A stretch of 64,000 nucleotides of DNA from an uncultured Bacteroidales bacterium (lineage in GTDB: Bacteria; Bacteroidota; Bacteroidia; Bacteroidales; Muribaculaceae): assembly GCA_902792895.1 (NCBI GenBank), contig CADBBK010000004.1:124464-188463 (forward strand), given 5' to 3'. Numbering within the stretch: the stretch's first letter is position 1; each line of letters opens with the position of its first letter. The notes under the pieces were generated by a model. That model saw nothing but the letters and a program-made list of their open reading frames with translations, did no database searches and was not told the origin of the DNA. A program made the position numbers and the translations under genes. Positions 1 to 64,000 of this stretch are shown in pieces.

Positions 1-603
1 ATGACTTCAGTTTCAATGTACGTTTGGCATTATCCTTTCCCTCAAACTGATAATAACCAGTAGCTCCTTCCATTATGAAATCTTTACATTGGTCTTCCCT
101 ATACTCCCCCAAAGTGACATACTTACTCCTGATGAAGCTGTAATCGTTTGTTCGGTAGGAGAAGAATCAGCAGCTTTAAACTCAAGACCTGGTGGCATGG
201 ATGAGTGAGTGATGGAATCTTGACGGACTATCTCTAGAAGTTCTGCCTTTGCAATTAAGTCTAGTCTGGCTTGTTCGGCCTGTATGGCTAATTGTCTTTC
301 CTTCTCTGCAAGTTTTTGCTGGTTGTCATTCCATAGCCAACCACCAATACCCAAAAGGGTGAGTATTCCTAAAACTATAGACACAATAAGTCTAGTATTT
401 CTCTTACGTACAGGCTCATCGTAATACTCAACAGTCTCTGGCATAATGGTTTGTTCGGGTTGTTCCTGAGTTTCTTGATTCTGATTGACTATGTGTCGAC
501 TATTCTCAATATGTACTAAGTCTACCGAGTTTCCACATTTCGAACAAGCCTTAGCTTTATCCAAAATCATCTGTCCACAATGATTACATTTAATTAAAGC
601 CAT
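1..603 (-). pseudogene. Zinc-ribbon membrane protein, frameshifted and cut by window edge
   Basis: The open frame (73-603) gives 176 residues: a four-Cys zinc ribbon (C6, C9, C20, C23), a membrane segment at about 71-92, and a charged helical stretch at about 93-130. It stops soon after an LWGSIG motif. The paralogue at 3114-3842 has LWGNIG followed by QCKDFIM and GYY. The same continuation (QCKDFIM, then GATGYY, then KRTLKLK) is present here one frame over and runs off the window. Aligning the two copies shows one base missing near 95-101. So this is either a decaying paralogue or a one-base sequence error. The function is unknown. It is the last gene of a five-gene minus-strand row and follows its neighbour by 23 nt. 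Confidence 0.75.
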
Positions 604-626
604 ATTAATGCTTGATTATTATCTAC

Positions 627-1424
627 TTATTGATTCTCTTGATGTTTAATGTTATTAATGCATTTTAATAATTCCCTTTTTTCGTAAATATCACCGTGAA
701 TAATCTCATCAACTCTCCATTGATTATTTATTTTGATTATTAATAATATTGCTGTTTCTGGCGGCGCGTCACTGTATAATTGATATTCCACTATTACCTT
801 AGCCGTTGTTTCGGTGACATCACTCACCTGAACAACATGTGGGTTTCCAGAATCTCCTTCTTGGGACATAGTCCACAAATCATAATCAATACAACAGATA
901 CATTCATACTGCACACATAGACTCTCATCTTCTTTAATCAACTTCTGAAACTCTGGTGATAAATACTGATCATTATCCCAAATCCGTTCAACTTCGTTTT
1001 TAATACTATTAGCTATTTCTTTAGTAATGGAGTCTTGGCGGGCTTGCTCACGCAGTTCTGCGGCGGCGATGGAATCTTGGCGGGCTTTTTCAGCCAGTAT
1101 GGCCATCTGACGTTCCTGCTCGGCACGTTTCTGATTGTTGCCATACCACAGCCAGCCCCCAACACCCAAGAGGGCAAGTAATCCTATAACGAAAATAGCA
1201 ATAAGACCTGCACTGCCCTTATGCTTAGGTTCTTTGTAATACTCAACTGGCTCTGATATGATGGCCCTTTCAGTTTGCGCTTGAACCTCTTGAATCTGAT
1301 TGAATCGGGGTTGGCTGCTTTCGCCATGCTTATTATCTAGGCCTATCTGGTGTCCGCAATGCGGACAAGCCTTTGCCTTGTCCGATACCTTCTTTCCACA
1401 ATTATTACAGGTAATCAATGCCAT
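627..1424 (-). CDS. Zinc-ribbon, membrane-anchored protein with DUF3828-like domain
   Basis: The protein begins MALITCNNCG and has two CxxC pairs of a zinc ribbon in its first 25 residues. A single membrane segment follows at about 74-96, then a charged helix in which ARQDSI occurs twice. The C-terminal half (YLSPEFQKLIKEDE, DYDLW, then beta-rich sequence) resembles DUF3828, a small periplasmic fold of unknown role; that match is by eye only. I chose the second Met (1424) because the other row members also start MALI; an ATG two codons upstream is possible. It shares the ribbon, anchor and coil with the gene at 73-603. The role is unknown; the ribbon probably faces the cytoplasm and the C-terminal domain the other side. 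Confidence 0.75.
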   Translation of the reverse strand: MALITCNNCGKKVSDKAKACPHCGHQIGLDNKHGESSQPRFNQIQEVQAQTERAIISEPVEYYKEPKHKGSAGLIAIFVIGLLALLGVGGWLWYGNNQKRAEQERQMAILAEKARQDSIAAAELREQARQDSITKEIANSIKNEVERIWDNDQYLSPEFQKLIKEDESLCVQYECICCIDYDLWTMSQEGDSGNPHVVQVSDVTETTAKVIVEYQLYSDAPPETAILLIIKINNQWRVDEIIHGDIYEKRELLKCINNIKHQENQ

Positions 1425-1507
1425 AATCAACTATATTATGCGTTTTATCTATGCTTGGTCTTTAAATGCTTCGTGCTTTCGGCTCACCAGCCTCGGCAAC
1501 ATTTGTT

Positions 1508-2257
1508 TTAGTTTTGCCTTTGTTTTTCTATTGTCTGCCATAGTTTTTCAGCTTCGGAAAGATCTTTAGGTACGCCATAGCCGTTTTGATAGCAAATAGC
1601 TAGATTGCTTAATGCGTTCACATTGCCTTTTTCAGCTGCTTTACGGTACCACTTAACAGCTTCATCATAATCTTGAGGTACGCCCTCACCATTTTGATAT
1701 AAATAGCCTAATTCACACTGAGCTTGTGAATGACCTTTTTCAGCTGCTTTACGGATCCACTTAACGGCATTTGAATAATCTTGAGCTACTCCTTCGCCAC
1801 ATAAATAGCAGAAGCCTAATTGGTATTGAGCACTGTCGTGATCATTTTCAGCTGCTTTACGGAACCATTTCACTGCTTCAGAATAGTTTTGGGGCACTTT
1901 TTCTCCTTTATAATAGCATTCACCCAATTCAAATTGAGCATCAGCATCCCCTTTCTTGGCAGCCTCGGTTAAACTTTCAATAGAGTCATAAGATCTTTTT
2001 GGTGTATTACTGCGATGTTCATACCAATAATAGCCTGCAAATGCTAACACTATTATAGCAATCATTGCATTCATTGCAAACCTGAGAGATAACCATGAAT
2101 CACTCTTTCTAAGAGGATGGGGTTCATGAGGCGCCTTTACTTCATGGCTCTCTTCAATTACTGGAACCTCTTGATCTAAAACTCTACCACAATGAGGGCA
2201 AACTTTTGCTTTGTCTGAAATGTTGCCACCGCAGTTTTCACATTTAATTAGTGCCAT
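1508..2257 (-). CDS. Zinc-ribbon, membrane-anchored Sel1-repeat protein
   Basis: A 249-residue protein in three parts. First is a MALIKCENCG zinc ribbon with four Cys. Then comes a membrane segment at about 61-82. The rest is four Sel1-type repeats of 36 residues, each with the pattern AQ.ELG..Y..GEGV.QDY.EAVKW.RKAAEKG. Sel1 repeats form TPR-like solenoids that bind other proteins. This suggests a membrane-tethered scaffold, but no partner can be named. It starts 11 nt after the end of the gene at 2269-3012, so the two are probably co-transcribed. The repeats are very regular, as expected for recent repeat duplication. Confidence 0.85.
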   Translation of the reverse strand: MALIKCENCGGNISDKAKVCPHCGRVLDQEVPVIEESHEVKAPHEPHPLRKSDSWLSLRFAMNAMIAIIVLAFAGYYWYEHRSNTPKRSYDSIESLTEAAKKGDADAQFELGECYYKGEKVPQNYSEAVKWFRKAAENDHDSAQYQLGFCYLCGEGVAQDYSNAVKWIRKAAEKGHSQAQCELGYLYQNGEGVPQDYDEAVKWYRKAAEKGNVNALSNLAICYQNGYGVPKDLSEAEKLWQTIEKQRQN

Positions 2258-2268
2258 GATACCTGTAT

Positions 2269-3012
2269 TTAATAACCATTAGACAATGCCACTGCGCTAC
2301 CTATTGCACCAGCAAAAACAAAGAATAGCAGAATAAATGCGATCACAACGGCAATCAAGCACCACATCGCATTTTGAGTTCCTCTATCGGGCAATTCTTC
2401 GGCAACATAATTGGTGTCGTACTTGGGTGACCTGCCATATTCATTCGTTTCTTTATCAGAGTCTTTACAAATGAAAATCCATGGGATTATAGGACAAATT
2501 GCCCACCACCCATTACGGCCTATATCATGAAGCCTCCTGACTATCGCTGCAAACCATGGAATTAATGTAATCAATAGAGCAATTCCAGCAACTTTAGGAT
2601 ACTCAAAGCAGAGTGAGAGCGCAATAGCCAAAACGCCTATAAAAAACGGGAACACTTCGCTACGACGTGAACGTCCTGAAAACAAAGCATATTTGCGGCA
2701 GAAACAATCATAGATAGAATCTCCAAAATCTAAATGTGCACATGGGCCTTTTGCGCCACAATGAGGACAACGTTTCGCATCAAACGATAAGGGTTTTCCG
2801 CACTCACGACAATTATGCAAAGTACCCTTTTGGGGAGAAACTGGGGCTGGCACGGCTACTTGGGCTGTTCCTTGAGCCGCTTTCACCTTATTAGGTTTAT
2901 CATGAGTTGTTTCGACTTTTCTACATTCGCTAGCTGGACAGCCGCACTCTGGGCAAGAACTTAAGTTGTCATTGAACTCATACCCACATTCTGTACAAAA
3001 TAGTTTATCCAT
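2269..3012 (-). CDS. Double zinc-ribbon DUF805 membrane protein
   Basis: 247 residues with two zinc ribbons. The first is at 1-30 (LFCTECG, then CPECGCP). The second is at about 67-92 (HNCRECG, then CPHCG). A DUF805 domain follows with about four membrane segments, and shows the usual FSGRSRRSE and RRLHDIGRNGWW motifs. DUF805 proteins are small inner-membrane proteins of unknown function. It differs from its row neighbours in having MDKLF rather than MALIKC at its start and a polytopic anchor. A TAGCTTTG box at 3088-3095 (reverse strand) could be its own promoter, but no matching upstream box is clear. Confidence 0.85.
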   Translation of the reverse strand: MDKLFCTECGYEFNDNLSSCPECGCPASECRKVETTHDKPNKVKAAQGTAQVAVPAPVSPQKGTLHNCRECGKPLSFDAKRCPHCGAKGPCAHLDFGDSIYDCFCRKYALFSGRSRRSEVFPFFIGVLAIALSLCFEYPKVAGIALLITLIPWFAAIVRRLHDIGRNGWWAICPIIPWIFICKDSDKETNEYGRSPKYDTNYVAEELPDRGTQNAMWCLIAVVIAFILLFFVFAGAIGSAVALSNGY

Positions 3013-3113
3013 AACTAATTATCAATTAATATGTTAATGTTTCTTTAAAAGCTTAAAAAGCGAGTAAGCCAGGAGTATTTATACCACCAAAGCTAAGCAG
3101 GTTCGTACTTATG

Positions 3114-3842
3114 TTAATCAACGTAAAGGTAAAAATCTAATTTAACACCTTTCCTCACACTGATAAATTTACCACTATAAATATTGCCTGGATGAGGCTC
3201 AGGAATAATTTCAAAGACTCCAACAAATTTCCCGATATACTTATTCCGAAGAAAAGCGTCTATCTCACACTTTCCTGTTTTTTTGTCGTAATTAACGAGT
3301 TTCATTGTGCGACGAACGTTGTCGACACCTTCAAAAACATAATATCCTGTAGTCCCATTCATTATGAAATCTTTACACTGAGCTTCTCCAATATTGCCCC
3401 ATAAATCCATGTAAACTTCATTTGGGTCTTCATCTATTGCTTGTGTTTCTTCTTCAACTTCCATTTCTTTAACAGGTTGGATAGCTGATGGATTGCTGTT
3501 TTCTACATCATTTATTGTGCTTTCATCCACATTGTTAACATCGCTTAAATCAATAAGAGCCTCAGAGGGATCATCAATTATAGTATTATTGGGTAGGTAA
3601 ATATAATGATAGTAGTAAAACCCACCCAAACATGCGATTGAGAGGAGAAGCAGTGGTAATGCAAATTGTAGCCATTTTGTGGGACTATTATTCTTCTGAT
3701 GCGGCAATATATTGGCTGTTATTTGATCATTGTTAACTTGGTTTCCAATATCTACTTTGCTCAACATGCTGCCACATTTCGGACAAGCTTTTGCTTTGTC
3801 CGAAATCATCTGTCCACATTTTTTACATTTTATAAGTGCCAT
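3114..3842 (-). CDS. Zinc-ribbon, membrane-anchored protein, first gene of the row
   Basis: 242 residues: a MALIKCKKCG zinc ribbon (four Cys in the first 25 residues), a membrane segment at about 59-78, an acidic linker at about 85-140, and a small beta-rich C-terminal domain from LWGNIGEAQCKDFIM to the end (FYLYVD). The C-terminal domain is the intact version of the one broken by a frameshift in the gene at 1-603. I do not recognise this domain. It is the most upstream gene of the minus-strand row, so a promoter is expected within 3843-3950. Its base composition is AT-rich, unlike most of the window. Confidence 0.8.
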   Translation of the reverse strand: MALIKCKKCGQMISDKAKACPKCGSMLSKVDIGNQVNNDQITANILPHQKNNSPTKWLQFALPLLLLSIACLGGFYYYHYIYLPNNTIIDDPSEALIDLSDVNNVDESTINDVENSNPSAIQPVKEMEVEEETQAIDEDPNEVYMDLWGNIGEAQCKDFIMNGTTGYYVFEGVDNVRRTMKLVNYDKKTGKCEIDAFLRNKYIGKFVGVFEIIPEPHPGNIYSGKFISVRKGVKLDFYLYVD

Positions 3843-4092
3843 ATAAATATTTCTATAGAAGGTTCTCCTTATTCATTTACAGCTGCATCAGATTTCTTAA
3901 AAAGCAAGAAAAAAACAATTGTAATTCATGTTCTTAACATTAATCGTAATACATCCGCAAATTTCGTCATTCTTTTTGACTTTGGCAAGAAATCTAACTA
4001 CTTTTGTGATTGTGAATGGCTTTATGGTACATATTTTGGTCGTTTTTGGGGCTTTATGGCTGACTATAAGGCTGTTGCAATGGTACCATTTC

Positions 4093-4419
4093 TTCCGCTT
4101 GGATGAACTGCCAGAATTTTCGAGAAATGTGCTGGAAGTAATGCGGCAGCCGCTAGAGGACAGGATTATTTCGATTTCGAGGGCAAAATACAGCACCGAA
4201 TATCCCGCGTCGTTTATGCTTGTGGCGAGCATGAATCCGTGCCCGTGCGGGTACTATGGTCACCCCAAGAAAAAGTGTGTTTACAACGAGTACCAGCGTA
4301 CCCATTATATGAGCAAGATTTCGGGCCCGCTGCTCGACCGCATCGACCACCACATCATAGCTCGACATCAGCCTCACCGCAACCTCGACCGCCCCACCTA
4401 CCTCGGCACCAGTCTATAG
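4093..4419 (+). pseudogene. Internal fragment of a ComM/YifB Mg-chelatase-like ATPase
   Basis: The reading frame carries [21 protein letters not shown], then [20 protein letters not shown], then [10 protein letters not shown] and [12 protein letters not shown]. These are the Walker B region and following motifs of the ComM/YifB family, which are about 510 residues when intact. Neither the N-terminal S5/Lon-like domain nor the Walker A motif is present, and nothing of the C-terminal domain follows. After LLDRID the homology stops and the frame ends with [13 protein letters not shown] and a stop. That tail also occurs in two other places nearby. This is a gene relic. Confidence 0.85.
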
Positions 4420-4429
4420 CATCGTTAAT

Positions 4430-4488
4430 TCACTGAATTTTGCTAAATTTAGTGATTACACTCACTAAATTTATATAAAATTTGGTGA
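4430..4488. promoter_or_regulatory. Array of four 11-bp half-sites, probable operator
   Basis: Four copies of an 11-bp motif alternate in orientation: TCACTGAATTT (4430-4440), AAATTTAGTGA (4445-4455), TCACTAAATTT (4462-4472) and AAATTTGGTGA (4478-4488). The start-to-start spacing is 15-17 bp. The middle pair is a perfect inverted repeat. The last copy overlaps the TTTG box (4481-4484) of the promoter for the gene at 4536. This looks like cooperative binding sites for a dimeric repressor. The binding protein is not identified. Confidence 0.6.
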
Positions 4489-4512
4489 TTAGAGAGATCT
4501 TTTCTATCTTTG
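4481..4512 (+). promoter_or_regulatory. Bacteroidetes-type promoter for the AAA/DUF4143 gene
   Basis: TTTG at 4481-4484, then exactly 20 nt, then TATCTTTG at 4505-4512. This matches the -33/-7 consensus of the main Bacteroidetes sigma factor. Transcription should start near 4518-4520, a few bases before ATG 4524 and 16-18 nt before the preferred ATG 4536. Confidence 0.7.
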
Positions 4513-4535
4513 TGGCAATCAAAATGCAATTGATT

Positions 4536-5657
4536 ATGATACATCGAATTCTACAGAAAGAGCTAGAGAGTGCATATGGTCGTCGCAAGGTAATTACCAT
4601 TTTGGGACCTCGTCAGGTGGGCAAGAGTACGCTACTTTCAGAATTGGCAACTGCTGGAACAAGGGTGCGTATCTTGAACTGCGACAATGAGGATGACCGT
4701 AGATTGTTGATTGATAAAACCTCAACCGAATTGAAAAATCTCGTTGAGCCACACGATTTTTTTCTGATAGACGAGGCGCAACGGGTTAAAAACATCGGAC
4801 TGACGCTAAAAATGATCGGCGACTTACATCTGGATACTCACGTGATTGTAACTGGTTCTTCGTCCTTTGACCTTGCTGATGAGATCAATGAACCTGCAAC
4901 TGGTCGACTAATTGAGTATAACCTGTTTCCGTTCTCACTTCCCGAGTTGGCTGCAACAACATCACAGGTTGAAGAAGGGCGAATGCTGGAAACCAGAATG
5001 ATCTATGGCTTATATCCAGAGGTGGTAACACAGCCAGAATATGCCAAGGACACGTTGATGAATTTGGTCAACAATTACCTGTACCGGGATGCGTTGGCAT
5101 TTCAGGGTCTGAGGAAACCCGATGCCTTGATTAAACTTGTCAGGGCTTTGGCCCTTCAAATAGGTAGCGAAGTATCATATAACGAGTTAGCACTGACTGT
5201 TGGCATCGATAAAGTCACCATCGAGAATTATATCAACTTGTTAGAAAAATGCTTTATCATCTTCAGACTCAACTCCTTCAGTCGTAATGTCCGAAACGAG
5301 ATCAGAAAAGGCAAGAAAATCTACTTTGTGGACAATGGTGTGCGCAATGCGGTCTTATCTCATTTTGCCCCCCTTGAACTGCGTAATGACGTTGGAATGC
5401 TGTGGGAGAACCTGATGGTCTCGGAGCGAGTAAAACGCAATGCTTACCATAGGAGTTACGCACAGTTATACTTCTGGCGCACCCATGACCAAAAGGAGAT
5501 AGATTTAATTGAGGATAAGGATGGAAGATTGACGGCCTTTGAGTTCAAGTGGAATGAAAGACAAAAGGCCCGCATACCTGCCAGTTTCATGCAGAACTAT
5601 CCGAATTCCGAATTCATCGTGATCAACAAAGATAACTTCTGGCCATTCTTGTCCTGA
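4536..5657 (+). CDS. AAA-family ATPase with DUF4143 domain
   Basis: From ATG 4536 the protein is 373 residues. The N-terminal AAA_14 ATPase domain shows Walker A GPRQVGKSTL and Walker B FFLIDEAQ, plus a sensor-like VTGSSSFDL. The C-terminal DUF4143 domain includes the NYLYRDAL motif, a winged-helix-like part, and a restriction-endonuclease-like end (FWRTHDQKEIDLI, FEFKW). The family is very common in Bacteroidetes; its function is not established. Longer start options lie inside the promoter and are unlikely. It stands alone, preceded by an operator-like array and flanked by gene relics, which fits an accessory gene. Confidence 0.9.
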   Translation: MIHRILQKELESAYGRRKVITILGPRQVGKSTLLSELATAGTRVRILNCDNEDDRRLLIDKTSTELKNLVEPHDFFLIDEAQRVKNIGLTLKMIGDLHLDTHVIVTGSSSFDLADEINEPATGRLIEYNLFPFSLPELAATTSQVEEGRMLETRMIYGLYPEVVTQPEYAKDTLMNLVNNYLYRDALAFQGLRKPDALIKLVRALALQIGSEVSYNELALTVGIDKVTIENYINLLEKCFIIFRLNSFSRNVRNEIRKGKKIYFVDNGVRNAVLSHFAPLELRNDVGMLWENLMVSERVKRNAYHRSYAQLYFWRTHDQKEIDLIEDKDGRLTAFEFKWNERQKARIPASFMQNYPNSEFIVINKDNFWPFLS

Positions 5658-5665
5658 TAATTATG

Positions 5666-5733
5666 AGTCCATGTGCGACACAATGGAACGCATGAACATG
5701 ACCGCCCCACTTACCTCGGCTCAAATTTATAGA
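5666..5733 (+). pseudogene. Gene-tail relic ending in the RPTYLG motif
   Basis: Directly after the ATPase gene a short frame reads RHNGTHEHDRPTYLGSNL and then a stop. The end (DRPTYLG plus two or three residues and a stop) matches the tail fused to the comM relic at 4360-4419, and there is a third version at 6363-6440. There is no start codon or upstream domain. The parent gene is not recognised. Confidence 0.45.
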
Positions 5734-5864
5734 GTTCAAAATTATGTCAGATATAAAAGTAAAATAGTGATTGATTGAATGGGGCCTTATGAGTTCCACC
5801 CTGTCATAGCCATATCAAACTTAACATTATGGAGATATTACATCAATAATATTACCGCCAAGGG

Positions 5865-6356
5865 TTGGCGGCTACAAAGGCGGTGATCTATACCATACTG
5901 TCGGTGGTATTGGTCGCCTTCGGGGTGTACAGCTTTATCCATTGGGAGTTGTCGTTTATGTTCCATGACTGGCATGGTTACGTGATACTCATTGTCTATG
6001 GCCTGATGACGCTTGCCTTGATATTGTCGGCTATCGAGTCGTTCAGGAAAGCCGCTAAAGCCCGCCACGGTATACCCGCATTTGCTGTTGGTGCCGACTG
6101 CTTCATCTTTTACGACAAAGACGGCTTGGCTACAACGATACCCTTTGCTGACTGTGAACAGGTGAGGTTCAAGACGACCATGCAATTTCGTGTGCCCACG
6201 CTTAGGCTTATCGTGAAATACCATGAAAGGAAGGACCCTAAGAACACTCTTCGTTTCGAGGTAGGATTAAGCGAACTCGATCGCCCCGCCAAAGAGATTG
6301 ACAAACAGCTGAAAAACGTGTATCGTAAATACAAGAAAGCGTCTACCGATCAATAA
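5865..6356 (+). CDS. STM3941-like membrane protein, start region damaged
   Basis: About 163 residues with two membrane segments (about 7-25 and 40-60), followed by a beta-rich PH-like domain (IPFADCEQV, LRLIVKYHERKD). This is typical of the STM3941-type bacterial PH-domain membrane proteins of unknown role. The natural start seems to be ATG 5829 (MEILHQ), but the in-frame codon at 5847 is TAA, after which the frame continues YYRQGLAATKAV. Either translation begins at TTG 5865, as given here, or the gene carries a nonsense mutation next to an AATAAT repeat. Confidence 0.65.
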   Translation: MAATKAVIYTILSVVLVAFGVYSFIHWELSFMFHDWHGYVILIVYGLMTLALILSAIESFRKAAKARHGIPAFAVGADCFIFYDKDGLATTIPFADCEQVRFKTTMQFRVPTLRLIVKYHERKDPKNTLRFEVGLSELDRPAKEIDKQLKNVYRKYKKASTDQ

Positions 6357-6362
6357 TACCCA

Positions 6363-6440
6363 TTGGCAGCACCACCTCCGACGTCTTCAACCACCACAGG
6401 GGCGCACATCAGCCTTACAGCACCCTCGAGCGCCCCACAT
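6363..6440 (+). pseudogene. Gene-tail relic, third RPTY-type copy
   Basis: One frame reads IGSTTSDVFNHHRGAHQPY, then STLERPTYMG. At nucleotide level the stretch CATCAGCCT..AC through CGCCCCAC closely follows the tail of the comM relic (about 4365-4415). There is no start codon. It looks like the 3' end of a lost gene of unknown identity lying just before the DUF4268 gene. Confidence 0.4.
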
Positions 6441-6485
6441 ATATGGGACATCAAAAATTGTTTTACATTAATTCATTTGTTGTTT

Positions 6486-7451
6486 ATGGCTAAGAAACTA
6501 ATTCTATCGAAAATAGAGCATCTCCCTTTACGCAGGTGTTGGCAGAACGAGGCGAGCGATTTTACTCCTTGGTTGGCCGAGGAGGAAAACATGGCTCGAC
6601 TTGCTGAAGCTCTCGGCATGACTGAGCTTGAGGTAATAGCAACCGAAGAGAGGGTTGGCTCTTTCCGGGCCGACATTTTATGTAATGATCCAATCAACGA
6701 CAGGCTTTTGCTTATCGAGAATCAGTTGGAGAAAACAGACCACAACCATTTGGGCCAAATTCTCACATATGCCGCCGGCTTGGATGCGGCCACAATCATT
6801 TGGATTGCAGAGAAATTTACTGAGGAACATCGCGCAGTCATTGACTGGTTAAACCGTATCACCGACAAGAATTTCAACTTCTTTGGTGTCGAAATTCAGT
6901 TGATTAAGATTAGAAGCAATAAATCGGTTGCTCCTGTCTTTAATGTCATTGCCAAACCCAATGACTGGTCGAAAGATGTGCGTAGCTCTTCCCAAAAGAA
7001 GGCAGACACTGCGGCCGAAAAGAGGCAGGCAAAATTTGAATTCTGGTGTAACTTTTGTGAGTACATGAGAAACAATCCATCTAAGTTGTTTAAGCCAGAG
7101 TCACCAACACAGCAATATTGGATGAGTTTTGATATTGGGAGTAGCCGTTTCAATATAACACTCTTGTTTCACGCAAATATCGGAAGAGCCACGGTAAGGT
7201 TATACATGCTTGAAGACCAAGATAAAACCTGTTTTGATGCGCTTGTAAAGAATCGTGAGAAAGCTGAAAAATCGATTGGATCGGAACTTGAGTGGAATCG
7301 ATATGAAGGCCAGATGATTTCGACAATAGATGTGTATTTGCATAATTGCAATTTTACTGATCGGACTGGACAGCAGGTGGTCTTCGCCTGGTACAAGGAC
7401 TATACCGAGCGGTTTATCAAGTATTTCAAACCCATTATTAAGAAACTGTAA
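6486..7451 (+). CDS. DUF4268-family nuclease-like protein
   Basis: 321 residues from ATG 6486. The N-terminal part looks like a PD-(D/E)XK-type fold: GSFRADILC, then LLIENQLEKTDHNHLGQIL and TYAAG, where RADI and ENQ supply the usual acidic and Gln/Lys positions. A Lys/Ala-rich linker leads to the C-terminal DUF4268 part (FWCNFCEYM, FDIGSSRF, DALVKNREKAEKSIG, FAWYKDYTERF). Such proteins often occur in accessory regions and are suspected nucleases; no activity can be asserted. An in-frame extension to 6363 reads through a gene relic and is rejected. The gene is AT-rich. Confidence 0.85.
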   Translation: MAKKLILSKIEHLPLRRCWQNEASDFTPWLAEEENMARLAEALGMTELEVIATEERVGSFRADILCNDPINDRLLLIENQLEKTDHNHLGQILTYAAGLDAATIIWIAEKFTEEHRAVIDWLNRITDKNFNFFGVEIQLIKIRSNKSVAPVFNVIAKPNDWSKDVRSSSQKKADTAAEKRQAKFEFWCNFCEYMRNNPSKLFKPESPTQQYWMSFDIGSSRFNITLLFHANIGRATVRLYMLEDQDKTCFDALVKNREKAEKSIGSELEWNRYEGQMISTIDVYLHNCNFTDRTGQQVVFAWYKDYTERFIKYFKPIIKKL

Positions 7452-7610
7452 TTAGAAACAGAAGAAATGAAGGAAAGCAAGAACCATGGTAGATATGGTG
7501 CTTGCTTCTTTGGGAATGGTGATAATGGGACCTGTCAATTGTGTTCCACTAAAAACGGGACAAGGTCGGTTTTATGTGTAGCCAAGTAATAAACCAGGAG
7601 ACACGGAATG

Positions 7611-7904
7611 TCAAATCCAGGACCTGATTTCATCAAAAAGATCGCGAAGAGTAAACCTAGTAGCTGTGCCAACCTGCATTTCCCAACTATGATTACATTT
7701 CCGGCAGTGGCATTTATAATAATCTTTGTCAATTAAGCTCTTTGCGACATTACCAAAAATGGTACCTATAATATGACCTATAAGCCCAAAAGGGCGTCCA
7801 ATTCTTTTGCCAGCATTCGGCAAATATTGAGCTGTGTAAACACTTTGTATGAACTCTGATTCAACATCCATTGAGCCACATAATGGGCATTTAACATCGG
7901 CCAT
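7611..7904 (-). CDS. Small zinc-ribbon protein
   Basis: 97 residues. CPLCGS near the N-terminus and CHCRKCNHSW near residue 70 provide a CxxC...CxxC zinc ribbon. Between them lies a Gly/Ile-rich helix (GLIGHIIGTIFGNVAKSL) that might touch or enter a membrane. It ends LFDEIRSWI. I do not recognise a named family. It is convergent with the DUF4268 gene and has no clear operon partner. Confidence 0.65.
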   Translation of the reverse strand: MADVKCPLCGSMDVESEFIQSVYTAQYLPNAGKRIGRPFGLIGHIIGTIFGNVAKSLIDKDYYKCHCRKCNHSWEMQVGTATRFTLRDLFDEIRSWI

Positions 7905-8344
7905 AAAACTATCTTTTTGTTGCCACGGCTCCCCGTTGCTGGCTGTTAGTTGATATTCGGTTGATACTCAGTCATAAAAAGAAGCGCAGGAGTCAGTTAT
8001 TGTCATTCGCCCTGTATATCAAATCTCCTGCATAGCCATCAGTTGTTGGCCGAGCAACGTTGAGCTCCACACTGAATATGCTTATTGCCATTGGCGGCGA
8101 ATCTACATATTCCACACGAGACATTCTGTTGCTTTATCCTTAATGCAAGATGTTGATATGGTCCAGGACAATGTGCCAATAAACGCCTTTCTTTATGTCT
8201 AAGGCTGACCGTCGGTCAGCGAATTGCTACTATAGAACATCTGCAAATTTAGTCACATTTTTCAAGTTCACCAAATTTCGTTGCAGATTCTAGAGAAGTA
8301 CTTCAGTTTTCCGTTTTTTGGGCCTATTGATGGGCCTTCGCTGC
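7905..8344. other. 440-bp intergenic region with relic sequence and a palindrome
   Basis: No convincing gene. On the minus strand short frames are seen, such as CGICRFAANGNKHIQCG with paired Cys, ending near 8047; these could be a zinc-finger relic (transposase-like) but have no start. A perfect inverted repeat, GCTGACC-GTC-GGTCAGC, lies at 8204-8220. At 8245-8278, AAATTTAGTCA and TCACCAAATTT repeat, in opposite orientations, the half-site seen upstream of the gene at 4536. Confidence 0.5.
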
Positions 8345-9958
8345 TTACTGGTAGAGGAAGCGTTTGATGGTTTTCTTCGGGGTTTTCTCGAAGGGGGTGT
8401 CCATGAGCTCCACTCTGGAGATCTTGCTGTAGACGGGAAGGGATTTGTTGGCGGCCTCACGGATCTGTCCCGGGATGGCTGCCTTGGTTTCTTCGTCTAA
8501 GCCGTCGGTGGGATAAACGAGGGCTACAATCTTGCCGCCGCGGTCCACCACGAGGCATTCTTCAACATATTGGCAGTTGGCCAGGACAGCCTCCACCTCT
8601 TCGGGATAGATGTTCTGACCTGAAGAGTTCAGGATCATCGACTTGATGCGGCCACGGATGAAGATGTTGCCCTTAGCGTCAATCACACCCAGGTCGCCGG
8701 TGCGGAACCATCCGTCCTCGGTAAACGATGCAGCAGTGGCTTCGGGATTCTTGTAATAGCCGATGGTGAGGTTGGGGCCCTTGGCTTGGATTTCGCCAGG
8801 CGTGTGCTGGGGGTCATCCGAGTCAATGCGGAGTTCGTGGACAGGCTTGCCGCAAGACCCAGGCACAAATTTGGTCCACCACTCATATCCCAGCAGCGGG
8901 CAGGCTTCGGTCATGCCATAGCCCACCGTATAGGGTAATCGAATCTTCTTGAAGAACTGCTCGGCCTCGGGGTTGAGTGCAGCGCCGCCCATGATGAAAC
9001 ATTCGACTGCTCCGCCGAAAGCCTCTATCATCTTTTTGCGGGCAGCCCGGTAGACCAAAGTCCTCAAACCAGGGATAGCCAATGGCATTTTTGCCTTCTC
9101 CATTGAGGGTTTGATGGCATTGGCATAGATTTTCTCCATCACCAGCGGCACCGTGACCACCATGTAGGGCTTGATATCGCGCATCGCCTTGAGCAGCGTG
9201 GTGGGCGACGGGGTCTTACCGAGGAAGTACACGGTGACACCGTCGACATTGGGATGGATAAACTCGATGGCCAGTCCGTACATATGGGCCAGCGGCAACA
9301 TCGAGACGATGGTTTGGCCGGGAGTATTCGGGAAATGAGCATTAGCAAAGTTGTCCGTATCGGACATCGCATTATAGGTGAGCATCACGCCCTTGGGGTT
9401 ACCCGTGGTTCCTGAGGTGTAATTGATGATAGCCACCTCATCGGCATTGTCGGTATCATAGGACACTTGCTCAGGGAACATTCCGTCGGGATGCTGCTCT
9501 GCAAAAGCCTTCTTGCGGTTTTCCCAGGCATCGGCCACTGCCTGATCCTGGTGCCACAGCAGGTTACCGTCCTTGACGTTGATAGCGGCCTTGAGATGAG
9601 GCATCTCTTCAGGTTTCTGCTTTGCCCAGATGTCATCATCAACAAACAGCAGGACACTGTCGGAGTGGTCCGTGAGGAGTGAAACAGTGTCTGGATGGAA
9701 ATCTGACAACAACGGGACAGCCACACGGCCATTGACATTGATTCCCCAGAACGTCATCGCCCAACGCGCCGAATTGCGTGCGCACAGAGCTATTTTCTCG
9801 CCCTTGCCGATTCCCGTCGTTTCAAAGAAGATACGGAAACGCTCAATATTGATAGCTAATTGTGCGTAGGTAAAGGAGTCGCCATTGTAGTCACACAGCG
9901 CTTTCTGCGTCCAATGTTCGCGGATAGTTTTTTCAAGATTCGAGAGATAGTGCCTCAT
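8345..9958 (-). CDS. AMP-forming acyl-CoA synthetase (long-chain fatty-acid-CoA ligase type)
   Basis: 537 residues. Such enzymes activate a carboxylic acid, usually a fatty acid, with ATP and CoA through an acyl-adenylate. The P-loop-like A3 motif INYTSGTTGNPKGVML is at about 190-205. VGYGMTEACPLL (A5), GWFRTGDLG (A7), then IRGRIKSMI (A8) and a C-terminal KTPKKTIKRF (A10 lysine) are all present. The start at 9958 is chosen because a TACTTTTG promoter box (9988-9995) lies inside the longer in-frame extension. It stands alone, followed by the relic region. The substrate cannot be fixed from sequence. Confidence 0.9.
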   Translation of the reverse strand: MRHYLSNLEKTIREHWTQKALCDYNGDSFTYAQLAINIERFRIFFETTGIGKGEKIALCARNSARWAMTFWGINVNGRVAVPLLSDFHPDTVSLLTDHSDSVLLFVDDDIWAKQKPEEMPHLKAAINVKDGNLLWHQDQAVADAWENRKKAFAEQHPDGMFPEQVSYDTDNADEVAIINYTSGTTGNPKGVMLTYNAMSDTDNFANAHFPNTPGQTIVSMLPLAHMYGLAIEFIHPNVDGVTVYFLGKTPSPTTLLKAMRDIKPYMVVTVPLVMEKIYANAIKPSMEKAKMPLAIPGLRTLVYRAARKKMIEAFGGAVECFIMGGAALNPEAEQFFKKIRLPYTVGYGMTEACPLLGYEWWTKFVPGSCGKPVHELRIDSDDPQHTPGEIQAKGPNLTIGYYKNPEATAASFTEDGWFRTGDLGVIDAKGNIFIRGRIKSMILNSSGQNIYPEEVEAVLANCQYVEECLVVDRGGKIVALVYPTDGLDEETKAAIPGQIREAANKSLPVYSKISRVELMDTPFEKTPKKTIKRFLYQ

Positions 9959-10114
9959 AATGTTATCGCATTTGGTTATATATTCACAAAAGTACAACAA
10001 ATCATTGAATAATTGCAGATTTCCGTCAAAAACTTTAATTATTTCACACCATAGGGGCTATTACAGCACCTTCCACCAGCCCATTCAGCGCGGCCTTCCT
10101 GCCGACATGCGCGG

Positions 10115-10636
10115 CTAAACATCTAATTCCAACCTCAGCACCCTAATCGGTCTGTCCTTTCCTTGGTATTGGTTCTCATCGATGCAGGTTTCACCTGTTG
10201 GAACAAAACCGCATTTCTCCATCACGCGGCCTGAAGCGGGATTGTCCACGAAGTGTCCGCTGATGAGCGACAGAATTACAGTCGTTTTGCGGATGTGGTC
10301 AAGCATCAGCCCCAAAGCCTCGGTGCAAATGCCTTGGTTCCAATAGACTTTTGCCACCCAATAGCCCACGATGGGCTCTCCATCGCGGGATGGCAGGTTG
10401 CAATCGCACGAGGGCCCATAGCCTATCGCCCCGATTGCTTCGCCTGTATCTTTCCACACAATCGCCCAAGTAGTATCGTTATTGAACACCGTGCGGATAA
10501 TCTCCAGGCTCTCTTCCACGCTTTTGTGCGGTGGCCAGCCAGCACGAGGTCCCACATCAGGGTCTGAAGCATACTTATAGAGTGCTTCGGCATCGCTCTC
10601 ACGCCACGGGCGCAACACTATTCTCTCATTTTCCAT
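10115..10636 (-). CDS. GNAT N-acetyltransferase, RimJ/RimL type
   Basis: 173 residues with the GNAT layout: N-terminal RIVLRPWRESDAEALYKYAS, central GEAIGAIGYG and YWVAKVYWNQGICTEALGLML (the acetyl-CoA-binding loop with degenerate R/QGxGxA), and C-terminal NPASGRVMEKCGF. Members of this group acetylate protein N-termini or small amines. It is the last of a minus-strand set: MerR/GyrI regulator, GNAT, GNAT, with only 12 nt between the two GNAT genes. The Met at 10636 is preferred over two codons further upstream. Confidence 0.85.
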   Translation of the reverse strand: MENERIVLRPWRESDAEALYKYASDPDVGPRAGWPPHKSVEESLEIIRTVFNNDTTWAIVWKDTGEAIGAIGYGPSCDCNLPSRDGEPIVGYWVAKVYWNQGICTEALGLMLDHIRKTTVILSLISGHFVDNPASGRVMEKCGFVPTGETCIDENQYQGKDRPIRVLRLELDV

Positions 10637-10648
10637 CATTGTCACGAT

Positions 10649-11101
10649 TCATTGATGTATGTACACTCTCGAAAGGTAGGGTTCACCATTGCCTTGAGCC
10701 ATACAGAGGAATTCCCAACCGTATCGCTCATAAAAGCCGGTATGGTTTGTCAACAGGTAAACCGAAGAGATTCCTTTTGTTCTCAAATCCACGACAGCCA
10801 TATTAAGCAGCCTCCCCGCAATCCCTTGACAACGGTAATCCTCTTCGGTGTAGACCGCGCACACATTGGGAGCCAAGTCTTTCCTGTCGTGGAAGTCATT
10901 TTCAATCACCCCTAAACCGCCGATGATCCGTCCCTCGTCAAGGCACAAATACCACCCATATTCAGTATCGTTGCTGAGGTAAGCCACCATACATTCAAGA
11001 TAGGCCTCACGGGGCACGTGCCACTTGGAATGGAACCAAGTTGCTGCTGCTTCCATTATCTCGGGCTTCTCTCGCAGTGTTATATACTTGTAGTCACACA
11101 T
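10649..11101 (-). CDS. GNAT N-acetyltransferase
   Basis: 150 residues from ATG 11101. GGLGVIENDFHDR, then NVCAVYTEEDYRCQGIAGRLL supplies the acetyl-CoA loop (R-x-Q-G-I-A), and the ending LLTNHTGFYERYGWEF is typical of GNATs. The upstream extension to 11161 is rejected because it reads through a perfect 11-bp inverted repeat (11128-11158). The gene lies between a MerR/GyrI-type regulator and a second GNAT, so it may be part of a small inducible acetylation unit; the substrate is unknown. Confidence 0.85.
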   Translation of the reverse strand: MCDYKYITLREKPEIMEAAATWFHSKWHVPREAYLECMVAYLSNDTEYGWYLCLDEGRIIGGLGVIENDFHDRKDLAPNVCAVYTEEDYRCQGIAGRLLNMAVVDLRTKGISSVYLLTNHTGFYERYGWEFLCMAQGNGEPYLSRVYIHQ

Positions 11102-11127
11102 CTGTCGTTTTCTGTATGGCTTTTCTA

Positions 11128-11158
11128 TTGTCTGCCCCAAATGCTGAGGGGCAGACAA
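11128..11158 (-). terminator. Perfect 11-bp inverted repeat between regulator and GNAT genes
   Basis: TTGTCTGCCCC and GGGGCAGACAA flank a 9-nt loop. On the minus transcript it sits between the regulator stop and the next start, with no clear U-tract after it. It could be an attenuator, a weak terminator or an RNA stabiliser. Confidence 0.45.
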
Positions 11159-11173
11159 CAACTGATAATTATT

Positions 11174-11971
11174 CTATCGGGATTTGGATAATTGAGAGCC
11201 ATTTTTCGGGGTCTTCCTGATTCCATGCACCATCAACGTAGCATGTGCGAGGATGACCAAATAACAGAAGGCTTCGGTGTAGGACTCATAGAAACGCTCA
11301 TAGGGACCGATATGCTTCATGCAGAGCGCCTTGGGTATGGCTGGCAGACGTTTAAACTGGATGATGTCGCTGCTGATGCCCATTTCCTCGACCTGTTCGC
11401 AATACTCGATGTCAATGTCTGTCGGTTTGAATTCCTTGTTGTGCTCGATGGTGAAACAGTAGCCAGGAGGCGGGCACTTGCAGCCCAGGCGTTGCATCTC
11501 GGGAGCTATCTTATTGACACACAAAGGTCCCAGGGCAGCGTAATCAGGGATTTCTTCACGATGACTTGCCACAATGATTTCTGGCAATGACTGAATGCTG
11601 AATTTTTCCATTGTCTTCATTTCTTTGCGAGAGTTCCTCCAGTCGAGCAGTCGTTCACGACGGGCTATCAGTTGCTGCAACTGCGCTTCCGTGTCCTTGA
11701 TCTTCGCGTCAAGTTGGCAGATGCTGGGGGTATGCGAATCGTCTTGGTACAGTTCCTTGATCTCGTCCAGCGTGAATCCAAGCCGTTGCAGATCGCGGAT
11801 GGCTTGCAGTTTCTGCATCTGGTCGATGCTGTAGTAGCGATATCCCGTCCACTTGTCCACCTCGTCAGGCAGGAGTAATCCCTTCAGCTCATAGTGACGC
11901 AAAGTCTTTACAGTAACCTGCATCAGCCTCGAGAACTCTCCAATTTTTAATTTTGTTTTCTTACTCATCAT
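11174..11971 (-). CDS. MerR-family regulator with GyrI-like ligand domain, C-terminus frameshifted
   Basis: 265 residues as read. The N-terminal MerR winged helix (KIGEFSRLMQVTVKTLRHYE, YRYYSIDQMQKLQAI) is followed by a coiled dimer helix (about 85-115) and a GyrI-like/BacTxR effector domain from about 125 (QSLPEIIVASHREE, IGPYERFYESYTEAF). After FCYL the sequence turns to unrelated residues. The expected ending, YVDGAWNQEDPEKWLSIIQI, is present in another frame and stops at 11169. So an indel near 11250-11270 has shifted the frame, possibly with loss of a few codons. Related regulators sense drugs or lipophilic ligands. It leads the two GNAT genes. Confidence 0.8.
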   Translation of the reverse strand: MMSKKTKLKIGEFSRLMQVTVKTLRHYELKGLLLPDEVDKWTGYRYYSIDQMQKLQAIRDLQRLGFTLDEIKELYQDDSHTPSICQLDAKIKDTEAQLQQLIARRERLLDWRNSRKEMKTMEKFSIQSLPEIIVASHREEIPDYAALGPLCVNKIAPEMQRLGCKCPPPGYCFTIEHNKEFKPTDIDIEYCEQVEEMGISSDIIQFKRLPAIPKALCMKHIGPYERFYESYTEAFCYLVILAHATLMVHGIRKTPKNGSQLSKSR

Positions 11972-12066
11972 CGTACGACATTCTGCTAAGCGAATACAAA
12001 ATTATGGTATGCCCCAAGGGACGAGTCAAGTTTCAACAATGGATTTAACACAAGTTTAACAGTTGT

Positions 12067-14205
12067 CTAATTCTTCATTCGCTGCTGCGCTTCCTTGCCT
12101 GCTCCTGTGCCTTTATACTTGCTGCGGGTGGCATTCAGGCGGTAGATGACGGTGAGCTGCAACTTGTGGGTCGAGTAACGGTTGTTCTGCTGAATCTTGT
12201 AATAGCCCATGTCGCCATACTCATTCATGTGGTTGCGCTGCAAGACGTCAAGCACAGCCGCACGCAGAGTGAGTGCCTTGTCCTTCAAGAAAGTCTTCTG
12301 CACCACAAGATTCAGACGCATGTTGTCGTAGTCATCGTAGAAGTTTAATTGATGACCATGCGAACGGAACATGAAGTTGATGTCAAAACGCCAATCGTGC
12401 TTCAGGCTGAACGTGTTGAAGGCATTCAACGTATAGACCGGTTTGTCGAAGTATGCCCTGCGCACACCTCCTGTCGCATGAGGATCTTCCAGGTCGAGAT
12501 AGAGATCCTGCTTCTCCACACCTGCTGTGGCGTTCAGCGACCAGATTCCCGCACGAGGAGTTACTGAGATATAGGCGCCAACGGTGTTGACGGGACGGTC
12601 GAGATTGATGTGCTTGATGAGCGCGGCATCATCGTCACTGACAAACGACCACTGGGTGATAACATGTTTACAACGGCCGTAAGAGGCCGACAGCATGAGC
12701 CATCGCCATGACACATTGAGCGTGAGGTCATGCAGACGCTCGTTCAGCAACTGCGAATTGCCTGCCTGCATCGAATAACGGCTGATGTAAGTAACGGCAT
12801 CGTTCATCGCAAAGAAACTGGGGCGGTTGGTCTTGAGGCTATAGGACAGTGCCGTCTGCACGTTGCCCAGACGTACGGAATAGGATGCCGTGGGGAAAAA
12901 CTCGTCCATGCTGCGATGCAGATAGTCACTGTTTTTGTCATCGGCATAGTCATACAGCGTGTGCTCATAACGCAGGCCCACACTTGCCTTACCCCATCGC
13001 TTGAAATCGGTACCATACTCAACAAAAGTGGCTATATTGTCCTCAGTTATGTCGGCATCGGTGTCGGCAATCGAGGGCTTGTCGATCCAATAGGTATTGT
13101 GGCGCCGTGCAAAGGTCATCTCGGTGCCAGCCTCCAACACTCCTTTCCACACAGGATATGAAAGCACCAGTTTGGTGGCATACAGGCGGCTTTCTGTACC
13201 CGAACCGCTGAGGACGAAATCATCATTCACCAGACTGTTCTCCACATTCTCGCGATCGGTATTGATTTCGGTGGACAGGAAATCAAAGTTGAAGTCGATG
13301 CCCAGTTTTCCAGCCGAGCCGTTGTAATAGGCGTTAGTGAGAATACCAAGAGGCTTTGTCTCCTTGCTCGTCTGCTCGGAGTAGAGATGGTCAATCCTCA
13401 CATCATTCTCAAACACATCCTCGTCATAGATGACCTTATTCGTGCCACCCAGGTAATGTGTCAGATCGGCGCGTACACCCACCGAGTGGTTGTCGCTGAT
13501 TTGCCAGTTGACACCCGCAGTATAGGTCAGTTGATTGTTTCTCCACGTCATCGTGTAAGGCCCTACCTGATGGAACAGCTTTGTCGTGTTGGTCGTCTCT
13601 TCCAGCCAGCTGTATTGGCGATAGTCCTGATGATAATACCACACACTGCCAAAGATATCCACATCCTTCATACGGTAGTTCAAGCCTAACTTCGCATTGG
13701 GTTTGTTGAAACCGTATCGCAGGTCCTGCTCATCAGTTACCGTCAAGTCGAGACTAAGGCCCTCGCCCTGCTGACGTTTGGTGCGGATGCGCACCACAGC
13801 CCTTACAGTGGCAGCATATTGCGCTCCTGGGTTGTTGATGACCTCCACATCACGGATATCCTCGCTGCGCAGACGTTTCAATTCACTCTCATCGCGCACC
13901 AGGCGTCCGTTAAGATAGATGAGCGGAATGCCCTTGCCCAGCACCTCGGGGCTATCTTCAGAGCCCGTCATTCCAGGCACTTTGACAAGCAATTCGCCCA
14001 GCGTGCCTGACGATGCCAGTGGAGTCCCCTCAACGCGTGTAATCATCGCATTTCCCTTCAGCCGGGTATTGGGAAGACCGCCCGTGACGACAAGCTCCCT
14101 CAACTCGGCCATCATGACAGCGGCCGGGATGGTGTCCTGCTCCTGTGCCCATGCCGTCAAGCATGCCACACATGCCACAATACCTATGAACAAACAACGT
14201 TTCAT
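12067..14205 (-). CDS. TonB-dependent receptor-like outer-membrane beta-barrel protein
   Basis: 712 residues from the Met at 14205. A signal peptide (MKRCLFIGIVACVACLTAWA) is followed by a plug domain: ELVVTGGLPNTRLKG, then LYLNGR-like IYLNGRLV, IRDVEVINNPGAQYAA, VVRIRTK. The rest alternates aromatic beta-strands as in an OMP_b-brl_3 barrel. The N-terminal CarboxypepD_reg domain usual in this family is missing. The end (SKYKGTGAG) matches the end of the receptor at 18162 (SKYRGTGAG), so the two are relatives. The start codon overlaps the stop of the upstream GNAT-zinc-ribbon gene by ATGA, which implies coupled translation. The substrate is unknown. Confidence 0.88.
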   Translation of the reverse strand: MKRCLFIGIVACVACLTAWAQEQDTIPAAVMMAELRELVVTGGLPNTRLKGNAMITRVEGTPLASSGTLGELLVKVPGMTGSEDSPEVLGKGIPLIYLNGRLVRDESELKRLRSEDIRDVEVINNPGAQYAATVRAVVRIRTKRQQGEGLSLDLTVTDEQDLRYGFNKPNAKLGLNYRMKDVDIFGSVWYYHQDYRQYSWLEETTNTTKLFHQVGPYTMTWRNNQLTYTAGVNWQISDNHSVGVRADLTHYLGGTNKVIYDEDVFENDVRIDHLYSEQTSKETKPLGILTNAYYNGSAGKLGIDFNFDFLSTEINTDRENVENSLVNDDFVLSGSGTESRLYATKLVLSYPVWKGVLEAGTEMTFARRHNTYWIDKPSIADTDADITEDNIATFVEYGTDFKRWGKASVGLRYEHTLYDYADDKNSDYLHRSMDEFFPTASYSVRLGNVQTALSYSLKTNRPSFFAMNDAVTYISRYSMQAGNSQLLNERLHDLTLNVSWRWLMLSASYGRCKHVITQWSFVSDDDAALIKHINLDRPVNTVGAYISVTPRAGIWSLNATAGVEKQDLYLDLEDPHATGGVRRAYFDKPVYTLNAFNTFSLKHDWRFDINFMFRSHGHQLNFYDDYDNMRLNLVVQKTFLKDKALTLRAAVLDVLQRNHMNEYGDMGYYKIQQNNRYSTHKLQLTVIYRLNATRSKYKGTGAGKEAQQRMKN

Positions 14206-15092
14206 TGTCTCCAACGTTTCAGCATGGGAAAGAAGCCTCGCATCATCTGGACGTATTCATCCCTGGTCATTGGCTTGGGCATCTGCTTATTGACCTCGTC
14301 AATAAACTGTGCACAGTGCTCTATCATCTCGTCCATGGTGCAGTCCTGCAGGAACTTGCCGTCCTTGAAGCAGTACTGGCAGTAGTCGAAGTTCGTGCTC
14401 CCGTCGGCATTCGTGCCGCAATCCTCATTCTTAGTGAGCGGCATGCCACAACTTTGGCAGAACTGAGGAAGCTGGCCCGGCAACAAGGTTTTCACCTTCT
14501 CGGGGAATGTCGCTTCATAGGCCTCGAAGGCCTCGGGGTTCTCGTCGGCGGCAAAGTAGCCCTTGGGTGGGCCATAGGTCGCCTCGGTGATGCCGTTCCT
14601 CTCCAGCCAGCCGGGGATGAGTTCTTGGGCAAGGAAATAAGGCACTTCGGCATCGCGCGGCTCGGCGTGATAATGAATCTTCAGCTTACTGGCCAAGTCG
14701 AAGCCCGCATGGCGATAGAAATCGATGTTACCCTCCATGCAAAGGAAGCCTATTCCAAGTTCACGCGCCTTGTCTAACGCATAGTTCAGCAGCTTGAGGC
14801 CATAGCCCTGACGCTTATAATCGGGATGGATGCTGATGGGGCCAAAGGTCCATGAGGGGCAATGTGTGCCGTCGTCAAGGACGAGTTCTGCCCTCGAGAA
14901 CATGATGTGGCCTATAATCCTGCCGCCTTCTTCCATGACGAGATCGAGCTCGGGGATAAAGTCGGGATTGCTGCGGTACTGGTTCAGCACATAATGCTCG
15001 GTGCAACCTGGACGATAAACGTTCCAGAAGGACTCACGGGTGAGATTCTCCACCTCACGGAAATCCTCGGGTTGTTCTAATCTGATATTCAT
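14202..15092 (-). CDS. GNAT acetyltransferase fused to a putative zinc-ribbon domain
   Basis: 296 residues. Residues 1-160 form a GNAT domain (GRIIGHIMFSRAEL, then FGPISIHPDYKRQGYGLKLL, the acetyl-CoA loop, and GIGFLCMEGNIDFYRHAGFD). Residues 211-296 are a Cys-rich module (FCQSCGMPL, DYCQYCFKDG, DCTMDEMIEHCAQF, LKRW) of the Zn_ribbon_2 type. The same module, nearly identical even in DNA, is at the N-terminus of the gene at 15805. The promoter at 15143-15174 fits this start. The downstream receptor gene overlaps by 4 nt. What is acetylated is unknown. Confidence 0.88.
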   Translation of the reverse strand: MNIRLEQPEDFREVENLTRESFWNVYRPGCTEHYVLNQYRSNPDFIPELDLVMEEGGRIIGHIMFSRAELVLDDGTHCPSWTFGPISIHPDYKRQGYGLKLLNYALDKARELGIGFLCMEGNIDFYRHAGFDLASKLKIHYHAEPRDAEVPYFLAQELIPGWLERNGITEATYGPPKGYFAADENPEAFEAYEATFPEKVKTLLPGQLPQFCQSCGMPLTKNEDCGTNADGSTNFDYCQYCFKDGKFLQDCTMDEMIEHCAQFIDEVNKQMPKPMTRDEYVQMMRGFFPMLKRWRQ

Positions 15093-15142
15093 AATGAAAC
15101 CCTTATGGCATTTTGAGATTTTTCTTCTTTAGTTTGCTGCAG

Positions 15143-15174
15143 CAAATTTACTGACAGTTACAGAAACTTCCAAA
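15143..15174 (-). promoter_or_regulatory. Bacteroidetes-type promoter for the GNAT-zinc-ribbon/receptor operon
   Basis: Read on the minus strand: TTTG (15174-15171), 20 nt, TAAATTTG (15150-15143). Both boxes match the consensus. The predicted leader to ATG 15092 is about 45 nt. Confidence 0.65.
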
Positions 15175-15190
15175 CAACTGGAGGCAATTG

Positions 15191-15808
15191 CTATATGGCT
15201 TTTATAACCTTTTGCAGTTCTTCCAGAAATCGGGCAGCGTGGCCACCGTCCATCTGCACATGATGGAACTGGAACGAGATGGGTAGCGTGACTTTTAGCC
15301 ACTTCTTGCGATACCGGCCCCACAGCACCATCGGGTTGCAGAACTGGTCGGTGTACTGGTTGACGATACAGTCGAGTTCAGTTGCCGTCATCGCCGATGT
15401 TCCTATCACCATGGCATCATCTACAAAGGTGCTCTGACACAAACTGCTTGCCGACTGAGTCAACGCCATATAGTCCCTGTTGAATTTCTCCAAGTCATCA
15501 CAATAGGGGACATCGCAAGAGTTGATGCCCCCATTGCAGTTGTTCACAATCACATTGATGGCGAGACGGTCATAGTTAAACAGTTGACCTTGCTCGGGCA
15601 AAGTATAGAATTCTTTAATCTGACTGGCAGCCTTCCCAATGCACCAGCACAGGAGCATGTTGAAACTCAGCCCTTTTCGCTTGGCAATCCTGTAGAGACA
15701 TGTGACGTCAAAGGTCTTGGTGAGCGTCACCATCGGCATGGGTGATGACATCCACAGTTCAAACGCCTTGGCCCGGCTGGTGTCCTTGGGGTTGACGACC
15801 TGTTTCAT
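15191..15808 (-). CDS. Chloramphenicol acetyltransferase-like protein
   Basis: 205 residues from ATG 15808. CAT-family features are seen in order: N-terminal SRAKAFELWMSS, MLLCWCIGKAAS, FYTLPEQGQLFNYDRLAIN, MVIGTSAMTATELDCIV-type region, and the C-terminal catalytic motif HHVQMDGGHAARFL (H-x3-DG). Intact CAT enzymes are about 210-220 residues, so this is near full length. The start overlaps the stop of the upstream gene in an ATGA, so the pair is one operon. Whether it acts on chloramphenicol cannot be told; many chromosomal relatives do not confer resistance. Confidence 0.88.
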   Translation of the reverse strand: MKQVVNPKDTSRAKAFELWMSSPMPMVTLTKTFDVTCLYRIAKRKGLSFNMLLCWCIGKAASQIKEFYTLPEQGQLFNYDRLAINVIVNNCNGGINSCDVPYCDDLEKFNRDYMALTQSASSLCQSTFVDDAMVIGTSAMTATELDCIVNQYTDQFCNPMVLWGRYRKKWLKVTLPISFQFHHVQMDGGHAARFLEELQKVIKAI

Positions 15809-16530
15809 CCGATCACAAAGCTGCGGGGATAGTAGTCGCTGTAGAAGCGGCCATCGGTTGCCGTGAACTTCAGCACGCAATAATTGGGATCAGTAACGCC
15901 GCCTGGATAGTATTCGGTGTCGCCATCCCGCCAGATCATCTCCTTGCTGGCTGCATCGGTCAACACTTCCATTGTGCCACGCAGCATCATGCCCTTGAAG
16001 CCGTCGGCATCGCAGAAATAAATGGATGCTTTGGGATTGGCCTTGTAATGGGCCACACGCAGGGAGAACGTGTTGGTGGTGAAATAAAATACCTTGATGC
16101 CCTCGCGCACACGAGGCGACAGCATGGCCTTGGTGCAAGGGAAGCCCTCCTCATCTACCGACGAGATAAAAGTGACGGGCAACGTGTCGGCCATCTTGGC
16201 AATCAGGTCTTTAACGCCCGCCAAGGCCGGATTTTCAGGGATGGCGTCGTTGATGGTCAACTCCTTGCGCCAGCGCTTCAAGTGAGGGAAATACATCTTC
16301 ATCTGGCCGATATATTCCTCCCTTGTGATAGGCTGCGGTAAGCCCTTGTTGACCTCGTTGACAAACTGGGCACAATGCTCTATCATCTCGTCCATCGTGC
16401 AGTCCTGCAGGAACTTGCCGTCCTTGAAGCAGTACTGGCAGTAGTCGAAGTTCGTGCTCCCGTCGGCATTGGTGCCGAGCAGTTCCTCGGTGAGCGGCAT
16501 ACCGCAGCTCTGACAAAATTTCTGTTCCAT
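15805..16530 (-). CDS. Zinc-ribbon domain fused to pyridoxamine-phosphate-oxidase-like domain
   Basis: 241 residues. Residues 1-88 are the Zn_ribbon_2-like module (FCQSCGMPL, DYCQYCFKDG, EMIEHCAQF, LKRW). From about 105 a split-barrel flavin-binding domain of the PPOX type follows (TLPVTFISSVDEEGFPCTKAM, FYFTTNTFSLRVAHYKANPK, GMMLRGTMEVL). Such domains bind FMN or F420-like cofactors and often act in redox or detoxification; no substrate can be given. A promoter lies at 16558-16589. It is the first gene of a two-gene operon with the CAT-like gene. Confidence 0.88.
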   Translation of the reverse strand: MEQKFCQSCGMPLTEELLGTNADGSTNFDYCQYCFKDGKFLQDCTMDEMIEHCAQFVNEVNKGLPQPITREEYIGQMKMYFPHLKRWRKELTINDAIPENPALAGVKDLIAKMADTLPVTFISSVDEEGFPCTKAMLSPRVREGIKVFYFTTNTFSLRVAHYKANPKASIYFCDADGFKGMMLRGTMEVLTDAASKEMIWRDGDTEYYPGGVTDPNYCVLKFTATDGRFYSDYYPRSFVIG

Positions 16531-16557
16531 TGTTTCTAAATTCTATTATTCTACCGA

Positions 16558-16589
16558 CAAAGTTATAAAGAATTATCGTTCATGTCAAT
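16558..16589 (-). promoter_or_regulatory. Bacteroidetes-type promoter for the PPOX/CAT operon
   Basis: On the minus strand ATTG (16589-16586, three of four consensus bases), 20 nt, then TAACTTTG (16565-16558). The leader to ATG 16530 is about 20 nt. Confidence 0.55.
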
Positions 16590-16609
16590 TCATTCACTCT
16601 AAAAAGCCA

Positions 16610-16939
16610 TCAGGGATGACGATGCGGCGGGAATTCCTTGACTGAGTTATAGGCAACCACCTTGCCGTCGTTGTCAAAGGTGACGACAAACAGCATCTCT
16701 TCGGCATCAATTACCTCACCGACCACCTTGCGGTAGCCCCACTGCTCTCCAGTTTCGTCGGCGTTCTTGAACAGGGGCGTGCCCAGCAAGTGCTGGATAT
16801 CGCTCTTGGTCATTCCCAATTCCACCTTGTTGATCTTAGTGGTGTCGCGCGTGGCGATGCAACTGTCAAAAGCCATATTCATCACAAGAACAAGCATCAC
16901 CGCGATAACTATTTCTTTCATTTTCATCATCTTTTTCAT
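16610..16939 (-). CDS. Small SmpA/OmlA-like (BamE-fold) lipoprotein or secreted protein
   Basis: 109 residues from the Met at 16939. A Lys/Met-rich N-terminus and hydrophobic stretch end at FDSC, a possible lipobox. The body INKVELGMTKSDIQHLLGTP, then WGYRKVVGEVIDAEEMLFV and DNDGKVVAYN, follows the SmpA/OmlA pattern (LxxGMTxxxVxxLLGxP). Such domains occur in envelope proteins. Several Met codons near 16918-16939 are possible starts. It begins 16 nt after the stop of the S41 peptidase gene, so it is probably in that operon. Confidence 0.7.
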   Translation of the reverse strand: MKKMMKMKEIVIAVMLVLVMNMAFDSCIATRDTTKINKVELGMTKSDIQHLLGTPLFKNADETGEQWGYRKVVGEVIDAEEMLFVVTFDNDGKVVAYNSVKEFPPHRHP

Positions 16940-16955
16940 TTTTGATTCAATTACA

Positions 16956-18089
16956 TCAGTGATTACCATAATTATCGATAATAAATTGCCACGCCAACTC
17001 CTTATTTTCCAGACCGATAACGCAATCAGGCTCCATACAGGTGTCATCGACGGTGGCGGCATCGGGACGTGAAAAGAACTTGCAGGAGATACTGCCCAAG
17101 ACGCCAGTGTTGGGCAGTCGGTACGGTAACACTTCGCCATAATGGGAGGGCGAGAAAGTGGATGTCGTGCCGATGATGGTACCGATGTGGTTGTCACGAG
17201 CGAGAGTCAGGAGGATTCCTGCACTGCTGTAGGTCTTGGGGCCCATGACAAAGACGACATTCCCCTCATAAAGCGCGGGTTGCTGATAGTCGTCAGGAAT
17301 CCTGGACGAAGGCATCTGATAGAGTTCATCGGCATGGCCGTCATTTTCCCATCTGGCCTTGGCAGCAGCAATTCTCGGATTATAGGCAGCCATGAGATTT
17401 GAGAAACGCAGATAGGTAGTATAATCCTCCAACTTCTCAACGGGATACAGGTGCTGGAGTAACTCGTCGCACAGCCGGCTGCTGCCGCCACCGTTGTATT
17501 GAACATCCACTACCAGTGTCTTGATTTGCGCCTCATTCATCTTGGTAAACATCTCATCAAGGAATCCTTCAAAGGGATTGCCTTCCATATTCATACACTG
17601 ATTAAACTGCAGATAGCAGATACTCTCAGGCTGTAAGATACTGTAATCGTAAAATGCGTCGTGACGGCTCATCACGTGCTCAGTGTCCACGACCTCTGCC
17701 TCTGTCTCCTCATTTTTTGCCGCTTTCTTCTCTTGCAGGCTTTTCATTGTCGTGAGGTCGGTATGCTTGTCGTGGAGCGGTCCTAAGACTGCGATGAGGG
17801 CATCGACAAAGTCCTCGTCGGACTGGACGCTCCCGCATTGCTCAAGCAAGGCCTCTTTTTGGGCAAACCATTCGGCACGACGATCGGCTTTGATATAATA
17901 AGGGTGAGTATCGGCAACCATATCCATAAACAGGATGGCATCTTTCTGATACTTATTGCCCGACAAGTATTCGTTACTCGACTGGTAAGCAGAGTCGCTA
18001 AGAATTTTGAACTTGCTCACGTCCTGTGCCATTGACCACTGCCAACCAGCTACAAGGATAAGGAATAGATAAAAAGAATGCTTCTTCAT
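16956..18089 (-). CDS. Secreted S41-family (tail-specific protease-like) peptidase
   Basis: 377 residues with a signal peptide (MKKHSFYLFLILVAGWQWSMA). The C-terminal S41 core shows TLVVDVQYNGGGSSRLCDELL (substrate-binding strand), VFVMGPKTYSSAGILLTLA, in which a Ser of TYSSA should be the nucleophile, and GTIIGTTSTFSPSHYGE. There is no clear PDZ domain, as in other Bacteroidetes S41 proteins with a helical N-terminal part. It lies between a TonB receptor (72 nt upstream) and a small envelope protein (16 nt downstream), so it may process an envelope or nutrient peptide. The substrate is unknown. Confidence 0.88.
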   Translation of the reverse strand: MKKHSFYLFLILVAGWQWSMAQDVSKFKILSDSAYQSSNEYLSGNKYQKDAILFMDMVADTHPYYIKADRRAEWFAQKEALLEQCGSVQSDEDFVDALIAVLGPLHDKHTDLTTMKSLQEKKAAKNEETEAEVVDTEHVMSRHDAFYDYSILQPESICYLQFNQCMNMEGNPFEGFLDEMFTKMNEAQIKTLVVDVQYNGGGSSRLCDELLQHLYPVEKLEDYTTYLRFSNLMAAYNPRIAAAKARWENDGHADELYQMPSSRIPDDYQQPALYEGNVVFVMGPKTYSSAGILLTLARDNHIGTIIGTTSTFSPSHYGEVLPYRLPNTGVLGSISCKFFSRPDAATVDDTCMEPDCVIGLENKELAWQFIIDNYGNH

Positions 18090-18161
18090 CTCTGTTTTTT
18101 ATTGTTTTGAGTTAAGGACCCTTTAAGTATTAGAGCCCTTAACGGGTTAATTTTTTGAGAA

Positions 18162-20522
18162 TTACATTCTAGCCTTCTGCTTCTCGCCGGCACCGGTGCC
18201 ACGGTACTTGCTGCCTGCACTGTTGAACTTCCAGGTGAGGTCAAGGGAGAACGTGCGGCGGGCGGGATTGCTGGTGTACAACTCGCGCGGGCCATAGATG
18301 GTAGCCCCGGCCTTGCTGGTGTTGAACAGGTCCATGCAGCGTGCGTCAACGGTCAGTGAGCCAAGGTGCTGCAGGCTGATGTCCTTCTGCACGCCGATGC
18401 CGCTATAGAACCGGCTCTTGTTGATGCGGAAGTTGTCGTAGTCACCTCGCGACGTCCATTGCACCATGGCATTCAGGCGCCACGCGTGCGGCAGCTCGAT
18501 GTCGTTGTTCCACGTCAGGCCCACATACGGGTGGTTCAGCGTGAGGATAGAGCCGTCGGCGGTCGGCGTCTTGTAGTTCTGGAAGATGGCGAGCAAGGTC
18601 CAAGTGGGATGCCAGCAACCAAACACGGGCCTCAGCGACGGGAGGACGGTCAGCCGGTGATAACTCTCCTTGCTGTTGATGGGGTGCACGAGGCTGACGA
18701 GCGGATCCTCCGAGCCGGGATAAGGCTCGGTGGACATCGTCTCGGAGTCCTTGATGCGGGCGTAGTTCAGCGTCAGGTTCATCCACTTGTAGGCGGCATT
18801 GAAGACCAGGCTGTGGGTGTAGGTGGGCTTCAGGTAGGGATTGCCGCTCTGATAGCTGTAACGGTTGATGTAGACCGTCGAGCTGGTGAGACTGCTGTAG
18901 GCAGGGCGCTGGATGTCGCGGCGGTAGGACAGCGACAGCTGCACCTTGCCCACCGGAGCCGACACCACAAACGTGGGGAACCAGTCGCCATAGTCGCGGC
19001 ACACCTCATCCTCGCGCTCATTGAAGTTGTAGTAGTCGTTCTTCAGGTGCTCGTAGCGCAGGCCCACCTGGGCGAATACCAGGCCGAAGCGACGGCCGAA
19101 CTCCACAAAGGCTGCCGTCGACGACTCGTTGATCTCGGTGTCGGTGGCCTTGACGGGAACACTTGCCGTTGCCGAGAACGAGTAGGCGTCGGTGCGGTGG
19201 TTGTGGGAGTATTCACCGCCCGCCGACAGGTTGCCGTGCCACACGGGGTAACTCAGGATGAGCTTCGAGGCCCAGAAGTTGTTGCGGCTGCTGGTGTTGC
19301 TCTCGATGCTGCGGCCGACGGTGACGCCGTCCAGGACGGTTGTCTCGCTGGTGCTGCCCGGCGTCTCGGTGCGGTCGAACAGGCCGTCCACGTTCAGGTC
19401 AATGCCCAGCGAGCCCACCTTGCCGTTATAATAGGCGTTGAAAATGTGCTTCCTGAAACGGTCGTGCTGCTCGACGTCGCTCACCGAGCGCTCGGTGAAG
19501 ACGCCATTCACATAGCTGTCGGTGGTGAACTGGTCACGGAAGTCGGCGCCGGGGTGGCGGTCATACTTGTAAAAAGCACCCATGCTGTGGTTGTCGTTGA
19601 ACATGTAGTTGATCTGCAGTTGGGGCGACCAGCCCTTCCAGATGTTCCTGCCCTCCTGCGTGACAAGGCCCTCGACCCGGTCAGGACCCACAAAATAAGA
19701 CAACTGGTTTTCCTGCAGCATCTTAGCGTGCCCGAAGCGGCCGCACCACAACGAGGCGGTGATGTCCAGTCCGCCCGTGCGGTAGTTCACATCCAGGTTG
19801 TTGGTCATCGTGTGGCCATACTGGTACATGCCCGCCAGGTTGTCCTGGAAGCTGAAGCCGTCGCCCTGCGCCTTCTTGAGCGTGATGCGCACCACAGCCT
19901 TGGTCGAGGCGGCATAGCGGGCACCGGGGTTCTGGATGACGTCGATGTGCTGGATCTGGTCGCTGCGCAGGCGCGACAGTTCGCTCACGTCCTGCACCTT
20001 GCGGCCGTTGATATACACCTCGGCCTCGCCGCGTCCCAGCACCGTCACGGCGCCATCGCGCTTGGCCTCCAGCGACGGCACGCGCGCCAGCGCATCGGCC
20101 ACGGTACCTGCCTTCTCCAGGATAGTCCCCTCGACGGTGGTGCGCATGGCCTCGCCCTTGACGCGCGTCTTGGGCAGCTGGCTCCTGACGACCACCTCGC
20201 CCAGCAGCAGCGAGGCCTCATTCATCTTGATAATCTGGCCATCTGTGGGGCTCAGGAATTGCGTCTCGTAGCCGATGCTCGACACCTTCAACAGGCCGTC
20301 GGTCCTGAGCGTCGGGATACGGAACTGTCCCTGCTCGTCGGTCATCGCCCCCTGGACAAATGCCGAGTCGGGCAATGACAGCAGCACCACGTTCACATAG
20401 GGCATCGGCTCGCCCTTCTCGTCAAGCACTGTACCGGTCACGTCGGGCGTTGCGGCCCAGGCCGATACCCCCACCATTACTGCAGCCATGAGGGCTGCCC
20501 ATCTGCAACACATCTTTTCCAT
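18162..20522 (-). CDS. TonB-dependent receptor with CarboxypepD_reg-like N-terminal domain
   Basis: 786 residues. Signal peptide 1-23; a carboxypeptidase-regulatory-like beta sandwich at 26-105 (VTGTVLDEKGEPMPYVNVVL, DEQGQFRI); a plug (GEVVVRSQLPKTRVKGEAM, VYINGRKVQDVSEL, IQNPGARYAAS, VVRITLKK); and a long OMP_b-brl_3-type barrel ending SKYRGTGAG plus a short tail. It is a relative of the receptor at 12067 but keeps the N-terminal domain. It is likely co-transcribed with the S41 peptidase and small lipoprotein downstream. A palindromic repeat element sits 28 nt upstream of the start codon, inside the leader. Confidence 0.9.
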   Translation of the reverse strand: MEKMCCRWAALMAAVMVGVSAWAATPDVTGTVLDEKGEPMPYVNVVLLSLPDSAFVQGAMTDEQGQFRIPTLRTDGLLKVSSIGYETQFLSPTDGQIIKMNEASLLLGEVVVRSQLPKTRVKGEAMRTTVEGTILEKAGTVADALARVPSLEAKRDGAVTVLGRGEAEVYINGRKVQDVSELSRLRSDQIQHIDVIQNPGARYAASTKAVVRITLKKAQGDGFSFQDNLAGMYQYGHTMTNNLDVNYRTGGLDITASLWCGRFGHAKMLQENQLSYFVGPDRVEGLVTQEGRNIWKGWSPQLQINYMFNDNHSMGAFYKYDRHPGADFRDQFTTDSYVNGVFTERSVSDVEQHDRFRKHIFNAYYNGKVGSLGIDLNVDGLFDRTETPGSTSETTVLDGVTVGRSIESNTSSRNNFWASKLILSYPVWHGNLSAGGEYSHNHRTDAYSFSATASVPVKATDTEINESSTAAFVEFGRRFGLVFAQVGLRYEHLKNDYYNFNEREDEVCRDYGDWFPTFVVSAPVGKVQLSLSYRRDIQRPAYSSLTSSTVYINRYSYQSGNPYLKPTYTHSLVFNAAYKWMNLTLNYARIKDSETMSTEPYPGSEDPLVSLVHPINSKESYHRLTVLPSLRPVFGCWHPTWTLLAIFQNYKTPTADGSILTLNHPYVGLTWNNDIELPHAWRLNAMVQWTSRGDYDNFRINKSRFYSGIGVQKDISLQHLGSLTVDARCMDLFNTSKAGATIYGPRELYTSNPARRTFSLDLTWKFNSAGSKYRGTGAGEKQKARM

Positions 20523-20549
20523 TTCTTTTCTCCTTCTTTTTTTTGTGGC

Positions 20550-20700
20550 AATGATATAGTTGTTGGCCCAAACCCTGCGGGGCTAATGCGAATTACACGA
20601 ATTAGACCAATTAACGCGAATTTTTAATATTTTTCGTGAGATTAGTCTCATTAGCTAAATTCGCATTAAAAAACTTTCAGGGTCAACTCCTATATCGTTT
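20550..20700. repeat. Palindromic intergenic repeat element, copy 1 (151 bp)
   Basis: The left end AATGATATAGTTGTTGGCCC and the right end (minus strand AAACGATATAGGAGTTGACC) are inverted repeats. Just inside lie AAACCCTGCGGGGCTAA and TTAAAAAACTTTCAGGG. A second copy at 60208-60288 has the same parts in opposite orientation. This copy has extra central sequence with its own inverted repeat, TAATGCGAATT (20584-20594) and AATTCGCATTA (20658-20668). It encodes no protein and looks like a REP/MITE-type element. Confidence 0.75.
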
Positions 20701-20976
20701 CCTTGTTTTTTTGTGGCTGTATCATAATTGCAATACCAGCAAAGGAATCCGTGCTACGCACGGAGAAATCTTGTACAAGCCGAATGCAAACAAGCTTGCT
20801 TGATTTGCTGAGGCGCAGCCAAGATTATTAAAATTAAACAAAATTTGTATAAAAATTAAAACAAATCAATTTTTTATTTTTATTTATAATTTTGTTAAAT
20901 TTCTCGGCCGTTAGGCCGAATAAAAAGCTAGAGGCGAATTATGACACACCCACAATCAATCATTCATCATCTGTTG
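20701..20976. other. AT-rich intergenic region with small hairpins
   Basis: No gene seen. TCCGTGC-TAC-GCACGGA (about 20748-20764) and TCGGCC-GTTA-GGCCGA (about 20904-20919) are perfect short hairpins. The second lies 57 nt after the stop of the minus-strand gene at 20977 and could end its transcript. Confidence 0.4.
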
Positions 20977-21537
20977 TTAACTGTTCTCTGAAAGTTTGAC
21001 GTTCACACCGCCCAAGAAGTTGCTTGCGACGATATGCAGGCAGGGTGCCCCTGGAATCTCACGATTGGGAATCTCGTTGCCCACGCCCCCGATGAAGCTA
21101 TGGCTTGTGACATTCACGTTGATGCCTTCAGGAACCAATAGCTCTACACCGCCCAAAAACGTATGGACGTCAACTGCCTCATCTTGGGTGATAACAGCCT
21201 GGCGCAGGTCCATCCGTAGCCCTCCACAGCAGGCATCGAGCCGCGCCCCATGGAAAGTTTCTCCCTTGTAGGCATACTCGTCGGCACCCAATCGCACCGC
21301 ACAGCACACGCGCTTGCCATCCTCGCCGAGCGGCAACTGGCGCTGCAGCCACTGCGACCGGTTGTGCCTGAAACTGTAGATCAGCAGTTCCAGGCCCACA
21401 TACAGCAACAGAACCGGCCCGAAGTATTCCGTCCAGCACTGCTCCCAGTTCAGGTGGACGATGCCCCACATGTCTGCCAACCTCAACAGGGCAGCCACGA
21501 TAAAAATGATTCCGATCATTGTTCTTCTGTTCATCAT
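20977..21537 (-). CDS. LiaF/DUF5668-like membrane protein with cell-wall-stress-response C-terminal domain
   Basis: 186 residues from the Met at 21537. Two membrane segments at about 5-22 and 36-52, then a beta-helical LiaF C-terminal-like domain with repeated F.GGV motifs: ACCGGLRMDLRQAVI, VHTFLGGVELLVPEGINVNV, SFIGGVGNEIPN, SNFLGGVNVKL. LiaF-type proteins in Firmicutes inhibit a sensor kinase; in Bacteroidetes the role is not established. It is divergent from the LytTR regulator at 21741, with 203 bp between the starts, so joint control is plausible. Confidence 0.82.
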   Translation of the reverse strand: MMNRRTMIGIIFIVAALLRLADMWGIVHLNWEQCWTEYFGPVLLLYVGLELLIYSFRHNRSQWLQRQLPLGEDGKRVCCAVRLGADEYAYKGETFHGARLDACCGGLRMDLRQAVITQDEAVDVHTFLGGVELLVPEGINVNVTSHSFIGGVGNEIPNREIPGAPCLHIVASNFLGGVNVKLSENS

Positions 21538-21740
21538 CGTTGTTGGTTTTGGGACGAGCCCGACAGGGGCCCGCGTTTGTGTAATTGTCGGTGCAAAGTT
21601 GCAGCCACCGCGCGACTGACGCAAGTTTCTGGGATATTCTGCGGCATTCTGTGACCAATGACATGCCGAGTTGGGATAAAATGCACATTTGTGGCCGATG
21701 GCTTTGGCCGTGTGGGGGTTTTATCCTACCTTTGTCGGTC

Positions 21741-22664
21741 ATGATGAGCAACGAGCGTAAGGAGACTTTGAGCGTGCGGCTGATCAGCGTCGGTTTCACG
21801 GTGCTGGCCCTTGCCGTGTTCAAGCCTTTCGGGCTGCAGGCATGGCATTGGGAAACCTATGTCCACCTGTTGGTCATCTTTGCGATGGGCCTTGCCGTGT
21901 GCATGCTCACCGAGGGCATCTTGAAGTATGTCGTCAAGATGCCGCGGTCCCTGGAGCACGGTGTGGACTACATCATCCGCCGCAACCTGTGGTTCCAGCT
22001 CATCAACACGCCCCTGATCACCGTGATGATATGCCTCTACCGCCATCTGGTGCTCAGCGGCCGCGTGCCGGGCAACGCGCTGTCGGTAGGCAATCTGCTG
22101 GAGACGCTGCTCATCATCGCCTTCTGCTCCTTTGCCATCGGCCTGTACTGGCGCTTCAAGTTCCGCAGCCGCTATCTGTCGGCCGAGCTCGAGGAGACCC
22201 GCCTGCTCAACGAGCGCCTGCAAGGGCGACACCAGCAGCAGGCCCTGGCGGCAGCAGCCCCCGTGGGCGAGACGGCCGGGCAGGAACACCCCCGGGCGAG
22301 CGCCGTGGCGGCTCCCACGGTCATCACCCTCACGGGCTCGACGAGCGAGACGGTCACGCTGCGGGTGGCCCACCTGTTGTACATCGAGGCCGTCGGCAAC
22401 TACGTCAAGGTCCACGGGTGGGACGGCAGCCAGGTGCAGCACGAGATGCTGCGCGCCACCACCAAGCAGATACACGGGCAGCTGAGCCCCTACCCCATGG
22501 TCGTGCGCTGCCACCGCGCCTTCCTCGTCAACCTGGCGCAGGTCGAGCGGATTGTCACCCGTGCGGGCGCCATGCAGCTGGTCATCAGGCACTGCCAGGA
22601 CGCCCTCCCCGTATCGCGCAGCAACATGGCGCAAGTCAAGCAGGCCATCAACGCCATGGACTGA
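21741..22664 (+). CDS. Membrane-bound LytTR-type transcriptional regulator
   Basis: 307 residues. Four predicted membrane segments in about 10-140 (FTVLALAVFKPFGL, LLVIFAMGLAVCMLTEGIL, LINTPLITVMICLY, LLIIAFCSFAIGLYW), a helical linker at about 140-190, then a LytTR DNA-binding domain (LLYIEAVGNYVKVH, MLRATTKQI, MVVRCHRAFLVNLAQVERI, LPVSRSNM). No receiver domain, so it is probably a one-component membrane regulator. A TACCTTTG box at 21727-21734 puts the transcript start almost at ATG 21741, so the leader is very short. The likely target is the divergent LiaF-like gene; the downstream PUL is another candidate. Confidence 0.88.
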   Translation: MMSNERKETLSVRLISVGFTVLALAVFKPFGLQAWHWETYVHLLVIFAMGLAVCMLTEGILKYVVKMPRSLEHGVDYIIRRNLWFQLINTPLITVMICLYRHLVLSGRVPGNALSVGNLLETLLIIAFCSFAIGLYWRFKFRSRYLSAELEETRLLNERLQGRHQQQALAAAAPVGETAGQEHPRASAVAAPTVITLTGSTSETVTLRVAHLLYIEAVGNYVKVHGWDGSQVQHEMLRATTKQIHGQLSPYPMVVRCHRAFLVNLAQVERIVTRAGAMQLVIRHCQDALPVSRSNMAQVKQAINAMD

Positions 22665-22790
22665 CGCATCCCCCTCCCCACGCGCGCTTGCCAAAACGCT
22701 GTCATCGTGATGAAGAGCTACCGGTCATGCGGGAAATTCAACGATTGTTCCATAAAATTGAGCATCATACGCCTTTTTGATGTCAATCTT

Positions 22791-22822
22791 TTTGTAATTC
22801 AACGGAATAGTCATTACCTTTG
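22791..22822 (+). promoter_or_regulatory. Promoter of the SusC/SusD locus
   Basis: TTTG at 22791-22794, 20 nt, TACCTTTG at 22815-22822. The leader of about 45 nt contains AGCAGA-ACGCG-TCTGCT (22831-22847), a small hairpin. No ECF-sigma or hybrid-sensor gene adjoins the locus. Confidence 0.75.
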
Positions 22823-22874
22823 CCCACACAAGCAGAACGCGTCTGCTCGAGAAACCTTCTAAACATCTACGCTA

Positions 22875-25800
22875 ATGAACAAAAGAATTCTAACGCTATT
22901 GCTCATTGTGATGTGCACCCTGATGGGTCTGCAGGCACGCACAGTGAGAGGAACGGTCGTTGACCAGGTCAACGAACCAGTGATCGGCGCCACAGTCAAG
23001 GTCCTGGGGACCACGATGGGTGCCGTCACCGACTTTGACGGCAACTTTGAGATTGCCAATGTCCCCGACGGAGCAGTGCTCAAGTTCACCTTCATGGGCA
23101 TGCAGGCCGTGGAGATGGAAGCCAGCGATGTGATGAACGTGCAGTTGCTGGATGACGTGCGCAACCTCGACGAGGTGGTCGTGATCGGTTACGGCTCGGC
23201 ACAAGCCAAGGACTTGACGGCGCCCATCAGCGTGGTCAAGGGCGAGGAACTGCTGGCAGTGCCCGCGGCATCGCCGATGGCCGCCATGCAGGGCAAGGTG
23301 GCCGGTGTGAACGTGGTCAACAGCGGTACCCCCGGCGAGGGCCCCAAGGTCCACATCCGCGGTAACGGCTCATTCACGAGCGGCAGCCCGCTGTATGTGG
23401 TGGACGGCATGTTCTATGACAACATCGACTTCCTGAACGCCAACGACATCGCCGACATGTCGGTGCTCAAGGACGCCTCGGCAGCAGCCATCTATGGTGT
23501 GCGCGCCGCCAACGGTGTCGTCCTGATCACCACCAAGCACGGCAACAAGAACCAGCCTGCCAAGATCACCTACAACGGCTACTACGGTATCCAGAAGGCC
23601 ACCAACGTGCTCAAGATGGCCTCCTCGAGCGAGTATGCCACGATGCTGATGGAGGCCAACTACGATGCCTATGTATCGACCATGAAGGCATCTATCGACC
23701 GCTACGGCGGCAGCTACAGCAATGCCGACTTCCACCAGTGGACCTACGGCTCCAACAGCGACTGGTACAAGGAACTGCTGCGCACGGCAGCCATCACCGA
23801 CCACAGCCTGACCATCACCGGCGGTGGCGAGAAGGCTACCTACTCGCTGGGCATCAACTACCTGCACCAGGACGGTGTCATGAATGTCAATAACTACTAC
23901 AACCGCATGAACTTCCGTGCCGCCCTGGACTACGAGGCCACCAGCTGGCTGAAGGTCGGCTTCAACGGCATCTTCTCCAAGGGCAAACAGCGCACGCCCA
24001 ACAATGCCGCTTGGCAGCAGGCGTTCAACGCTCCCGGCATCTATCCCGTGATGGACGAGAAGAACGACGCTACCTTCCCCACCCACTACGCTTCGCCCGA
24101 GTCGGTGGGCTTCACCAACAACTTCTACAACCCTGTCGCCACCGCCAAGTACCAGAACAGCGTCAACGACATCAACAAGTACCTGACCAACTTCTATGCT
24201 CAGATTACTTTCATTCCCAGCAAGCTGAATTTCAAGACAAGCTATGCCTATGACTTCACCGCCGTGCACAACCGCAACTACATGCCGGAGTACTATGTGA
24301 GCGCCGTGCAGCACAACGACAAGTCGTGGGTGAGCAAGAACGAGTCCAGCTACAACAACTGGATTTGGGACAATGTGCTCACCTACAAGGACTCCTTCGG
24401 TGACCACAACGTGGGCGTGATGGTCGGCCAATCGTTGCGCGAGGACAAGTACCACAACCTGTATGGTATCGGCTACGGCATCGTGGAAGGCGATGACGCC
24501 TATCAGTACATCGGCATCAGCACCGACAGCGACAGCCGCCGCGCCAGCGATGGCGGTACCCGCTACCGCAGCAACAGCTACTTTGGCCGCATCAACTATG
24601 ACTACATGGGCAAGTACCTGCTGATGGCCACCTTCCGTGCCGACGGTACGAGCAAGTATCAGGAGACCTGGGGCTACTACCCCTCGTTCGGTGCCGCCTG
24701 GGTCATGTCCAAGGAGAACTTCATGGACAACCAGCGCGTGTTTGACTACCTGAAGTGGCGCGCCAGCTGGGGACGTCTGGGTAACAATGCAGTTCCCGCC
24801 AGCGACGGTTTCCGCTCGGTTTCGACGGGCACCTGGCAGTCGGGCGTGTTCGGCAATGCCACCATCGCCGGTTTCCAGAACAACAGCTACTTCTCCAACC
24901 TGAAGTGGGAGGTTGTTGACGAGACCAACGTCGGCGTTGAGTTCGCCACCCTGCGCAACCGCCTGAGTGTGGACATCGACTGGTTCTACCGCATGACGCG
25001 CAAGGCCGTCATCGCTCCCCGCCTGCCCTTCGAGAACGGCACCCTGCTGCAGAACATCGGTAAGATTCTCAACACCGGTGTGGATGTGAGCATCAACTGG
25101 GCCGACCGTGTGGGCAACGACTTCAAGTACTACATCGGTGTCAACCTCTCTTACCTCAAGAACGAGGTCAAGAGCCTGGCAGGTAACCCCTACATTGCAG
25201 GTGGCAAGACCTACCAGTTCGTTGGCAAGAAGATGAACTCGTTCTACGGCTACGTCGTGGACGGCATCTACCAGACCGAGCAGGAGTGCGCCAGCGACAA
25301 GACGGCACAGGCCAACGGTCTGAAACCCGGTGACTTCAAGTACAAGGACCTGAACGGCGACGGCATCGTTGACGGCGAGGACCGCACCACCCTGGGTTCC
25401 TACCTGCCCGACTTCATCTACAGCTTCAACCTGGGCTTCCAGTGGAAGAACCTGGACTTCTCGCTGGCTACCTATGGCAACGCTGGAGGACAGATGTACA
25501 ACCGCAAGCGCGCGCTGCGCTACGCCCAGTCCAACTACAACTTCGACCACGACCAGGTGGCTAACCGCTGGACCGGTGCCGGCTCCACCAACAAGTATCC
25601 GTCGGCCGAGGGTTGGATTCGCTCATGGAACGTGAGCGACCAGCGCGTGAACTCCTTCTTCGTTGAGGATGCCGACTTCTTCCGCATCCAGAACGTGACC
25701 ATCGGCTACACCTTCAAGAGCATCAAGATGGGTAGCTACACGCTGCCGTCACTGCGCTTGAGCGCCACCGCCGACCGTCCGCTGACGTTGTTCGGAGCCC

Positions 25801-25898
25801 ACAGTTTCACCCCCGAGTTGAACGACCCCGAGGGCTGGGATACCGAGGTTTACCCGCTGACATCGACCTACACCTTCGGTGTAACCATCGATTTCTAA
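22875..25898 (+). CDS. susC: SusC/RagA-family TonB-dependent glycan transporter
   Basis: 1007 residues. Signal peptide about 1-21; CarboxypepD_reg-like domain about 22-100 (VRGTVVDQVNEPVIGATVKV, DFDGNFEI); TonB-box/plug region (LDEVVVIGYGSAQAKDLTAP, VRGNGSF-like IRGNGSFTSGSPLYVVDGMF, VLKDASAAAIYGVRAANGVV); and a 22-strand-type barrel, ending YTFGVTIDF. SusC proteins import oligosaccharides across the outer membrane with a SusD lid. It is followed by susD after 38 nt. The enzymes downstream suggest a beta-1,2-glucan ligand; that is inference. Confidence 0.95.
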   Translation: MNKRILTLLLIVMCTLMGLQARTVRGTVVDQVNEPVIGATVKVLGTTMGAVTDFDGNFEIANVPDGAVLKFTFMGMQAVEMEASDVMNVQLLDDVRNLDEVVVIGYGSAQAKDLTAPISVVKGEELLAVPAASPMAAMQGKVAGVNVVNSGTPGEGPKVHIRGNGSFTSGSPLYVVDGMFYDNIDFLNANDIADMSVLKDASAAAIYGVRAANGVVLITTKHGNKNQPAKITYNGYYGIQKATNVLKMASSSEYATMLMEANYDAYVSTMKASIDRYGGSYSNADFHQWTYGSNSDWYKELLRTAAITDHSLTITGGGEKATYSLGINYLHQDGVMNVNNYYNRMNFRAALDYEATSWLKVGFNGIFSKGKQRTPNNAAWQQAFNAPGIYPVMDEKNDATFPTHYASPESVGFTNNFYNPVATAKYQNSVNDINKYLTNFYAQITFIPSKLNFKTSYAYDFTAVHNRNYMPEYYVSAVQHNDKSWVSKNESSYNNWIWDNVLTYKDSFGDHNVGVMVGQSLREDKYHNLYGIGYGIVEGDDAYQYIGISTDSDSRRASDGGTRYRSNSYFGRINYDYMGKYLLMATFRADGTSKYQETWGYYPSFGAAWVMSKENFMDNQRVFDYLKWRASWGRLGNNAVPASDGFRSVSTGTWQSGVFGNATIAGFQNNSYFSNLKWEVVDETNVGVEFATLRNRLSVDIDWFYRMTRKAVIAPRLPFENGTLLQNIGKILNTGVDVSINWADRVGNDFKYYIGVNLSYLKNEVKSLAGNPYIAGGKTYQFVGKKMNSFYGYVVDGIYQTEQECASDKTAQANGLKPGDFKYKDLNGDGIVDGEDRTTLGSYLPDFIYSFNLGFQWKNLDFSLATYGNAGGQMYNRKRALRYAQSNYNFDHDQVANRWTGAGSTNKYPSAEGWIRSWNVSDQRVNSFFVEDADFFRIQNVTIGYTFKSIKMGSYTLPSLRLSATADRPLTLFGAHSFTPELNDPEGWDTEVYPLTSTYTFGVTIDF

Positions 25899-25936
25899 AT
25901 GAGCAATTACCAACAATCATATAAAGCCAAACGACA

Positions 25937-27385
25937 ATGAAATTATTGAAATATATCATGATTGCAGGTCTGCTGATGGTGGGTGCCACCTCCTGCAACA
26001 ATTGGTTGGACATTCAGCCCGAGAGCACACTGCCCGAGTCGGATGTCGATTACTCCAAGACCAGCGAGATGTATATGCCCGTGTCGGGTGTCTATGCCAA
26101 GCTGCGCACTGGCGGCATGCACTGGGTCATCTGGCCCTTGACCATCGTGCGTGACGGTGACGTGTGGAGCGGGCGTGTCGACGACCAGGGTCTGCTCGTG
26201 GACTTCGGCAACTTCAGGTATGACAACTCATTCTGGGGCCTCAACGAGATGTGGAACCAGTACTACGGCATGATTAAGGTGGCCAACGGAGCCCTCATGT
26301 CACTCGACTCCTACGCCGAGTTCATCTCCAACGATGCCGACCGCGCTAACTACCGCGCCTACTGCGGTGAGGTGCGCATCCTGCGCGCCTATGCCTACTA
26401 CAGGCTGACGCAGGCCTTCGGCGACGTGACCATCCTGCGCGACAACAACCAGAGCGACCTCACGCGTTCGACCAAGGATGCCGTGGAGCGCTACATGCTC
26501 GAGGATCTGCAGTATGCCATCGACAACTGCCCCAAGGTGCGCCCCAACGAGGCTTCACACTTTGGTGCCGTGACGGCCTACACGGCCGAGGCTCTGGCTG
26601 CCAAGATTCGCTTGAACCGCGGCGAGTATGCCCAGGCCGAGGCCTTGACCGACGATATCATCGCCAGCAACAAGTTCCAGCTCTACAGCGACTTCTACAA
26701 CCTGTTTAAGATTCCCGGCAAGATGTGTAACGAGAGTCTGATGGAGTGCCAGTGCACCGACTTCGGTCAGAGCAGCGGCGACATGGTTGACGCCGACCAG
26801 TGGTTTGTATTCCAGGGTCCTGGTAACCTGGGCGGTTGGAACTTTGTGGGCATCACCGATAAGTTCATCAGCTGGGCTCAGAACCGTGGCGAGACCATCC
26901 GCCTCGAGACCTCGGTACTCTTCGGCGGCACAACCACCCGCGACGGAGACGAGATCAATGTCATGGGCAATGTCAACAATACCAACACCTGGAACGGTAA
27001 GGCTTACACGCCGACCAACCAGCTGACTCCCGGCCGCACCAAATACGGTTCCAACAACAACATCCGCATCCTGCGCTATGCCGACGTGCTGCTGATCAAC
27101 GCCGAGGCTAAGGTGCGCCAGGGCAAGAATGGCGACCAGCCGTTCAACCAGGTGCGCACACGCGCCCAAATGCCGACGATGAGCAATGTCACGGTTGACC
27201 AGATTCTCGACGAGCGCCGCATGGAGCTCGTGTGCGAGTGGGGTGAGCGCTATAACGACCTCGTCCGCACAGGCCTCGCTGCCAGCGTGCTCAGTGGCTG
27301 GAACGAGAGCGTGAAGTACTATCCGCTGCCGCTGTCTCAGCTCCAGACCGTGCCCACCCTGGCTAACGATCCCAAGACTGAGTAA
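25937..27385 (+). CDS. susD: SusD/RagB-family glycan-binding lipoprotein
   Basis: 482 residues. A lipoprotein signal ends in GATSC (Cys 20), placing it on the cell surface. The TPR-rich N-terminal half includes AYCGEVRILRAYAYYRLTQA, a hallmark of SusD. The C-terminal end has the usual ILDERRMELVCEWGERYNDL and a short tail (LANDPKTE). It pairs with the SusC transporter upstream as the lid and ligand-binding partner. A strong hairpin with five T residues follows (27409-27457), so later genes are probably made at a lower level. Confidence 0.95.
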   Translation: MKLLKYIMIAGLLMVGATSCNNWLDIQPESTLPESDVDYSKTSEMYMPVSGVYAKLRTGGMHWVIWPLTIVRDGDVWSGRVDDQGLLVDFGNFRYDNSFWGLNEMWNQYYGMIKVANGALMSLDSYAEFISNDADRANYRAYCGEVRILRAYAYYRLTQAFGDVTILRDNNQSDLTRSTKDAVERYMLEDLQYAIDNCPKVRPNEASHFGAVTAYTAEALAAKIRLNRGEYAQAEALTDDIIASNKFQLYSDFYNLFKIPGKMCNESLMECQCTDFGQSSGDMVDADQWFVFQGPGNLGGWNFVGITDKFISWAQNRGETIRLETSVLFGGTTTRDGDEINVMGNVNNTNTWNGKAYTPTNQLTPGRTKYGSNNNIRILRYADVLLINAEAKVRQGKNGDQPFNQVRTRAQMPTMSNVTVDQILDERRMELVCEWGERYNDLVRTGLAASVLSGWNESVKYYPLPLSQLQTVPTLANDPKTE

Positions 27386-27408
27386 GTCCTAAAATTCATG
27401 AATCGATC

Positions 27409-27457
27409 CACAGGCAGGGTGACACACCCCCCGAGGCGGTGCCCTGCCTGTGTTTTT
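27409..27457 (+). terminator. Hairpin plus T-tract after susD
   Basis: CACAGGCAGGG (27409-27419) pairs with CCCTGCCTGTG (27442-27452), followed by TTTTT. It sits between susD and the glycosidase genes with the same orientation on both sides, so it is likely a partial terminator that favours susCD expression. Confidence 0.8.
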
Positions 27458-27472
27458 ATCTAACAAAACGCA

Positions 27473-29575
27473 ATGAACCGTTTACTAGCCATCATCGCGG
27501 CAGCAGTCGCACTCAATGCCTGGGCCACAACCGACTCGGTCAAGGTTGTCAAGGGCCAGGTGAGTGATTATTTCATACCCGTGGTCACCGACTACCAGGT
27601 AACCGGTGTTGTGGCCGATGAACAAGGCCTGCCCTTAGAGGGGGCTACCGTGATGTGGCTCTATAGCCCGGCTCATTGCAACACCGATGCCCAGGGCCGT
27701 TATTCGCTCACGGGCACCGACCATGACAGCCTGCTGTGCATCCATTATCCGGGCAAGGAAATGACTGTAGTCACGCGGGCTGCTACTCAGCGACAGGTAA
27801 ACATCACGTTGCCTATCAAGACCAGCGGCAGCCTTGCCGCTCCACGCCGTGAAGCCCAAGCCACGCGTTGGTATGATCCCCGCAACACTGCTACCAGCAC
27901 CTATTGCAATCCGCTCAACATCAGTTACAACTACGAGCCCTGGAACAACAACACCCGCCAGGGTGGCTCGTTCCGCTCGAGTGCCGACCCCATGGCGCTG
28001 ACCTACCAGGGCGAGTACTACCTGTTCTCGACCAACCAGGGCGGTTTCCACTATTCCCGCAACCTGAGTGACTGGGAATTCTGCCAAGCCTCGTTCCAGC
28101 GCTATCCCGCCGATGACGACGAGTGCGCTCCCGCCGCATGGGTAGTGGGTGACACGCTGTTTTACACGGGTTCGACCTACGAAGGCCTGCCCATCTGGTA
28201 TTCCACCCACCCCAAGAGCGGCCGCTGGCGCCGTGCGGTGGAACGCAACACACTGCCCACCTGGGACCCCTACGTCTTCCTCGATGATGACGGACGACTC
28301 TACGAATACTATGGCTCGAGCAACGAATATCCCCTCAAGGGCGTTGAAATCAGCCGAGACGATTTTACCCCCATCAGCAAGATTTACGACCTCGTGCGGC
28401 TGCATCCCGACCGCCATGGCTGGGAACGCTTCGGGATGAACAATGACGACGAGGTGACGCTCAAGCCTTTTACCGAGGGCGCTTTCATGACCAAGCATGG
28501 CGGCAAGTACTACCTGCAGTATGGCGCGCCCGGCACTGAGTTCAAGGTGTATGCCGACGGTGTCTATGTGAGTGACCATCCGCTGGGACCGTTCTCCTAT
28601 CAACAGCACAACCCGATGAGTTACAAGCCCGGCGGCTTTGTGCAGGGTGTGGGCCACGGTGGCACCTTTGCCGACCTGCAGGGCAACTATTGGCACGTGG
28701 GCACCTGTATGCTGTCGCTCAAGTACAAGTTTGAGCGCCGCATCGGCCTCTACCCCACCGCTTTTGATGCCGACGGGGTGATGTACTGCAACACGGCCTT
28801 CGGTGACTACCCCTGCTGGAACGCCGACCGCGACATCAAGAATCCCGTCGAGCGTTTCACGGGTTGGATGCTCCTCTCCTATGGCAAACCCTGTACCGTG
28901 TCAAGCACCGACAGCACCTTGACAGCCGCCAGCCTCACCGACGAGAACATGCGCACCTACTGGAGCGCTGCCAGCGGCGGTCCGGACGAGTGGGTGATGA
29001 TTGACCTGGGCAGCATGTGCGAGGTGAGGGCCCTGCAACTCAACTTCTATGACCACAAGACGGTGCAGCACAACCGCGCCAACGACATCTACTACCAGTA
29101 CAGCGTTTGGGCCAGCGACAATGGCCACGACTGGACACTGGTTGTCGATAAGAGTGATAACGACCGTGATGTACCGCATGACTATATCGAACTGTGCGAA
29201 CCGCTCAACACCCGTTTTCTGCGCATCAGTAACATCCACATGCCATCGGGCGGCAACTTCTGCCTGAGCGAGGTGCGGGTTTTCGGCAAGGCTGCGGGTG
29301 CGTTGCCCCAGACAGTGAAAAAGTTCACCGCCAAGCGCGACAAGGCCGACCGCCGCAACGCTATGATTACATGGGCAGCGGTCGATGGAGCCTATGGCTA
29401 CAACATCTATTACGGCATTACCCCCGACAAACTCTACCACTGCATCACCGTCAACGGCGACACACAATATGACCTGCGCGGCCTGGACCTGGGCACCGAT
29501 TACTACTTCGCCATCGAAGCCCTGGCCGAGACCGGTGTGGGCCCGCGTTCCAAAATCGTCAAAATCAACCATTAA
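27473..29575 (+). CDS. Secreted GH43-like glycoside hydrolase with F5/8 (discoidin) and FN3 domains
   Basis: 700 residues. Signal peptide about 1-18; a small CarboxypepD_reg-like domain about 42-115; five-bladed GH43-type catalytic domain about 145-450; discoidin domain about 468-603 (CTVSSTDSTLTAASLTDENM, EWVMIDLGSMCEVRALQLNF, ISNIHMPSGGNFCLSEVRVFG); FN3 about 615-697. Candidate acidic residues are D172 (SADPMALT), D265 (TWDPYVFLDDDG) and E335 (TEGAFM), in the order base, modulator, acid of GH43. Substrate specificity is not readable. It is unexpected next to GH144/GH3 enzymes that act on beta-1,2-glucan. It is the first enzyme gene after susD. Confidence 0.85.
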   Translation: MNRLLAIIAAAVALNAWATTDSVKVVKGQVSDYFIPVVTDYQVTGVVADEQGLPLEGATVMWLYSPAHCNTDAQGRYSLTGTDHDSLLCIHYPGKEMTVVTRAATQRQVNITLPIKTSGSLAAPRREAQATRWYDPRNTATSTYCNPLNISYNYEPWNNNTRQGGSFRSSADPMALTYQGEYYLFSTNQGGFHYSRNLSDWEFCQASFQRYPADDDECAPAAWVVGDTLFYTGSTYEGLPIWYSTHPKSGRWRRAVERNTLPTWDPYVFLDDDGRLYEYYGSSNEYPLKGVEISRDDFTPISKIYDLVRLHPDRHGWERFGMNNDDEVTLKPFTEGAFMTKHGGKYYLQYGAPGTEFKVYADGVYVSDHPLGPFSYQQHNPMSYKPGGFVQGVGHGGTFADLQGNYWHVGTCMLSLKYKFERRIGLYPTAFDADGVMYCNTAFGDYPCWNADRDIKNPVERFTGWMLLSYGKPCTVSSTDSTLTAASLTDENMRTYWSAASGGPDEWVMIDLGSMCEVRALQLNFYDHKTVQHNRANDIYYQYSVWASDNGHDWTLVVDKSDNDRDVPHDYIELCEPLNTRFLRISNIHMPSGGNFCLSEVRVFGKAAGALPQTVKKFTAKRDKADRRNAMITWAAVDGAYGYNIYYGITPDKLYHCITVNGDTQYDLRGLDLGTDYYFAIEALAETGVGPRSKIVKINH

Positions 29576-29588
29576 CCTGTAAGTATAT

Positions 29589-30959
29589 ATGAACAAACTC
29601 ATTTTGAAATCTCTCGCACTCATCCTGCTGATGGTGTTCACCGCCTGCAAGGGCGAGGGCAGCACCACCCCCAAGGAGCCCGTCCCTGAAGATGAACAGA
29701 CGCGGCCTGCCACATTTGCCAGCGACGATGCCATGCTGGACTATATCCAGCGTGTCCACTTCAACTACATGTGGGACGGTGCCGAACCCACGTCAGGCCT
29801 GGCCAGGGAGCGCATCCACCTCGACGGGGAGTACCCCGAGCATGACCAGGACGTGGTGACCACGGGAGGCAGCGGATTTGGCATCGCCGGACTGGTGGTG
29901 GCCATGGAACGCGGTTTCATCACCCGCGACCAAGGCATCAAGCGGCTGGAGCGCATCGTGGACTTCCTGGAGCGCGCCGACCGTTTCCATGGCGTGTGGC
30001 CTCACTGGCTACATGGCCCCACGGGCAAGGTGAAACCATTTGGACAGAAAGACAATGGCGGCGACATCGTGGAGAGCAGTTTCCTGATGCAAGGCCTGTT
30101 GTGCGCCCGGCAGTACCTGAAGGGTGACACCGATGCCGAAAAGAGCCTCGTTCAGCGCATCAACGCCCTGTGGCAAGGCATGGAATTTGACTGGTACACG
30201 CGCGGCGGGCAAGACGTCATCTACTGGCACTGGTCGCCCGAGTATGAGTGGGAGATGAATTTCCCGCTCGAGGGCTACAACGAGTGCCTCATCGTGTATG
30301 TGCTGGCAGCAGCCTCCCCCACCCACTCCGTCCCCGCCTCGTGCTATCACAAGGGCTGGGCTCGCAGTGGCGTCATCAAGAGCAATGCAGCCCCCTACGG
30401 CTATCCGCTGGAACTCAAGCACAATGGTGCCGAGCAGACCGGTGGTCCGCTGTTTTGGGCACATTATAGTTGGTTTGGCTTGTGCCCCAAGGGGCTGAAG
30501 GACCAATATGCCGACTACTGGAACGTGGTGCGCAACCACGCCATGAGCAACTACCGCTATTGCGTCGATAATCCGAAGAAATATACCGGCTACGGCCCTG
30601 ACTGCTGGGGCCTGACTGCCAGCTACTCCGTCGAGGGCTATTCGGCCCACAGCCCAGGCAACGACTTGGGTGTCATCACGCCCACTGCCGCCCTGTCCTC
30701 GTTCCCCTATACGCCCGAGGAGTCGATGGCAGCCCTCAAGGGCTTCTATGCCCGCGGTGAGTCCATCTGGGGCAAGTATGGCTTCTACGATGCCTTCAGC
30801 CCGGTAAGCGGCTGGACGCTGCCCCGCTATCTGGCCATCGACCAGTGCACCATCGCCCCGATGATTGAGAACTACCGCACGGGGCTGCTATGGAACTTGT
30901 TTATGAGTTGCCCCGAGGTGCAGCAGGGCCTTGAGAAGCTTGGTTTCACGCATCAGTAA
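29589..30959 (+). CDS. GH144-type glucanase lipoprotein (glycoamylase family)
   Basis: 456 residues with a lipoprotein signal (LLMVFTACKG; Cys 20). The body matches the glycoamylase Pfam group that defines GH144: FNYMWDGAEPTSGLARER, TTGGSGFGIAGLVVAMERGF, VWPHWLHGPTGKVKPFG, GGDIVESSFLMQGLLCARQY, NECLIVYVLAAASP, GPDCWGLTASY. Characterised GH144 enzymes are endo-beta-1,2-glucanases releasing sophorooligosaccharides. It starts 14 nt after the GH43-like gene and is followed after 51 nt by GH3, as in other Bacteroides beta-1,2-glucan loci. The assignment to the family is strong; the exact substrate is inference. Confidence 0.9.
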   Translation: MNKLILKSLALILLMVFTACKGEGSTTPKEPVPEDEQTRPATFASDDAMLDYIQRVHFNYMWDGAEPTSGLARERIHLDGEYPEHDQDVVTTGGSGFGIAGLVVAMERGFITRDQGIKRLERIVDFLERADRFHGVWPHWLHGPTGKVKPFGQKDNGGDIVESSFLMQGLLCARQYLKGDTDAEKSLVQRINALWQGMEFDWYTRGGQDVIYWHWSPEYEWEMNFPLEGYNECLIVYVLAAASPTHSVPASCYHKGWARSGVIKSNAAPYGYPLELKHNGAEQTGGPLFWAHYSWFGLCPKGLKDQYADYWNVVRNHAMSNYRYCVDNPKKYTGYGPDCWGLTASYSVEGYSAHSPGNDLGVITPTAALSSFPYTPEESMAALKGFYARGESIWGKYGFYDAFSPVSGWTLPRYLAIDQCTIAPMIENYRTGLLWNLFMSCPEVQQGLEKLGFTHQ

Positions 30960-31010
30960 ATCACAACATATCCCGTATATCAAGAAACTATCAACTAAAA
31001 ATCCGATGAT

Positions 31011-33284
31011 ATGACAAGAATCAAGACCATTTTATTCACACTGGCACTGGCGCTTGGCGCCCTGACGGCACAGGCGGCCGATCGAGCCACAATGGACCAG
31101 TTCATCGACAACCTGATGGCCAAGATGACACTGCAAGAGAAAATCGGACAACTCAACCTTCCAGTTACCGGCGACATCATCACCGGGTCGACGGTCAGCG
31201 GCGACGTTGTCGGCAAAATCAAGGCTGGACAGGTGGGCGGCCTGTTCAACATGAAGGGCGTGCAGAGCATCCGCGCCCTGCAGGAAGTCGCCGTCAAGCA
31301 GAGCCGCCTGGGCATCCCGCTGATCTTCGGCATGGATGTAATCCACGGCTATGAAACGGTATTCCCCATCCCTCTGGCCCTGTCCATGAGTTGGGACATG
31401 GATGGCATCCGCAACTCGGCACACATCGCTGCACTCGAGGCCACCGCCGATGGCATCTGCTGGACCTTCAGCCCCATGGTGGACATCTGCCGTGAGCCGC
31501 GCTGGGGACGCATGAGCGAGGGCAACGGCGAGGACCCCTTCCTGGGTTCGGCCATCTGCCGTGCGATGATTGAGGGCTACCAGGGCGCTGACCTGGCCGA
31601 CAAGGCCACGATGATGGCCTGTGTGAAGCACTTTGCCCTCTACGGCGCCCCCGAGGCTGGCCGTGACTACAACACGGTGGACATGAGCCGCGTGCGCATG
31701 TTCAACGAGTATTTCCCGCCCTACAAGGCCGGCGTGGAAGCCGGGGCAGGCAGTTACATGACCTCGTTCAACGTCATCGACTATATCCCCGCCACGGGCA
31801 ACCGCTGGCTCATGACCGAGGTGCTGCGTGACCGTTGGGGATTTGACGGCTTTGTCGTGACCGACTACACCGCCATCAGCGAGATGATCAACCACGGCAT
31901 GGGCGACCTGCAGACCGTTTCGGCGCTCGCGCTCAAGGCGGGTACCGACATGGACATGGTGGCCGACGGCTTCCTGGGTACGCTCGAGAAATCCCTCAAC
32001 GAGGGCAAGGTGACCATGGAGGACATCGACAAGGCTTGCCGCCGCATCCTCGAGGCCAAGTACAAACTGGGCCTGTTTGAAGATCCCTACCGCTACCTGG
32101 ACGCTAAGCGCGCCAAGAAAGAAATCTACACCGACGAGCACCGCGCCGCAGCCCGCCAACTGGCCACCGAGACGTTTGTCCTGCTGCAGAACAAGGAGGG
32201 CGTGCTGCCCCTGAAACGCACGGGCAAAATCGCTCTTGTCGGCCCGTTGGCCAACACCCGCGCCAACATGCCCGGCACCTGGAGCGTGGCAGCCGCCAGC
32301 GACCGCTACAGCACGCTGCTCGAGGCCATGCGCCGTGCTGTGGGCGACAAGGCCGAGGTGATGTATGCCAAGGGCTGCAACGTGTGCTATGACGCTGAAC
32401 TGGAGAAGAACTCGACAATGTTCGGGCGCGAGATGCGCGACGGACGTCCTGTCGATGTCATGCGCGACGAGGCCGTGCGCATCGCCCGGGAGTGTGACGT
32501 GATTGTCGCCGCTATGGGCGAGCCCAGCGAGATGTCAGGCGAGAGCAGTTCACGCAGCGACCTGTCGATTCTGGATGCCCAGAAGGACCTGCTCGAGGCC
32601 CTCAAGGCCACCGGCATACCCATCGTACTGCTCAACTTCTCGGGACGAGCCACCGTCATGGACTGGGAGGTGGAGAACATTCCCACCATCCTCAACGTGT
32701 GGTTCGGTGGCAGTGAGGCGGCCGACGCCATCTGTGACGTGGTATTCGGCGACGTGGCACCCAGCGGCAAACTCACCGTCACCATGCCGCGCAGCGTGGG
32801 TCAGGTGCCCATCTATTACAACCACCTGAACACGGGACGCCCCAACCCGCAGTGGTTCTCCAAGTTCACCTCCAACTACCTGGATGTGCCCAACGACCCG
32901 CTGTTCCCCTTCGGCTACGGCTTGAGTTACACCACGTTCCAGTATGGCCCGCTCACACTGAGCAGCGACGCGATGACCGCCAGCGGCACCATCAACGCAT
33001 CGGTTACTGTGACCAACACAGGCAGCGTCGAGGGCGCCGAGGTCGTGCAACTCTACATCCGTGATATGGTGGGCAGCATCGCCCGTCCCGTTCAGGAGCT
33101 CAAGGGGTTTGAGCGCATCAACCTCAAGCCCGGCGAGAGCCGCAACGTCACCTTTGCCATCAATGCCGAGCTGCTCAAGTTCTACAACGCAAATCTCGAC
33201 TACGTGTGCGAACCCGGTGACTTTGAGGTCATGATTGGTCCCGACAGCCGCAACGTGCAGCGCAAGACCTTCACCCTGCGCTAA
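31011..33284 (+). CDS. bglX: GH3 beta-glucosidase, BglX type
   Basis: 757 residues with signal peptide 1-22. Domain order is that of BglX: TIM-barrel (IPLIFGMDVIHGYETVFPIP, EPRWGRMSEGNGEDPFLGS, CVKHFALYG, GRDYNT), nucleophile Asp about 285 in GFVVTDYTAI, an alpha/beta sandwich containing GEPSEMSGESSSRSDL where the acid/base Glu should lie, and a C-terminal FN3-like domain (VTVTNTGSVEGAEVVQLYI). It removes glucose from non-reducing ends of oligosaccharides in the periplasm. In this locus it would finish what the GH144 enzyme starts. A related GH3 from B. thetaiotaomicron acts on beta-1,2-glucooligosaccharides. Confidence 0.93.
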   Translation: MTRIKTILFTLALALGALTAQAADRATMDQFIDNLMAKMTLQEKIGQLNLPVTGDIITGSTVSGDVVGKIKAGQVGGLFNMKGVQSIRALQEVAVKQSRLGIPLIFGMDVIHGYETVFPIPLALSMSWDMDGIRNSAHIAALEATADGICWTFSPMVDICREPRWGRMSEGNGEDPFLGSAICRAMIEGYQGADLADKATMMACVKHFALYGAPEAGRDYNTVDMSRVRMFNEYFPPYKAGVEAGAGSYMTSFNVIDYIPATGNRWLMTEVLRDRWGFDGFVVTDYTAISEMINHGMGDLQTVSALALKAGTDMDMVADGFLGTLEKSLNEGKVTMEDIDKACRRILEAKYKLGLFEDPYRYLDAKRAKKEIYTDEHRAAARQLATETFVLLQNKEGVLPLKRTGKIALVGPLANTRANMPGTWSVAAASDRYSTLLEAMRRAVGDKAEVMYAKGCNVCYDAELEKNSTMFGREMRDGRPVDVMRDEAVRIARECDVIVAAMGEPSEMSGESSSRSDLSILDAQKDLLEALKATGIPIVLLNFSGRATVMDWEVENIPTILNVWFGGSEAADAICDVVFGDVAPSGKLTVTMPRSVGQVPIYYNHLNTGRPNPQWFSKFTSNYLDVPNDPLFPFGYGLSYTTFQYGPLTLSSDAMTASGTINASVTVTNTGSVEGAEVVQLYIRDMVGSIARPVQELKGFERINLKPGESRNVTFAINAELLKFYNANLDYVCEPGDFEVMIGPDSRNVQRKTFTLR

Positions 33285-33310
33285 CCCGCAAGCGACACCG
33301 CATCACAGCG

Positions 33311-33347
33311 AGCCCCAAGAGCCCATTATGGACTTTTGGGGTTCACT
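33311..33347 (+). terminator. Imperfect hairpin after the GH3 gene
   Basis: AGCCCCAAGAG...CTTTTGGGGTT forms an imperfect stem without a T-tract. It is the only terminator candidate at the end of the PUL. Confidence 0.4.
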
Positions 33348-33431
33348 GTTGATACCTGCGACTGATACCCGTTTACAATAGGTTTTGTTGAAAAAACGGG
33401 GGCAAGGAAGGCATGGCTTATCAAAAATGAC

Positions 33432-33439
33432 TATATTTG
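33432..33439 (+). promoter_or_regulatory. Promoter -7 box for the beta-helix gene
   Basis: TATATTTG, matching TAnnTTTG, about 75 nt before ATG 33515. It shows that the longer in-frame start at 33437 lies at or upstream of the transcript start and is wrong. Confidence 0.5.
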
Positions 33440-33514
33440 TACCCTCATGTCAAGGGAAAAAGATTTCTTTTGCCTACTATCAACCACTTATTAACCAATA
33501 AACTATCAACTTTT

Positions 33515-34897
33515 ATGAAGAAATTCTACTCTTTCCTGCTCATGGCAGCCGTGGCTGTTGGAGCAATGGCCGATGACTTCGTGAGCGATGGCACCGGCAA
33601 CGTGTACACCTTCAACGCCTTGAGCCAGATTGAGGGCACCGGCGTGACCTTGCAGGACGACGGCTCCTACCTCGTCGCTGCCGACTTCACCATCAGCGAG
33701 GGCGACGTGCTGCAACTGCAGAACAACGACCTCATCAAGATGGGCAACAACGTGAGGATTACCGTCAATGGTGATGCCGACTTCGCTCCCGCCGACACCG
33801 CTGTCGTGACGCGCGACGCTGAGGATTCCAACCCCAAGGGTTTCTGGATGCTGGGCGACAACGGCAATGCCAACCTCAAGAACGTGACCTTTGAATATGT
33901 GGGCGTGACCTTCGGCGGCATCAACTCCAGCCTGCACGCCGACAACTGCACCTTCACCCTGTACAACGGCAAGCTGAACAGTTCGGGTGCCCTTGGTTTC
34001 AACGCTTCCTGTGACAACAACGTCGTGGAGAACTGCTACTTCATCGAGAACACCCTCAATGCCATCGGTAACGGTGCCACCAATCCCGTGGGCATCATCA
34101 TCCGCAACTGCCTCTTCTGGCACAACACCACCGCCAACCGCAACAAGCCCCAAATCAACCTGACCGTGGGTGGTGACTATGACGTGCTCATCGAGAACAA
34201 CGACATCATCGGCGGCCAGTTCAACCTCTCGGGTGGTATTGCACTGAGCAACATGATGGGTCTGGCTCACAGCGGCACCAACATCATTGAGAACAACTAC
34301 ATCGCCGACAACCGCTACGGCATCACCACCATCGGCGGTGTTGACGCCATCATCCGCAACAATAAGATGATTGACAACTGCTATGAGTCCAACCCCAACA
34401 ACGGCGGCAGCTGCATCAGCGTCTATGACAGCAGCAGTAGCAGCAACATCTACATCGAGGGCAACTGGATGGAAGGCGGCCTGTGGGGCATCACCATCGT
34501 CACCGGTGCTCCCAACGTCAACCTCGGTAAGGTCGATGACCCCGAGGCCGAGGACTACAACCCCGGCAACAACACCTTCGTGAACAACGGATTTGACAAC
34601 ACGTACTATGACCTGTACAACAACGGTACGGCCGATGTCTATGCTCAGGGCAACACTTGGAACGTAGCCGAGCAGACCGAGGAGAACATCGAGGAAGTCA
34701 TCTACCACCAGGTGGATGATCCCAGCAAGGGCCTCGTCATCTTCATGCCGCCCCACCAGGAGGACGACACCGCAGTCGAGGAAGTCAGCGCTGCCCAGCA
34801 GACCGACAACCGCTACTACAACCTCATGGGCCAGCCCACCGAGAATCCCACCAACGGCATCTACATCCACAACGGCAAGAAGATCCTCGTCAAGTGA
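33515..34897 (+). CDS. Secreted right-handed beta-helix protein with Por-type C-terminal tail
   Basis: 460 residues from ATG 33515. Signal peptide 1-19 (MKKFYSFLLMAAVAVGAMA). The body is rich in short repeats with I.NN and N.F. patterns (VRITVNGDAD, LHADNCTF, IIRNCLFWHN, VLIENNDIIGG, IIENNYIADNRYG, IIRNNKMIDN), typical of parallel beta-helix (polysaccharide lyase/pectinase-like) folds. The end YYNLMGQPTENPTNGIYI, then HNGKKILVK, resembles short type IX secretion sorting tails. No catalytic residues can be assigned. The gene has its own TATATTTG promoter box (33432-33439) and follows the PUL, so it may or may not be part of it. Confidence 0.82.
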   Translation: MKKFYSFLLMAAVAVGAMADDFVSDGTGNVYTFNALSQIEGTGVTLQDDGSYLVAADFTISEGDVLQLQNNDLIKMGNNVRITVNGDADFAPADTAVVTRDAEDSNPKGFWMLGDNGNANLKNVTFEYVGVTFGGINSSLHADNCTFTLYNGKLNSSGALGFNASCDNNVVENCYFIENTLNAIGNGATNPVGIIIRNCLFWHNTTANRNKPQINLTVGGDYDVLIENNDIIGGQFNLSGGIALSNMMGLAHSGTNIIENNYIADNRYGITTIGGVDAIIRNNKMIDNCYESNPNNGGSCISVYDSSSSSNIYIEGNWMEGGLWGITIVTGAPNVNLGKVDDPEAEDYNPGNNTFVNNGFDNTYYDLYNNGTADVYAQGNTWNVAEQTEENIEEVIYHQVDDPSKGLVIFMPPHQEDDTAVEEVSAAQQTDNRYYNLMGQPTENPTNGIYIHNGKKILVK

Positions 34898-34928
34898 GAT
34901 TAAGCTGTTAGCTATCGACATTTACAAC

Positions 34929-34965
34929 GAGCCGCGGCCTATTTGCTAGGTCGCGGCTCTGTTTA
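34929..34965 (+). terminator. Terminator after the beta-helix gene
   Basis: GAGCCGCGGCCTA pairs with TAGGTCGCGGCTC around a TTTGC loop, with one mismatch, then TGTTTAATA. The following 34966-35190 is AT-rich and holds no gene that I can see. Confidence 0.65.
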
Positions 34966-35193
34966 ATAACCTACCATAAACCACAATTCTAAAAAACTTG
35001 ACAATCCTGCTTTTTGAAATGCGAATGAAGCTAATTAGACTGACTTTTCAATCCTTTGATTTGCAGAATAATTAACACAACTTGTTATTTATCAACTAAT
35101 TAAATTTACTCTTATTGTCTTTCTTGTCTTCCAAACACATACAAGAGAATCAGAAACTAAGGGCTAGGGAATGAGAAAGTTGAAACTTTTTTG

Positions 35194-35201
35194 TACCTTT
35201 G
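35194..35201 (+). promoter_or_regulatory. metG: Promoter -7 box for metG
   Basis: TACCTTTG, 52 nt before ATG 35254. No good TTTG box is at the expected distance. Confidence 0.5.
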
Positions 35202-35253
35202 CAGGCTAAATAATAAGAATAACAACAAACTACATAACACTAAGAACATCACA

Positions 35254-37320
35254 ATGGACAACGAAAAGAAATTTGCACGTACGCTGGTGACGACGGCGCT
35301 GCCCTACGCTAACGGCCCCGTTCACATCGGCCACTTGGCTGGCGTGTATGTGCCTGCCGACATCTATGTGCGCTACCTGCGCCTGCAGGGCGTGGACGTG
35401 CTGTTTGTGGGCGGCAGCGACGAGCACGGTGTGCCCGTGACTCAGCGCGCCCGCAAGGAGGGCATCACCCCCCAGCAGGTCGTGGACCGCTACCATACGC
35501 TCATCAGGGACTCCTTCGATGAGTTCGGTATCTCCTACGACATCTACAGCCGCACGACCAGCAAGACGCATCACCAGTTTGCCGCTGAGTTTTTCCGCAA
35601 ACTCTATGACGACGGCAAGCTCATCGAGAAGGTGACCAAGCAGTTCTATGACGAGCAGGACGGCAAATTCCTCACCGACCGCGACGTCGAGGGTGAGTGC
35701 CCCTATTGCCACCATCCCGCCGCCAAGGGCAACCAGTGTGAGGACGGCTGCGGCCGCGACCTGGACCCGACCGAACTGATCAACCCGCACGCCAAAGACA
35801 GCGACCATCCGCTCGTGCTCAAGGACACCACCAACTGGTTCCTGCCCCTTAACGAATATGAGGCCTGGCTCAAGGAGTGGATTCTCGAGGGCCATCAGGA
35901 GTGGCGTTCCAACGTCTACGGCCAGTGCAAGTCATGGCTCGACAACGGGCTGCAGCCCCGCGCCATGACGCGCGACCTGGATTGGGGTATCCCCGTCCCC
36001 GTCGAGGGAGCCGAGGGCAAGGTGCTCTACGTCTGGTTTGACGCACCCATCGGCTACATCAGCAACACCAAGGAACTGTGCGACGCCCAGCCCGAGCGCT
36101 GGGGCACCTGGCAACAGTGGTGGCAGGATGACCAAACCCGACTGATCCATTTCATCGGCAAGGACAACATCGTGTTCCACTGCATCATCTTCCCCACGAT
36201 GATGAAGGCTCACGGCGACTATATCATGCCCGACAACGTGCCGGCCAACGAGTTCCTCAACCTCGAGGGCGACAAGATTTCGACCAGCCGCAACTGGGCT
36301 GTATGGCTGCATGAATACCTCCAGGACTTCCCCGGCAAGCAGGACGTGCTGCGCTATGTGCTCACCGCCAATGCTCCCGAGACCAAGGACAACGACTTCA
36401 CCTGGAAGGACTTCCAGGCCCGCAACAACAACGAGCTGGTGGCCATCCTGGGTAACTTCGTGAACCGTGCCCTGGTGCTGACGCACAAGTTCTGCGGCGG
36501 TGTTGTGCCCGAGGCTGGCGAACTGACCGACATGGACCGCGCCGCTATCGAGGAGTTCAAGAATGTGAAAGCCACGCTCAGTGACCACATCGAGCACTTC
36601 CACTTCCGTGAGGCTCTGAAAGACGCTATGGACCTGGCCCGCTGCGGTAACAAGTACCTGGCCGACACCGAGCCGTGGAAACTGGCTAAGACCGACATGG
36701 CACGCGTGCAGACCATCCTCAATATCGCCCTGCAGATTTCGGCCAACCTGGCCATTGCTTTCGAGCCGTTCCTGCCCTTCAGCTCCGCTAAGCTGCGCAG
36801 CATGCTCGGCATGGCAAAAGCCGACTGGAGCCGACTGGGCGACATCGACATCCTGGCCGCCGGCAGCACACTGGAACAGCCCGTGCTGCTGTTTGAGAAA
36901 ATCGAGGATAGCGTTATCGATGCTCAAATCGCGCGCCTGGAGCGCATCAAGCAGGAGAACATCGTCAACAACTTCAAGCCCAAGCCCGTCACCACGTCAT
37001 GCACCATCGACGACTTTGCCAAGCTGGATATCCGCGTGGGCACCGTCCTGGAGTGCGAGAAGGTGAAAAAGGCCGACAAACTGTTGAAGTTCACCATCGA
37101 TGACGGCATGGCCGGACGCACCATCATCAGCGGCATCGCCAAGTGGTACCAGCCCGAGGAGCTGGTGGGCAAGCAGGTGTGCTTCATCGCCAACTTCCCG
37201 CCGCGCAAGCTCAAGGGCATCGAGAGCCAGGGCATGATCCTCAGCGCCGAGGATGCCGACGGACGACTCATCGTCATCGGCCCGACCGGTCCCGTCAAGC
37301 CCGGCTGCCAAGTGGGATAA
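35254..37320 (+). CDS. metG: Methionyl-tRNA synthetase
   Basis: 688 residues from ATG 35254. The class I signature HIGH is seen in [17 protein letters not shown] zinc knuckle reads [18 protein letters not shown]. The KMSKS loop appears as DKISTSRN. The anticodon-binding domain follows, and the C-terminal tRNA-binding OB domain ([40 protein letters not shown]) is present as in dimeric MetRS. It loads methionine on tRNA-Met in the cytoplasm. Single-gene unit with a terminator at 37366-37402. The upstream in-frame extension to 35191 is rejected because it lies over the promoter box. Confidence 0.97.
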
Positions 37321-37365
37321 CATCCAAGCAGCCTAAATCCGCTTAAAGTTTAGCGTTTAGAGTTT

Positions 37366-37402
37366 AGTGGTTAGAGAAACTTCTCTAGCCACTTGCTTTT
37401 TT
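37366..37402 (+). terminator. Terminator after metG
   Basis: AGTGGTTAGAGA pairs (with a G-T pair) with TCTCTAGCCACT, followed by TGCTTTTTT. Confidence 0.75.
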
Positions 37403-37479
37403 AAATAGATGTAACTAATGGATGAGGGCGGGCTATTACAGTACCAATGTGTTAAAGAAGGTTAAATATTAGGCATAAA

Positions 37480-37511
37480 TTTGGTTTATATTATAAACCG
37501 CTTTATCTTTG
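37480..37511 (+). promoter_or_regulatory. Promoter with an internal 17-bp palindrome (probable autorepressor operator)
   Basis: TTTG at 37480-37483, 20 nt, TATCTTTG at 37504-37511. The spacer holds GGTTTATA-T-TATAAACC (37483-37499), a perfect palindrome placed between the two boxes. The operon that follows ends with a small winged-helix protein, the natural candidate to bind it. Confidence 0.75.
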
Positions 37512-37614
37512 CAGCGTGAAACAAGAACGGTAATCGCGAGTGCTGTTCTTTTTTCAGAGAGTATTAGTTTATTTTTTAAACCACTTTATAACCAAATTAA
37601 AAACAATTCAAGTT

Positions 37615-38241
37615 ATGGAAGACAAGAAAATGACCGAGAAAGAGAGTCTCGAATTGATTACCGCGATGATTCAGCGCACCCGTGAGCGCTATGTGGGCGA
37701 CGGCAACATCATGCTGATGTGGGGTTACCTGTCGGTAGCAGTGGCCGCCCTGGTATGGATCTTGTTGGTGAAAACTCACAATCCGTTATGGAACTGGCTG
37801 TGGTTCGCCATCGGTGTTATCGGTGGCATCGCTACCCCCATCATGGATAAGAAGCAACGCGTGAAATCTGGCGTGAAAAGTTATTCCGACAAGCTCACTT
37901 CACAGATTTGGACCATTGTGGGCTGCTCGGCCTTTGTTGCGACGCTGTTCTGCTTGGGATTTAGCCTGTTCATGGGCTACGACGCATGGAAGATGATGTT
38001 TGCATTCGCGCTCATTATCGTGCCTATGGCCGAGATGGCTCAAGGCATTGTCATCAAGGAGAAGTCGTTAGTGCTAGGCGGCGCAATCGGTCTGACGTGC
38101 GGCATCTTCATTGTCTGCTGCATTGCTGCCGAGGTTCCCTTGTATGCAAGTTTGATTATGCCGTTGTTCATCATTGCTTTCATCTGCATGATGATCATCC
38201 CCGGACACATCATTAACCGTAAAGCCAAGCTGCAGCGATGA
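37615..38241 (+). CDS. Polytopic membrane protein co-transcribed with winged-helix regulator
   Basis: 208 residues from ATG 37615. A short N-terminal helix (EDKKMTEKESLELITAMIQR) precedes about five to six membrane segments (LMWGYLSVAVAALVWILLV, LWFAIGVIGGIATPI, IVGCSAFVATLFCLGFSLF, MFAFALIIVPMAEMA, AIGLTCGIFIVCCIAAEV, IMPLFIIAFICMMII). I know of similar Bacteroidetes proteins paired with small winged-helix regulators but no function. Its last codon overlaps the start of the regulator in ATGA, so the two are translationally coupled. Confidence 0.82.
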   Translation: MEDKKMTEKESLELITAMIQRTRERYVGDGNIMLMWGYLSVAVAALVWILLVKTHNPLWNWLWFAIGVIGGIATPIMDKKQRVKSGVKSYSDKLTSQIWTIVGCSAFVATLFCLGFSLFMGYDAWKMMFAFALIIVPMAEMAQGIVIKEKSLVLGGAIGLTCGIFIVCCIAAEVPLYASLIMPLFIIAFICMMIIPGHIINRKAKLQR

Positions 38242-38519
38242 AAGAGTTGGATCCCATCCTTCACTCCCAGTTGCGGCTGGCAGTGATGTCTATCCTGATG
38301 AACGTGGAGGAGGCCGACTTTGTTTACCTCAAGGAACAAACCGAATCCACAGCAGGCAACCTGAGTGTGCAGCTCGATAAACTCGCCACGGCCGGTTACA
38401 TTACCGTCACCAAGAGTTTTGTCGGCAAGAAAACGCGCACCACCTGCCAAGTCACCCAGCAGGGCCGAGAGGCCTTCGAGCAATACGTCGAAGCCCTGAA
38501 AAGCTACCTGAACCTGTAA
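38238..38519 (+). CDS. Small winged-helix (HTH_34/MarR-like) regulator
   Basis: 93 residues, one winged-helix domain: LHSQLRLAVMSILMNVEEAD, LKEQTESTAGNLSVQLDKLA (recognition helix), GYITVTKSFVGKKTRTTCQV (wing), ending TQQGREAFEQYVEAL. This fits the transcriptional regulator group that Pfam calls HTH_34. It overlaps the membrane-protein gene by 4 nt and probably represses the operon promoter through the palindrome at 37483-37499. No ligand domain is present; the membrane partner may transmit the signal. Confidence 0.88.
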   Translation: MKELDPILHSQLRLAVMSILMNVEEADFVYLKEQTESTAGNLSVQLDKLATAGYITVTKSFVGKKTRTTCQVTQQGREAFEQYVEALKSYLNL

Positions 38520-38543
38520 ATAGCTGATTCATTAAGTGATAGG

Positions 38544-38577
38544 AGCGCTCATCCAACGGCAGGATGGGCGCTTCTTT
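38544..38577. terminator. Bidirectional-type terminator between convergent genes
   Basis: AGCGCTCATCC and GGATGGGCGCT flank a 7-nt loop, with TCTTT after it on the plus strand. It lies between the winged-helix gene and the convergent rRNA methyltransferase gene. Confidence 0.65.
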
Positions 38578-39940
38578 ACAGTATATGGGGTTTGGTGTCG
38601 GGCAGGTGGGTGCTGAGGATGCGTTGGGACTTGGGATAGAGGTTGTTGGCGCGATTGCCCAGGTTGTTGGCAAAGCCTAGAACGGCCCCCTGATGGGCGA
38701 TGAGGACGTATCCACGCGGCCCCTCAACGGGGATGCTCTCGCCACGCAGGTAGCGCAGCGCAGCGGGATAATCGACCTCACAGACGGGGAAAGCATCATC
38801 GGCCCTTGCCGTGGACAGCGCCAGGGCATGGTGCGGCACGGTCTTGCGTCCCATCACCGTCGCCAGTTCCACACCGGCATGCAATACGGTCAACGACGCG
38901 CGCATGGCGGCCACCTCACGGTGGATGTCTTGCGGAACGGCAATCAGCAGGTCGCCCTGCTGGTCAATCATGAACTGATCGGGGCCAGCAAGCCAGTTTT
39001 TAGCGGTTTCATCGATTTTTTTGGACGTTTTCCCTTTCATGCGGATATCCTGACGCAGGCCATCACCGTCCTTGCGGAAGACCGCCATGAACAGCCCCTC
39101 TCCATCCACCCTGTGGGGCATGAAACGGTAGCAATGGGCCTCGCTGCCGATGGCGGCATGGATATTCCATGACGGGTCAACGGGCACCTCAAGCGAGGTG
39201 GCACCCAGTTCGCTGACGATGAAATCGGCCATCTGCTCATTCTCCTGGCGGTTGTAGGTGCAAGTGCTGTAGATGAACAGGCCCCCAGGCCGCAGGGCGG
39301 GCCACACGTCGGCGAGTATCTCGCGCTGGCGCTGAGCGCACTGCTCAACCAGGGCAGGTGACCACTGAGCGACAGCCTCGTCGTCCTTGCGCATCATTCC
39401 CTCGCCGCTGCACGGCACGTCGGCTGCAATAACATCAAAGAAACTCTCCAGTCTTCCCAAGTGGGCAGGGGCATTACTGGTCACCACACAGCGGGGACTG
39501 CCCCAACGGATGACATTGTCGGCAAGCACACGGGCACGCGGCGGCACAATCTCGTTGGCTACCGTCAGCGACCGCGGCGGCAGCGCCTGGATGGCAGCGG
39601 TGGTCTTGCCGCCGGGAGCGGCACACAGGTCCAGGTAGCGCACGGGCTCATGAACAAAGTGGCTGATGACATGGGCAATAAACATCGATGAGGCATCCTG
39701 CACATAGTAGCGCCCGGCATGCCAGTCGGAGTCAAAGGTGAACGACGGGCGGCCATCGAGGTAGAAACCCTGGTCGCACCATGGCACGCGGCGGAGGCCA
39801 TCGGGCACCCCTACCCCACGCGCCCCGTTGACGCGCACAGCGACACTGGGCTCACTCGTGGTGATGGCATCAACGAGCGCTTCCCATTCTTCGGGCAACA
39901 GCTCACGCAGCTGCGCTATGAACTCATCATGCAGTTTCAT
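38576..39940 (-). CDS. rsmF: RsmF-type rRNA cytosine-C5 methyltransferase
   Basis: 454 residues from ATG 39940. The catalytic NOL1/NOP2/Sun domain shows the SAM motif CAAPGGKTTAAIQAL, the motif IV region DVPCSGEGMMRKD and motif VI ..IYSTCTYNRQENEQ, which hold the two catalytic cysteines. A C-terminal RsmF-B/PUA-like part follows (RYLRGESI, GYVLIAHQGAVLGFANNLGN). It methylates a 16S rRNA cytosine (m5C1407 in E. coli). A TACTTTTG box (39946-39953, minus strand) ends 6 nt before the start, so the leader is a few bases at most. Confidence 0.92.
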   Translation of the reverse strand: MKLHDEFIAQLRELLPEEWEALVDAITTSEPSVAVRVNGARGVGVPDGLRRVPWCDQGFYLDGRPSFTFDSDWHAGRYYVQDASSMFIAHVISHFVHEPVRYLDLCAAPGGKTTAAIQALPPRSLTVANEIVPPRARVLADNVIRWGSPRCVVTSNAPAHLGRLESFFDVIAADVPCSGEGMMRKDDEAVAQWSPALVEQCAQRQREILADVWPALRPGGLFIYSTCTYNRQENEQMADFIVSELGATSLEVPVDPSWNIHAAIGSEAHCYRFMPHRVDGEGLFMAVFRKDGDGLRQDIRMKGKTSKKIDETAKNWLAGPDQFMIDQQGDLLIAVPQDIHREVAAMRASLTVLHAGVELATVMGRKTVPHHALALSTARADDAFPVCEVDYPAALRYLRGESIPVEGPRGYVLIAHQGAVLGFANNLGNRANNLYPKSQRILSTHLPDTKPHIL

Positions 39941-39945
39941 CACTG

Positions 39946-39953
39946 CAAAAGTA
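39946..39953 (-). promoter_or_regulatory. Promoter -7 box almost touching the rsmF start
   Basis: TACTTTTG on the minus strand, 6 nt before ATG 39940. The transcript would be leaderless or nearly so. Confidence 0.45.
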
Positions 39954-40160
39954 ACACAAATGCACCAAACACAGCACTAATCACGTCCAGGAAATCGCAT
40001 TTCGTCCAAATCCATACTTTTCACCCCACATTTGGACAAAATTCGACGCACATCGCCCGCTCAAAACAGCGATATAATCTTAGCTGGCAACCATGGGAAA
40101 AGGTAGGTTGAATTATAGTTTTTTAAGGTTTCAAAGCATTGGCAAACGGGCATTTTTTTG

Positions 40161-42206
<2,046 letters not shown>

Positions 42207-42230
42207 TTCTAAACCTAGTTTAGAGTTTAG

Positions 42231-42327
42231 AGAGCCTTTGGCTCCGTGGGGCGTAATCCCCGCGACGATATATACATCTACAACAACCCCTGGGACCGTC
42301 ATTGGTCCCAGGGGTTATTATTATTGG
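42231..42327. repeat. Direct repeat flanking the RM-like cassette, left copy
   Basis: About 95 bp beginning AGAGCCTTTGG. It contains a short hairpin (GTGGGG...CCCCGC), then GACGATATATACATC, then a 13-bp perfect stem AACCCCTGGGACC (42285-42297) / GGTCCCAGGGGTT (42304-42316) followed by an AT tract. The copy at 44975-45069 is identical over about 82 of the first 84 bases. It probably also ends gyrB transcription and that of the convergent DUF262 gene. Confidence 0.9.
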
Positions 42328-42370
42328 AAAATCCAGATTTTCATTATAAGAGAAGGCACATAAGTGGAGT

Positions 42371-43531
42371 TCAATTGTTACCCTTAGAACGATTGTGATA
42401 GCGGCACAGCATCTGACAGTTGCTCTCATTGGTAGCACCACCTTTACTCCAAGCAGTCACATGGTCAGCGTCCATCTCGCTGAGTTGCCAAATGCGTTTA
42501 CTATTGCTGTCTGCCTTCAAGGCGCAGTCGGGGCAGTTACTCACACCTTTTTTCTTGGCTGCCTGAGTTTGCTTGGCATAGACACGATTGATGGTTGCTT
42601 TGTCAAAAATGCGGATGTTGAGCAGGCTCTTGTCTTTCTCTCCTCCCAAAATGAACTCAAAGATGCCCTTCTGGTTTTGCACGTAGGGGTCAGCATACAG
42701 TTCATGGACACGTTTGGAAACCTCAGCCACATTGTAGGGTCTCTTGTGATATAATTCGTAGAGACGGTTCCATTCCAAGCCGCACATTTCGGGCATCACA
42801 TCGCTGAAAACACTAGAGGCCCAATCAATTACAGTATTGAAATAAGTTTTCACGGGAGAAATATCACTATCTTGACGATGTTTGCTCATATATCCCTCAA
42901 TATTACCCTGGCTAACCCAATCGAGTGCGCGTTCGAGGAAATCCTGTCGATTAACGGAACCCTTGATATAAGCACTCCATTTTTGTATTAAGGGATTTTG
43001 ACTATTGCTGAATTCCTCTTTTAATGCAGTAACAAATTGGCCAGAGTAAACAGCATTCCTGATTTCCTGTTGTTTCAAAGGAATACCAACGATATTTATC
43101 GTTTTAAACCACTCTTTAATTTCTGGTTCTTCCCCCTCACAAATATAGATAAGCAGTTGAGTATCAAGCACTCGTTGCCTATCAATATCATCAAGGCCAT
43201 CGATATACTGTTGCATGCCATTTTTGTCTTTTATGGCGAGTTTGTGTGTCACGAAGCGTCCCAAGGTCGTAATGCGCTGTTGCCCATCAAGCACTTCGTA
43301 TTGATTGCCCACTTGATTAAAGTAGATAACTCCCAATGGGAATCCTTTTAGCACAGAGTCAATTACAGCGACATCTTTTTTGCCATCGGCATAGATGTAG
43401 TTGCGCTGATACTCAGGTTGGATAATCAATCTACCATTCAATCCGAACAGGCCTTTGCCCTCCAATTCATTATAAACAAATCCCTCACAGATGTCACGCA
43501 CGGTTATATCTGTTCTTAGTGTCGTTTTCAT
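42371..43531 (-). CDS. DUF262 domain protein with C-terminal HNH nuclease motif
   Basis: 386 residues. The N-terminal DUF262 (GmrS-like/ParB-Srx-fold) domain has QPEYQRNYIY (38-47) and VLDGQQRITTL (80-90), the latter being the family's nucleotide-binding/hydrolysis motif. A helical middle part follows. The C-terminus has CPDC near 333-336 and DADHVTAWSKGGATNESN, QMLCRYHNRSK, an HNH (His-Asn-His) endonuclease. DUF262-HNH proteins include modification-sensing and restriction nucleases. It lies 5 nt downstream of an EcoRI-type adenine methyltransferase gene in the same direction, so it is likely the nuclease partner. AT-rich compared with gyrB. Confidence 0.9.
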   Translation of the reverse strand: MKTTLRTDITVRDICEGFVYNELEGKGLFGLNGRLIIQPEYQRNYIYADGKKDVAVIDSVLKGFPLGVIYFNQVGNQYEVLDGQQRITTLGRFVTHKLAIKDKNGMQQYIDGLDDIDRQRVLDTQLLIYICEGEEPEIKEWFKTINIVGIPLKQQEIRNAVYSGQFVTALKEEFSNSQNPLIQKWSAYIKGSVNRQDFLERALDWVSQGNIEGYMSKHRQDSDISPVKTYFNTVIDWASSVFSDVMPEMCGLEWNRLYELYHKRPYNVAEVSKRVHELYADPYVQNQKGIFEFILGGEKDKSLLNIRIFDKATINRVYAKQTQAAKKKGVSNCPDCALKADSNSKRIWQLSEMDADHVTAWSKGGATNESNCQMLCRYHNRSKGNN

Positions 43532-43536
43532 ATATC

Positions 43537-44619
43537 TTATTGTTTTTTGCGGATTAATAATCTAGCGTACATTCTCTTGCCACAAATATAAGGCCTATCG
43601 TATTTATCATTTCCTGGTATTATTAACCATGACAAATCATTTCCTTTTTCGGTGATACCCATTAATTCAAACTGTTCTGGACAATACTTGTCAAGGAAAG
43701 AGATAGGAACTCCCATTACCCCATCATGGTCACTGGGAATTGTTTCGGTATAAGGTACCTCAATGGCATAATAGTTGTCATACTGAACATAGGCATGCTT
43801 CTCTCTAAGATCACTATGTCGACTGAATTTCAGGTTATCTGCTTTCGTCATCAAAGGCAATGGTAGATGTCGCCTACCATGGTCAAGGTTTGTAAACCAA
43901 CGTACTCCTTTAACACGAATATACTTATTGCCTTTTTCATCGATTCGCCATCCCGCTGCTTCAAGAGGATACTCTTCAGGGACTCCAAATTCTCGATCAC
44001 CACTGCTGATAGAACACCCATACCACATTTTGTTTCCTTTAATCAGTGGGAACACTTCTTTATAGGTGACGGCATTCATATTACCGATAATGAGGAAACG
44101 CTTATTTGCTTCAACAATCCAAGCGAGAAATTCACGGAATAAAGAAAAAGGAGGGTTTGTGATGATGATATCAGCCTCGTTACGTAAGGCACTTATTTCT
44201 TGGCTACGAAAGTCACCATCACCCTCTAGGTAATCCCATTGTAGGTTTTCTACTCTAATGTCACTTTGATTATCCCCTTTTCGTTCCAACACAAGGATTT
44301 TTCCATTTGAATTGCTTTTTTCAGCATTGAATTGAGATGGTTGTGATATGAATTTGGTAGGCTGCATTGGTTTGGCACTGTCCATAGCGAAACAAGTGGA
44401 AATCAGTTTTTTTAATCCAAAATACTCAAAATTCAAAACAAAGTACTTAGTAAAATTGCTCCACTCAGGATCGTCGCAAGGCAAGAGAATGCTTTTGCCG
44501 CGAAACACATCAGGGTCATACTCAAGATAAGCATTAATTTCCTTCTCAATGTCCTCAAATTGAGTGTAAAACTCATCATTTTGGGCCTCCTTAGCCCGAG
44601 TTAAATTCTCGTTTGGCAT
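43537..44619 (-). CDS. EcoRI-family adenine-specific DNA methyltransferase
   Basis: 360 residues. The N-terminus has NDEFYTQFEDIEKE and SILLPCDDPEWSNFTKYF (SAM-binding region), then ADIIITNPPFSLFREFL with the NPPF catalytic motif at 155-158, and IGNMNAVTYKEVFPLIKGNK. These mark the EcoRI methylase family (PF13651). It should methylate adenine in a specific DNA site; the site cannot be predicted. It is the first gene of a two-gene minus-strand operon with the DUF262-HNH protein. A TATCTTTG box at 44903-44910 implies a leader of about 280 nt containing large inverted repeats. Confidence 0.92.
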   Translation of the reverse strand: MPNENLTRAKEAQNDEFYTQFEDIEKEINAYLEYDPDVFRGKSILLPCDDPEWSNFTKYFVLNFEYFGLKKLISTCFAMDSAKPMQPTKFISQPSQFNAEKSNSNGKILVLERKGDNQSDIRVENLQWDYLEGDGDFRSQEISALRNEADIIITNPPFSLFREFLAWIVEANKRFLIIGNMNAVTYKEVFPLIKGNKMWYGCSISSGDREFGVPEEYPLEAAGWRIDEKGNKYIRVKGVRWFTNLDHGRRHLPLPLMTKADNLKFSRHSDLREKHAYVQYDNYYAIEVPYTETIPSDHDGVMGVPISFLDKYCPEQFELMGITEKGNDLSWLIIPGNDKYDRPYICGKRMYARLLIRKKQ

Positions 44620-44902
44620 AATGCATTAATAGTTTTTGAGGTTATTAATGCGCTGGGCCAATAAACAAAACGATCCTGCAAGTACCCCGAACACAGAAGG
44701 TGGACGAATGCCCGTCCAACGTTCAAGGTACTTGCAGGAAACCTAAACCAAAAGACAGGTAAACGCCCACACGAAGTGAGCGTTACCATTATTCTTCTGG
44801 TTTGTTCTTTCAACCTGCAAGTTTCTGAACGTTTGAATAATAGCCAACGCTAATTTAAATCCACGATGTCAAGCAAAGCACATTTGTGGCATTGCTCGAC
44901 GG
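44620..44902 (-). ncRNA. Structured leader or small RNA upstream of the methyltransferase gene
   Basis: The leader holds a 13-bp perfect inverted repeat, TCCTGCAAGTACC (44674-44686) / GGTACTTGCAGGA (44727-44739), with an inner stem TGGACG/CGTCCA (44701-44718). A second stem, GGTAAACGCCCAC / GTGAGCGTTACC, lies at 44758-44787. A further CCTGCAAGTTTCTGAACGTT (about 44814-44833) echoes the CCTGCAAGTACC and GAAC parts. A 70-codon frame (44601-44813) runs across the stems but looks like read-through of structure. It may be an attenuator, a regulatory RNA or a recombination site. The type is a best guess. Confidence 0.5.
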
Positions 44903-44910
44903 CAAAGATA
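44903..44910 (-). promoter_or_regulatory. Promoter -7 box of the RM-like operon
   Basis: TATCTTTG on the minus strand, inside the right direct repeat boundary. No TTTG box is found at the usual spacing, so it may need an activator or be weak. Confidence 0.55.
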
Positions 44911-44974
44911 ACAACAATCCTGGAATTATGGAAGTTAAAGGCAAAAAAACTGGAGTTTTGTTAATTTATCAAAA

Positions 44975-45069
44975 AGAGCCTTTGGTTCCGCGGGGCGTAA
45001 TCCCCGCGACGATATATACATCTACAACAACCCCTGGGACCGTCATTGGTCCCAGGGGTATTTATTTGG
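44975..45069. repeat. Direct repeat flanking the RM-like cassette, right copy
   Basis: Same sequence and orientation as 42231-42327: AGAGCCTTTGG, GCGGGG/CCCCGC hairpin, GACGATATATACATC, then ACCCCTGGGACC (45030-45041) / GGTCCCAGGGGT (45048-45059) and an AT tract. It lies between the cassette promoter and the next chromosomal gene, so the operon with its promoter is enclosed by the two copies. Confidence 0.9.
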
Positions 45070-45153
45070 CGTCAACCACAGGTCAGTCGCAAAAAGTGAA
45101 ACTCACGCTATCATTGTCAGTTAGATAACGGCAAATCACTGATACTCAATTAT

Positions 45154-46326
45154 TCAATGAGTAGAGGCGCAAAATTTTGCGCCTCTACATGCCTCAGATG
45201 GCAAACTCGCTGATATCCCGATTACCACCTGACTGCGTGTGATAGCGTTGTCGTTTAATTGCAACCCTGCTTGGGCAGCGTCTCCATTGCGCGTGAGCGA
45301 TGAAACAATCCAGCCCTTGCCGATGTCGGTGCGGTTTCTGAAATCGAAGTCATAGGTGGGCTTGACGGGTTGGTCTGCCTTGAAACGCTTTAGGTAGAGA
45401 ACATTGTGCGGAATGTCAATAATCAGATTGAACTTGGATAACACCTTATTGCCGATGATGCCAACATAGTCCTTCTCGCCAAATGCGCCTGTTCCGTCGG
45501 GCAAATTAGAAATCACCTCGTTGCTGGTGGTATCAGAGCCGATGACGATACGCTGTGACTGCATCTCGATAATTGACTCTTGTGACTTGTCTCCAATGCC
45601 AAACTGCGTCATGTCCTTAACATATCTCTTGCCTGGCAGCGATTCAAGCCCGTACTGCTTAACGGTACTTGCCGTGAAGTCGACAGCGGCACCTGAGCCC
45701 GTGTCCACAAGAAACCAACCCTGGATGCTCTTGCCGCCGACGAGAACCTCGGCCTGAACCTGGATTCGGTGGTCATGGCAACGGATCGGCAATTCCTCAT
45801 AGTCCTCGACCAGTGGATTTCCATCCTTGTAATACTTCAAGAAACTGTGCTCAAAGTTGATTTCCAACGGATGTTGCTCAATGTCCTTGATGCCCCATAT
45901 GCCATCGACATGGCAATCCACCACATCCCTCAACTTGAAAATCGGCACAATCTGGTAAGTGCTCTTTAACGACCCGATGCTCAACGATGTAAGGTCCATG
46001 ATGACGCGCACACTGGTGCTGCCCGCGGCACCCCCTGTCCTTGCCCGGCCGAGGCTCTGCGGATGCCATTCCGAGGCCGAGAGATAGACACTGTCGATGC
46101 CGAATAGGTCAGAGCCGCCCGTGTCAAAGATAACGTTGGCCTGATATTCATAGTTGATACAAGCAGGGAGATAGAGATGCCCACGGTACAGGAACGGGAT
46201 GCTATCATTGCCCCACGCCACTGCAACCCATGACCAAAGTACGGCCAGGACAATGATAAGCAATCGTTGATTATTCTTTAAAAACATCATCTTCGTTAAT
46301 TGATTGTTCGACAATAATTTGCGCAT
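45154..46326 (-). CDS. Retropepsin-like aspartyl protease with two DTG motifs, C-terminus frameshifted
   Basis: 390 residues as read. After a signal-type segment (LLIIVLAVLWSWVAVAWG) come two protease lobes, each with a catalytic motif: VIFDTGGSDLFG and WFLVDTGSGAAVDF. Then a PDZ-like start, GWIVSSLTRNGDAAQAGLQL. The end is odd: after LQLNDNAITRSQV the frame runs through a 28-bp palindrome (45161-45188). A shifted frame gives NRDISEFAI and a stop at 45194, just before the palindrome, as expected for the PDZ end. So one indel near 45215-45240 is likely. Start could also be the Met at residue 13 or 14. Substrate unknown; envelope location. Confidence 0.82.
   Translation of the reverse strand: MRKLLSNNQLTKMMFLKNNQRLLIIVLAVLWSWVAVAWGNDSIPFLYRGHLYLPACINYEYQANVIFDTGGSDLFGIDSVYLSASEWHPQSLGRARTGGAAGSTSVRVIMDLTSLSIGSLKSTYQIVPIFKLRDVVDCHVDGIWGIKDIEQHPLEINFEHSFLKYYKDGNPLVEDYEELPIRCHDHRIQVQAEVLVGGKSIQGWFLVDTGSGAAVDFTASTVKQYGLESLPGKRYVKDMTQFGIGDKSQESIIEMQSQRIVIGSDTTSNEVISNLPDGTGAFGEKDYVGIIGNKVLSKFNLIIDIPHNVLYLKRFKADQPVKPTYDFDFRNRTDIGKGWIVSSLTRNGDAAQAGLQLNDNAITRSQVVIGISASLPSEACRGAKFCASTH
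45161..45188. repeat. Perfect 28-bp palindrome
   Basis: GTAGAGGCGCAAAA followed by its exact reverse complement TTTTGCGCCTCTAC. It lies six bases beyond the corrected stop of the aspartyl protease gene and is probably its terminator or a dispersed palindromic repeat. Confidence 0.75.
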
Positions 46327-46429
46327 ACTTAACGTGAGCCCGACGACAACTAATCGTCGAACTCACGCTTCTATAATCACATAGGATAATCAACTTTATT
46401 TTAACAAAGTAAACGGCTTGATGCTGGGC

Positions 46430-47875
46430 TTACTGCTCCTGGGATTTATCGTCCTTCCCCTGGAGTTTGGCGGTGCCATGCACGGCTGGCGTGTTCTGTG
46501 TCTCAACGGGATTTCCCTGGAGTTTAAAATTGATGGGCAGGGTGTACCACACTGAGACGGCTTCACCGTCCTGGCGGCCAGGTTCAAACTTGGGTAAGGT
46601 TTTGACCACACGGACAGCCTCGGCATCCAGTTCATCACTGACCGAGCGGACGACTTTGACGTCTCCCACCTGACCAGTCTCGTCAATAATAAACTGAACA
46701 ATGACACGGCCTTCAATATCGTTCTTTGCGGCCTCTGGCGGATATTTGATGTTTTCGGACAGGTATCTCATCAGTCCAGCTACGCCACCAGGGAACTCGG
46801 GCATCTGCTCGACAGAATTATACACCTTTTTGGATTGAGGTTCAGTTTCTTCGGGAGCCTGCTCCTTAGTCTTCACATCATCAGACTGGGAAGCAGCGTC
46901 GACCTCGGCAGCCTGGTCGGAACGCATGCCTACTAAGACGAGCTCAGGCATCTCCTCTGCTGACTTGACAACGCGGTTCTGCTGAACATCCGCCGTCACT
47001 ACTGCTGCTACACTCTTGGGGTTGGCAAAGGCCAACAGCGCCAATGCTATCACGGGCACCACAGCCAGCGCACGCAACGTCTTCCATCGGCTGCTTTTGT
47101 TCATTGTCATCATACGGATTCGTTTTTTTAGAGATTGATAATTGAAGTTATTTGCCATCGAGAATAGCTGGTTCCCGACGGACTTTCGTATCAGCAGCAA
47201 CTGGTACTGCTTCACGTCGACGCCTTGGTTAAGGACGGCCATATCGGCCTCGTATTCATGCACCTGGCGCAACTCGCGGCACAAGAGCCAGGCAGCAGGA
47301 TTCCACCACTGGAACAGCGCCACCACACCCATGAACATCACATCCAGGGAATGCCACAGACGGATGTGTGCCTGCTCGTGAATGAGTATCTCACGCGGGT
47401 TGTCGCGATAGTCCTGCTCGTTGATCACGATGTGCCTGAAGTAACTGAACGGAGCCTGTTCACCAGGGAGCACATGCAGGGTGATGCCATCGGGCAGTGA
47501 CTCGCGGCGCCCTTGTTTCAACAAGCGGCGCAGGCTCCACTGGCTATGCAGGAGCCACAGGGCCATCATCGCCATCCCGATGAAGTAGATCACGGCAGCG
47601 ATGTCCGTTGCACTCCACAACGTGGTGGATCGCTGAGCGGCTGCCGCTCCAGCGGGCGTGACCATCATTTCCTCGAGCACTACCATCTGCTGAGCAACTG
47701 GCACCGGGACGCTCATCGAGAGCCGTATCCACGGTAACACCAACGCTATTGCCATGACTGCAAGCAGCACCACGCGGTTAAAACGGTGGAACGTCTCGCG
47801 GCTGAGCAGCAGCTTCCACAGCAGGTAGAAGACGATGAGGCACAAGCCCACTTTAATTTGATAAATGAGTAACAT
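46430..47875 (-). CDS. M56 (BlaR1-like) metallopeptidase fused to a TonB C-terminal domain
   Basis: 481 residues. Membrane segments near the N-terminus (QIKVGLCLIVFYLLWKLLL, VVLLAVMAIALVLPWI) and at about 93-112; zinc-peptidase motif HEQAH (HExxH) within EILIHEQAHIRLWHSLDV and the helix RELRQVHEYEADMAVL that gives the third ligand; a further membrane segment (LAVVPVIALALLAFA); then a TonB C-terminal domain (VEQMPEFPGGVAGLMRYLSE, IKYPPEA, GRVIVQFIIDETG). BlaR1 relatives sense envelope stress and cleave BlaI-type repressors. The TonB part is common in Bacteroidetes members. It forms an operon with blaI, 15 nt downstream of it. Confidence 0.92.
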   Translation of the reverse strand: MLLIYQIKVGLCLIVFYLLWKLLLSRETFHRFNRVVLLAVMAIALVLPWIRLSMSVPVPVAQQMVVLEEMMVTPAGAAAAQRSTTLWSATDIAAVIYFIGMAMMALWLLHSQWSLRRLLKQGRRESLPDGITLHVLPGEQAPFSYFRHIVINEQDYRDNPREILIHEQAHIRLWHSLDVMFMGVVALFQWWNPAAWLLCRELRQVHEYEADMAVLNQGVDVKQYQLLLIRKSVGNQLFSMANNFNYQSLKKRIRMMTMNKSSRWKTLRALAVVPVIALALLAFANPKSVAAVVTADVQQNRVVKSAEEMPELVLVGMRSDQAAEVDAASQSDDVKTKEQAPEETEPQSKKVYNSVEQMPEFPGGVAGLMRYLSENIKYPPEAAKNDIEGRVIVQFIIDETGQVGDVKVVRSVSDELDAEAVRVVKTLPKFEPGRQDGEAVSVWYTLPINFKLQGNPVETQNTPAVHGTAKLQGKDDKSQEQ

Positions 47876-47890
47876 GGCGGTTGAGGGCGT

Positions 47891-48259
47891 TTACTGTTGG
47901 TTGTTCTCTTCTACTTCACGGATGAGTTCCTTCAAGTCCTCCACACTTACCTTCTCACTCTTGACGAGGGCCGAGACGGCGCTCAGGTAGGACTTGCCGA
48001 AGAACTTGTTGACCACGTTAGCCAACGTGCCGCCGCGGTACTCCTCGCGGCTGATGCGGGCAAAATACTGGAAGCAGCGGGCCGTGATGGCCTTGTGGCC
48101 CAGAAAACCCTTCTCCTCCAATATCTTCATCAATGTTGCCAAGGTATTCACATGGGGGCGGGGCTCGTCATAGCAGGCCTGCAACTCGCGCACGAGCATG
48201 GGACCATGGTCCCACATCCGCTCCATGATTTCCTCTTCTTTTTGCGTTAATTGTTTCAT
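47891..48259 (-). CDS. blaI: BlaI/MecI/CopY-family repressor
   Basis: 122 residues from ATG 48259. Winged helix: MKQLTQKEEEIMERMWDHGP, VRELQACYDEPRPHVNTLAT, LMKILEEKGFLGHKAI; C-terminal dimerisation helices (SYLSAVSALVKSEKVSVEDL). BlaI dimers bind TACA/ACTA-type dyads and are inactivated by cleavage by the M56 partner. Two operator-like palindromes lie at 48293-48343, upstream of this start, so autoregulation is likely. No beta-lactamase gene is nearby; the controlled stress response is unknown. Confidence 0.92.
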   Translation of the reverse strand: MKQLTQKEEEIMERMWDHGPMLVRELQACYDEPRPHVNTLATLMKILEEKGFLGHKAITARCFQYFARISREEYRGGTLANVVNKFFGKSYLSAVSALVKSEKVSVEDLKELIREVEENNQQ

Positions 48260-48292
48260 TTTTCGACCTTTTTTAAGATTCACGACGCAAAT

Positions 48293-48343
48293 TAACTAAA
48301 TATTTTAGTTATATAACAAATTAATTTAGTTAATAAAACTAAA
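48293..48343. promoter_or_regulatory. Two BlaI-type operator palindromes
   Basis: TAACTAAA-TAT-TTTAGTTA (48293-48311) and TTTAGTT-AATAA-AACTAAA (48325-48343), 13 bp apart. They lie 34-84 nt upstream of the BlaI start. The motif AACTAAA occurs in both arms of both sites and again just beyond. Confidence 0.75.
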
Positions 48344-48480
48344 AAAGTTAGTTTTTGCTGGTTTTCGCGGATTTTGAAGCACAAAACGGGGTGCGGCTAT
48401 CGATTGGCATGCAATTTGCAGATTGATGTGGGAATGAATGAATTAATGATTAATAATTAATGTAAGAAAGGAGTTGAACG

Positions 48481-48699
48481 ATGTCACTGTTTAGAGTATT
48501 ACTATCGATTATCTTCCCGCCGCTGGCTGTGGTGGACAAGGGCTGCGGCTCGGTGCTGATTGTGCTCCTGCTCACCATCGCAGGCTGGATTCCGGGAGTG
48601 ATTGGCGCTCTGGTCATCCTGAACAAGGACACCAACGTGCCGCGCTCCTCCTACCCCACTTACCCTACCAACAACAACCGCACGCGTTGCCAGTACTGA
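48481..48699 (+). CDS. YqaE/Pmp3-family small membrane protein
   Basis: 72 residues. Two hydrophobic helices: LLSIIFPPLAVVDKGCGSVL and IVLLLTIAGWIPGVIGALVI, the PPLAV and GWIPG..HA-type motifs of Pmp3/YqaE, then a polar tail (PTYPTNNNRTRCQY). Such proteins are linked to membrane potential and salt or cold stress. An unusually good Shine-Dalgarno sequence AAAGGAG (48467-48473) lies 7 nt before the ATG, rare in this phylum. It is divergent from blaI across the operator region, so BlaI could also control it. A terminator is at 48742-48780. Confidence 0.88.
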   Translation: MSLFRVLLSIIFPPLAVVDKGCGSVLIVLLLTIAGWIPGVIGALVILNKDTNVPRSSYPTYPTNNNRTRCQY

Positions 48700-48741
48700 T
48701 TGGAGCTGTCTTGAGGAAATAAGTACCATACACACCACATG

Positions 48742-48780
48742 CCCCGTTGCCCAATGGAGATTGGGCGGCGGGGACTTTTA
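48742..48780 (+). terminator. Terminator after the Pmp3 gene
   Basis: CCCCGTTGCCCAAT pairs with ATTGGGCGGCGGGG around GGAG, followed by ACTTTTATT. Confidence 0.75.
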
Positions 48781-48869
48781 TTGTATATTCCACAGGTGTT
48801 ATCGCAGAGTAGCCGCAAAGTATACAATTTGTTAAAAAAAATCAATGGGGCAAAAAAATCAGCGGATAT

Positions 48870-48900
48870 TTTGCCAGTTCGCCAAGTTGCCGTAACTTTG
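48870..48900 (+). promoter_or_regulatory. Promoter of the tryptophanase gene
   Basis: TTTG at 48870-48873, 19 nt, TAACTTTG at 48893-48900. The leader is about 80 nt; no TnaC-like leader peptide with a Trp codon is obvious. Confidence 0.65.
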
Positions 48901-48988
48901 CATAAAAATTGAATATAATTACCCTTTTAGGGGGCATTCAATTTGACTCAAAACTGTAAAAAAGTTTAACCTAAATATTTGAAATTCA

Positions 48989-50365
48989 ATGGAATTACCA
49001 TTTGCAGAATCTTGGAAAATCAAGATGATCGAGCCGCTGCGCAAGAGCACTCGTGCTGAGCGCGAGCAGTGGCTGAAAGAGGCTCACAACAACGTGTTCA
49101 TGCTCAAGGCTGAGCAGGTTTACATCGACTGCCTGACCGATTCCGGTACGGGCGCAATGAGCGACCGCCAGTGGGCCGAGATGATGCTCGGCGACGAGAG
49201 CTACGCCGGCGCCACTTCGTTCTACAAGTTTGAGAGCGTTGTACAACGCATCTTCGGCTTCAAGTATGTCATCCCCACCCACCAGGGCCGTGCAGCCGAG
49301 AACGTGCTGTTCTCCTATCTGGTGAAGGAAGGCAACGTCATCCCCGGCAATGCCCACTTCGACACCACCAAGGGTCACATCGAGGCTCGTAAGGCCAAGG
49401 CCATCGACGTCACTATCGACGAGGCCAAGGACACCCAGCTCGAAATCCCCTTCAAGGGTAACGTTTCGCTCGAGAAGCTGGAGAAGGTGCTCACCGAGAA
49501 CAAGGGCAACGTCCCCTTCATGGTGCTCACCGTGACCAACAACACCGTTGGTGGCCAGCCCGTGTCGATGCAGAACATCAAGGACACCTGCGAACTGTGC
49601 CACAAGTATGGCGTGCCCGTCGTGATGGACAGCGCCCGCTTTGCCGAGAACTCCTACTTCATCAAGACCCGTGAGGAAGGCTACGCCGACAAGACCATCA
49701 AGGAGATTGCCCGCGAGATGTACTCCTACGTTGACGCCATGACCATGTCGGCCAAGAAGGACGGCGTTGTCAACATGGGCGGTTTCATCGCCACCAACAA
49801 CCAGGACTGGTACGAGGGTGCCAAGCTGTTCTGCATCCCCTTCGAGGGATTCATCACCTACGGTGGTATGAACGGCCGCGACCTCAACGCCCTGGCAGTC
49901 GGTCTGGATGAGAACACCGAGTTTGAGATGCTCGAGACCCGCATCCACCAGGTACAGTACTTGGCCAAGAAGCTCGACGAGTATGGTATTCCCTATCAGC
50001 GTCCCGTGGGCGGCCATGCCCTGTTCATCGACGCCGACAAGGTGCTGTGCAACGTTCCCAAGGAAGAGTTCCCCGCTCAGACGCTTACCTGCGAACTCTA
50101 TCTCGAGGCAGGTATCCGCGGCTGCGAGATCGGCTACATCCTGGCCGACCGTGACCCCGTGACCCGCGAGAACCGCTTCGGCGGCCTCGACCTGCTGCGC
50201 CTGTGCATCGCACGCCGCGTGTACACCGACAACCACATGAACGTGATTGCCGCTGCCCTCAAGAACGTTTACGACCGTCGCAACGAGATCACCCGCGGTG
50301 TCGCCATCGAGTGGGAGGCTCCCCTGATGCGCCACTTCACCGTGAAGCTCAAACGACTGGGCTAA
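48989..50365 (+). CDS. tnaA: Tryptophanase (tryptophan indole-lyase)
   Basis: 458 residues. PLP enzyme of the beta-eliminating lyase family: IDCLTDSGTGAMSDRQWAEM, YVIPTHQGRAAENVLF, VVMDSARFAENSYFIK, MSAKKDGVVNMGG (K257 is the likely PLP lysine), GGMNGRDLNALAVGL. DSARFAENSYF matches E. coli TnaA better than tyrosine phenol-lyase (which has DATRCVENAYF). It splits tryptophan to indole, pyruvate and ammonia. It is a single-gene unit with its own promoter and terminator; no tryptophan permease (tnaB) is next to it. Confidence 0.92.
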   Translation: MELPFAESWKIKMIEPLRKSTRAEREQWLKEAHNNVFMLKAEQVYIDCLTDSGTGAMSDRQWAEMMLGDESYAGATSFYKFESVVQRIFGFKYVIPTHQGRAAENVLFSYLVKEGNVIPGNAHFDTTKGHIEARKAKAIDVTIDEAKDTQLEIPFKGNVSLEKLEKVLTENKGNVPFMVLTVTNNTVGGQPVSMQNIKDTCELCHKYGVPVVMDSARFAENSYFIKTREEGYADKTIKEIAREMYSYVDAMTMSAKKDGVVNMGGFIATNNQDWYEGAKLFCIPFEGFITYGGMNGRDLNALAVGLDENTEFEMLETRIHQVQYLAKKLDEYGIPYQRPVGGHALFIDADKVLCNVPKEEFPAQTLTCELYLEAGIRGCEIGYILADRDPVTRENRFGGLDLLRLCIARRVYTDNHMNVIAAALKNVYDRRNEITRGVAIEWEAPLMRHFTVKLKRLG

Positions 50366-50410
50366 TCCACAACCCGAAACTCAATACCATTAACTAACCT
50401 GATATCGGAA

Positions 50411-50440
50411 CAACGGCGGGCATTCCCCGCCGTTGTTTTA
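50411..50440 (+). terminator. Terminator after tnaA
   Basis: CAACGGCGGG-CATTC-CCCGCCGTTG, then TTTTATTTG. Confidence 0.85.
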
Positions 50441-50454
50441 TTTGCAGCCCTGTT

Positions 50455-50487
50455 TTTGGCAAAAAGCCGAATTTTTTAGTACATTTG
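50455..50487 (+). promoter_or_regulatory. Promoter of the TPR-AraC regulator gene
   Basis: TTTG at 50455-50458, 21 nt, TACATTTG at 50480-50487. ATG 50508 follows after a leader of about 15 nt. Confidence 0.65.
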
Positions 50488-50507
50488 TGGCTCAATAATC
50501 ATCAACA

Positions 50508-52184
50508 ATGTATAGAGCCATCAGAGTCATCATCTGTTCCTTAGCCCTGATCATCGGGCTGCAAGGGCTTGCCACGTCTCCGTCACGGGAGCACAGCAAG
50601 TGGCTCAACCTGTCCCCTGAGCAACTGATGGAGATGGCGGACAAGGACTTTACCGACGGCGGCAGCAAAGACACCGCGCTGATGTGCTACACGATTGTGG
50701 CCAACCGCTACGAGCGGTCGATGTCACGCCAGCACAAGATGCAATGCAAAGATGCCAACATGAGGCTGTGGTCCATCTATTTCTACGATTTCTATGACTA
50801 CCCCAAGTGCTTTGACTGCCTGACGCGCGCCAACGAGATAGCCACCGAGGCCGGCATCCTGGATGCCAACATCTATCTGGGTTTCGGCTGCATGTACCAG
50901 ACCATTTCAGAGGAGTGCAACAATTACGACCTGGGCACCACGGCCTTCAAGTATTACAAGCGTGCGCTGGCAACAGGCATCAAGACACATGACGACCGCC
51001 ACACCGACATGGCCTCGACCGACGTGCTGGCGATGGCACACGTGCAGGGCGGCCTGCCCCTCATCGACGACATCTGGCAGAACTACCTGCAGCTGCCCGA
51101 GGCTGGCGAGACATGGATATTGCGCCGCTACAACAAGATGCTCTACCAAGCTTTCAGCAACGTGGAACAACGGCGCTACGACCAGGCCATCAAGGTCTAT
51201 GACGACCAACTGCAACTCATCGATACCACCCAGTACTCGCGTCTGATCTACTTCACCCATGTCGAGAAAGCCAAGGTCCATGCCATGAAGGGTGATTACA
51301 GGCGCGCCATCGAAGCGTTGAAGCAGTCGGAGCGCATTGCAGTGGACCTGGAAATGAAAGACTGCAAGCTGGAGGTGTTCCAGATGCTGGCACAGTACTA
51401 CCAGCAGTCGGGTGACCACGCCGCACGCCAGCATTATTATGACCAATACACCCAACTCAAGGACACCTTGACCAACTACCAGCAGCTCGCCAGCGTGAGC
51501 GAGATGGAATACCGCAACGAGCTCAAGGGCATGGAACAGGAGATGAGCGAAATCAAGCGCCACCGCGAGGTGATGAGCTACGTCACCATGGTCTCGCTAG
51601 GTTTTCTCATGGCGCTGCTGGTGCTGCTCTATCTCGTGTACCGCAAAAACCGAGAGTTGAAGCACTCCAACCAATCGCTGTACCAGAAGAACGTTGAGAT
51701 GCTGCGCGCCGAGGAAGAGGAACGCCGCATGCGCCGCCAGCTGCAGGACAAAGAAACACCCGCTGCCCCCGCCGACGATGCCGACAGCGACGTCAAGTAC
51801 AGGAGCAGCCACCTGACTGATGAGGACAAGGAACAGCTGCTGTCCCGCATCCAGCAGGTGATGGAGAACAGCGATGAAATCTTCTCACCCGATTTCTCGC
51901 TCGAGCGCCTCGCTATGCTCTCCAGCTCCAGGTACAAGTACGTGTCCCAAGTCATCAACGAGTACTACGAGCAGAACTTCAACAATTTCCTGAACTCCTT
52001 CCGTATCAAGGAGGCATGCAAGCGCATGCGCGACCTGGACAACTATGGCAACTACACCATCGAGGCCATCAGCGAGAGCGTCGGCTTCAAGTCCCGCTCG
52101 ACGTTTGTCACGTCGTTTAAGCGCATCACCGGACTGACTCCGTCACAATACCAGCGCATGGCTCGAGAAGAGGCAAATGCCTGA
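50508..52184 (+). CDS. TPR - membrane segment - AraC-type DNA-binding regulator
   Basis: 558 residues. Signal or first membrane segment at 5-22; TPR-like helical repeats at about 40-340 (ALMCYTIVANRYERS, AFKYYKRALATGI, AIKVYDDQLQLID, YRRAIEALKQSERIA), probably periplasmic; membrane segment about 363-383 (MVSLGFLMALLVLLYLVY); coiled linker; C-terminal AraC HTH (FSLERLAMLSSSRYKYVSQV, YTIEAISESVGFKSRSTFV, FKRITGLTPSQY). This layout is typical of Bacteroidetes membrane regulators that sense outside signals. The large secreted protein gene at 52405 follows in the same direction and is a plausible target. Confidence 0.9.
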   Translation: MYRAIRVIICSLALIIGLQGLATSPSREHSKWLNLSPEQLMEMADKDFTDGGSKDTALMCYTIVANRYERSMSRQHKMQCKDANMRLWSIYFYDFYDYPKCFDCLTRANEIATEAGILDANIYLGFGCMYQTISEECNNYDLGTTAFKYYKRALATGIKTHDDRHTDMASTDVLAMAHVQGGLPLIDDIWQNYLQLPEAGETWILRRYNKMLYQAFSNVEQRRYDQAIKVYDDQLQLIDTTQYSRLIYFTHVEKAKVHAMKGDYRRAIEALKQSERIAVDLEMKDCKLEVFQMLAQYYQQSGDHAARQHYYDQYTQLKDTLTNYQQLASVSEMEYRNELKGMEQEMSEIKRHREVMSYVTMVSLGFLMALLVLLYLVYRKNRELKHSNQSLYQKNVEMLRAEEEERRMRRQLQDKETPAAPADDADSDVKYRSSHLTDEDKEQLLSRIQQVMENSDEIFSPDFSLERLAMLSSSRYKYVSQVINEYYEQNFNNFLNSFRIKEACKRMRDLDNYGNYTIEAISESVGFKSRSTFVTSFKRITGLTPSQYQRMAREEANA

Positions 52185-52404
52185 AAAAAGTCGATGAAAT
52201 GGACCAAAATGCCGCTCAAGAATACCATTTTTGAGCATTTTTTGTGTAAATTGCCGAAATCTGTACATCTTGACAATCGCCACATCACCGACTCACGGGA
52301 GAATTTTGTATTTTTGCGATGAGATAAAATCCCTTTGCCGCGCATGTTCATCGTCGACCGATGGCACGGCACTAATTAATCACCATTTTAAACTTTATTG
52401 GAGA

Positions 52405-55400
52405 ATGAGAAGACTAACCTTACTCGCAATGCTCGCGCTGGTGGCCATGATGGCATCGGCTGGCGAGCAGTCCACGACCTACACGCCGGCGCTCCAACCC
52501 GCCAAGCAGGTCGTAAAGGCCACAAAAATGGCCAAGATGCTCCCCCAGGGCAAGGCCACGACCAGGAAGGCAGCCCCAAGTGCCGACCAGTTCCAAGGCC
52601 TTACCATGTACGTCAACCTGACCAACTCCGACGACTGGGCTAGTTACAGCATTGGCTCGGTACCCTATGGCATCTACTCCTACACCATCGGTGACAAGAG
52701 CGGGTTCCAGGCATTGGCAACTGACTTGAGGTACAACTTCATGGCCAGCGCCATGGGACGCGACCAGCTGGTCGGTGCAAGGCCGATGTCGCTGTTCGGC
52801 TCGCTGAACGGTGTGGAATACAACGGATTGAGCCGTAACGGATTCAATGAGCTATGGTCACAGGTCTATGATCAAGTGGATTACAGTTTCATCCCCTCGG
52901 CAATGGCCTATGACGTGACCAGCGATGTCATCTACTCGGTTCAGTACAACAGTGACCTGACAGGCCTGAACATGGCCGTGTGGAATCCCGAGACACGCAT
53001 GTTTGAAACCTACTGCCCCTGGCCCAACACCTTCCAGCCGCTGACCTTGGGCTTCACGCCCGATGGCGAGATGTTCTGTGTGGGCAATGACGGAGAACTC
53101 TACTCGCTGGACAAGTTCACGGGTGATGCCCGCTCCATGGGCACGCTCGATGCCTCCCCCACGATGTATGTGCAGGGCATGGGATACGAGCCCGTCAGCA
53201 AATGCTTCTTGTGGATGGCCGTGACGCAGCAGGGATCAGGCCTCTATGCCATCAACCCCTATGACGCCAGCACCACGCTGGTCGAGGAACTGACCAAGAA
53301 CGAGCAGGCTACCACGGTCTTCTTCATGGACAATGCGGCCCCCGCTATGGCCCCTGCCGCCACCAATGACCTGGCCTTCACCTTCAATGGCAGCTCGACC
53401 GACGGCAACATCTCCTTCACCGTTCCCACCACGACCTACAACGGCACTCCGCTCAGCGGCAACGTGACGATGAGGGTGTGGCTCGATGGTGAGGACATTG
53501 TCAGCTACACCACCGTAGCACCCGGCAGCACGCAGACCATCAGCCGCCAGGTGACCAACGGCAACCACTATGTGTATGTACTGTTCGAGAACGAGGCCGG
53601 TTTCTCGCCTGAGAACTGCCTGTACGTCTACGCCGGCTATGACACCCCGCTGCCCGTGACCAACGTCACGTTTACCGTCGAGAACGGCGTGAGCCACCTC
53701 ACGTGGGATGCTCCCGCTGCCGGTGTCAATGACGGTTACCTCGAGAACCTGACCTACAACGTCGTGCGCATGCCCGGCAACGTCCTCGTTGCCGACCACC
53801 AGAGTGGCTGTGAGTTCAGCGAGACGCTGCCCGACAAGATGGAACGCTACTATTACGTCGTCACCCCGTTCAATGCCGACGGCAAGCAGGGCGAAGACGC
53901 TGTTTCCAATGCCATCCTCACCGGCTCGGCCTTCCAGCCTCCCTACTTTGACGACTTCAGCGACGCATCGACCCGCGACCTGTGGACCGTTGTCAATGCC
54001 AACAACGACGGCACTGAGTGGGGCACCGAGTACACCTGGAGCTTCAACGACTACAACCAGTGCTGGGGCATCTACACCGGCCCGTATAACATGGGCGATG
54101 ATCAGGATGCCAGCGACGACTACCTGATTTCACCGGGTATCAACATTGAGCAGGACATCTCCTACGCCTTGATTATGAACATGCGCAACACGTTTGCCAA
54201 CTACAAGGAGCGCGTGAGCCTGATGATCGGTACCGATCCCACCGACATCTCCACCTTCAGCGTTCTGGACGCCAACGAGGAGTATGACGTGGATGGCACC
54301 CTCGCCGATTGGGAAGTTGACTTCCAGGTCGAGGAAACCGGTACCTACTACTTTGCCGTACACGTGTACACCCACAAGGAGGACAATGCCTCGGGTATCT
54401 TCGTGTACTCGATGGCTGTGAACAAGCTGGGCATGAACACTGCTCCCGCCGAGGTGACTGACCTCACCATCACTCCCGATGCCGAGGGCGAGATGGTGGC
54501 CGACGTGACCTTCATCGCTCCCACCACCCAACTCGACGGTGCCCCCCTGGCAGGTCCGTTGACCGCCAACGTTTACCGCGACGGCGCTGAGGATGCTGTG
54601 GCACAGTTCCCCGTTGAGGTCGGCAGCAATGCCCTGTGGACCGACAACACGGTCGAGGGCGTAGGCGTCCACACCTACACCGTGGGCATCAGCAACGAGG
54701 CCGGTGAGGGCAAGCGCGTGAGTGCCGAGGCCTTTATCGGCGTTTACACCGCCCCCTATACCAACGCATTTGACACCGAGGCCGACGCCCGCTTCTTCAC
54801 CACCGTCAACGACTCGTCGGTTTACAGCACCAATGAGTACCGCTGGATCTGGAGCAACTACAACCAGAATCTGGCCCTGGGTGGCTACGGATACTTCGTA
54901 CAGCATCCCGTAGAGAAGATTTGGCTCTACATGCCCGCTATCAAGCTCGAGAAGGACATGGTTTACACCTACGCCTTCAACTGGACCTACAGCTCCTATA
55001 ACCAGGTATGCCCGGGTTATGCCGGCATCGGTATGGCTCCCGACTCGACGGCCCAGACCATTTATCCCGACCAGCTGCCGTTCACCAACTATGGTGAGAA
55101 GGTGCTGGTTGAGAACGAGGTGATTGCCTCCGAGACAGGCAAGTACTATCCCTCGGTTCTCGTGGTAGCCGATGTGGCCAGCAGCTACATCTCGCCCAGC
55201 ATCGACGACATCTCCATCACGCTTGTGGGTTCGGCATTTGCCCCCTACAGCGTCGAGAACCTCGTTGTCGAGCACGACCTGACGGGATTGCTCAAGGTGA
55301 ACTTCGCCTTCAATGCACCCAGCGTGGACTACGCACAGCGTCCGCTGGAGGGCCCGCTCACGGTTTATATCTACCGCAGCGGCTCGGCCATCCCCTTGAT

Positions 55401-56589
55401 GACCTTTGAGAACGTAGAGCCCGGTCAAGCCTTTGAGTGGGTTGACGAGCAGCCCTTGAGCGGCAACAATTCCTACATCATCGTTGCCGAGAACGCTTAT
55501 GGCCGCGGCAAGGCTAGCGAGGTGACCGTCTTTGCTGGCGTTGACGTGCCCATGGCAGTGGAGAACTACTGGATCCGCGGCAACGAGAACAACCAGAAGG
55601 CCGTCCTCACCTGGGACGCTCCCTCAGGAGCTGTAAACGGTGGCGTGCTTGACGGTTCGCTGATCTACACCATCGTCGAGTACTTCCCCGACGGCGCCAC
55701 CCCCGAGGAGCAGATGGTCATCATCGGCACTACCACCGAGACCACCTACACCGTTGACCGTGAGCCCACCGACGAGATGCAGATGCACTACTATGCTGTG
55801 ATACCGTCCACGTCGGCCGGCATTGGCCAGGCTGTCATCGACGACATCATCCTGGGCCAGTTGAAGAACGTGCCGTTCATCGAGTCGTTTGAGAACGCTA
55901 TCCTGTCAACCACCGGTTGGATGGAAGAGGGCGATGTTGCTAACTACGGCACCGTCTGGTATATCCTGAATGACGATGAGGAGATGGCTGCTCAGGACGG
56001 CGACAACGGCTTCGCCATGTGCTACAACGGCAACTACTACAACAGCTATCACTGGGCAGACCTCGTATCACCCAAGGTGAAGATTGACCCCAACAGACAG
56101 TACCTGCTCTCGTTCTACGTCTACATGGGCTATCCCTCAAGCGCTGCCGTGCTGCCCACCCTGGTGGTTTCACAGAGCATCAACGACGATCCCTATGAGG
56201 AGCTGATGACGATTGACGTGACCGAGGGCAACGGCGAGTGGCAGCTCTTTGAAATCCCCTTGACGGGTACCGAAGTGGCCAACTTTGCCAAGGTAAGCTT
56301 CCGTGGCTACATGAGCACCGTGAGCGAGCGCATCTGGCTGGACAACGTCCGCATTACCGCCAGTGAGCAGTCCTCGGGCATCGACGAGATGGCTGCCACG
56401 CAGCAGGTTACTGCCATCAAGGGCGGCATCAGCATCGAGGGCTTCAACGGCCAGCCGGTGCGTGTGTACACCGTCGATGGTCGCCAGGTTCAGAACTTTG
56501 TGGCCAACGGTAACAGCACCCTGTCGATGGCTCCCGGCATCTACATCGTGACCGTGGGCAAGCAGGCCTTCAAGATCAGCGTGAGGTAA
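52405..56589 (+). CDS. Large secreted multidomain protein: choice-of-anchor J and FN3 domains with Por-type C-terminal signal
   Basis: 1394 residues from ATG 52405. Signal peptide MRRLTLLAMLALVAMMASAG. The first 300 residues form a propeller-like part (SLFGSLNGVEYNGL, MFCVGNDGELYSLDKFTGDA). At least three choice-of-anchor-J-like beta sandwiches follow (PYFDDFSDASTRDLWTVV; APYTNAFDTEADARFF; VPFIESFENAILSTTGWMEE), separated by FN3-like domains (PAEVTDLTITPD.., VENLVVEHDLTGLLKVNFAF). The end IEGFNGQPVRVYTVDGRQV, then APGIYIVTVGKQAFKISVR, is a type IX secretion sorting domain. Likely a surface or secreted binding protein or enzyme scaffold; no catalytic motif is recognised. The in-frame extension to 52231 crosses the promoter region and is rejected. 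Confidence 0.87.
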   Translation: MRRLTLLAMLALVAMMASAGEQSTTYTPALQPAKQVVKATKMAKMLPQGKATTRKAAPSADQFQGLTMYVNLTNSDDWASYSIGSVPYGIYSYTIGDKSGFQALATDLRYNFMASAMGRDQLVGARPMSLFGSLNGVEYNGLSRNGFNELWSQVYDQVDYSFIPSAMAYDVTSDVIYSVQYNSDLTGLNMAVWNPETRMFETYCPWPNTFQPLTLGFTPDGEMFCVGNDGELYSLDKFTGDARSMGTLDASPTMYVQGMGYEPVSKCFLWMAVTQQGSGLYAINPYDASTTLVEELTKNEQATTVFFMDNAAPAMAPAATNDLAFTFNGSSTDGNISFTVPTTTYNGTPLSGNVTMRVWLDGEDIVSYTTVAPGSTQTISRQVTNGNHYVYVLFENEAGFSPENCLYVYAGYDTPLPVTNVTFTVENGVSHLTWDAPAAGVNDGYLENLTYNVVRMPGNVLVADHQSGCEFSETLPDKMERYYYVVTPFNADGKQGEDAVSNAILTGSAFQPPYFDDFSDASTRDLWTVVNANNDGTEWGTEYTWSFNDYNQCWGIYTGPYNMGDDQDASDDYLISPGINIEQDISYALIMNMRNTFANYKERVSLMIGTDPTDISTFSVLDANEEYDVDGTLADWEVDFQVEETGTYYFAVHVYTHKEDNASGIFVYSMAVNKLGMNTAPAEVTDLTITPDAEGEMVADVTFIAPTTQLDGAPLAGPLTANVYRDGAEDAVAQFPVEVGSNALWTDNTVEGVGVHTYTVGISNEAGEGKRVSAEAFIGVYTAPYTNAFDTEADARFFTTVNDSSVYSTNEYRWIWSNYNQNLALGGYGYFVQHPVEKIWLYMPAIKLEKDMVYTYAFNWTYSSYNQVCPGYAGIGMAPDSTAQTIYPDQLPFTNYGEKVLVENEVIASETGKYYPSVLVVADVASSYISPSIDDISITLVGSAFAPYSVENLVVEHDLTGLLKVNFAFNAPSVDYAQRPLEGPLTVYIYRSGSAIPLMTFENVEPGQAFEWVDEQPLSGNNSYIIVAENAYGRGKASEVTVFAGVDVPMAVENYWIRGNENNQKAVLTWDAPSGAVNGGVLDGSLIYTIVEYFPDGATPEEQMVIIGTTTETTYTVDREPTDEMQMHYYAVIPSTSAGIGQAVIDDIILGQLKNVPFIESFENAILSTTGWMEEGDVANYGTVWYILNDDEEMAAQDGDNGFAMCYNGNYYNSYHWADLVSPKVKIDPNRQYLLSFYVYMGYPSSAAVLPTLVVSQSINDDPYEELMTIDVTEGNGEWQLFEIPLTGTEVANFAKVSFRGYMSTVSERIWLDNVRITASEQSSGIDEMAATQQVTAIKGGISIEGFNGQPVRVYTVDGRQVQNFVANGNSTLSMAPGIYIVTVGKQAFKISVR

Positions 56590-56626
56590 CACCCCACTCC
56601 TCACTCCACACACTCCATTCATGACA

Positions 56627-56660
56627 ATAGAGGCGGGCTCCATCAGGAGCTCGCCTCTAT
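56627..56660. terminator. Strong hairpin between convergent genes
   Basis: ATAGAGGCGGGCTCC (56627-56641) pairs with GGAGCTCGCCTCTAT (56646-56660) around a 4-nt loop, with one mismatch. It serves the large secreted protein gene and the convergent DUF4294 gene. Confidence 0.7.
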
Positions 56661-56682
56661 CATTATGTCTTTTGGACGCTGA

Positions 56683-57339
56683 TTACAATGCGCCTTGCTC
56701 GATGCGGATGCAGATGCGCTCGACCATGGCATCCTGCTTATCCTTGTTCGGGTGGTAGCCGGCCTTGAGGCTGGCGCCGAAGAACTTGCTGAAGGTCTGC
56801 CAGAATCCGGCGCGGAAAGTGCCCAGAAAAGCCTTCAGGATGCTGTAACTGCTCTGATTGGTCTCGCGGTTGATGAGTTTGATGAGCATCTTGCCTTGGC
56901 TCTTGGTCATCTTCTTCATCTGCGGCTTGTATTGGTCAAACAGTTCCTTCTCAAAGCGCTTGAGATAGGCCTGTTTCTGCTTCTGGTTCTGATAAGTATC
57001 GATGTACTCATAGGTTTCCAGCAGCGTGCTGCTGATGAGCTTGGCATAGGGCAAGGTCTTCTTCACGTCACGCACTGTTTTCCAATACAGTTTCTCCTCG
57101 GCCTTGTTGCGGAAACGCTCGCGAGGATAGATGATGATGGGGTTGAAAACAATCATTGCCAGCGTGTCGCCCGTCGTGGGCTCGATGAAGTGGTAATAGC
57201 CGGCAAAGGTCTTCTGCAACACCGAGGGCAACTCGATGTTGTCGAGCGGATCCTCCACAGCGGGTGCTGCGTGCGCCTGGACGCCCGATAAAGCCGTCAT
57301 GGTCACGGCAATAGCTAATATGAGGAAAAATCTTTTCAT
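56683..57339 (-). CDS. DUF4294-domain periplasmic protein
   Basis: 218 residues from the Met at 57339. Signal peptide (MKRFFLILAIAVTMTALSGV). The rest fits DUF4294, a Bacteroidetes family: YPRERFRNKAEEKLYWKTVR, DVKKTLPYAKLISSTLLETY, FEKELFDQYKPQMKKMTKSQ, GKMLIKLINRETNQSSYSIL. Function unknown. The promoter (57349-57381) lies so close that the transcript starts within a few bases of this ATG; the longer start MPRE is inside the -7 box and is rejected. Confidence 0.88.
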   Translation of the reverse strand: MKRFFLILAIAVTMTALSGVQAHAAPAVEDPLDNIELPSVLQKTFAGYYHFIEPTTGDTLAMIVFNPIIIYPRERFRNKAEEKLYWKTVRDVKKTLPYAKLISSTLLETYEYIDTYQNQKQKQAYLKRFEKELFDQYKPQMKKMTKSQGKMLIKLINRETNQSSYSILKAFLGTFRAGFWQTFSKFFGASLKAGYHPNKDKQDAMVERICIRIEQGAL

Positions 57340-57348
57340 TTCTCGCGG

Positions 57349-57381
57349 CAAAAGTAGAATAAAGAAATGAATCCCAGCAAA
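57349..57381 (-). promoter_or_regulatory. Promoter of the DUF4294 gene, near-leaderless
   Basis: Minus strand: TTTG (57381-57378), 21 nt, TACTTTTG (57356-57349). The predicted transcript start is at about 57342, next to ATG 57339. Confidence 0.6.
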
Positions 57382-57408
57382 ATTTAGGTGTTAAAATGTC
57401 TTTAGTCC

Positions 57409-58134
57409 CTATTTTCTGATGGCTCGCAATAGGCCAGCATAGGAAACTGTGACGCCAAAGCAGCAGCCTCTCACCTGAGGATAGAAGCGGTTGAACTTGG
57501 CATGGGTGACAAAGGGTGAAATGCGCAGCGACGACACGTAGTGTCCCTGGCGGTCCTCACCAGACGGGAAATCGACTAACTTGCCGTGCAGCCTGATATC
57601 AACGTCTACACTGGCCATCCAGTCAATCAAGTTCCCGTGGGTACTCGTCACATTATCGATCTTGGGGCGCTCGATGCCCTCTTCGTCGGCTTCATACTTG
57701 ATGTGATTCAGGTCCCACGACAGGCGGCCCGCTATCATACCCACGGCAGGGGTTACCGATACCCTACCCTGCCGCCACACCGTGCAGCCCAGTTGCACAC
57801 CCACGCCCAGCAGCGTGGGATTGGCGGTAGCGTTCAGCTGCAAGTCGCGGCCCTGGCTGTCATGCACGGCATAGGGGTTGGTGTTCTTGAACGATGGCTG
57901 ACCGTAGAACACATCGGCTTTGAGCCTCAAGCGGTCGTACTCGGCATTCAGCCCGCCCGTGAACACGGCACATCCCTTGAAGTCATCGCTCAGTGAGCCC
58001 GTGGGCAGCACACCGCCCACACCCACCTGGAAGCCGAAGCCCCAACCTTGATATAACGACTCACTGTCCTGTCCGCGCAGGGCGGCAGGAGCCAATGTGA
58101 GCATCATCAACAGTATCAGTATCGTCCGTTTCAT
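57409..58134 (-). CDS. Small outer-membrane beta-barrel protein
   Basis: 241 residues from the Met at 58134. Signal peptide MKRTILILLMMLTLAPAALRG. The mature part has alternating strands: GWGFGFQVGVGGVLPTGSLS, AVFTGGLNAEYDRLRLKADV, LLGVGVQLGCTVWRQGRVSV, TPAVGMIAGRLSW, ISPFVTHAKFNRFYPQVRGC, FGVTVSYAGLLRAIRK. This is a PorT/OmpA-barrel-like OM protein of unknown role. The upstream in-frame extension to 58221 lacks support. No operon partner. Confidence 0.8.
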   Translation of the reverse strand: MKRTILILLMMLTLAPAALRGQDSESLYQGWGFGFQVGVGGVLPTGSLSDDFKGCAVFTGGLNAEYDRLRLKADVFYGQPSFKNTNPYAVHDSQGRDLQLNATANPTLLGVGVQLGCTVWRQGRVSVTPAVGMIAGRLSWDLNHIKYEADEEGIERPKIDNVTSTHGNLIDWMASVDVDIRLHGKLVDFPSGEDRQGHYVSSLRISPFVTHAKFNRFYPQVRGCCFGVTVSYAGLLRAIRK

Positions 58135-58276
58135 TGTTTGTTTTAAACCTCGTTTAGCTCGTTGAATAATGGTTAATGGATGACAATGGATTAAGAAGCA
58201 TCCGCCATCGGCATTAAACATTAAACTTGACTAAAAAAGCGCCTATTTTCATTAAACATTAAACATTATCCTTTAG

Positions 58277-58648
58277 TTACCACCACAGGCTGCGATAGTA
58301 CTTGTGGTACAGCGAGAGGCCCTCGCTGATGGGCTTCAACGACGACTTGGCGGCACGTTTGAGGTCGGCCAGGTCTTCCTCGTTGTTCCAGATGGCCTTG
58401 ATATAGGCCTTGTACTCGGGAGTGTCCTCCTCGGTCTGGCAAGCGATGCGCTCAAACGCGTAGATCATCTTGTCCAGAATCTCGTTCCACTCTTCTTGGG
58501 GCATATTCAAGCGCGGAGTGCGCTCGCAGTGTTCCTTGAACAACATCAGTCGGGGTAAAATGAAGCGAGCAATCGTCACATCGAGGTCATAAAGTTCCTC
58601 GACAGGAATGGTCTTGGCAATGGCTTGGGGATTATACTTTCTATTCAT
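58277..58648 (-). CDS. Conserved small helical protein of unknown function
   Basis: 123 residues, mostly helical: AIAKTIPVEELYDLDVTIAR, FILPRLMLFKEH, EEWNEILDKMIYAFERIACQ, ISEGLSLYHKYYRSLWW. I have the impression that proteins with the pattern LDVTIA.FI.PRL..FK and EEW..ILDKMI.AFE are found in phages and Bacteroidetes, but cannot name a family. No signal peptide or membrane segment. It stands alone. Confidence 0.7.
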   Translation of the reverse strand: MNRKYNPQAIAKTIPVEELYDLDVTIARFILPRLMLFKEHCERTPRLNMPQEEWNEILDKMIYAFERIACQTEEDTPEYKAYIKAIWNNEEDLADLKRAAKSSLKPISEGLSLYHKYYRSLWW

Positions 58649-58842
58649 AACAATAACAGTATTGAGAGGTTATTTATCGATTCAGGTAGCAATATTAGTC
58701 ATTTTTCGGGATATGACAAAGGAAAATAATGAAAATTTGATATTTTATGCATTTTTAACCCTTAGACCATGCCAAAAACTAATATAAAATCACCAATAAT
58801 AAATAACTGGAAACTTAGGAGCTCCAAGTAGAAACTTTTCAC

Positions 58843-58850
58843 TACCTTTG
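58843..58850 (+). promoter_or_regulatory. Promoter -7 box for the MazG-like gene
   Basis: TACCTTTG, only 8 nt before ATG 58859, so the leader should be a few bases long. Confidence 0.5.
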
Positions 58851-58858
58851 TAGGCACG

Positions 58859-59188
58859 ATGACAATACAAGAAGCCCAAGAGCGCGTTGACGCTTGGATA
58901 AAACAGTATGGCGTCCGCTACTTCAGTGAACTGACCAACATGGCGGTACTCACCGAGGAGGTGGGCGAGGTGGCACGTGTCATAGCACGCCGCTACGGTG
59001 ACCAGTCGAGCAAGCCAGGCGACGACCTGGACCTGGCCGACGAGTTGGCCGACGTGCTATGGGTGGTCATGTGCCTGGCCAACCAGACGGGTATTGACCT
59101 GGATGCAGCGCTGGAGCGCAACTTCGCCAAAAAGACCTCGCGCGACAAGACACGGCACATCAACAACGAAAAACTTACTAACCAATAA
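58859..59188 (+). CDS. MazG-like nucleotide pyrophosphohydrolase
   Basis: 109 residues, a single MazG-type all-helical domain: MAVLTEEVGEVARVIARRYG (EExxE metal site) and DLADELADVLWVVMCLANQ (ExxD site). Such enzymes hydrolyse (d)NTPs to monophosphates for pool sanitation. The gene is followed after 15 nt by deoC, so the two probably form a nucleotide-salvage operon. Confidence 0.9.
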   Translation: MTIQEAQERVDAWIKQYGVRYFSELTNMAVLTEEVGEVARVIARRYGDQSSKPGDDLDLADELADVLWVVMCLANQTGIDLDAALERNFAKKTSRDKTRHINNEKLTNQ

Positions 59189-59203
59189 ATAATATCAACA
59201 ATT

Positions 59204-60151
59204 ATGAGCAACCACGAACACGAACATTGCGGATGCGGATGCGAGCATCACGATCATGACCACAAACCCATGGACAAGTACATGACCGCCATCAGCCAGA
59301 GCACCGTCACCATCGACGATGCCACTGTGACTGCCGCCGTGCAGGAAATCATCGACAAGCACGCTGCCGAGAACAACACCCCCGAGGTGCAGCAGTTCCT
59401 GCTCAACTGCGTGGACCTGACCACCCTCGCCACCGAGGACAGCGAGCGCAGCGTGGCCAAGTTTGTACAGAAGGTCAACGACTTTGACAACAACTATCCC
59501 CAGCTCAAGAATGTAGCTGCCATCTGCGTCTACAGCAACTTCGCTGCCGTCGTGCGCGGCACGCTCGAGGTGAGCGACGTGGATGTTGCCGTGTGCAGCG
59601 CCTGCTTCCCCTCCAGCCAGGCCCACATCGAGACCAAGATTGCCGAAACCGCCCTGGCCGTCGCCGACGGTGCCGACGAGGTGGATATCGTGCTCAACGT
59701 GGGCTACTTCAAGGACGAGGCCTATGAGGAATTGTGCGACGAAATCGCCGAAATCAAGCAAGTGGTGGGCGAACGTCCCCTGAAGGTCATCCTCGAGTCG
59801 GGTTATCTGAAGACCGCCGAGAACATCCGCAACGCCAGCATCCTGTCGATGTACTCAGGCTGCGACTTCATCAAGACCTCAACAGGCAAGATCTATCCCG
59901 GTGCTTCGCTCGAGGCTGCCTATGTCATGTGCCAGTGCATCAAGGAATACTTCATCCAGCACGGCCGCATGGTGGGCTTCAAGGCTTCGGGTGGTATCCG
60001 CACGACCGAGGACGCTGTCAAGTACTACACCATCGTCAAGGAAGTCCTCGGCGAGAAATGGTTGAATAACAAGTACTTCCGCATCGGTGCATCGAGCCTC
60101 GCCAACGCCTTGTTCCAGTCATTCACCGGCACCGACGCAAAACCGTTCTAA
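59204..60151 (+). CDS. deoC: Deoxyribose-phosphate aldolase with His/Cys-rich N-terminal extension
   Basis: 315 residues. TIM-barrel DeoC: DGADEVDIVLNVGYF (D161), ERPLKVILESGYL, CDFIKTSTGKIYPGAS (K224, Schiff-base lysine), GRMVGFKASGGIRTTEDAVK (K260). It converts 2-deoxyribose 5-phosphate to glyceraldehyde 3-phosphate and acetaldehyde. The first 25 residues are unusual: SNHEHEHCGCGCEHHDHDHK, with seven His and three Cys, a probable metal-binding tag. E. coli DeoC is about 259 residues, so this form is longer. It follows the MazG-like gene by 15 nt. Confidence 0.93.
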   Translation: MSNHEHEHCGCGCEHHDHDHKPMDKYMTAISQSTVTIDDATVTAAVQEIIDKHAAENNTPEVQQFLLNCVDLTTLATEDSERSVAKFVQKVNDFDNNYPQLKNVAAICVYSNFAAVVRGTLEVSDVDVAVCSACFPSSQAHIETKIAETALAVADGADEVDIVLNVGYFKDEAYEELCDEIAEIKQVVGERPLKVILESGYLKTAENIRNASILSMYSGCDFIKTSTGKIYPGASLEAAYVMCQCIKEYFIQHGRMVGFKASGGIRTTEDAVKYYTIVKEVLGEKWLNNKYFRIGASSLANALFQSFTGTDAKPF

Positions 60152-60207
60152 AACCGACAGGTCGTACAATCAAGACGACAATAGGGTAAGCAATAAGTAC
60201 AATAGGC

Positions 60208-60288
60208 AATGATATAGCTGTTGGCCCTGAAAGTTTTTTAATACGAACCTTTAGCCCCGCAGGGTTTTGGGCCAACTGCTATATCGTT
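60208..60288. repeat. Palindromic intergenic repeat element, copy 2 (81 bp)
   Basis: Ends AATGATATAGCTGTTGGCCC and GGGCCAACTGCTATATCGTT are inverted repeats with few mismatches. Inside lie TGAAAGTTTTTTAATACGAA and TTAGCCCCGCAGGGTTT. The 20550-20700 element has the same parts in reverse orientation with about 70 bp of extra sequence in the middle. Confidence 0.75.
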
Positions 60289-60359
60289 CCAATGCAATAA
60301 GTACAATTTATTGATATTCAATAATTTGTATTTGTTGTATTTATTGTTTTCCCTTAATT

Positions 60360-60389
60360 TTTGTGTTTTTGGCATTTGATGTACCTTTG
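60360..60389 (+). promoter_or_regulatory. Promoter of the MATE transporter gene
   Basis: TTTG at 60360-60363, 18 nt, TACCTTTG at 60382-60389. ATG 60395 is only 6 nt past the box. Confidence 0.55.
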
Positions 60390-60394
60390 TGGGC

Positions 60395-61708
60395 ATGAAA
60401 GAGGGCATGAATCGGGAGATATTAAGGATTGCGTTACCGGCGATTGTGGCCAACATCACGGTGCCCCTGCTGGGACTGGTGGATACGGCCATAGCGGGAC
60501 ACCTGGGCGACAAGGTGTTCATCGGTGCCGTGGCTGTAGGCGCGATGATGTTCAACCTGGTGTACTGGAACTTCGGGTTCCTGCGCATGAGCACGTCGGG
60601 CATGACGGCACAGACGTGCGGCAGCGGCGACTTCAAGGAGAGCGCCAAACTGCTGGGCGAGTCCACAGCGCTGGCGGTGCTCGTATCGGCTATCATCATC
60701 GTGCTGCAATGGCCCATCCGGCTGTTGCTGCTGTGGATTATCGGCCCCTCGCCCGAGGTGACCTCGCTGGCCATCACCTACTTCACCATCTGCATCTGGG
60801 GCGTGCCGCCCGTGCTGGTGATGATGGCGTTCAAGGGGTGGCTGCTAGGCATGCAGGACTCCAAGAGCGCCATGTGGATTTCCATCATGACCAACGTGTT
60901 CAACATCGGCGCCAGCCTCATCTGCGTCTATCTCTTGAACATGGGCTTTGTGGGTATCGCCGTGGGCACGCTGGCAGGCGAATGGCTCGGTCTGCTCTAT
61001 GCCGCACTGACGGTGCAACGCAAGTTCCCGCGCCTCAACGGCATGCTGGACTGGCGCCGCGTGTGGCGTTTCAAGGGCGCAGGACGCTATTTCAAGGTGA
61101 GCCGTGACATCTTTGTGCGCAGTTTCCTGCTGATGACCGTGAGCCTGGCGTTTGTGTCCATCGGTGCCCGCAGCGGCGACCTTATTCTTGCTGTCAATGC
61201 CTTGATTCTACAACTATTCACGCTCTACAGCCACTTCATGGACGGCATCGCCTTTGCCGGCGAGGCGGTGGTGGGCAGGTATTACGGCATGGGTGATATG
61301 GGGCGCATGAGGCGCTGCGTGAGGCTGCTGTTCGGGTGGGGACTGGGTGTCGCCGCCGTCTTCACGCTGATTTACTCGTTTCCCCGCATCGCCTTCTGGC
61401 TGCTGACCGACCAACAGAGCGTCATCGAGGCCGCAATGGACTATCGCGTGTGGTGTGCACTGATTCCCGCCGCCGGCATGGCCGCCTTTGTATGGGACGG
61501 CGTGTTCATCAGCCTGACGCGCTCGATGGGTATGCTCATCAGTGCGGGCATCGCCTGGTCGCTGTTCTTTGTCATCTACTGGATGACGCCCGAGGCATGG
61601 GGCAACAACCGCCTGTGGATTGCCTACCTGAGTTTCCTCTCCCTGCGCGGCATCATCCAGACCATTCTCTACCGTGGCTACATCACCAGCGGTGCATTAA
61701 AGCACTGA
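60395..61708 (+). CDS. MATE-family multidrug efflux transporter
   Basis: 437 residues from ATG 60395, twelve membrane segments in two MatE halves. ILRIALPAIVANITVPLLGL, DTAIAGHLGDKVFIGAVAVG and SGMTAQTCGSGDFKESAKLL mark the DinF-like branch. Such carriers export cationic drugs in exchange for Na+ or H+. A second ATG at 60407 is preceded by GAGGG, so a start there is also possible. The gene has its own promoter with almost no leader. There is no regulator beside it. Confidence 0.92.
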   Translation: MKEGMNREILRIALPAIVANITVPLLGLVDTAIAGHLGDKVFIGAVAVGAMMFNLVYWNFGFLRMSTSGMTAQTCGSGDFKESAKLLGESTALAVLVSAIIIVLQWPIRLLLLWIIGPSPEVTSLAITYFTICIWGVPPVLVMMAFKGWLLGMQDSKSAMWISIMTNVFNIGASLICVYLLNMGFVGIAVGTLAGEWLGLLYAALTVQRKFPRLNGMLDWRRVWRFKGAGRYFKVSRDIFVRSFLLMTVSLAFVSIGARSGDLILAVNALILQLFTLYSHFMDGIAFAGEAVVGRYYGMGDMGRMRRCVRLLFGWGLGVAAVFTLIYSFPRIAFWLLTDQQSVIEAAMDYRVWCALIPAAGMAAFVWDGVFISLTRSMGMLISAGIAWSLFFVIYWMTPEAWGNNRLWIAYLSFLSLRGIIQTILYRGYITSGALKH

Positions 61709-61778
61709 CTCCCAGCGCAGGTTGTTAGCGCCAGGAGTCAGCAAAGAGGCTATTGAATGTCCACAAGAGCGTGTGACA

Positions 61779-63863
61779 TCAGTTCAGCAGCATGTCAATC
61801 AACTCACTCAGATCGGCTACTGTAATCAACGAGTCCTTATCCAGGTCGGCACAATTGGTGCAGATACCGTTTCCTGTACCCAACAGATAGTCAACCAGAA
61901 CAGTCACGTCGCTGATCGTGACGCTGCCGTCGTGGTCCACATCACCCGGGTGATAATCCTTGCCCATTCCCTTGAGGTGAACAATGACATCCTCAGCGCC
62001 ATCACTGCTCAAGGTCACATCAGCATGATAGATATTGGGAACATTGGGCGAGAAGGTCACGGTCACGGCATGGCCTTTCTCGGCATCGGCGGCACTGATG
62101 ACAAGTGGCGTGACGGCAAACGCACCGGTTGCATCTTCCAGGGTGAGCGTAACATCTCCTGTCAGGTCCAACCCCTTAACGGACAGTGACATGCTGCTGC
62201 TTGAGTTGACCATCACAGTAGCGAAATCGACTTCACGCTGCGTTACCGAGATCACGGGCTTGACTTCGGGCTCCTTCATGAACCAGAAACTTGCCGTCCC
62301 GTCGGCGTTGATGACCATCTCGGTCACAGGCTTGCCCAGCATGCCGGCATTGCCCGTGACGGTACCGCCGGCTGTCATATAGAGTTGGGCGGCAGGCGTT
62401 GACTCATCGGTCCATTCATTCTTGTAGCCATTGGGCCAGAGGTCACTACTCTCGGAAAACTTCGACAGTTTGTTGTCGGCAGGCACAAAAGTAATCAACT
62501 GCACGTCCTCGTTATTGACGTTGTTGTTCGTCCAGCGGCCGGCACTGTAAGTGATGTGGGTAATCAGAATGCCCTCGTCAGGCAGGTAACGGTCCCACGT
62601 CTTGTTGCTGCGGCGGTTCTCCAAGATGAAATACTCGTTCTTGTTTACACCGCTCACAATCATCACAGCCTGGTCGGTGGATTGCTGCTGGTTCCATACG
62701 GGCAGGGTATAATAGGTGTTGGGGACGGCAGGTATCAACTTAACCCACCCCATAAAATGTTTCTCATAGGCAGTATAGCCAACGGGGGTATAACCATCGT
62801 TGTTATAGCAGCCCTGGCACATGATGTCCCAGTTGCCCATGCCGTAATGGTCCCTGCCGCCGGTATCATACATATCGGGCAGCCCCAGACAGTGACCGAA
62901 CTCATGGCAGAAGGTGCCGATGCCGTCGATGGTCTTGCCGTTGTCATTGCTGCCGTGCAACTCGTTAAAGACGGCAAAATGGTTGATATAGGGGTCGTTA
63001 GGTGTGGGGGCAAAGGCGCCATTACCGCCTCGCGAATAGTATTTCGCAGCGTCCAGTGTCCAGTTGCAGGGCCAAATGGCCTCGGGGTGGTACATCGAAG
63101 CCTGGGCCTCTCCTACACCGGCAAAGATGACGATGACGACATCACAGTAGTAGTCGTTGTTGGTATCATAGGGCGAGAAAGAAACGCCTTCGGCCGACGC
63201 CAGCTCGCAGGCTTCGGTGATCAGCCACCCGATGCCCTTATCCTTGCCCGTTCCTGAGCGGCCACCGTAATACTCACGGTTCTGCGACAAGCAATAGATG
63301 CCATACACGTCAAACACGGGTTGATACAGGCCGTTGGACTGGTCGCGGAAGTACTGGCCGACACTCTCCTGGCCGGTGAGCATGGATTCGATGATACGTT
63401 CGCGGCTATTGGCAAATTTCTTGTCCTGGAACTCCACCAGAATAATGGGAATGCGCCGCTGGCCGAGGGCAGGGACAGAAGCCGAATTGTTATTGCCTAC
63501 GGCATTCAACTGGCCACCGCGACCCGGCATCCGGTACGATTTGACCTGCATCGTCATGGCGCCTCGCTGGGCATTGACAAAGGCTGCCTCGCTAGCCGTT
63601 CTCATGTTTGGATCATGGGCACGCACAGCGGTCATTCCAGTCACTGTCGAGGTGTAGTAGAAGTCACCGTCTCGGCCACGTTCAACGGTCAAACCATCGG
63701 TGGTCAGAATGGCGTTGTTAAAGGCATTGCCCACGGCTTGTAACGTCAAGGTAGAGCCGTCGCTCTGGGTAATGGTTTGCCATCCTGGCTTTGCTGGCAT
63801 GGCAACGGACGTAATCGCGCAACTCAACAGCAAGAGCAGGACAATAATGCTTGTTCTCATCAT
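61779..63863 (-). CDS. Secreted M6-family metalloprotease with C-terminal dockerin-type repeats
   Basis: 694 residues. Signal peptide about 1-21. M6 (immune-inhibitor-A-like) catalytic domain: IPIILVEFQDKKF, a conserved VGQYFRDQSNGLY, and zinc site CHEFGHCLGLPDMYD (H320, E321, H324, D330). A beta-sandwich part with a BACON-like pattern follows (KPVISVTQREVDFATVMVNS, SSSMSLSVKGLDLTGDVTLT). The end has two EF-hand-like dockerin repeats: DVDHDGSVTISDVTVLVDYL and ADLDKDSLITVADLSELIDM. Likely digests extracellular proteins. A promoter lies at 63965-63996. Confidence 0.9.
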   Translation of the reverse strand: MMRTSIIVLLLLLSCAITSVAMPAKPGWQTITQSDGSTLTLQAVGNAFNNAILTTDGLTVERGRDGDFYYTSTVTGMTAVRAHDPNMRTASEAAFVNAQRGAMTMQVKSYRMPGRGGQLNAVGNNNSASVPALGQRRIPIILVEFQDKKFANSRERIIESMLTGQESVGQYFRDQSNGLYQPVFDVYGIYCLSQNREYYGGRSGTGKDKGIGWLITEACELASAEGVSFSPYDTNNDYYCDVVIVIFAGVGEAQASMYHPEAIWPCNWTLDAAKYYSRGGNGAFAPTPNDPYINHFAVFNELHGSNDNGKTIDGIGTFCHEFGHCLGLPDMYDTGGRDHYGMGNWDIMCQGCYNNDGYTPVGYTAYEKHFMGWVKLIPAVPNTYYTLPVWNQQQSTDQAVMIVSGVNKNEYFILENRRSNKTWDRYLPDEGILITHITYSAGRWTNNNVNNEDVQLITFVPADNKLSKFSESSDLWPNGYKNEWTDESTPAAQLYMTAGGTVTGNAGMLGKPVTEMVINADGTASFWFMKEPEVKPVISVTQREVDFATVMVNSSSSMSLSVKGLDLTGDVTLTLEDATGAFAVTPLVISAADAEKGHAVTVTFSPNVPNIYHADVTLSSDGAEDVIVHLKGMGKDYHPGDVDHDGSVTISDVTVLVDYLLGTGNGICTNCADLDKDSLITVADLSELIDMLLN

Positions 63864-63964
63864 AAAGAATTAATGGTATAGTTAGAATTGATTAATTAAT
63901 AATAAAACCTCTTCAACATCAGGACACAAGCCCTTCGATGCAAGGCATTGGCCCTTAACAGCCG

Positions 63965-63996
63965 CAAAATTAGGCATAATAATTCATGTAAACAAC
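63965..63996 (-). promoter_or_regulatory. Promoter of the M6 protease gene
   Basis: Minus strand: GTTG (63996-63993, three of four bases), 20 nt, TAATTTTG (63972-63965). The leader to ATG 63863 is about 95 nt. Confidence 0.55.
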
Positions 63997-64000
63997 TTTT

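Follow-up and report, generated by a model that had tools for sequence, protein, structure and literature searches.

The operon described here, lying between two long direct repeats in the window (the whole stretch of 64,000 nucleotides analysed, from an uncultured Bacteroidales bacterium), is fairly likely to be a mobile restriction-modification (R-M) unit of three parts, in which specificity would be modular and borne by the methyltransferase (MTase) and expression would be gated by a leader RNA; this was the best of the explanations considered. Comparison of genomes and alleles brought out the unit itself, its empty sites, the linkage of its genes, the independent exchange of MTase blocks and a covarying leader common to other R-M types.

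Insertion site and flanking repeats

Both genes are enclosed by two repeat copies of 92 bp in the same orientation and 96% identical, as the original prediction had indicated (repeats of about 95 bp, adjoining gyrB), and the whole assembly contains these two copies (Table 1). The predicted AT-richness of the genes was also found, with a GC content of 0.39-0.43 across 42700-45199 versus 0.56-0.62 in gyrB and, beyond the opposite end, 0.48-0.59. Relatives have empty sites, with one repeat copy adjoining gyrB, and in several of them the right-flank gene comes after the single repeat; the place is thus not occupied in all related strains. The same gene pair was located elsewhere in other genomes. 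With the target duplication, these observations bear out the earlier idea of a self-contained, exchangeable cassette. A second insertion in the same genome is flanked by a 99-bp repeat, 100% identical.

Table 1. Features of the inserted unit and its flanks (positions in the window)
Feature	Position	Strand	Remarks
gyrB	40227..42206	+	left flank, outside cassette; named by eye from translation
Left direct-repeat copy (target duplication)	42231..42322	+	92 nt; single copy beside gyrB in relatives
Terminator-like hairpin	42285-42316		within left repeat copy
DUF262 (GmrSD_N)-HNH nuclease	42371..43531	-	386 aa; Pfam, PADLOC
EcoRI-family adenine MTase	43537..44619	-	360 aa; PF13651; PADLOC MTase_II
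MTase hypervariable block HV3, putative target-recognition module 2	43564..43656	-	residues 322-352
MTase hypervariable block HV2, putative target-recognition module 1	43900..44019	-	residues 201-240
Structured leader RNA	44620..44870	-	ends at MTase start codon; fold, covariation
Right direct-repeat copy	44975..45066	+	92 nt
Terminator-like hairpin	45030-45059		within right repeat copy
Right-flank gene	45154..46326	-	aspartic-protease-like by eye

At 6 of 30 pair loci, direct repeats of at least 80 bp lay no more than 700 bp away from each end, versus 0 of 894 random 2.3-kb segments from the same loci, with a flank width picked after viewing the flanking repeats (a 31st locus had no flank). 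The repeats of L170, L174, L179 and L065, which enter this count, were assessed at the locus only. At L173 and L167 the flanking repeats, likewise assessed at the locus only, lie further out; a third repeat copy occurs near L170, and the repeats of L180 look tandem.

Insertion of R-M genes with long target duplication is said to have been described by Nobusato in 2000 and Furuta in 2010. In the available text of three papers, R-M insertions elsewhere duplicate a target stretch of the order of 100 bp (PMC3874152, PMC4978471, PMC3031569). The duplications of 92 and 99 bp agree with this pattern of a direct repeat of about 100 bp that is single at the empty site; the host group is a different one, and the unit here additionally carries a leader RNA. 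The sequence comparisons therefore support a mobile unit of leader RNA, MTase and nuclease that entered the site downstream of gyrB and duplicated 92 bp of target.

The gene pair

The MTase is an EcoRI-family adenine MTase, matching PF13651 at full length (E=6e-124, profile 1-345 of 345) with NPPF at residues 155-158; N155, P156, P157 and F158 are invariant in 75 sequences, and nearly the whole length matches the PADLOC model MTase_II PDLC03297. Separated from it by 5 nt, as predicted, is the nuclease gene, whose product matched PF03235 GmrSD_N (E=9e-21), PF01844 HNH (E=4e-7; HNH at residues 333-385) and PADLOC REase_II PDLC03418 (E=1e-81, residues 7-385). It resembles the GmrSD family in having DUF262 with DGQQR (residues 82-86), a motif kept in 97/97 nucleases, and its active-site motifs are intact; the Pfam search of the nuclease found no DUF1524 C-terminal domain, PF01844 HNH standing in its place.

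Adjacent MTase and nuclease genes are what a type II R-M system has. Within the genus the two genes stand together at 55 of 58 places, and outside it at 78 of 80 loci; they are tightly linked rather than independent, and plasmid records annotate them side by side. This MTase group normally has the DUF262-HNH protein as its partner, and on this point the original prediction, which regarded it as uncommon, has to be corrected. Since both proteins match PADLOC type II models over nearly full length, the pair as such has already been catalogued. Among the literature matches listed, with few subscription papers and without REBASE, no title concerned a DUF262 partner of EcoRI-family MTases or an R-M leader RNA. 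The EcoRI R-M system has an MTase of the same Pfam family, PF13651, but an EcoRI nuclease in place of DUF262-HNH, and the MTase here has two exchangeable blocks. The classic EcoRI pair is present on an E. coli plasmid.

Sequence searches found no relative with a solved structure for either protein, so HV2 and HV3 are not placeable on a DNA-bound structure. No structural neighbour was better than E 0.0029; for the joint model the best were ParB chains (E ~0.003), with SspE at E 0.11. Modelling the read-through chain of L102 yielded no MTase-nuclease interface (pTM 0.48). L190, considered as a natural fusion of the two enzymes, was rejected: by eye, the PF13651 frame of 701 aa extends into C5 cytosine MTase sequence, and the stretch had no DUF262 match.

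Exchange of blocks in the MTase

Nearly identical nucleases occur beside MTases in which one or both hypervariable blocks are replaced. L099 and L102 share 99.7% identity in the nuclease and 96% in the MTase framework, versus 18% in both HV2 and HV3; L099 and L108 share 98.4% in the nuclease and 100% in HV2, versus 13% in HV3; L084 and L086 share 99.0% in the nuclease, versus 21% in HV2 and 17% in HV3. DNA identity falls at the same places (60-nt resolution). The exchange is all-or-none, with stretch lengths of 29-52 (residues 198-243) and 27-75 (residues 319-356). There are 75 HV2/HV3 combinations among 93 MTases, and the two blocks are uncorrelated (r 0.07). HV1 (residues 82-118) was rejected as a third module, as it follows the framework (r 0.86).

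Mean pairwise identity was 72% for the nuclease versus 59% for the MTase (4278 pairs), the nuclease average being flattered because the set was picked by similarity to the window nuclease. Its least conserved 20-residue stretch has a mean pair identity of 0.49, and it has no hypervariable block. The correlations of the nuclease with HV2 (0.07) and HV3 (0.11) say little alone, since its correlation with the MTase framework is itself weak (r 0.22). The pair set behind identities and correlations holds one locus twice (L049 = L106).

From the near-constant nuclease and the independently replaced blocks, it is inferred that HV2 and HV3 each serve the MTase as a recognition module, and the target is probably chosen by the MTase alone, in the manner of type I systems. 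In type I HsdS/HsdM, two recognition modules of the modification part are exchanged independently while the nuclease is unchanged. The unit here likewise shows two exchanged modules in the modification part and a near-constant nuclease; unlike type I, its operon has neither a separate S subunit nor a translocase, and its MTase is 360 aa.

A constant nuclease would also be accounted for if the nuclease were a modification-sensing effector that reads methyl marks regardless of sequence, the MTase merely writing the self mark and restriction being SspE-like, not site-directed. According to the text available, GmrSD, BrxU and SspE share DUF262 with DGQQR and a C-terminal His-Me finger nuclease (PMC4619093, PMC12707154, PMC10952713), and in SspE phosphorothioate (PT)-licensed GTP hydrolysis turns on the HNH domain (PMC13251355). 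As far as those sources go, however, they are DUF262-DUF1524 nucleases, whereas the protein here has a PF01844 HNH domain, is 386 aa long and stands beside its own adenine MTase; SspE also ranked behind ParB chains among the structural neighbours of the joint model. This explanation therefore appears rather unlikely, although the conserved DGQQR makes it plausible that the nuclease is controlled by a nucleotide or by modification.

It is improbable that the pair is an ordinary type II system, with a nuclease that finds the shared site unaided and an MTase that has diverged by neutral drift. The two-gene operon, the intact nuclease motifs and the PADLOC assignment to type II would all fit; the PADLOC models, however, are mechanism-free, and 98-99.7% identical nucleases beside MTases with replaced blocks argue against MTase-independent recognition. 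Moreover, the MTase changes in blocks and not in a spread manner, while the nuclease keeps a 20-residue minimum of 0.49. It is similarly improbable that HV2 and HV3 are surfaces escaping phage anti-restriction proteins: variable blocks could equally sit on exposed loops, but all-or-none exchange, stretch lengths and independent assortment resemble recognition modules, and a variable block would be expected in the nuclease also, which has none.

The leader RNA

The structured leader proposed originally was confirmed. It is about 250 nt long and covaries over its whole length, and the fold of its 3' part (141 nt) scores z = -5.8 versus shuffles. The model of the leader comprises seven helices over 253 positions. 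Of 47 leader loci analysed, 44 passed, the exceptions being L312, L313 and L315. Covariation amounted to 59 both-side cells versus 7-16 when slid, and in a further test to 579 versus 82-121, so that helix covariation exceeds the controls, as in a structured cis-regulatory RNA. An alternative pairing of at least 8 bp was present in 12 of 30 leaders versus 1.1 expected from shuffled tails (plain letter shuffles; in the others of the 44 leaders the tail was too short). The first RNAalifold consensus was this kind of alternative hairpin and was set aside; the helix common to distant members is the long-range one. Leader set A3 comprised 15 hand-picked leaders, 13 of them from EcoRI-type operons. 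The leader was missing or too diverged for detection at 14 of 30 pair loci.

No Rfam match above the gathering score was found for the window leader or the other leaders searched. The best within-leader match was RF02914 DUF805b RNA in L295 only (28.5 versus a gathering score of 35.6 bits), a likeness of 36 nt in the 3' part of one distant leader. In the available text of PMC8040213, HMP2_1881 is a candidate RNA of 108 bp found in Bacteroidetes close to radical SAM domains, and it might be part of the family described here.

Outside its own genome and the G105 fragment, the leader was found at 45 places in the order, of which 37 were read, one without an open frame (5 within 420 bases of a contig end and 3 weak ones were left out). 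At 14 of the 37 it lies upstream of type I, II, IIG or III MTase genes; 16 of the 37 downstream genes were first judged by eye and then Pfam-searched, and the count stayed at 14. Among 28 family-level downstream genes, 12 were put through the family search. Over half of the places precede other genes, several encoding secreted proteins; the leader as an R-M-specific element was accordingly rejected, as it also occurs upstream of sulfatase-fold, Sel1/radical-SAM, secreted and other genes.

It is improbable that the leader works as an attC-like recombination site, a folded single DNA strand through which accessory genes are exchanged, and not as a regulatory RNA. The accessory genes behind it do differ widely, and it moves together with the cassette. 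Leaders end near start codons, however, those of the R-M set carry a terminal hairpin, part of the family has the alternative-pairing design, and the cassette boundaries are the target repeats.

Proposed mechanism and implications

In the three-part unit favoured here, the nuclease would have no target choice of its own and would borrow the target from the MTase, whether through docking on that protein or through sensing how the MTase-defined sites are methylated. Its DUF262 domain may use a nucleotide as a switch, and its HNH domain would cut unmodified incoming DNA. The leader would first adopt the conserved long-range (pseudoknotted) fold and could then switch to the alternative hairpin, for which reason it probably gates operon expression by an attenuation-type process, for example when the unit arrives in a new cell with DNA still unmodified. 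Tentatively, and somewhat short of probable, one RNA switch could be common to Bacteroidales R-M systems (type I HsdM, EcoRI-like pairs, C5, IIG/MmeI and type III Mod) and some other defence genes (one with a DarT domain) as a common RNA-level control, here driving a two-protein R-M system whose target is set by two exchangeable modules of the MTase and followed by a universal nuclease.

In ordinary type II R-M, a new target requires both enzymes to change together. The relatives compared here suggest that the target is changed by swapping pieces of one of the two enzymes only, the MTase. The result would be modular specificity in a system of two genes and about 2.7 kb, a feature that could be part of the reason why the system has spread across many phyla. 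C proteins, promoters or antisense RNA are the usual explanations for R-M control; a conserved RNA leader before MTases of unrelated R-M types would, if true, be a new control layer.

Architecture and insertion of the cassette

The cassette is a mobile restriction-modification (R-M) unit of a catalogued kind, and PADLOC models assign both of its proteins to type II enzymes. Target duplications on the order of 100 bp have been described for R-M units (PMC3874152, PMC4978471 and PMC3031569). As predicted originally, the EcoRI-family adenine methyltransferase (MTase) gene and the nuclease gene, 5 nt apart, are enclosed by same-orientation repeats (see table) beside gyrB, which ends at 42206 to the left, and they are richer in AT than their flanks, with a GC content of 0.39-0.43 as compared with 0.56-0.62 in gyrB and 0.48-0.59 beyond the cassette. 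Each repeat copy includes a terminator-like hairpin, and therefore both neighbours of the cassette retain one.

The repeat is present twice in the host's 3.2-Mb assembly and was matched in 31 of the 101 genus genomes (host included), once in each except for the host and G093, with two matches. Nine of the 31 places in relatives (L003-L011) match at least 89 of the 92 nt; the remainder give shorter matches, mostly of 26-61 nt. Surrounding DNA, in stretches of about 2-3 kb, was read at 29 of the 31 places. A repeat copy stands behind gyrB in 28 of them, and MTase and nuclease matches were absent from these 28 stretches (about 2-3 kb each); at the 29th (L029, in G094), part of the 3' end of the nuclease gene is left. 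The right-flank gene also follows the repeat in L003-L008, and the empty site with a single repeat copy, for which relatives were to be compared, was seen in L004, L005, L007 and L008, where the repeat is followed at once by sequence that aligns to the right flank. In L003, L006 and L009 the sequence diverges immediately after it. A pair in G099 (L037) lies near a homologue of another right-flank gene, indicating that the neighbourhood was used for insertion more than once. Nuclease remnants at L071 and L072 record further events of insertion or deletion, and elsewhere in relatives there are small, isolated pieces similar to the 3' end of the nuclease gene.

With thresholds of at least 78% identity and a repeat within 700 bp of both ends, 6 of 30 pair loci, versus 0 of 894 random 2.3-kb segments, had repeats of at least 80 bp, and 9 of 30, versus 1 of 894, had repeats of at least 40 bp; the majority of pair loci are thus without such a repeat. 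To our knowledge, the mechanism of an insertion with so long a target duplication has not been demonstrated.

The host genome carries a second, distant pair, the nuclease of which is 41% identical to that of the window. It is flanked by a 99-bp direct repeat (copies 100% identical) overlapping the start of the neighbouring open frame. Its left flank with a repeat copy was present in all nine relative loci examined, the repeat gave two matches in three relatives, and in L203 the right flank comes almost directly after the repeat copy. A weak leader match (E 0.003) lies upstream of this pair.

Coordinates and loci of the features (window positions in the first three rows; L-numbers are individual loci, G-numbers genomes, G000 the host)
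Feature	Location	Strand	Evidence or remarks
Direct repeat	42231-42322 and 44975-45066		92 nt, copies 96% identical; repeat comparison in window
EcoRI-family adenine MTase	43537-44619	minus	PF13651, E=6e-124
Nuclease	42371-43531	minus	N-terminal GmrSD_N/DUF262, C-terminal HNH; Pfam domains
Second MTase + DUF262-HNH pair	G000:C9:64737-66949 (L077 4726-6959)
Nuclease HNH 3'-end remnants	L071 8520-8989 (G093); L072 8-317 (G094)		Joined to duplicated gyrB 3' end and repeat
Short nuclease-3'-end-like fragments	L073 5492-5575; L074 5251-5298; L075 5234-5281; L076 4492-4587
MTase fusion	L190 2722-4827		Runs on into C5 cytosine MTase (by eye), one 701-aa frame
Spaced pairs	L105, L114, L118, L124, L128, L133, L140, L151, L158		Fic-like, RhuM-like, AAA and other unrelated genes between (by eye)
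Far diverged MTase + DUF262-HNH pair	L193 2255-4399; L194 2034-4178		28-29% identity
Phage-borne intact pair	L208 1781-4143		Annotated on phage genome
Leader before sulfatase-fold genes	L264 999-1234; L265 1001-1245; L266 1118-1375		Phosphoethanolamine-transferase-like by eye
Leader before Sel1-repeat/radical-SAM SPASM genes	L268 1019-1239; L269 4968-5188
Behind leader, order: HsdM or type I-like	L317, L325, L349
Behind leader, order: type III Mod-like	L327, L336, L340		N6_N4_Mtase
Behind leader, order: N6_Mtase/IIG or MmeI	L342, L344, L346, L352
Behind leader, order: C5 MTase	L355
Behind leader, order: MTase_II	L320, L353; L322 weakly		PADLOC
Behind leader, order: DarT-domain gene	L331
Behind leader, order: no open frame	L329
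Behind leader, family: HSDR_N	L291
Behind leader, family: MTase_II	L309, L312
Behind leader, family: weak R-M-like	L313, L314		Below Pfam cut-off

Linkage and spread of the gene pair

The two genes are linked rather than independent. Counting split hits once, PF13651 has 58 occurrences in the genus, 55 of them with the nuclease no more than 500 bp away. Of the three exceptions, two are cut off by the end of the contig and one is fused, by eye to a C5 MTase, with no DUF262 match in the 7-kb stretch around it. In a genome-collection scan outside the genus, which has some loci in common with the genus search, the MTase is upstream of the nuclease in 78 of the best 80 of 221 nuclease relatives, the other two starting inside the nuclease gene. 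DUF262-HNH is therefore not the uncommon partner of this MTase family that it was taken for. At 9 of the 78 linked loci, about 0.6-2.4 kb of other sequence separates the two genes. According to database records, the hosts among the best 80 include Bacteroidota, Chloroflexota, Patescibacteria, Treponema, Paenibacillus, Alphaproteobacteria, an archaeal metagenome-assembled genome (MAG) and others; many are MAGs, of which single taxon assignments may be contamination. The intact pair also occurs on plasmids. Flavobacterium phage laban6-1 carries one as well, and a far diverged pair is present at L193 and L194.

A constant nuclease and a modular methyltransferase

In 93 pairs (4278 comparisons; one locus in the set twice), mean pairwise identity was 72% between nucleases and 59% between MTases, and the MTase value was the lower one in 94% of the comparisons. 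The average is biased by the selection of pairs on nuclease similarity. In 20-residue stretches, mean pair identity was 0.54-0.81 in the MTase framework, 0.39-0.46 in HV1 (residues 82-118) and 0.20-0.29 in residues 201-240 (HV2) and 321-340 (HV3); the lowest nuclease stretch had 0.49. Correlation with nuclease identity was r 0.07 for HV2 and 0.11 for HV3 (HV2 versus HV3, 0.07). That of the framework was weak too (r 0.22), and the argument consequently rests on close alleles.

Among the 132 comparisons with nuclease identity of at least 85%, HV2 identity fell under 40% in 113 and exceeded 80% in the other 19; HV3 identity fell under 30% in 115 and exceeded 50% in the other 17. Between L099 and L102, for example, identity is 99.7% in the nuclease and 96% in the MTase framework, as against 18% in each of HV2 and HV3. 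L108 combines an HV2 matching that of L099 (100%) with a different HV3 (13%), and its operon flanks match on both sides except for an upstream gap. L084 and L086 (nuclease 99%) differ in both blocks and in their upstream surroundings. In 60-nt steps along close-allele operons, DNA identity was 15-59% at the blocks and 73-100%, mostly above 90%, elsewhere. Single-linkage typing at 55% distinguished 17 HV2 types and 48 HV3 types, which occur in 75 combinations across the 93 MTases. From these sequence patterns we infer that HV2 and HV3 are two exchangeable target-recognition modules. Since the nuclease is unchanged when both blocks are exchanged, it can hardly read the target itself. Judging from the sequences, the choice of target appears to be made by the MTase alone, which is not explained by the catalogued kind of unit.

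DGQQR is retained in 97 of 97 nucleases, the H, N and C residues of HNH in 95-97 of 97 and D354 in 93 of 97. The AlphaFold2 model of the MTase was good (pLDDT 82, pTM 0.81), and a structural search with it returned nothing close in the PDB (best E 0.0036). A joint MTase-nuclease chain gave no reliable interface (pTM 0.48); its best structural neighbours were CDP/CTP-binding ParB chains (E 0.003), with SspE weaker (E 0.11). By analogy, the nuclease may either dock on the MTase, as in type I enzymes, or sense methylation like SspE, the latter being drawn from an excerpt of PMC13251355.

The leader RNA

At 13 of the 30 pair loci, that of the window among them, the 250 nt leading up to the MTase gene show 83-92% DNA identity, and a covariance model adds three diverged leaders positioned where the MTase begins (E 4e-5 to 2.5e-3); DNA similarity and the model found no leader at the other 14. 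The structured leader originally proposed was borne out: the 141-nt 3' part in the window folds far better than shuffles (z -5.8), and the helices covary. In 15 leaders, with a pseudoknot helix scored, 97.7% of paired cells hold versus 37-48% with the partner slid, and both sides changed in 59 cells versus 7-16. In 44 leaders aligned to the covariance model R2, towards which the alignment leans, both-side changes occur at 52 of 53 pairs, in 579 cells versus 160 in shuffles and 82-121 when slid. No Rfam family reached threshold in any leader searched; one distant leader had a sub-threshold 36-nt match to RF02914 DUF805b. An alternative pairing of at least 8 bp, between the 3' strand of the central helix and a segment further on, is possible in 12 of the 30 leaders whose downstream sequence is long enough (1.1 expected); it was not seen in the other 18. 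The fold of the window leader changes with the presence of this segment. Part of the leader family would thus have an attenuator-like two-state design.

R2 places the leader in 48 of 397 family genomes (16 of 30 genera) and in 36 of 393 order genomes (28 of 207 genera), counting the host genome and a few short fragments. It precedes a type III-like operon in G097 (N6_N4_Mtase, then ResIII) and an N6_N4 MTase in G004. At order level, the first gene behind it is an R-M MTase at 14 of 37 places with downstream DNA read; 21 others have other or no Pfam domains, several being secreted or surface-type. At family level, 5 of 28 places are R-M or R-M-like, and the other genes are, by eye, mostly secreted proteins and lipoproteins. 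Three genus members have the leader before sulfatase-fold genes. Leaders also stand before Sel1-repeat and radical-SAM SPASM genes, where they may overlap the published candidate HMP2_1881 (PMC8040213). The model was trained on R-M leaders and favours R-M matches; the R-M types behind the leader are nonetheless unrelated. Among the titles listed in searches of open-licence literature, none was on MTase-only target choice or an R-M leader RNA. The widely common RNA leader is the second feature that the catalogued kind of unit does not explain.
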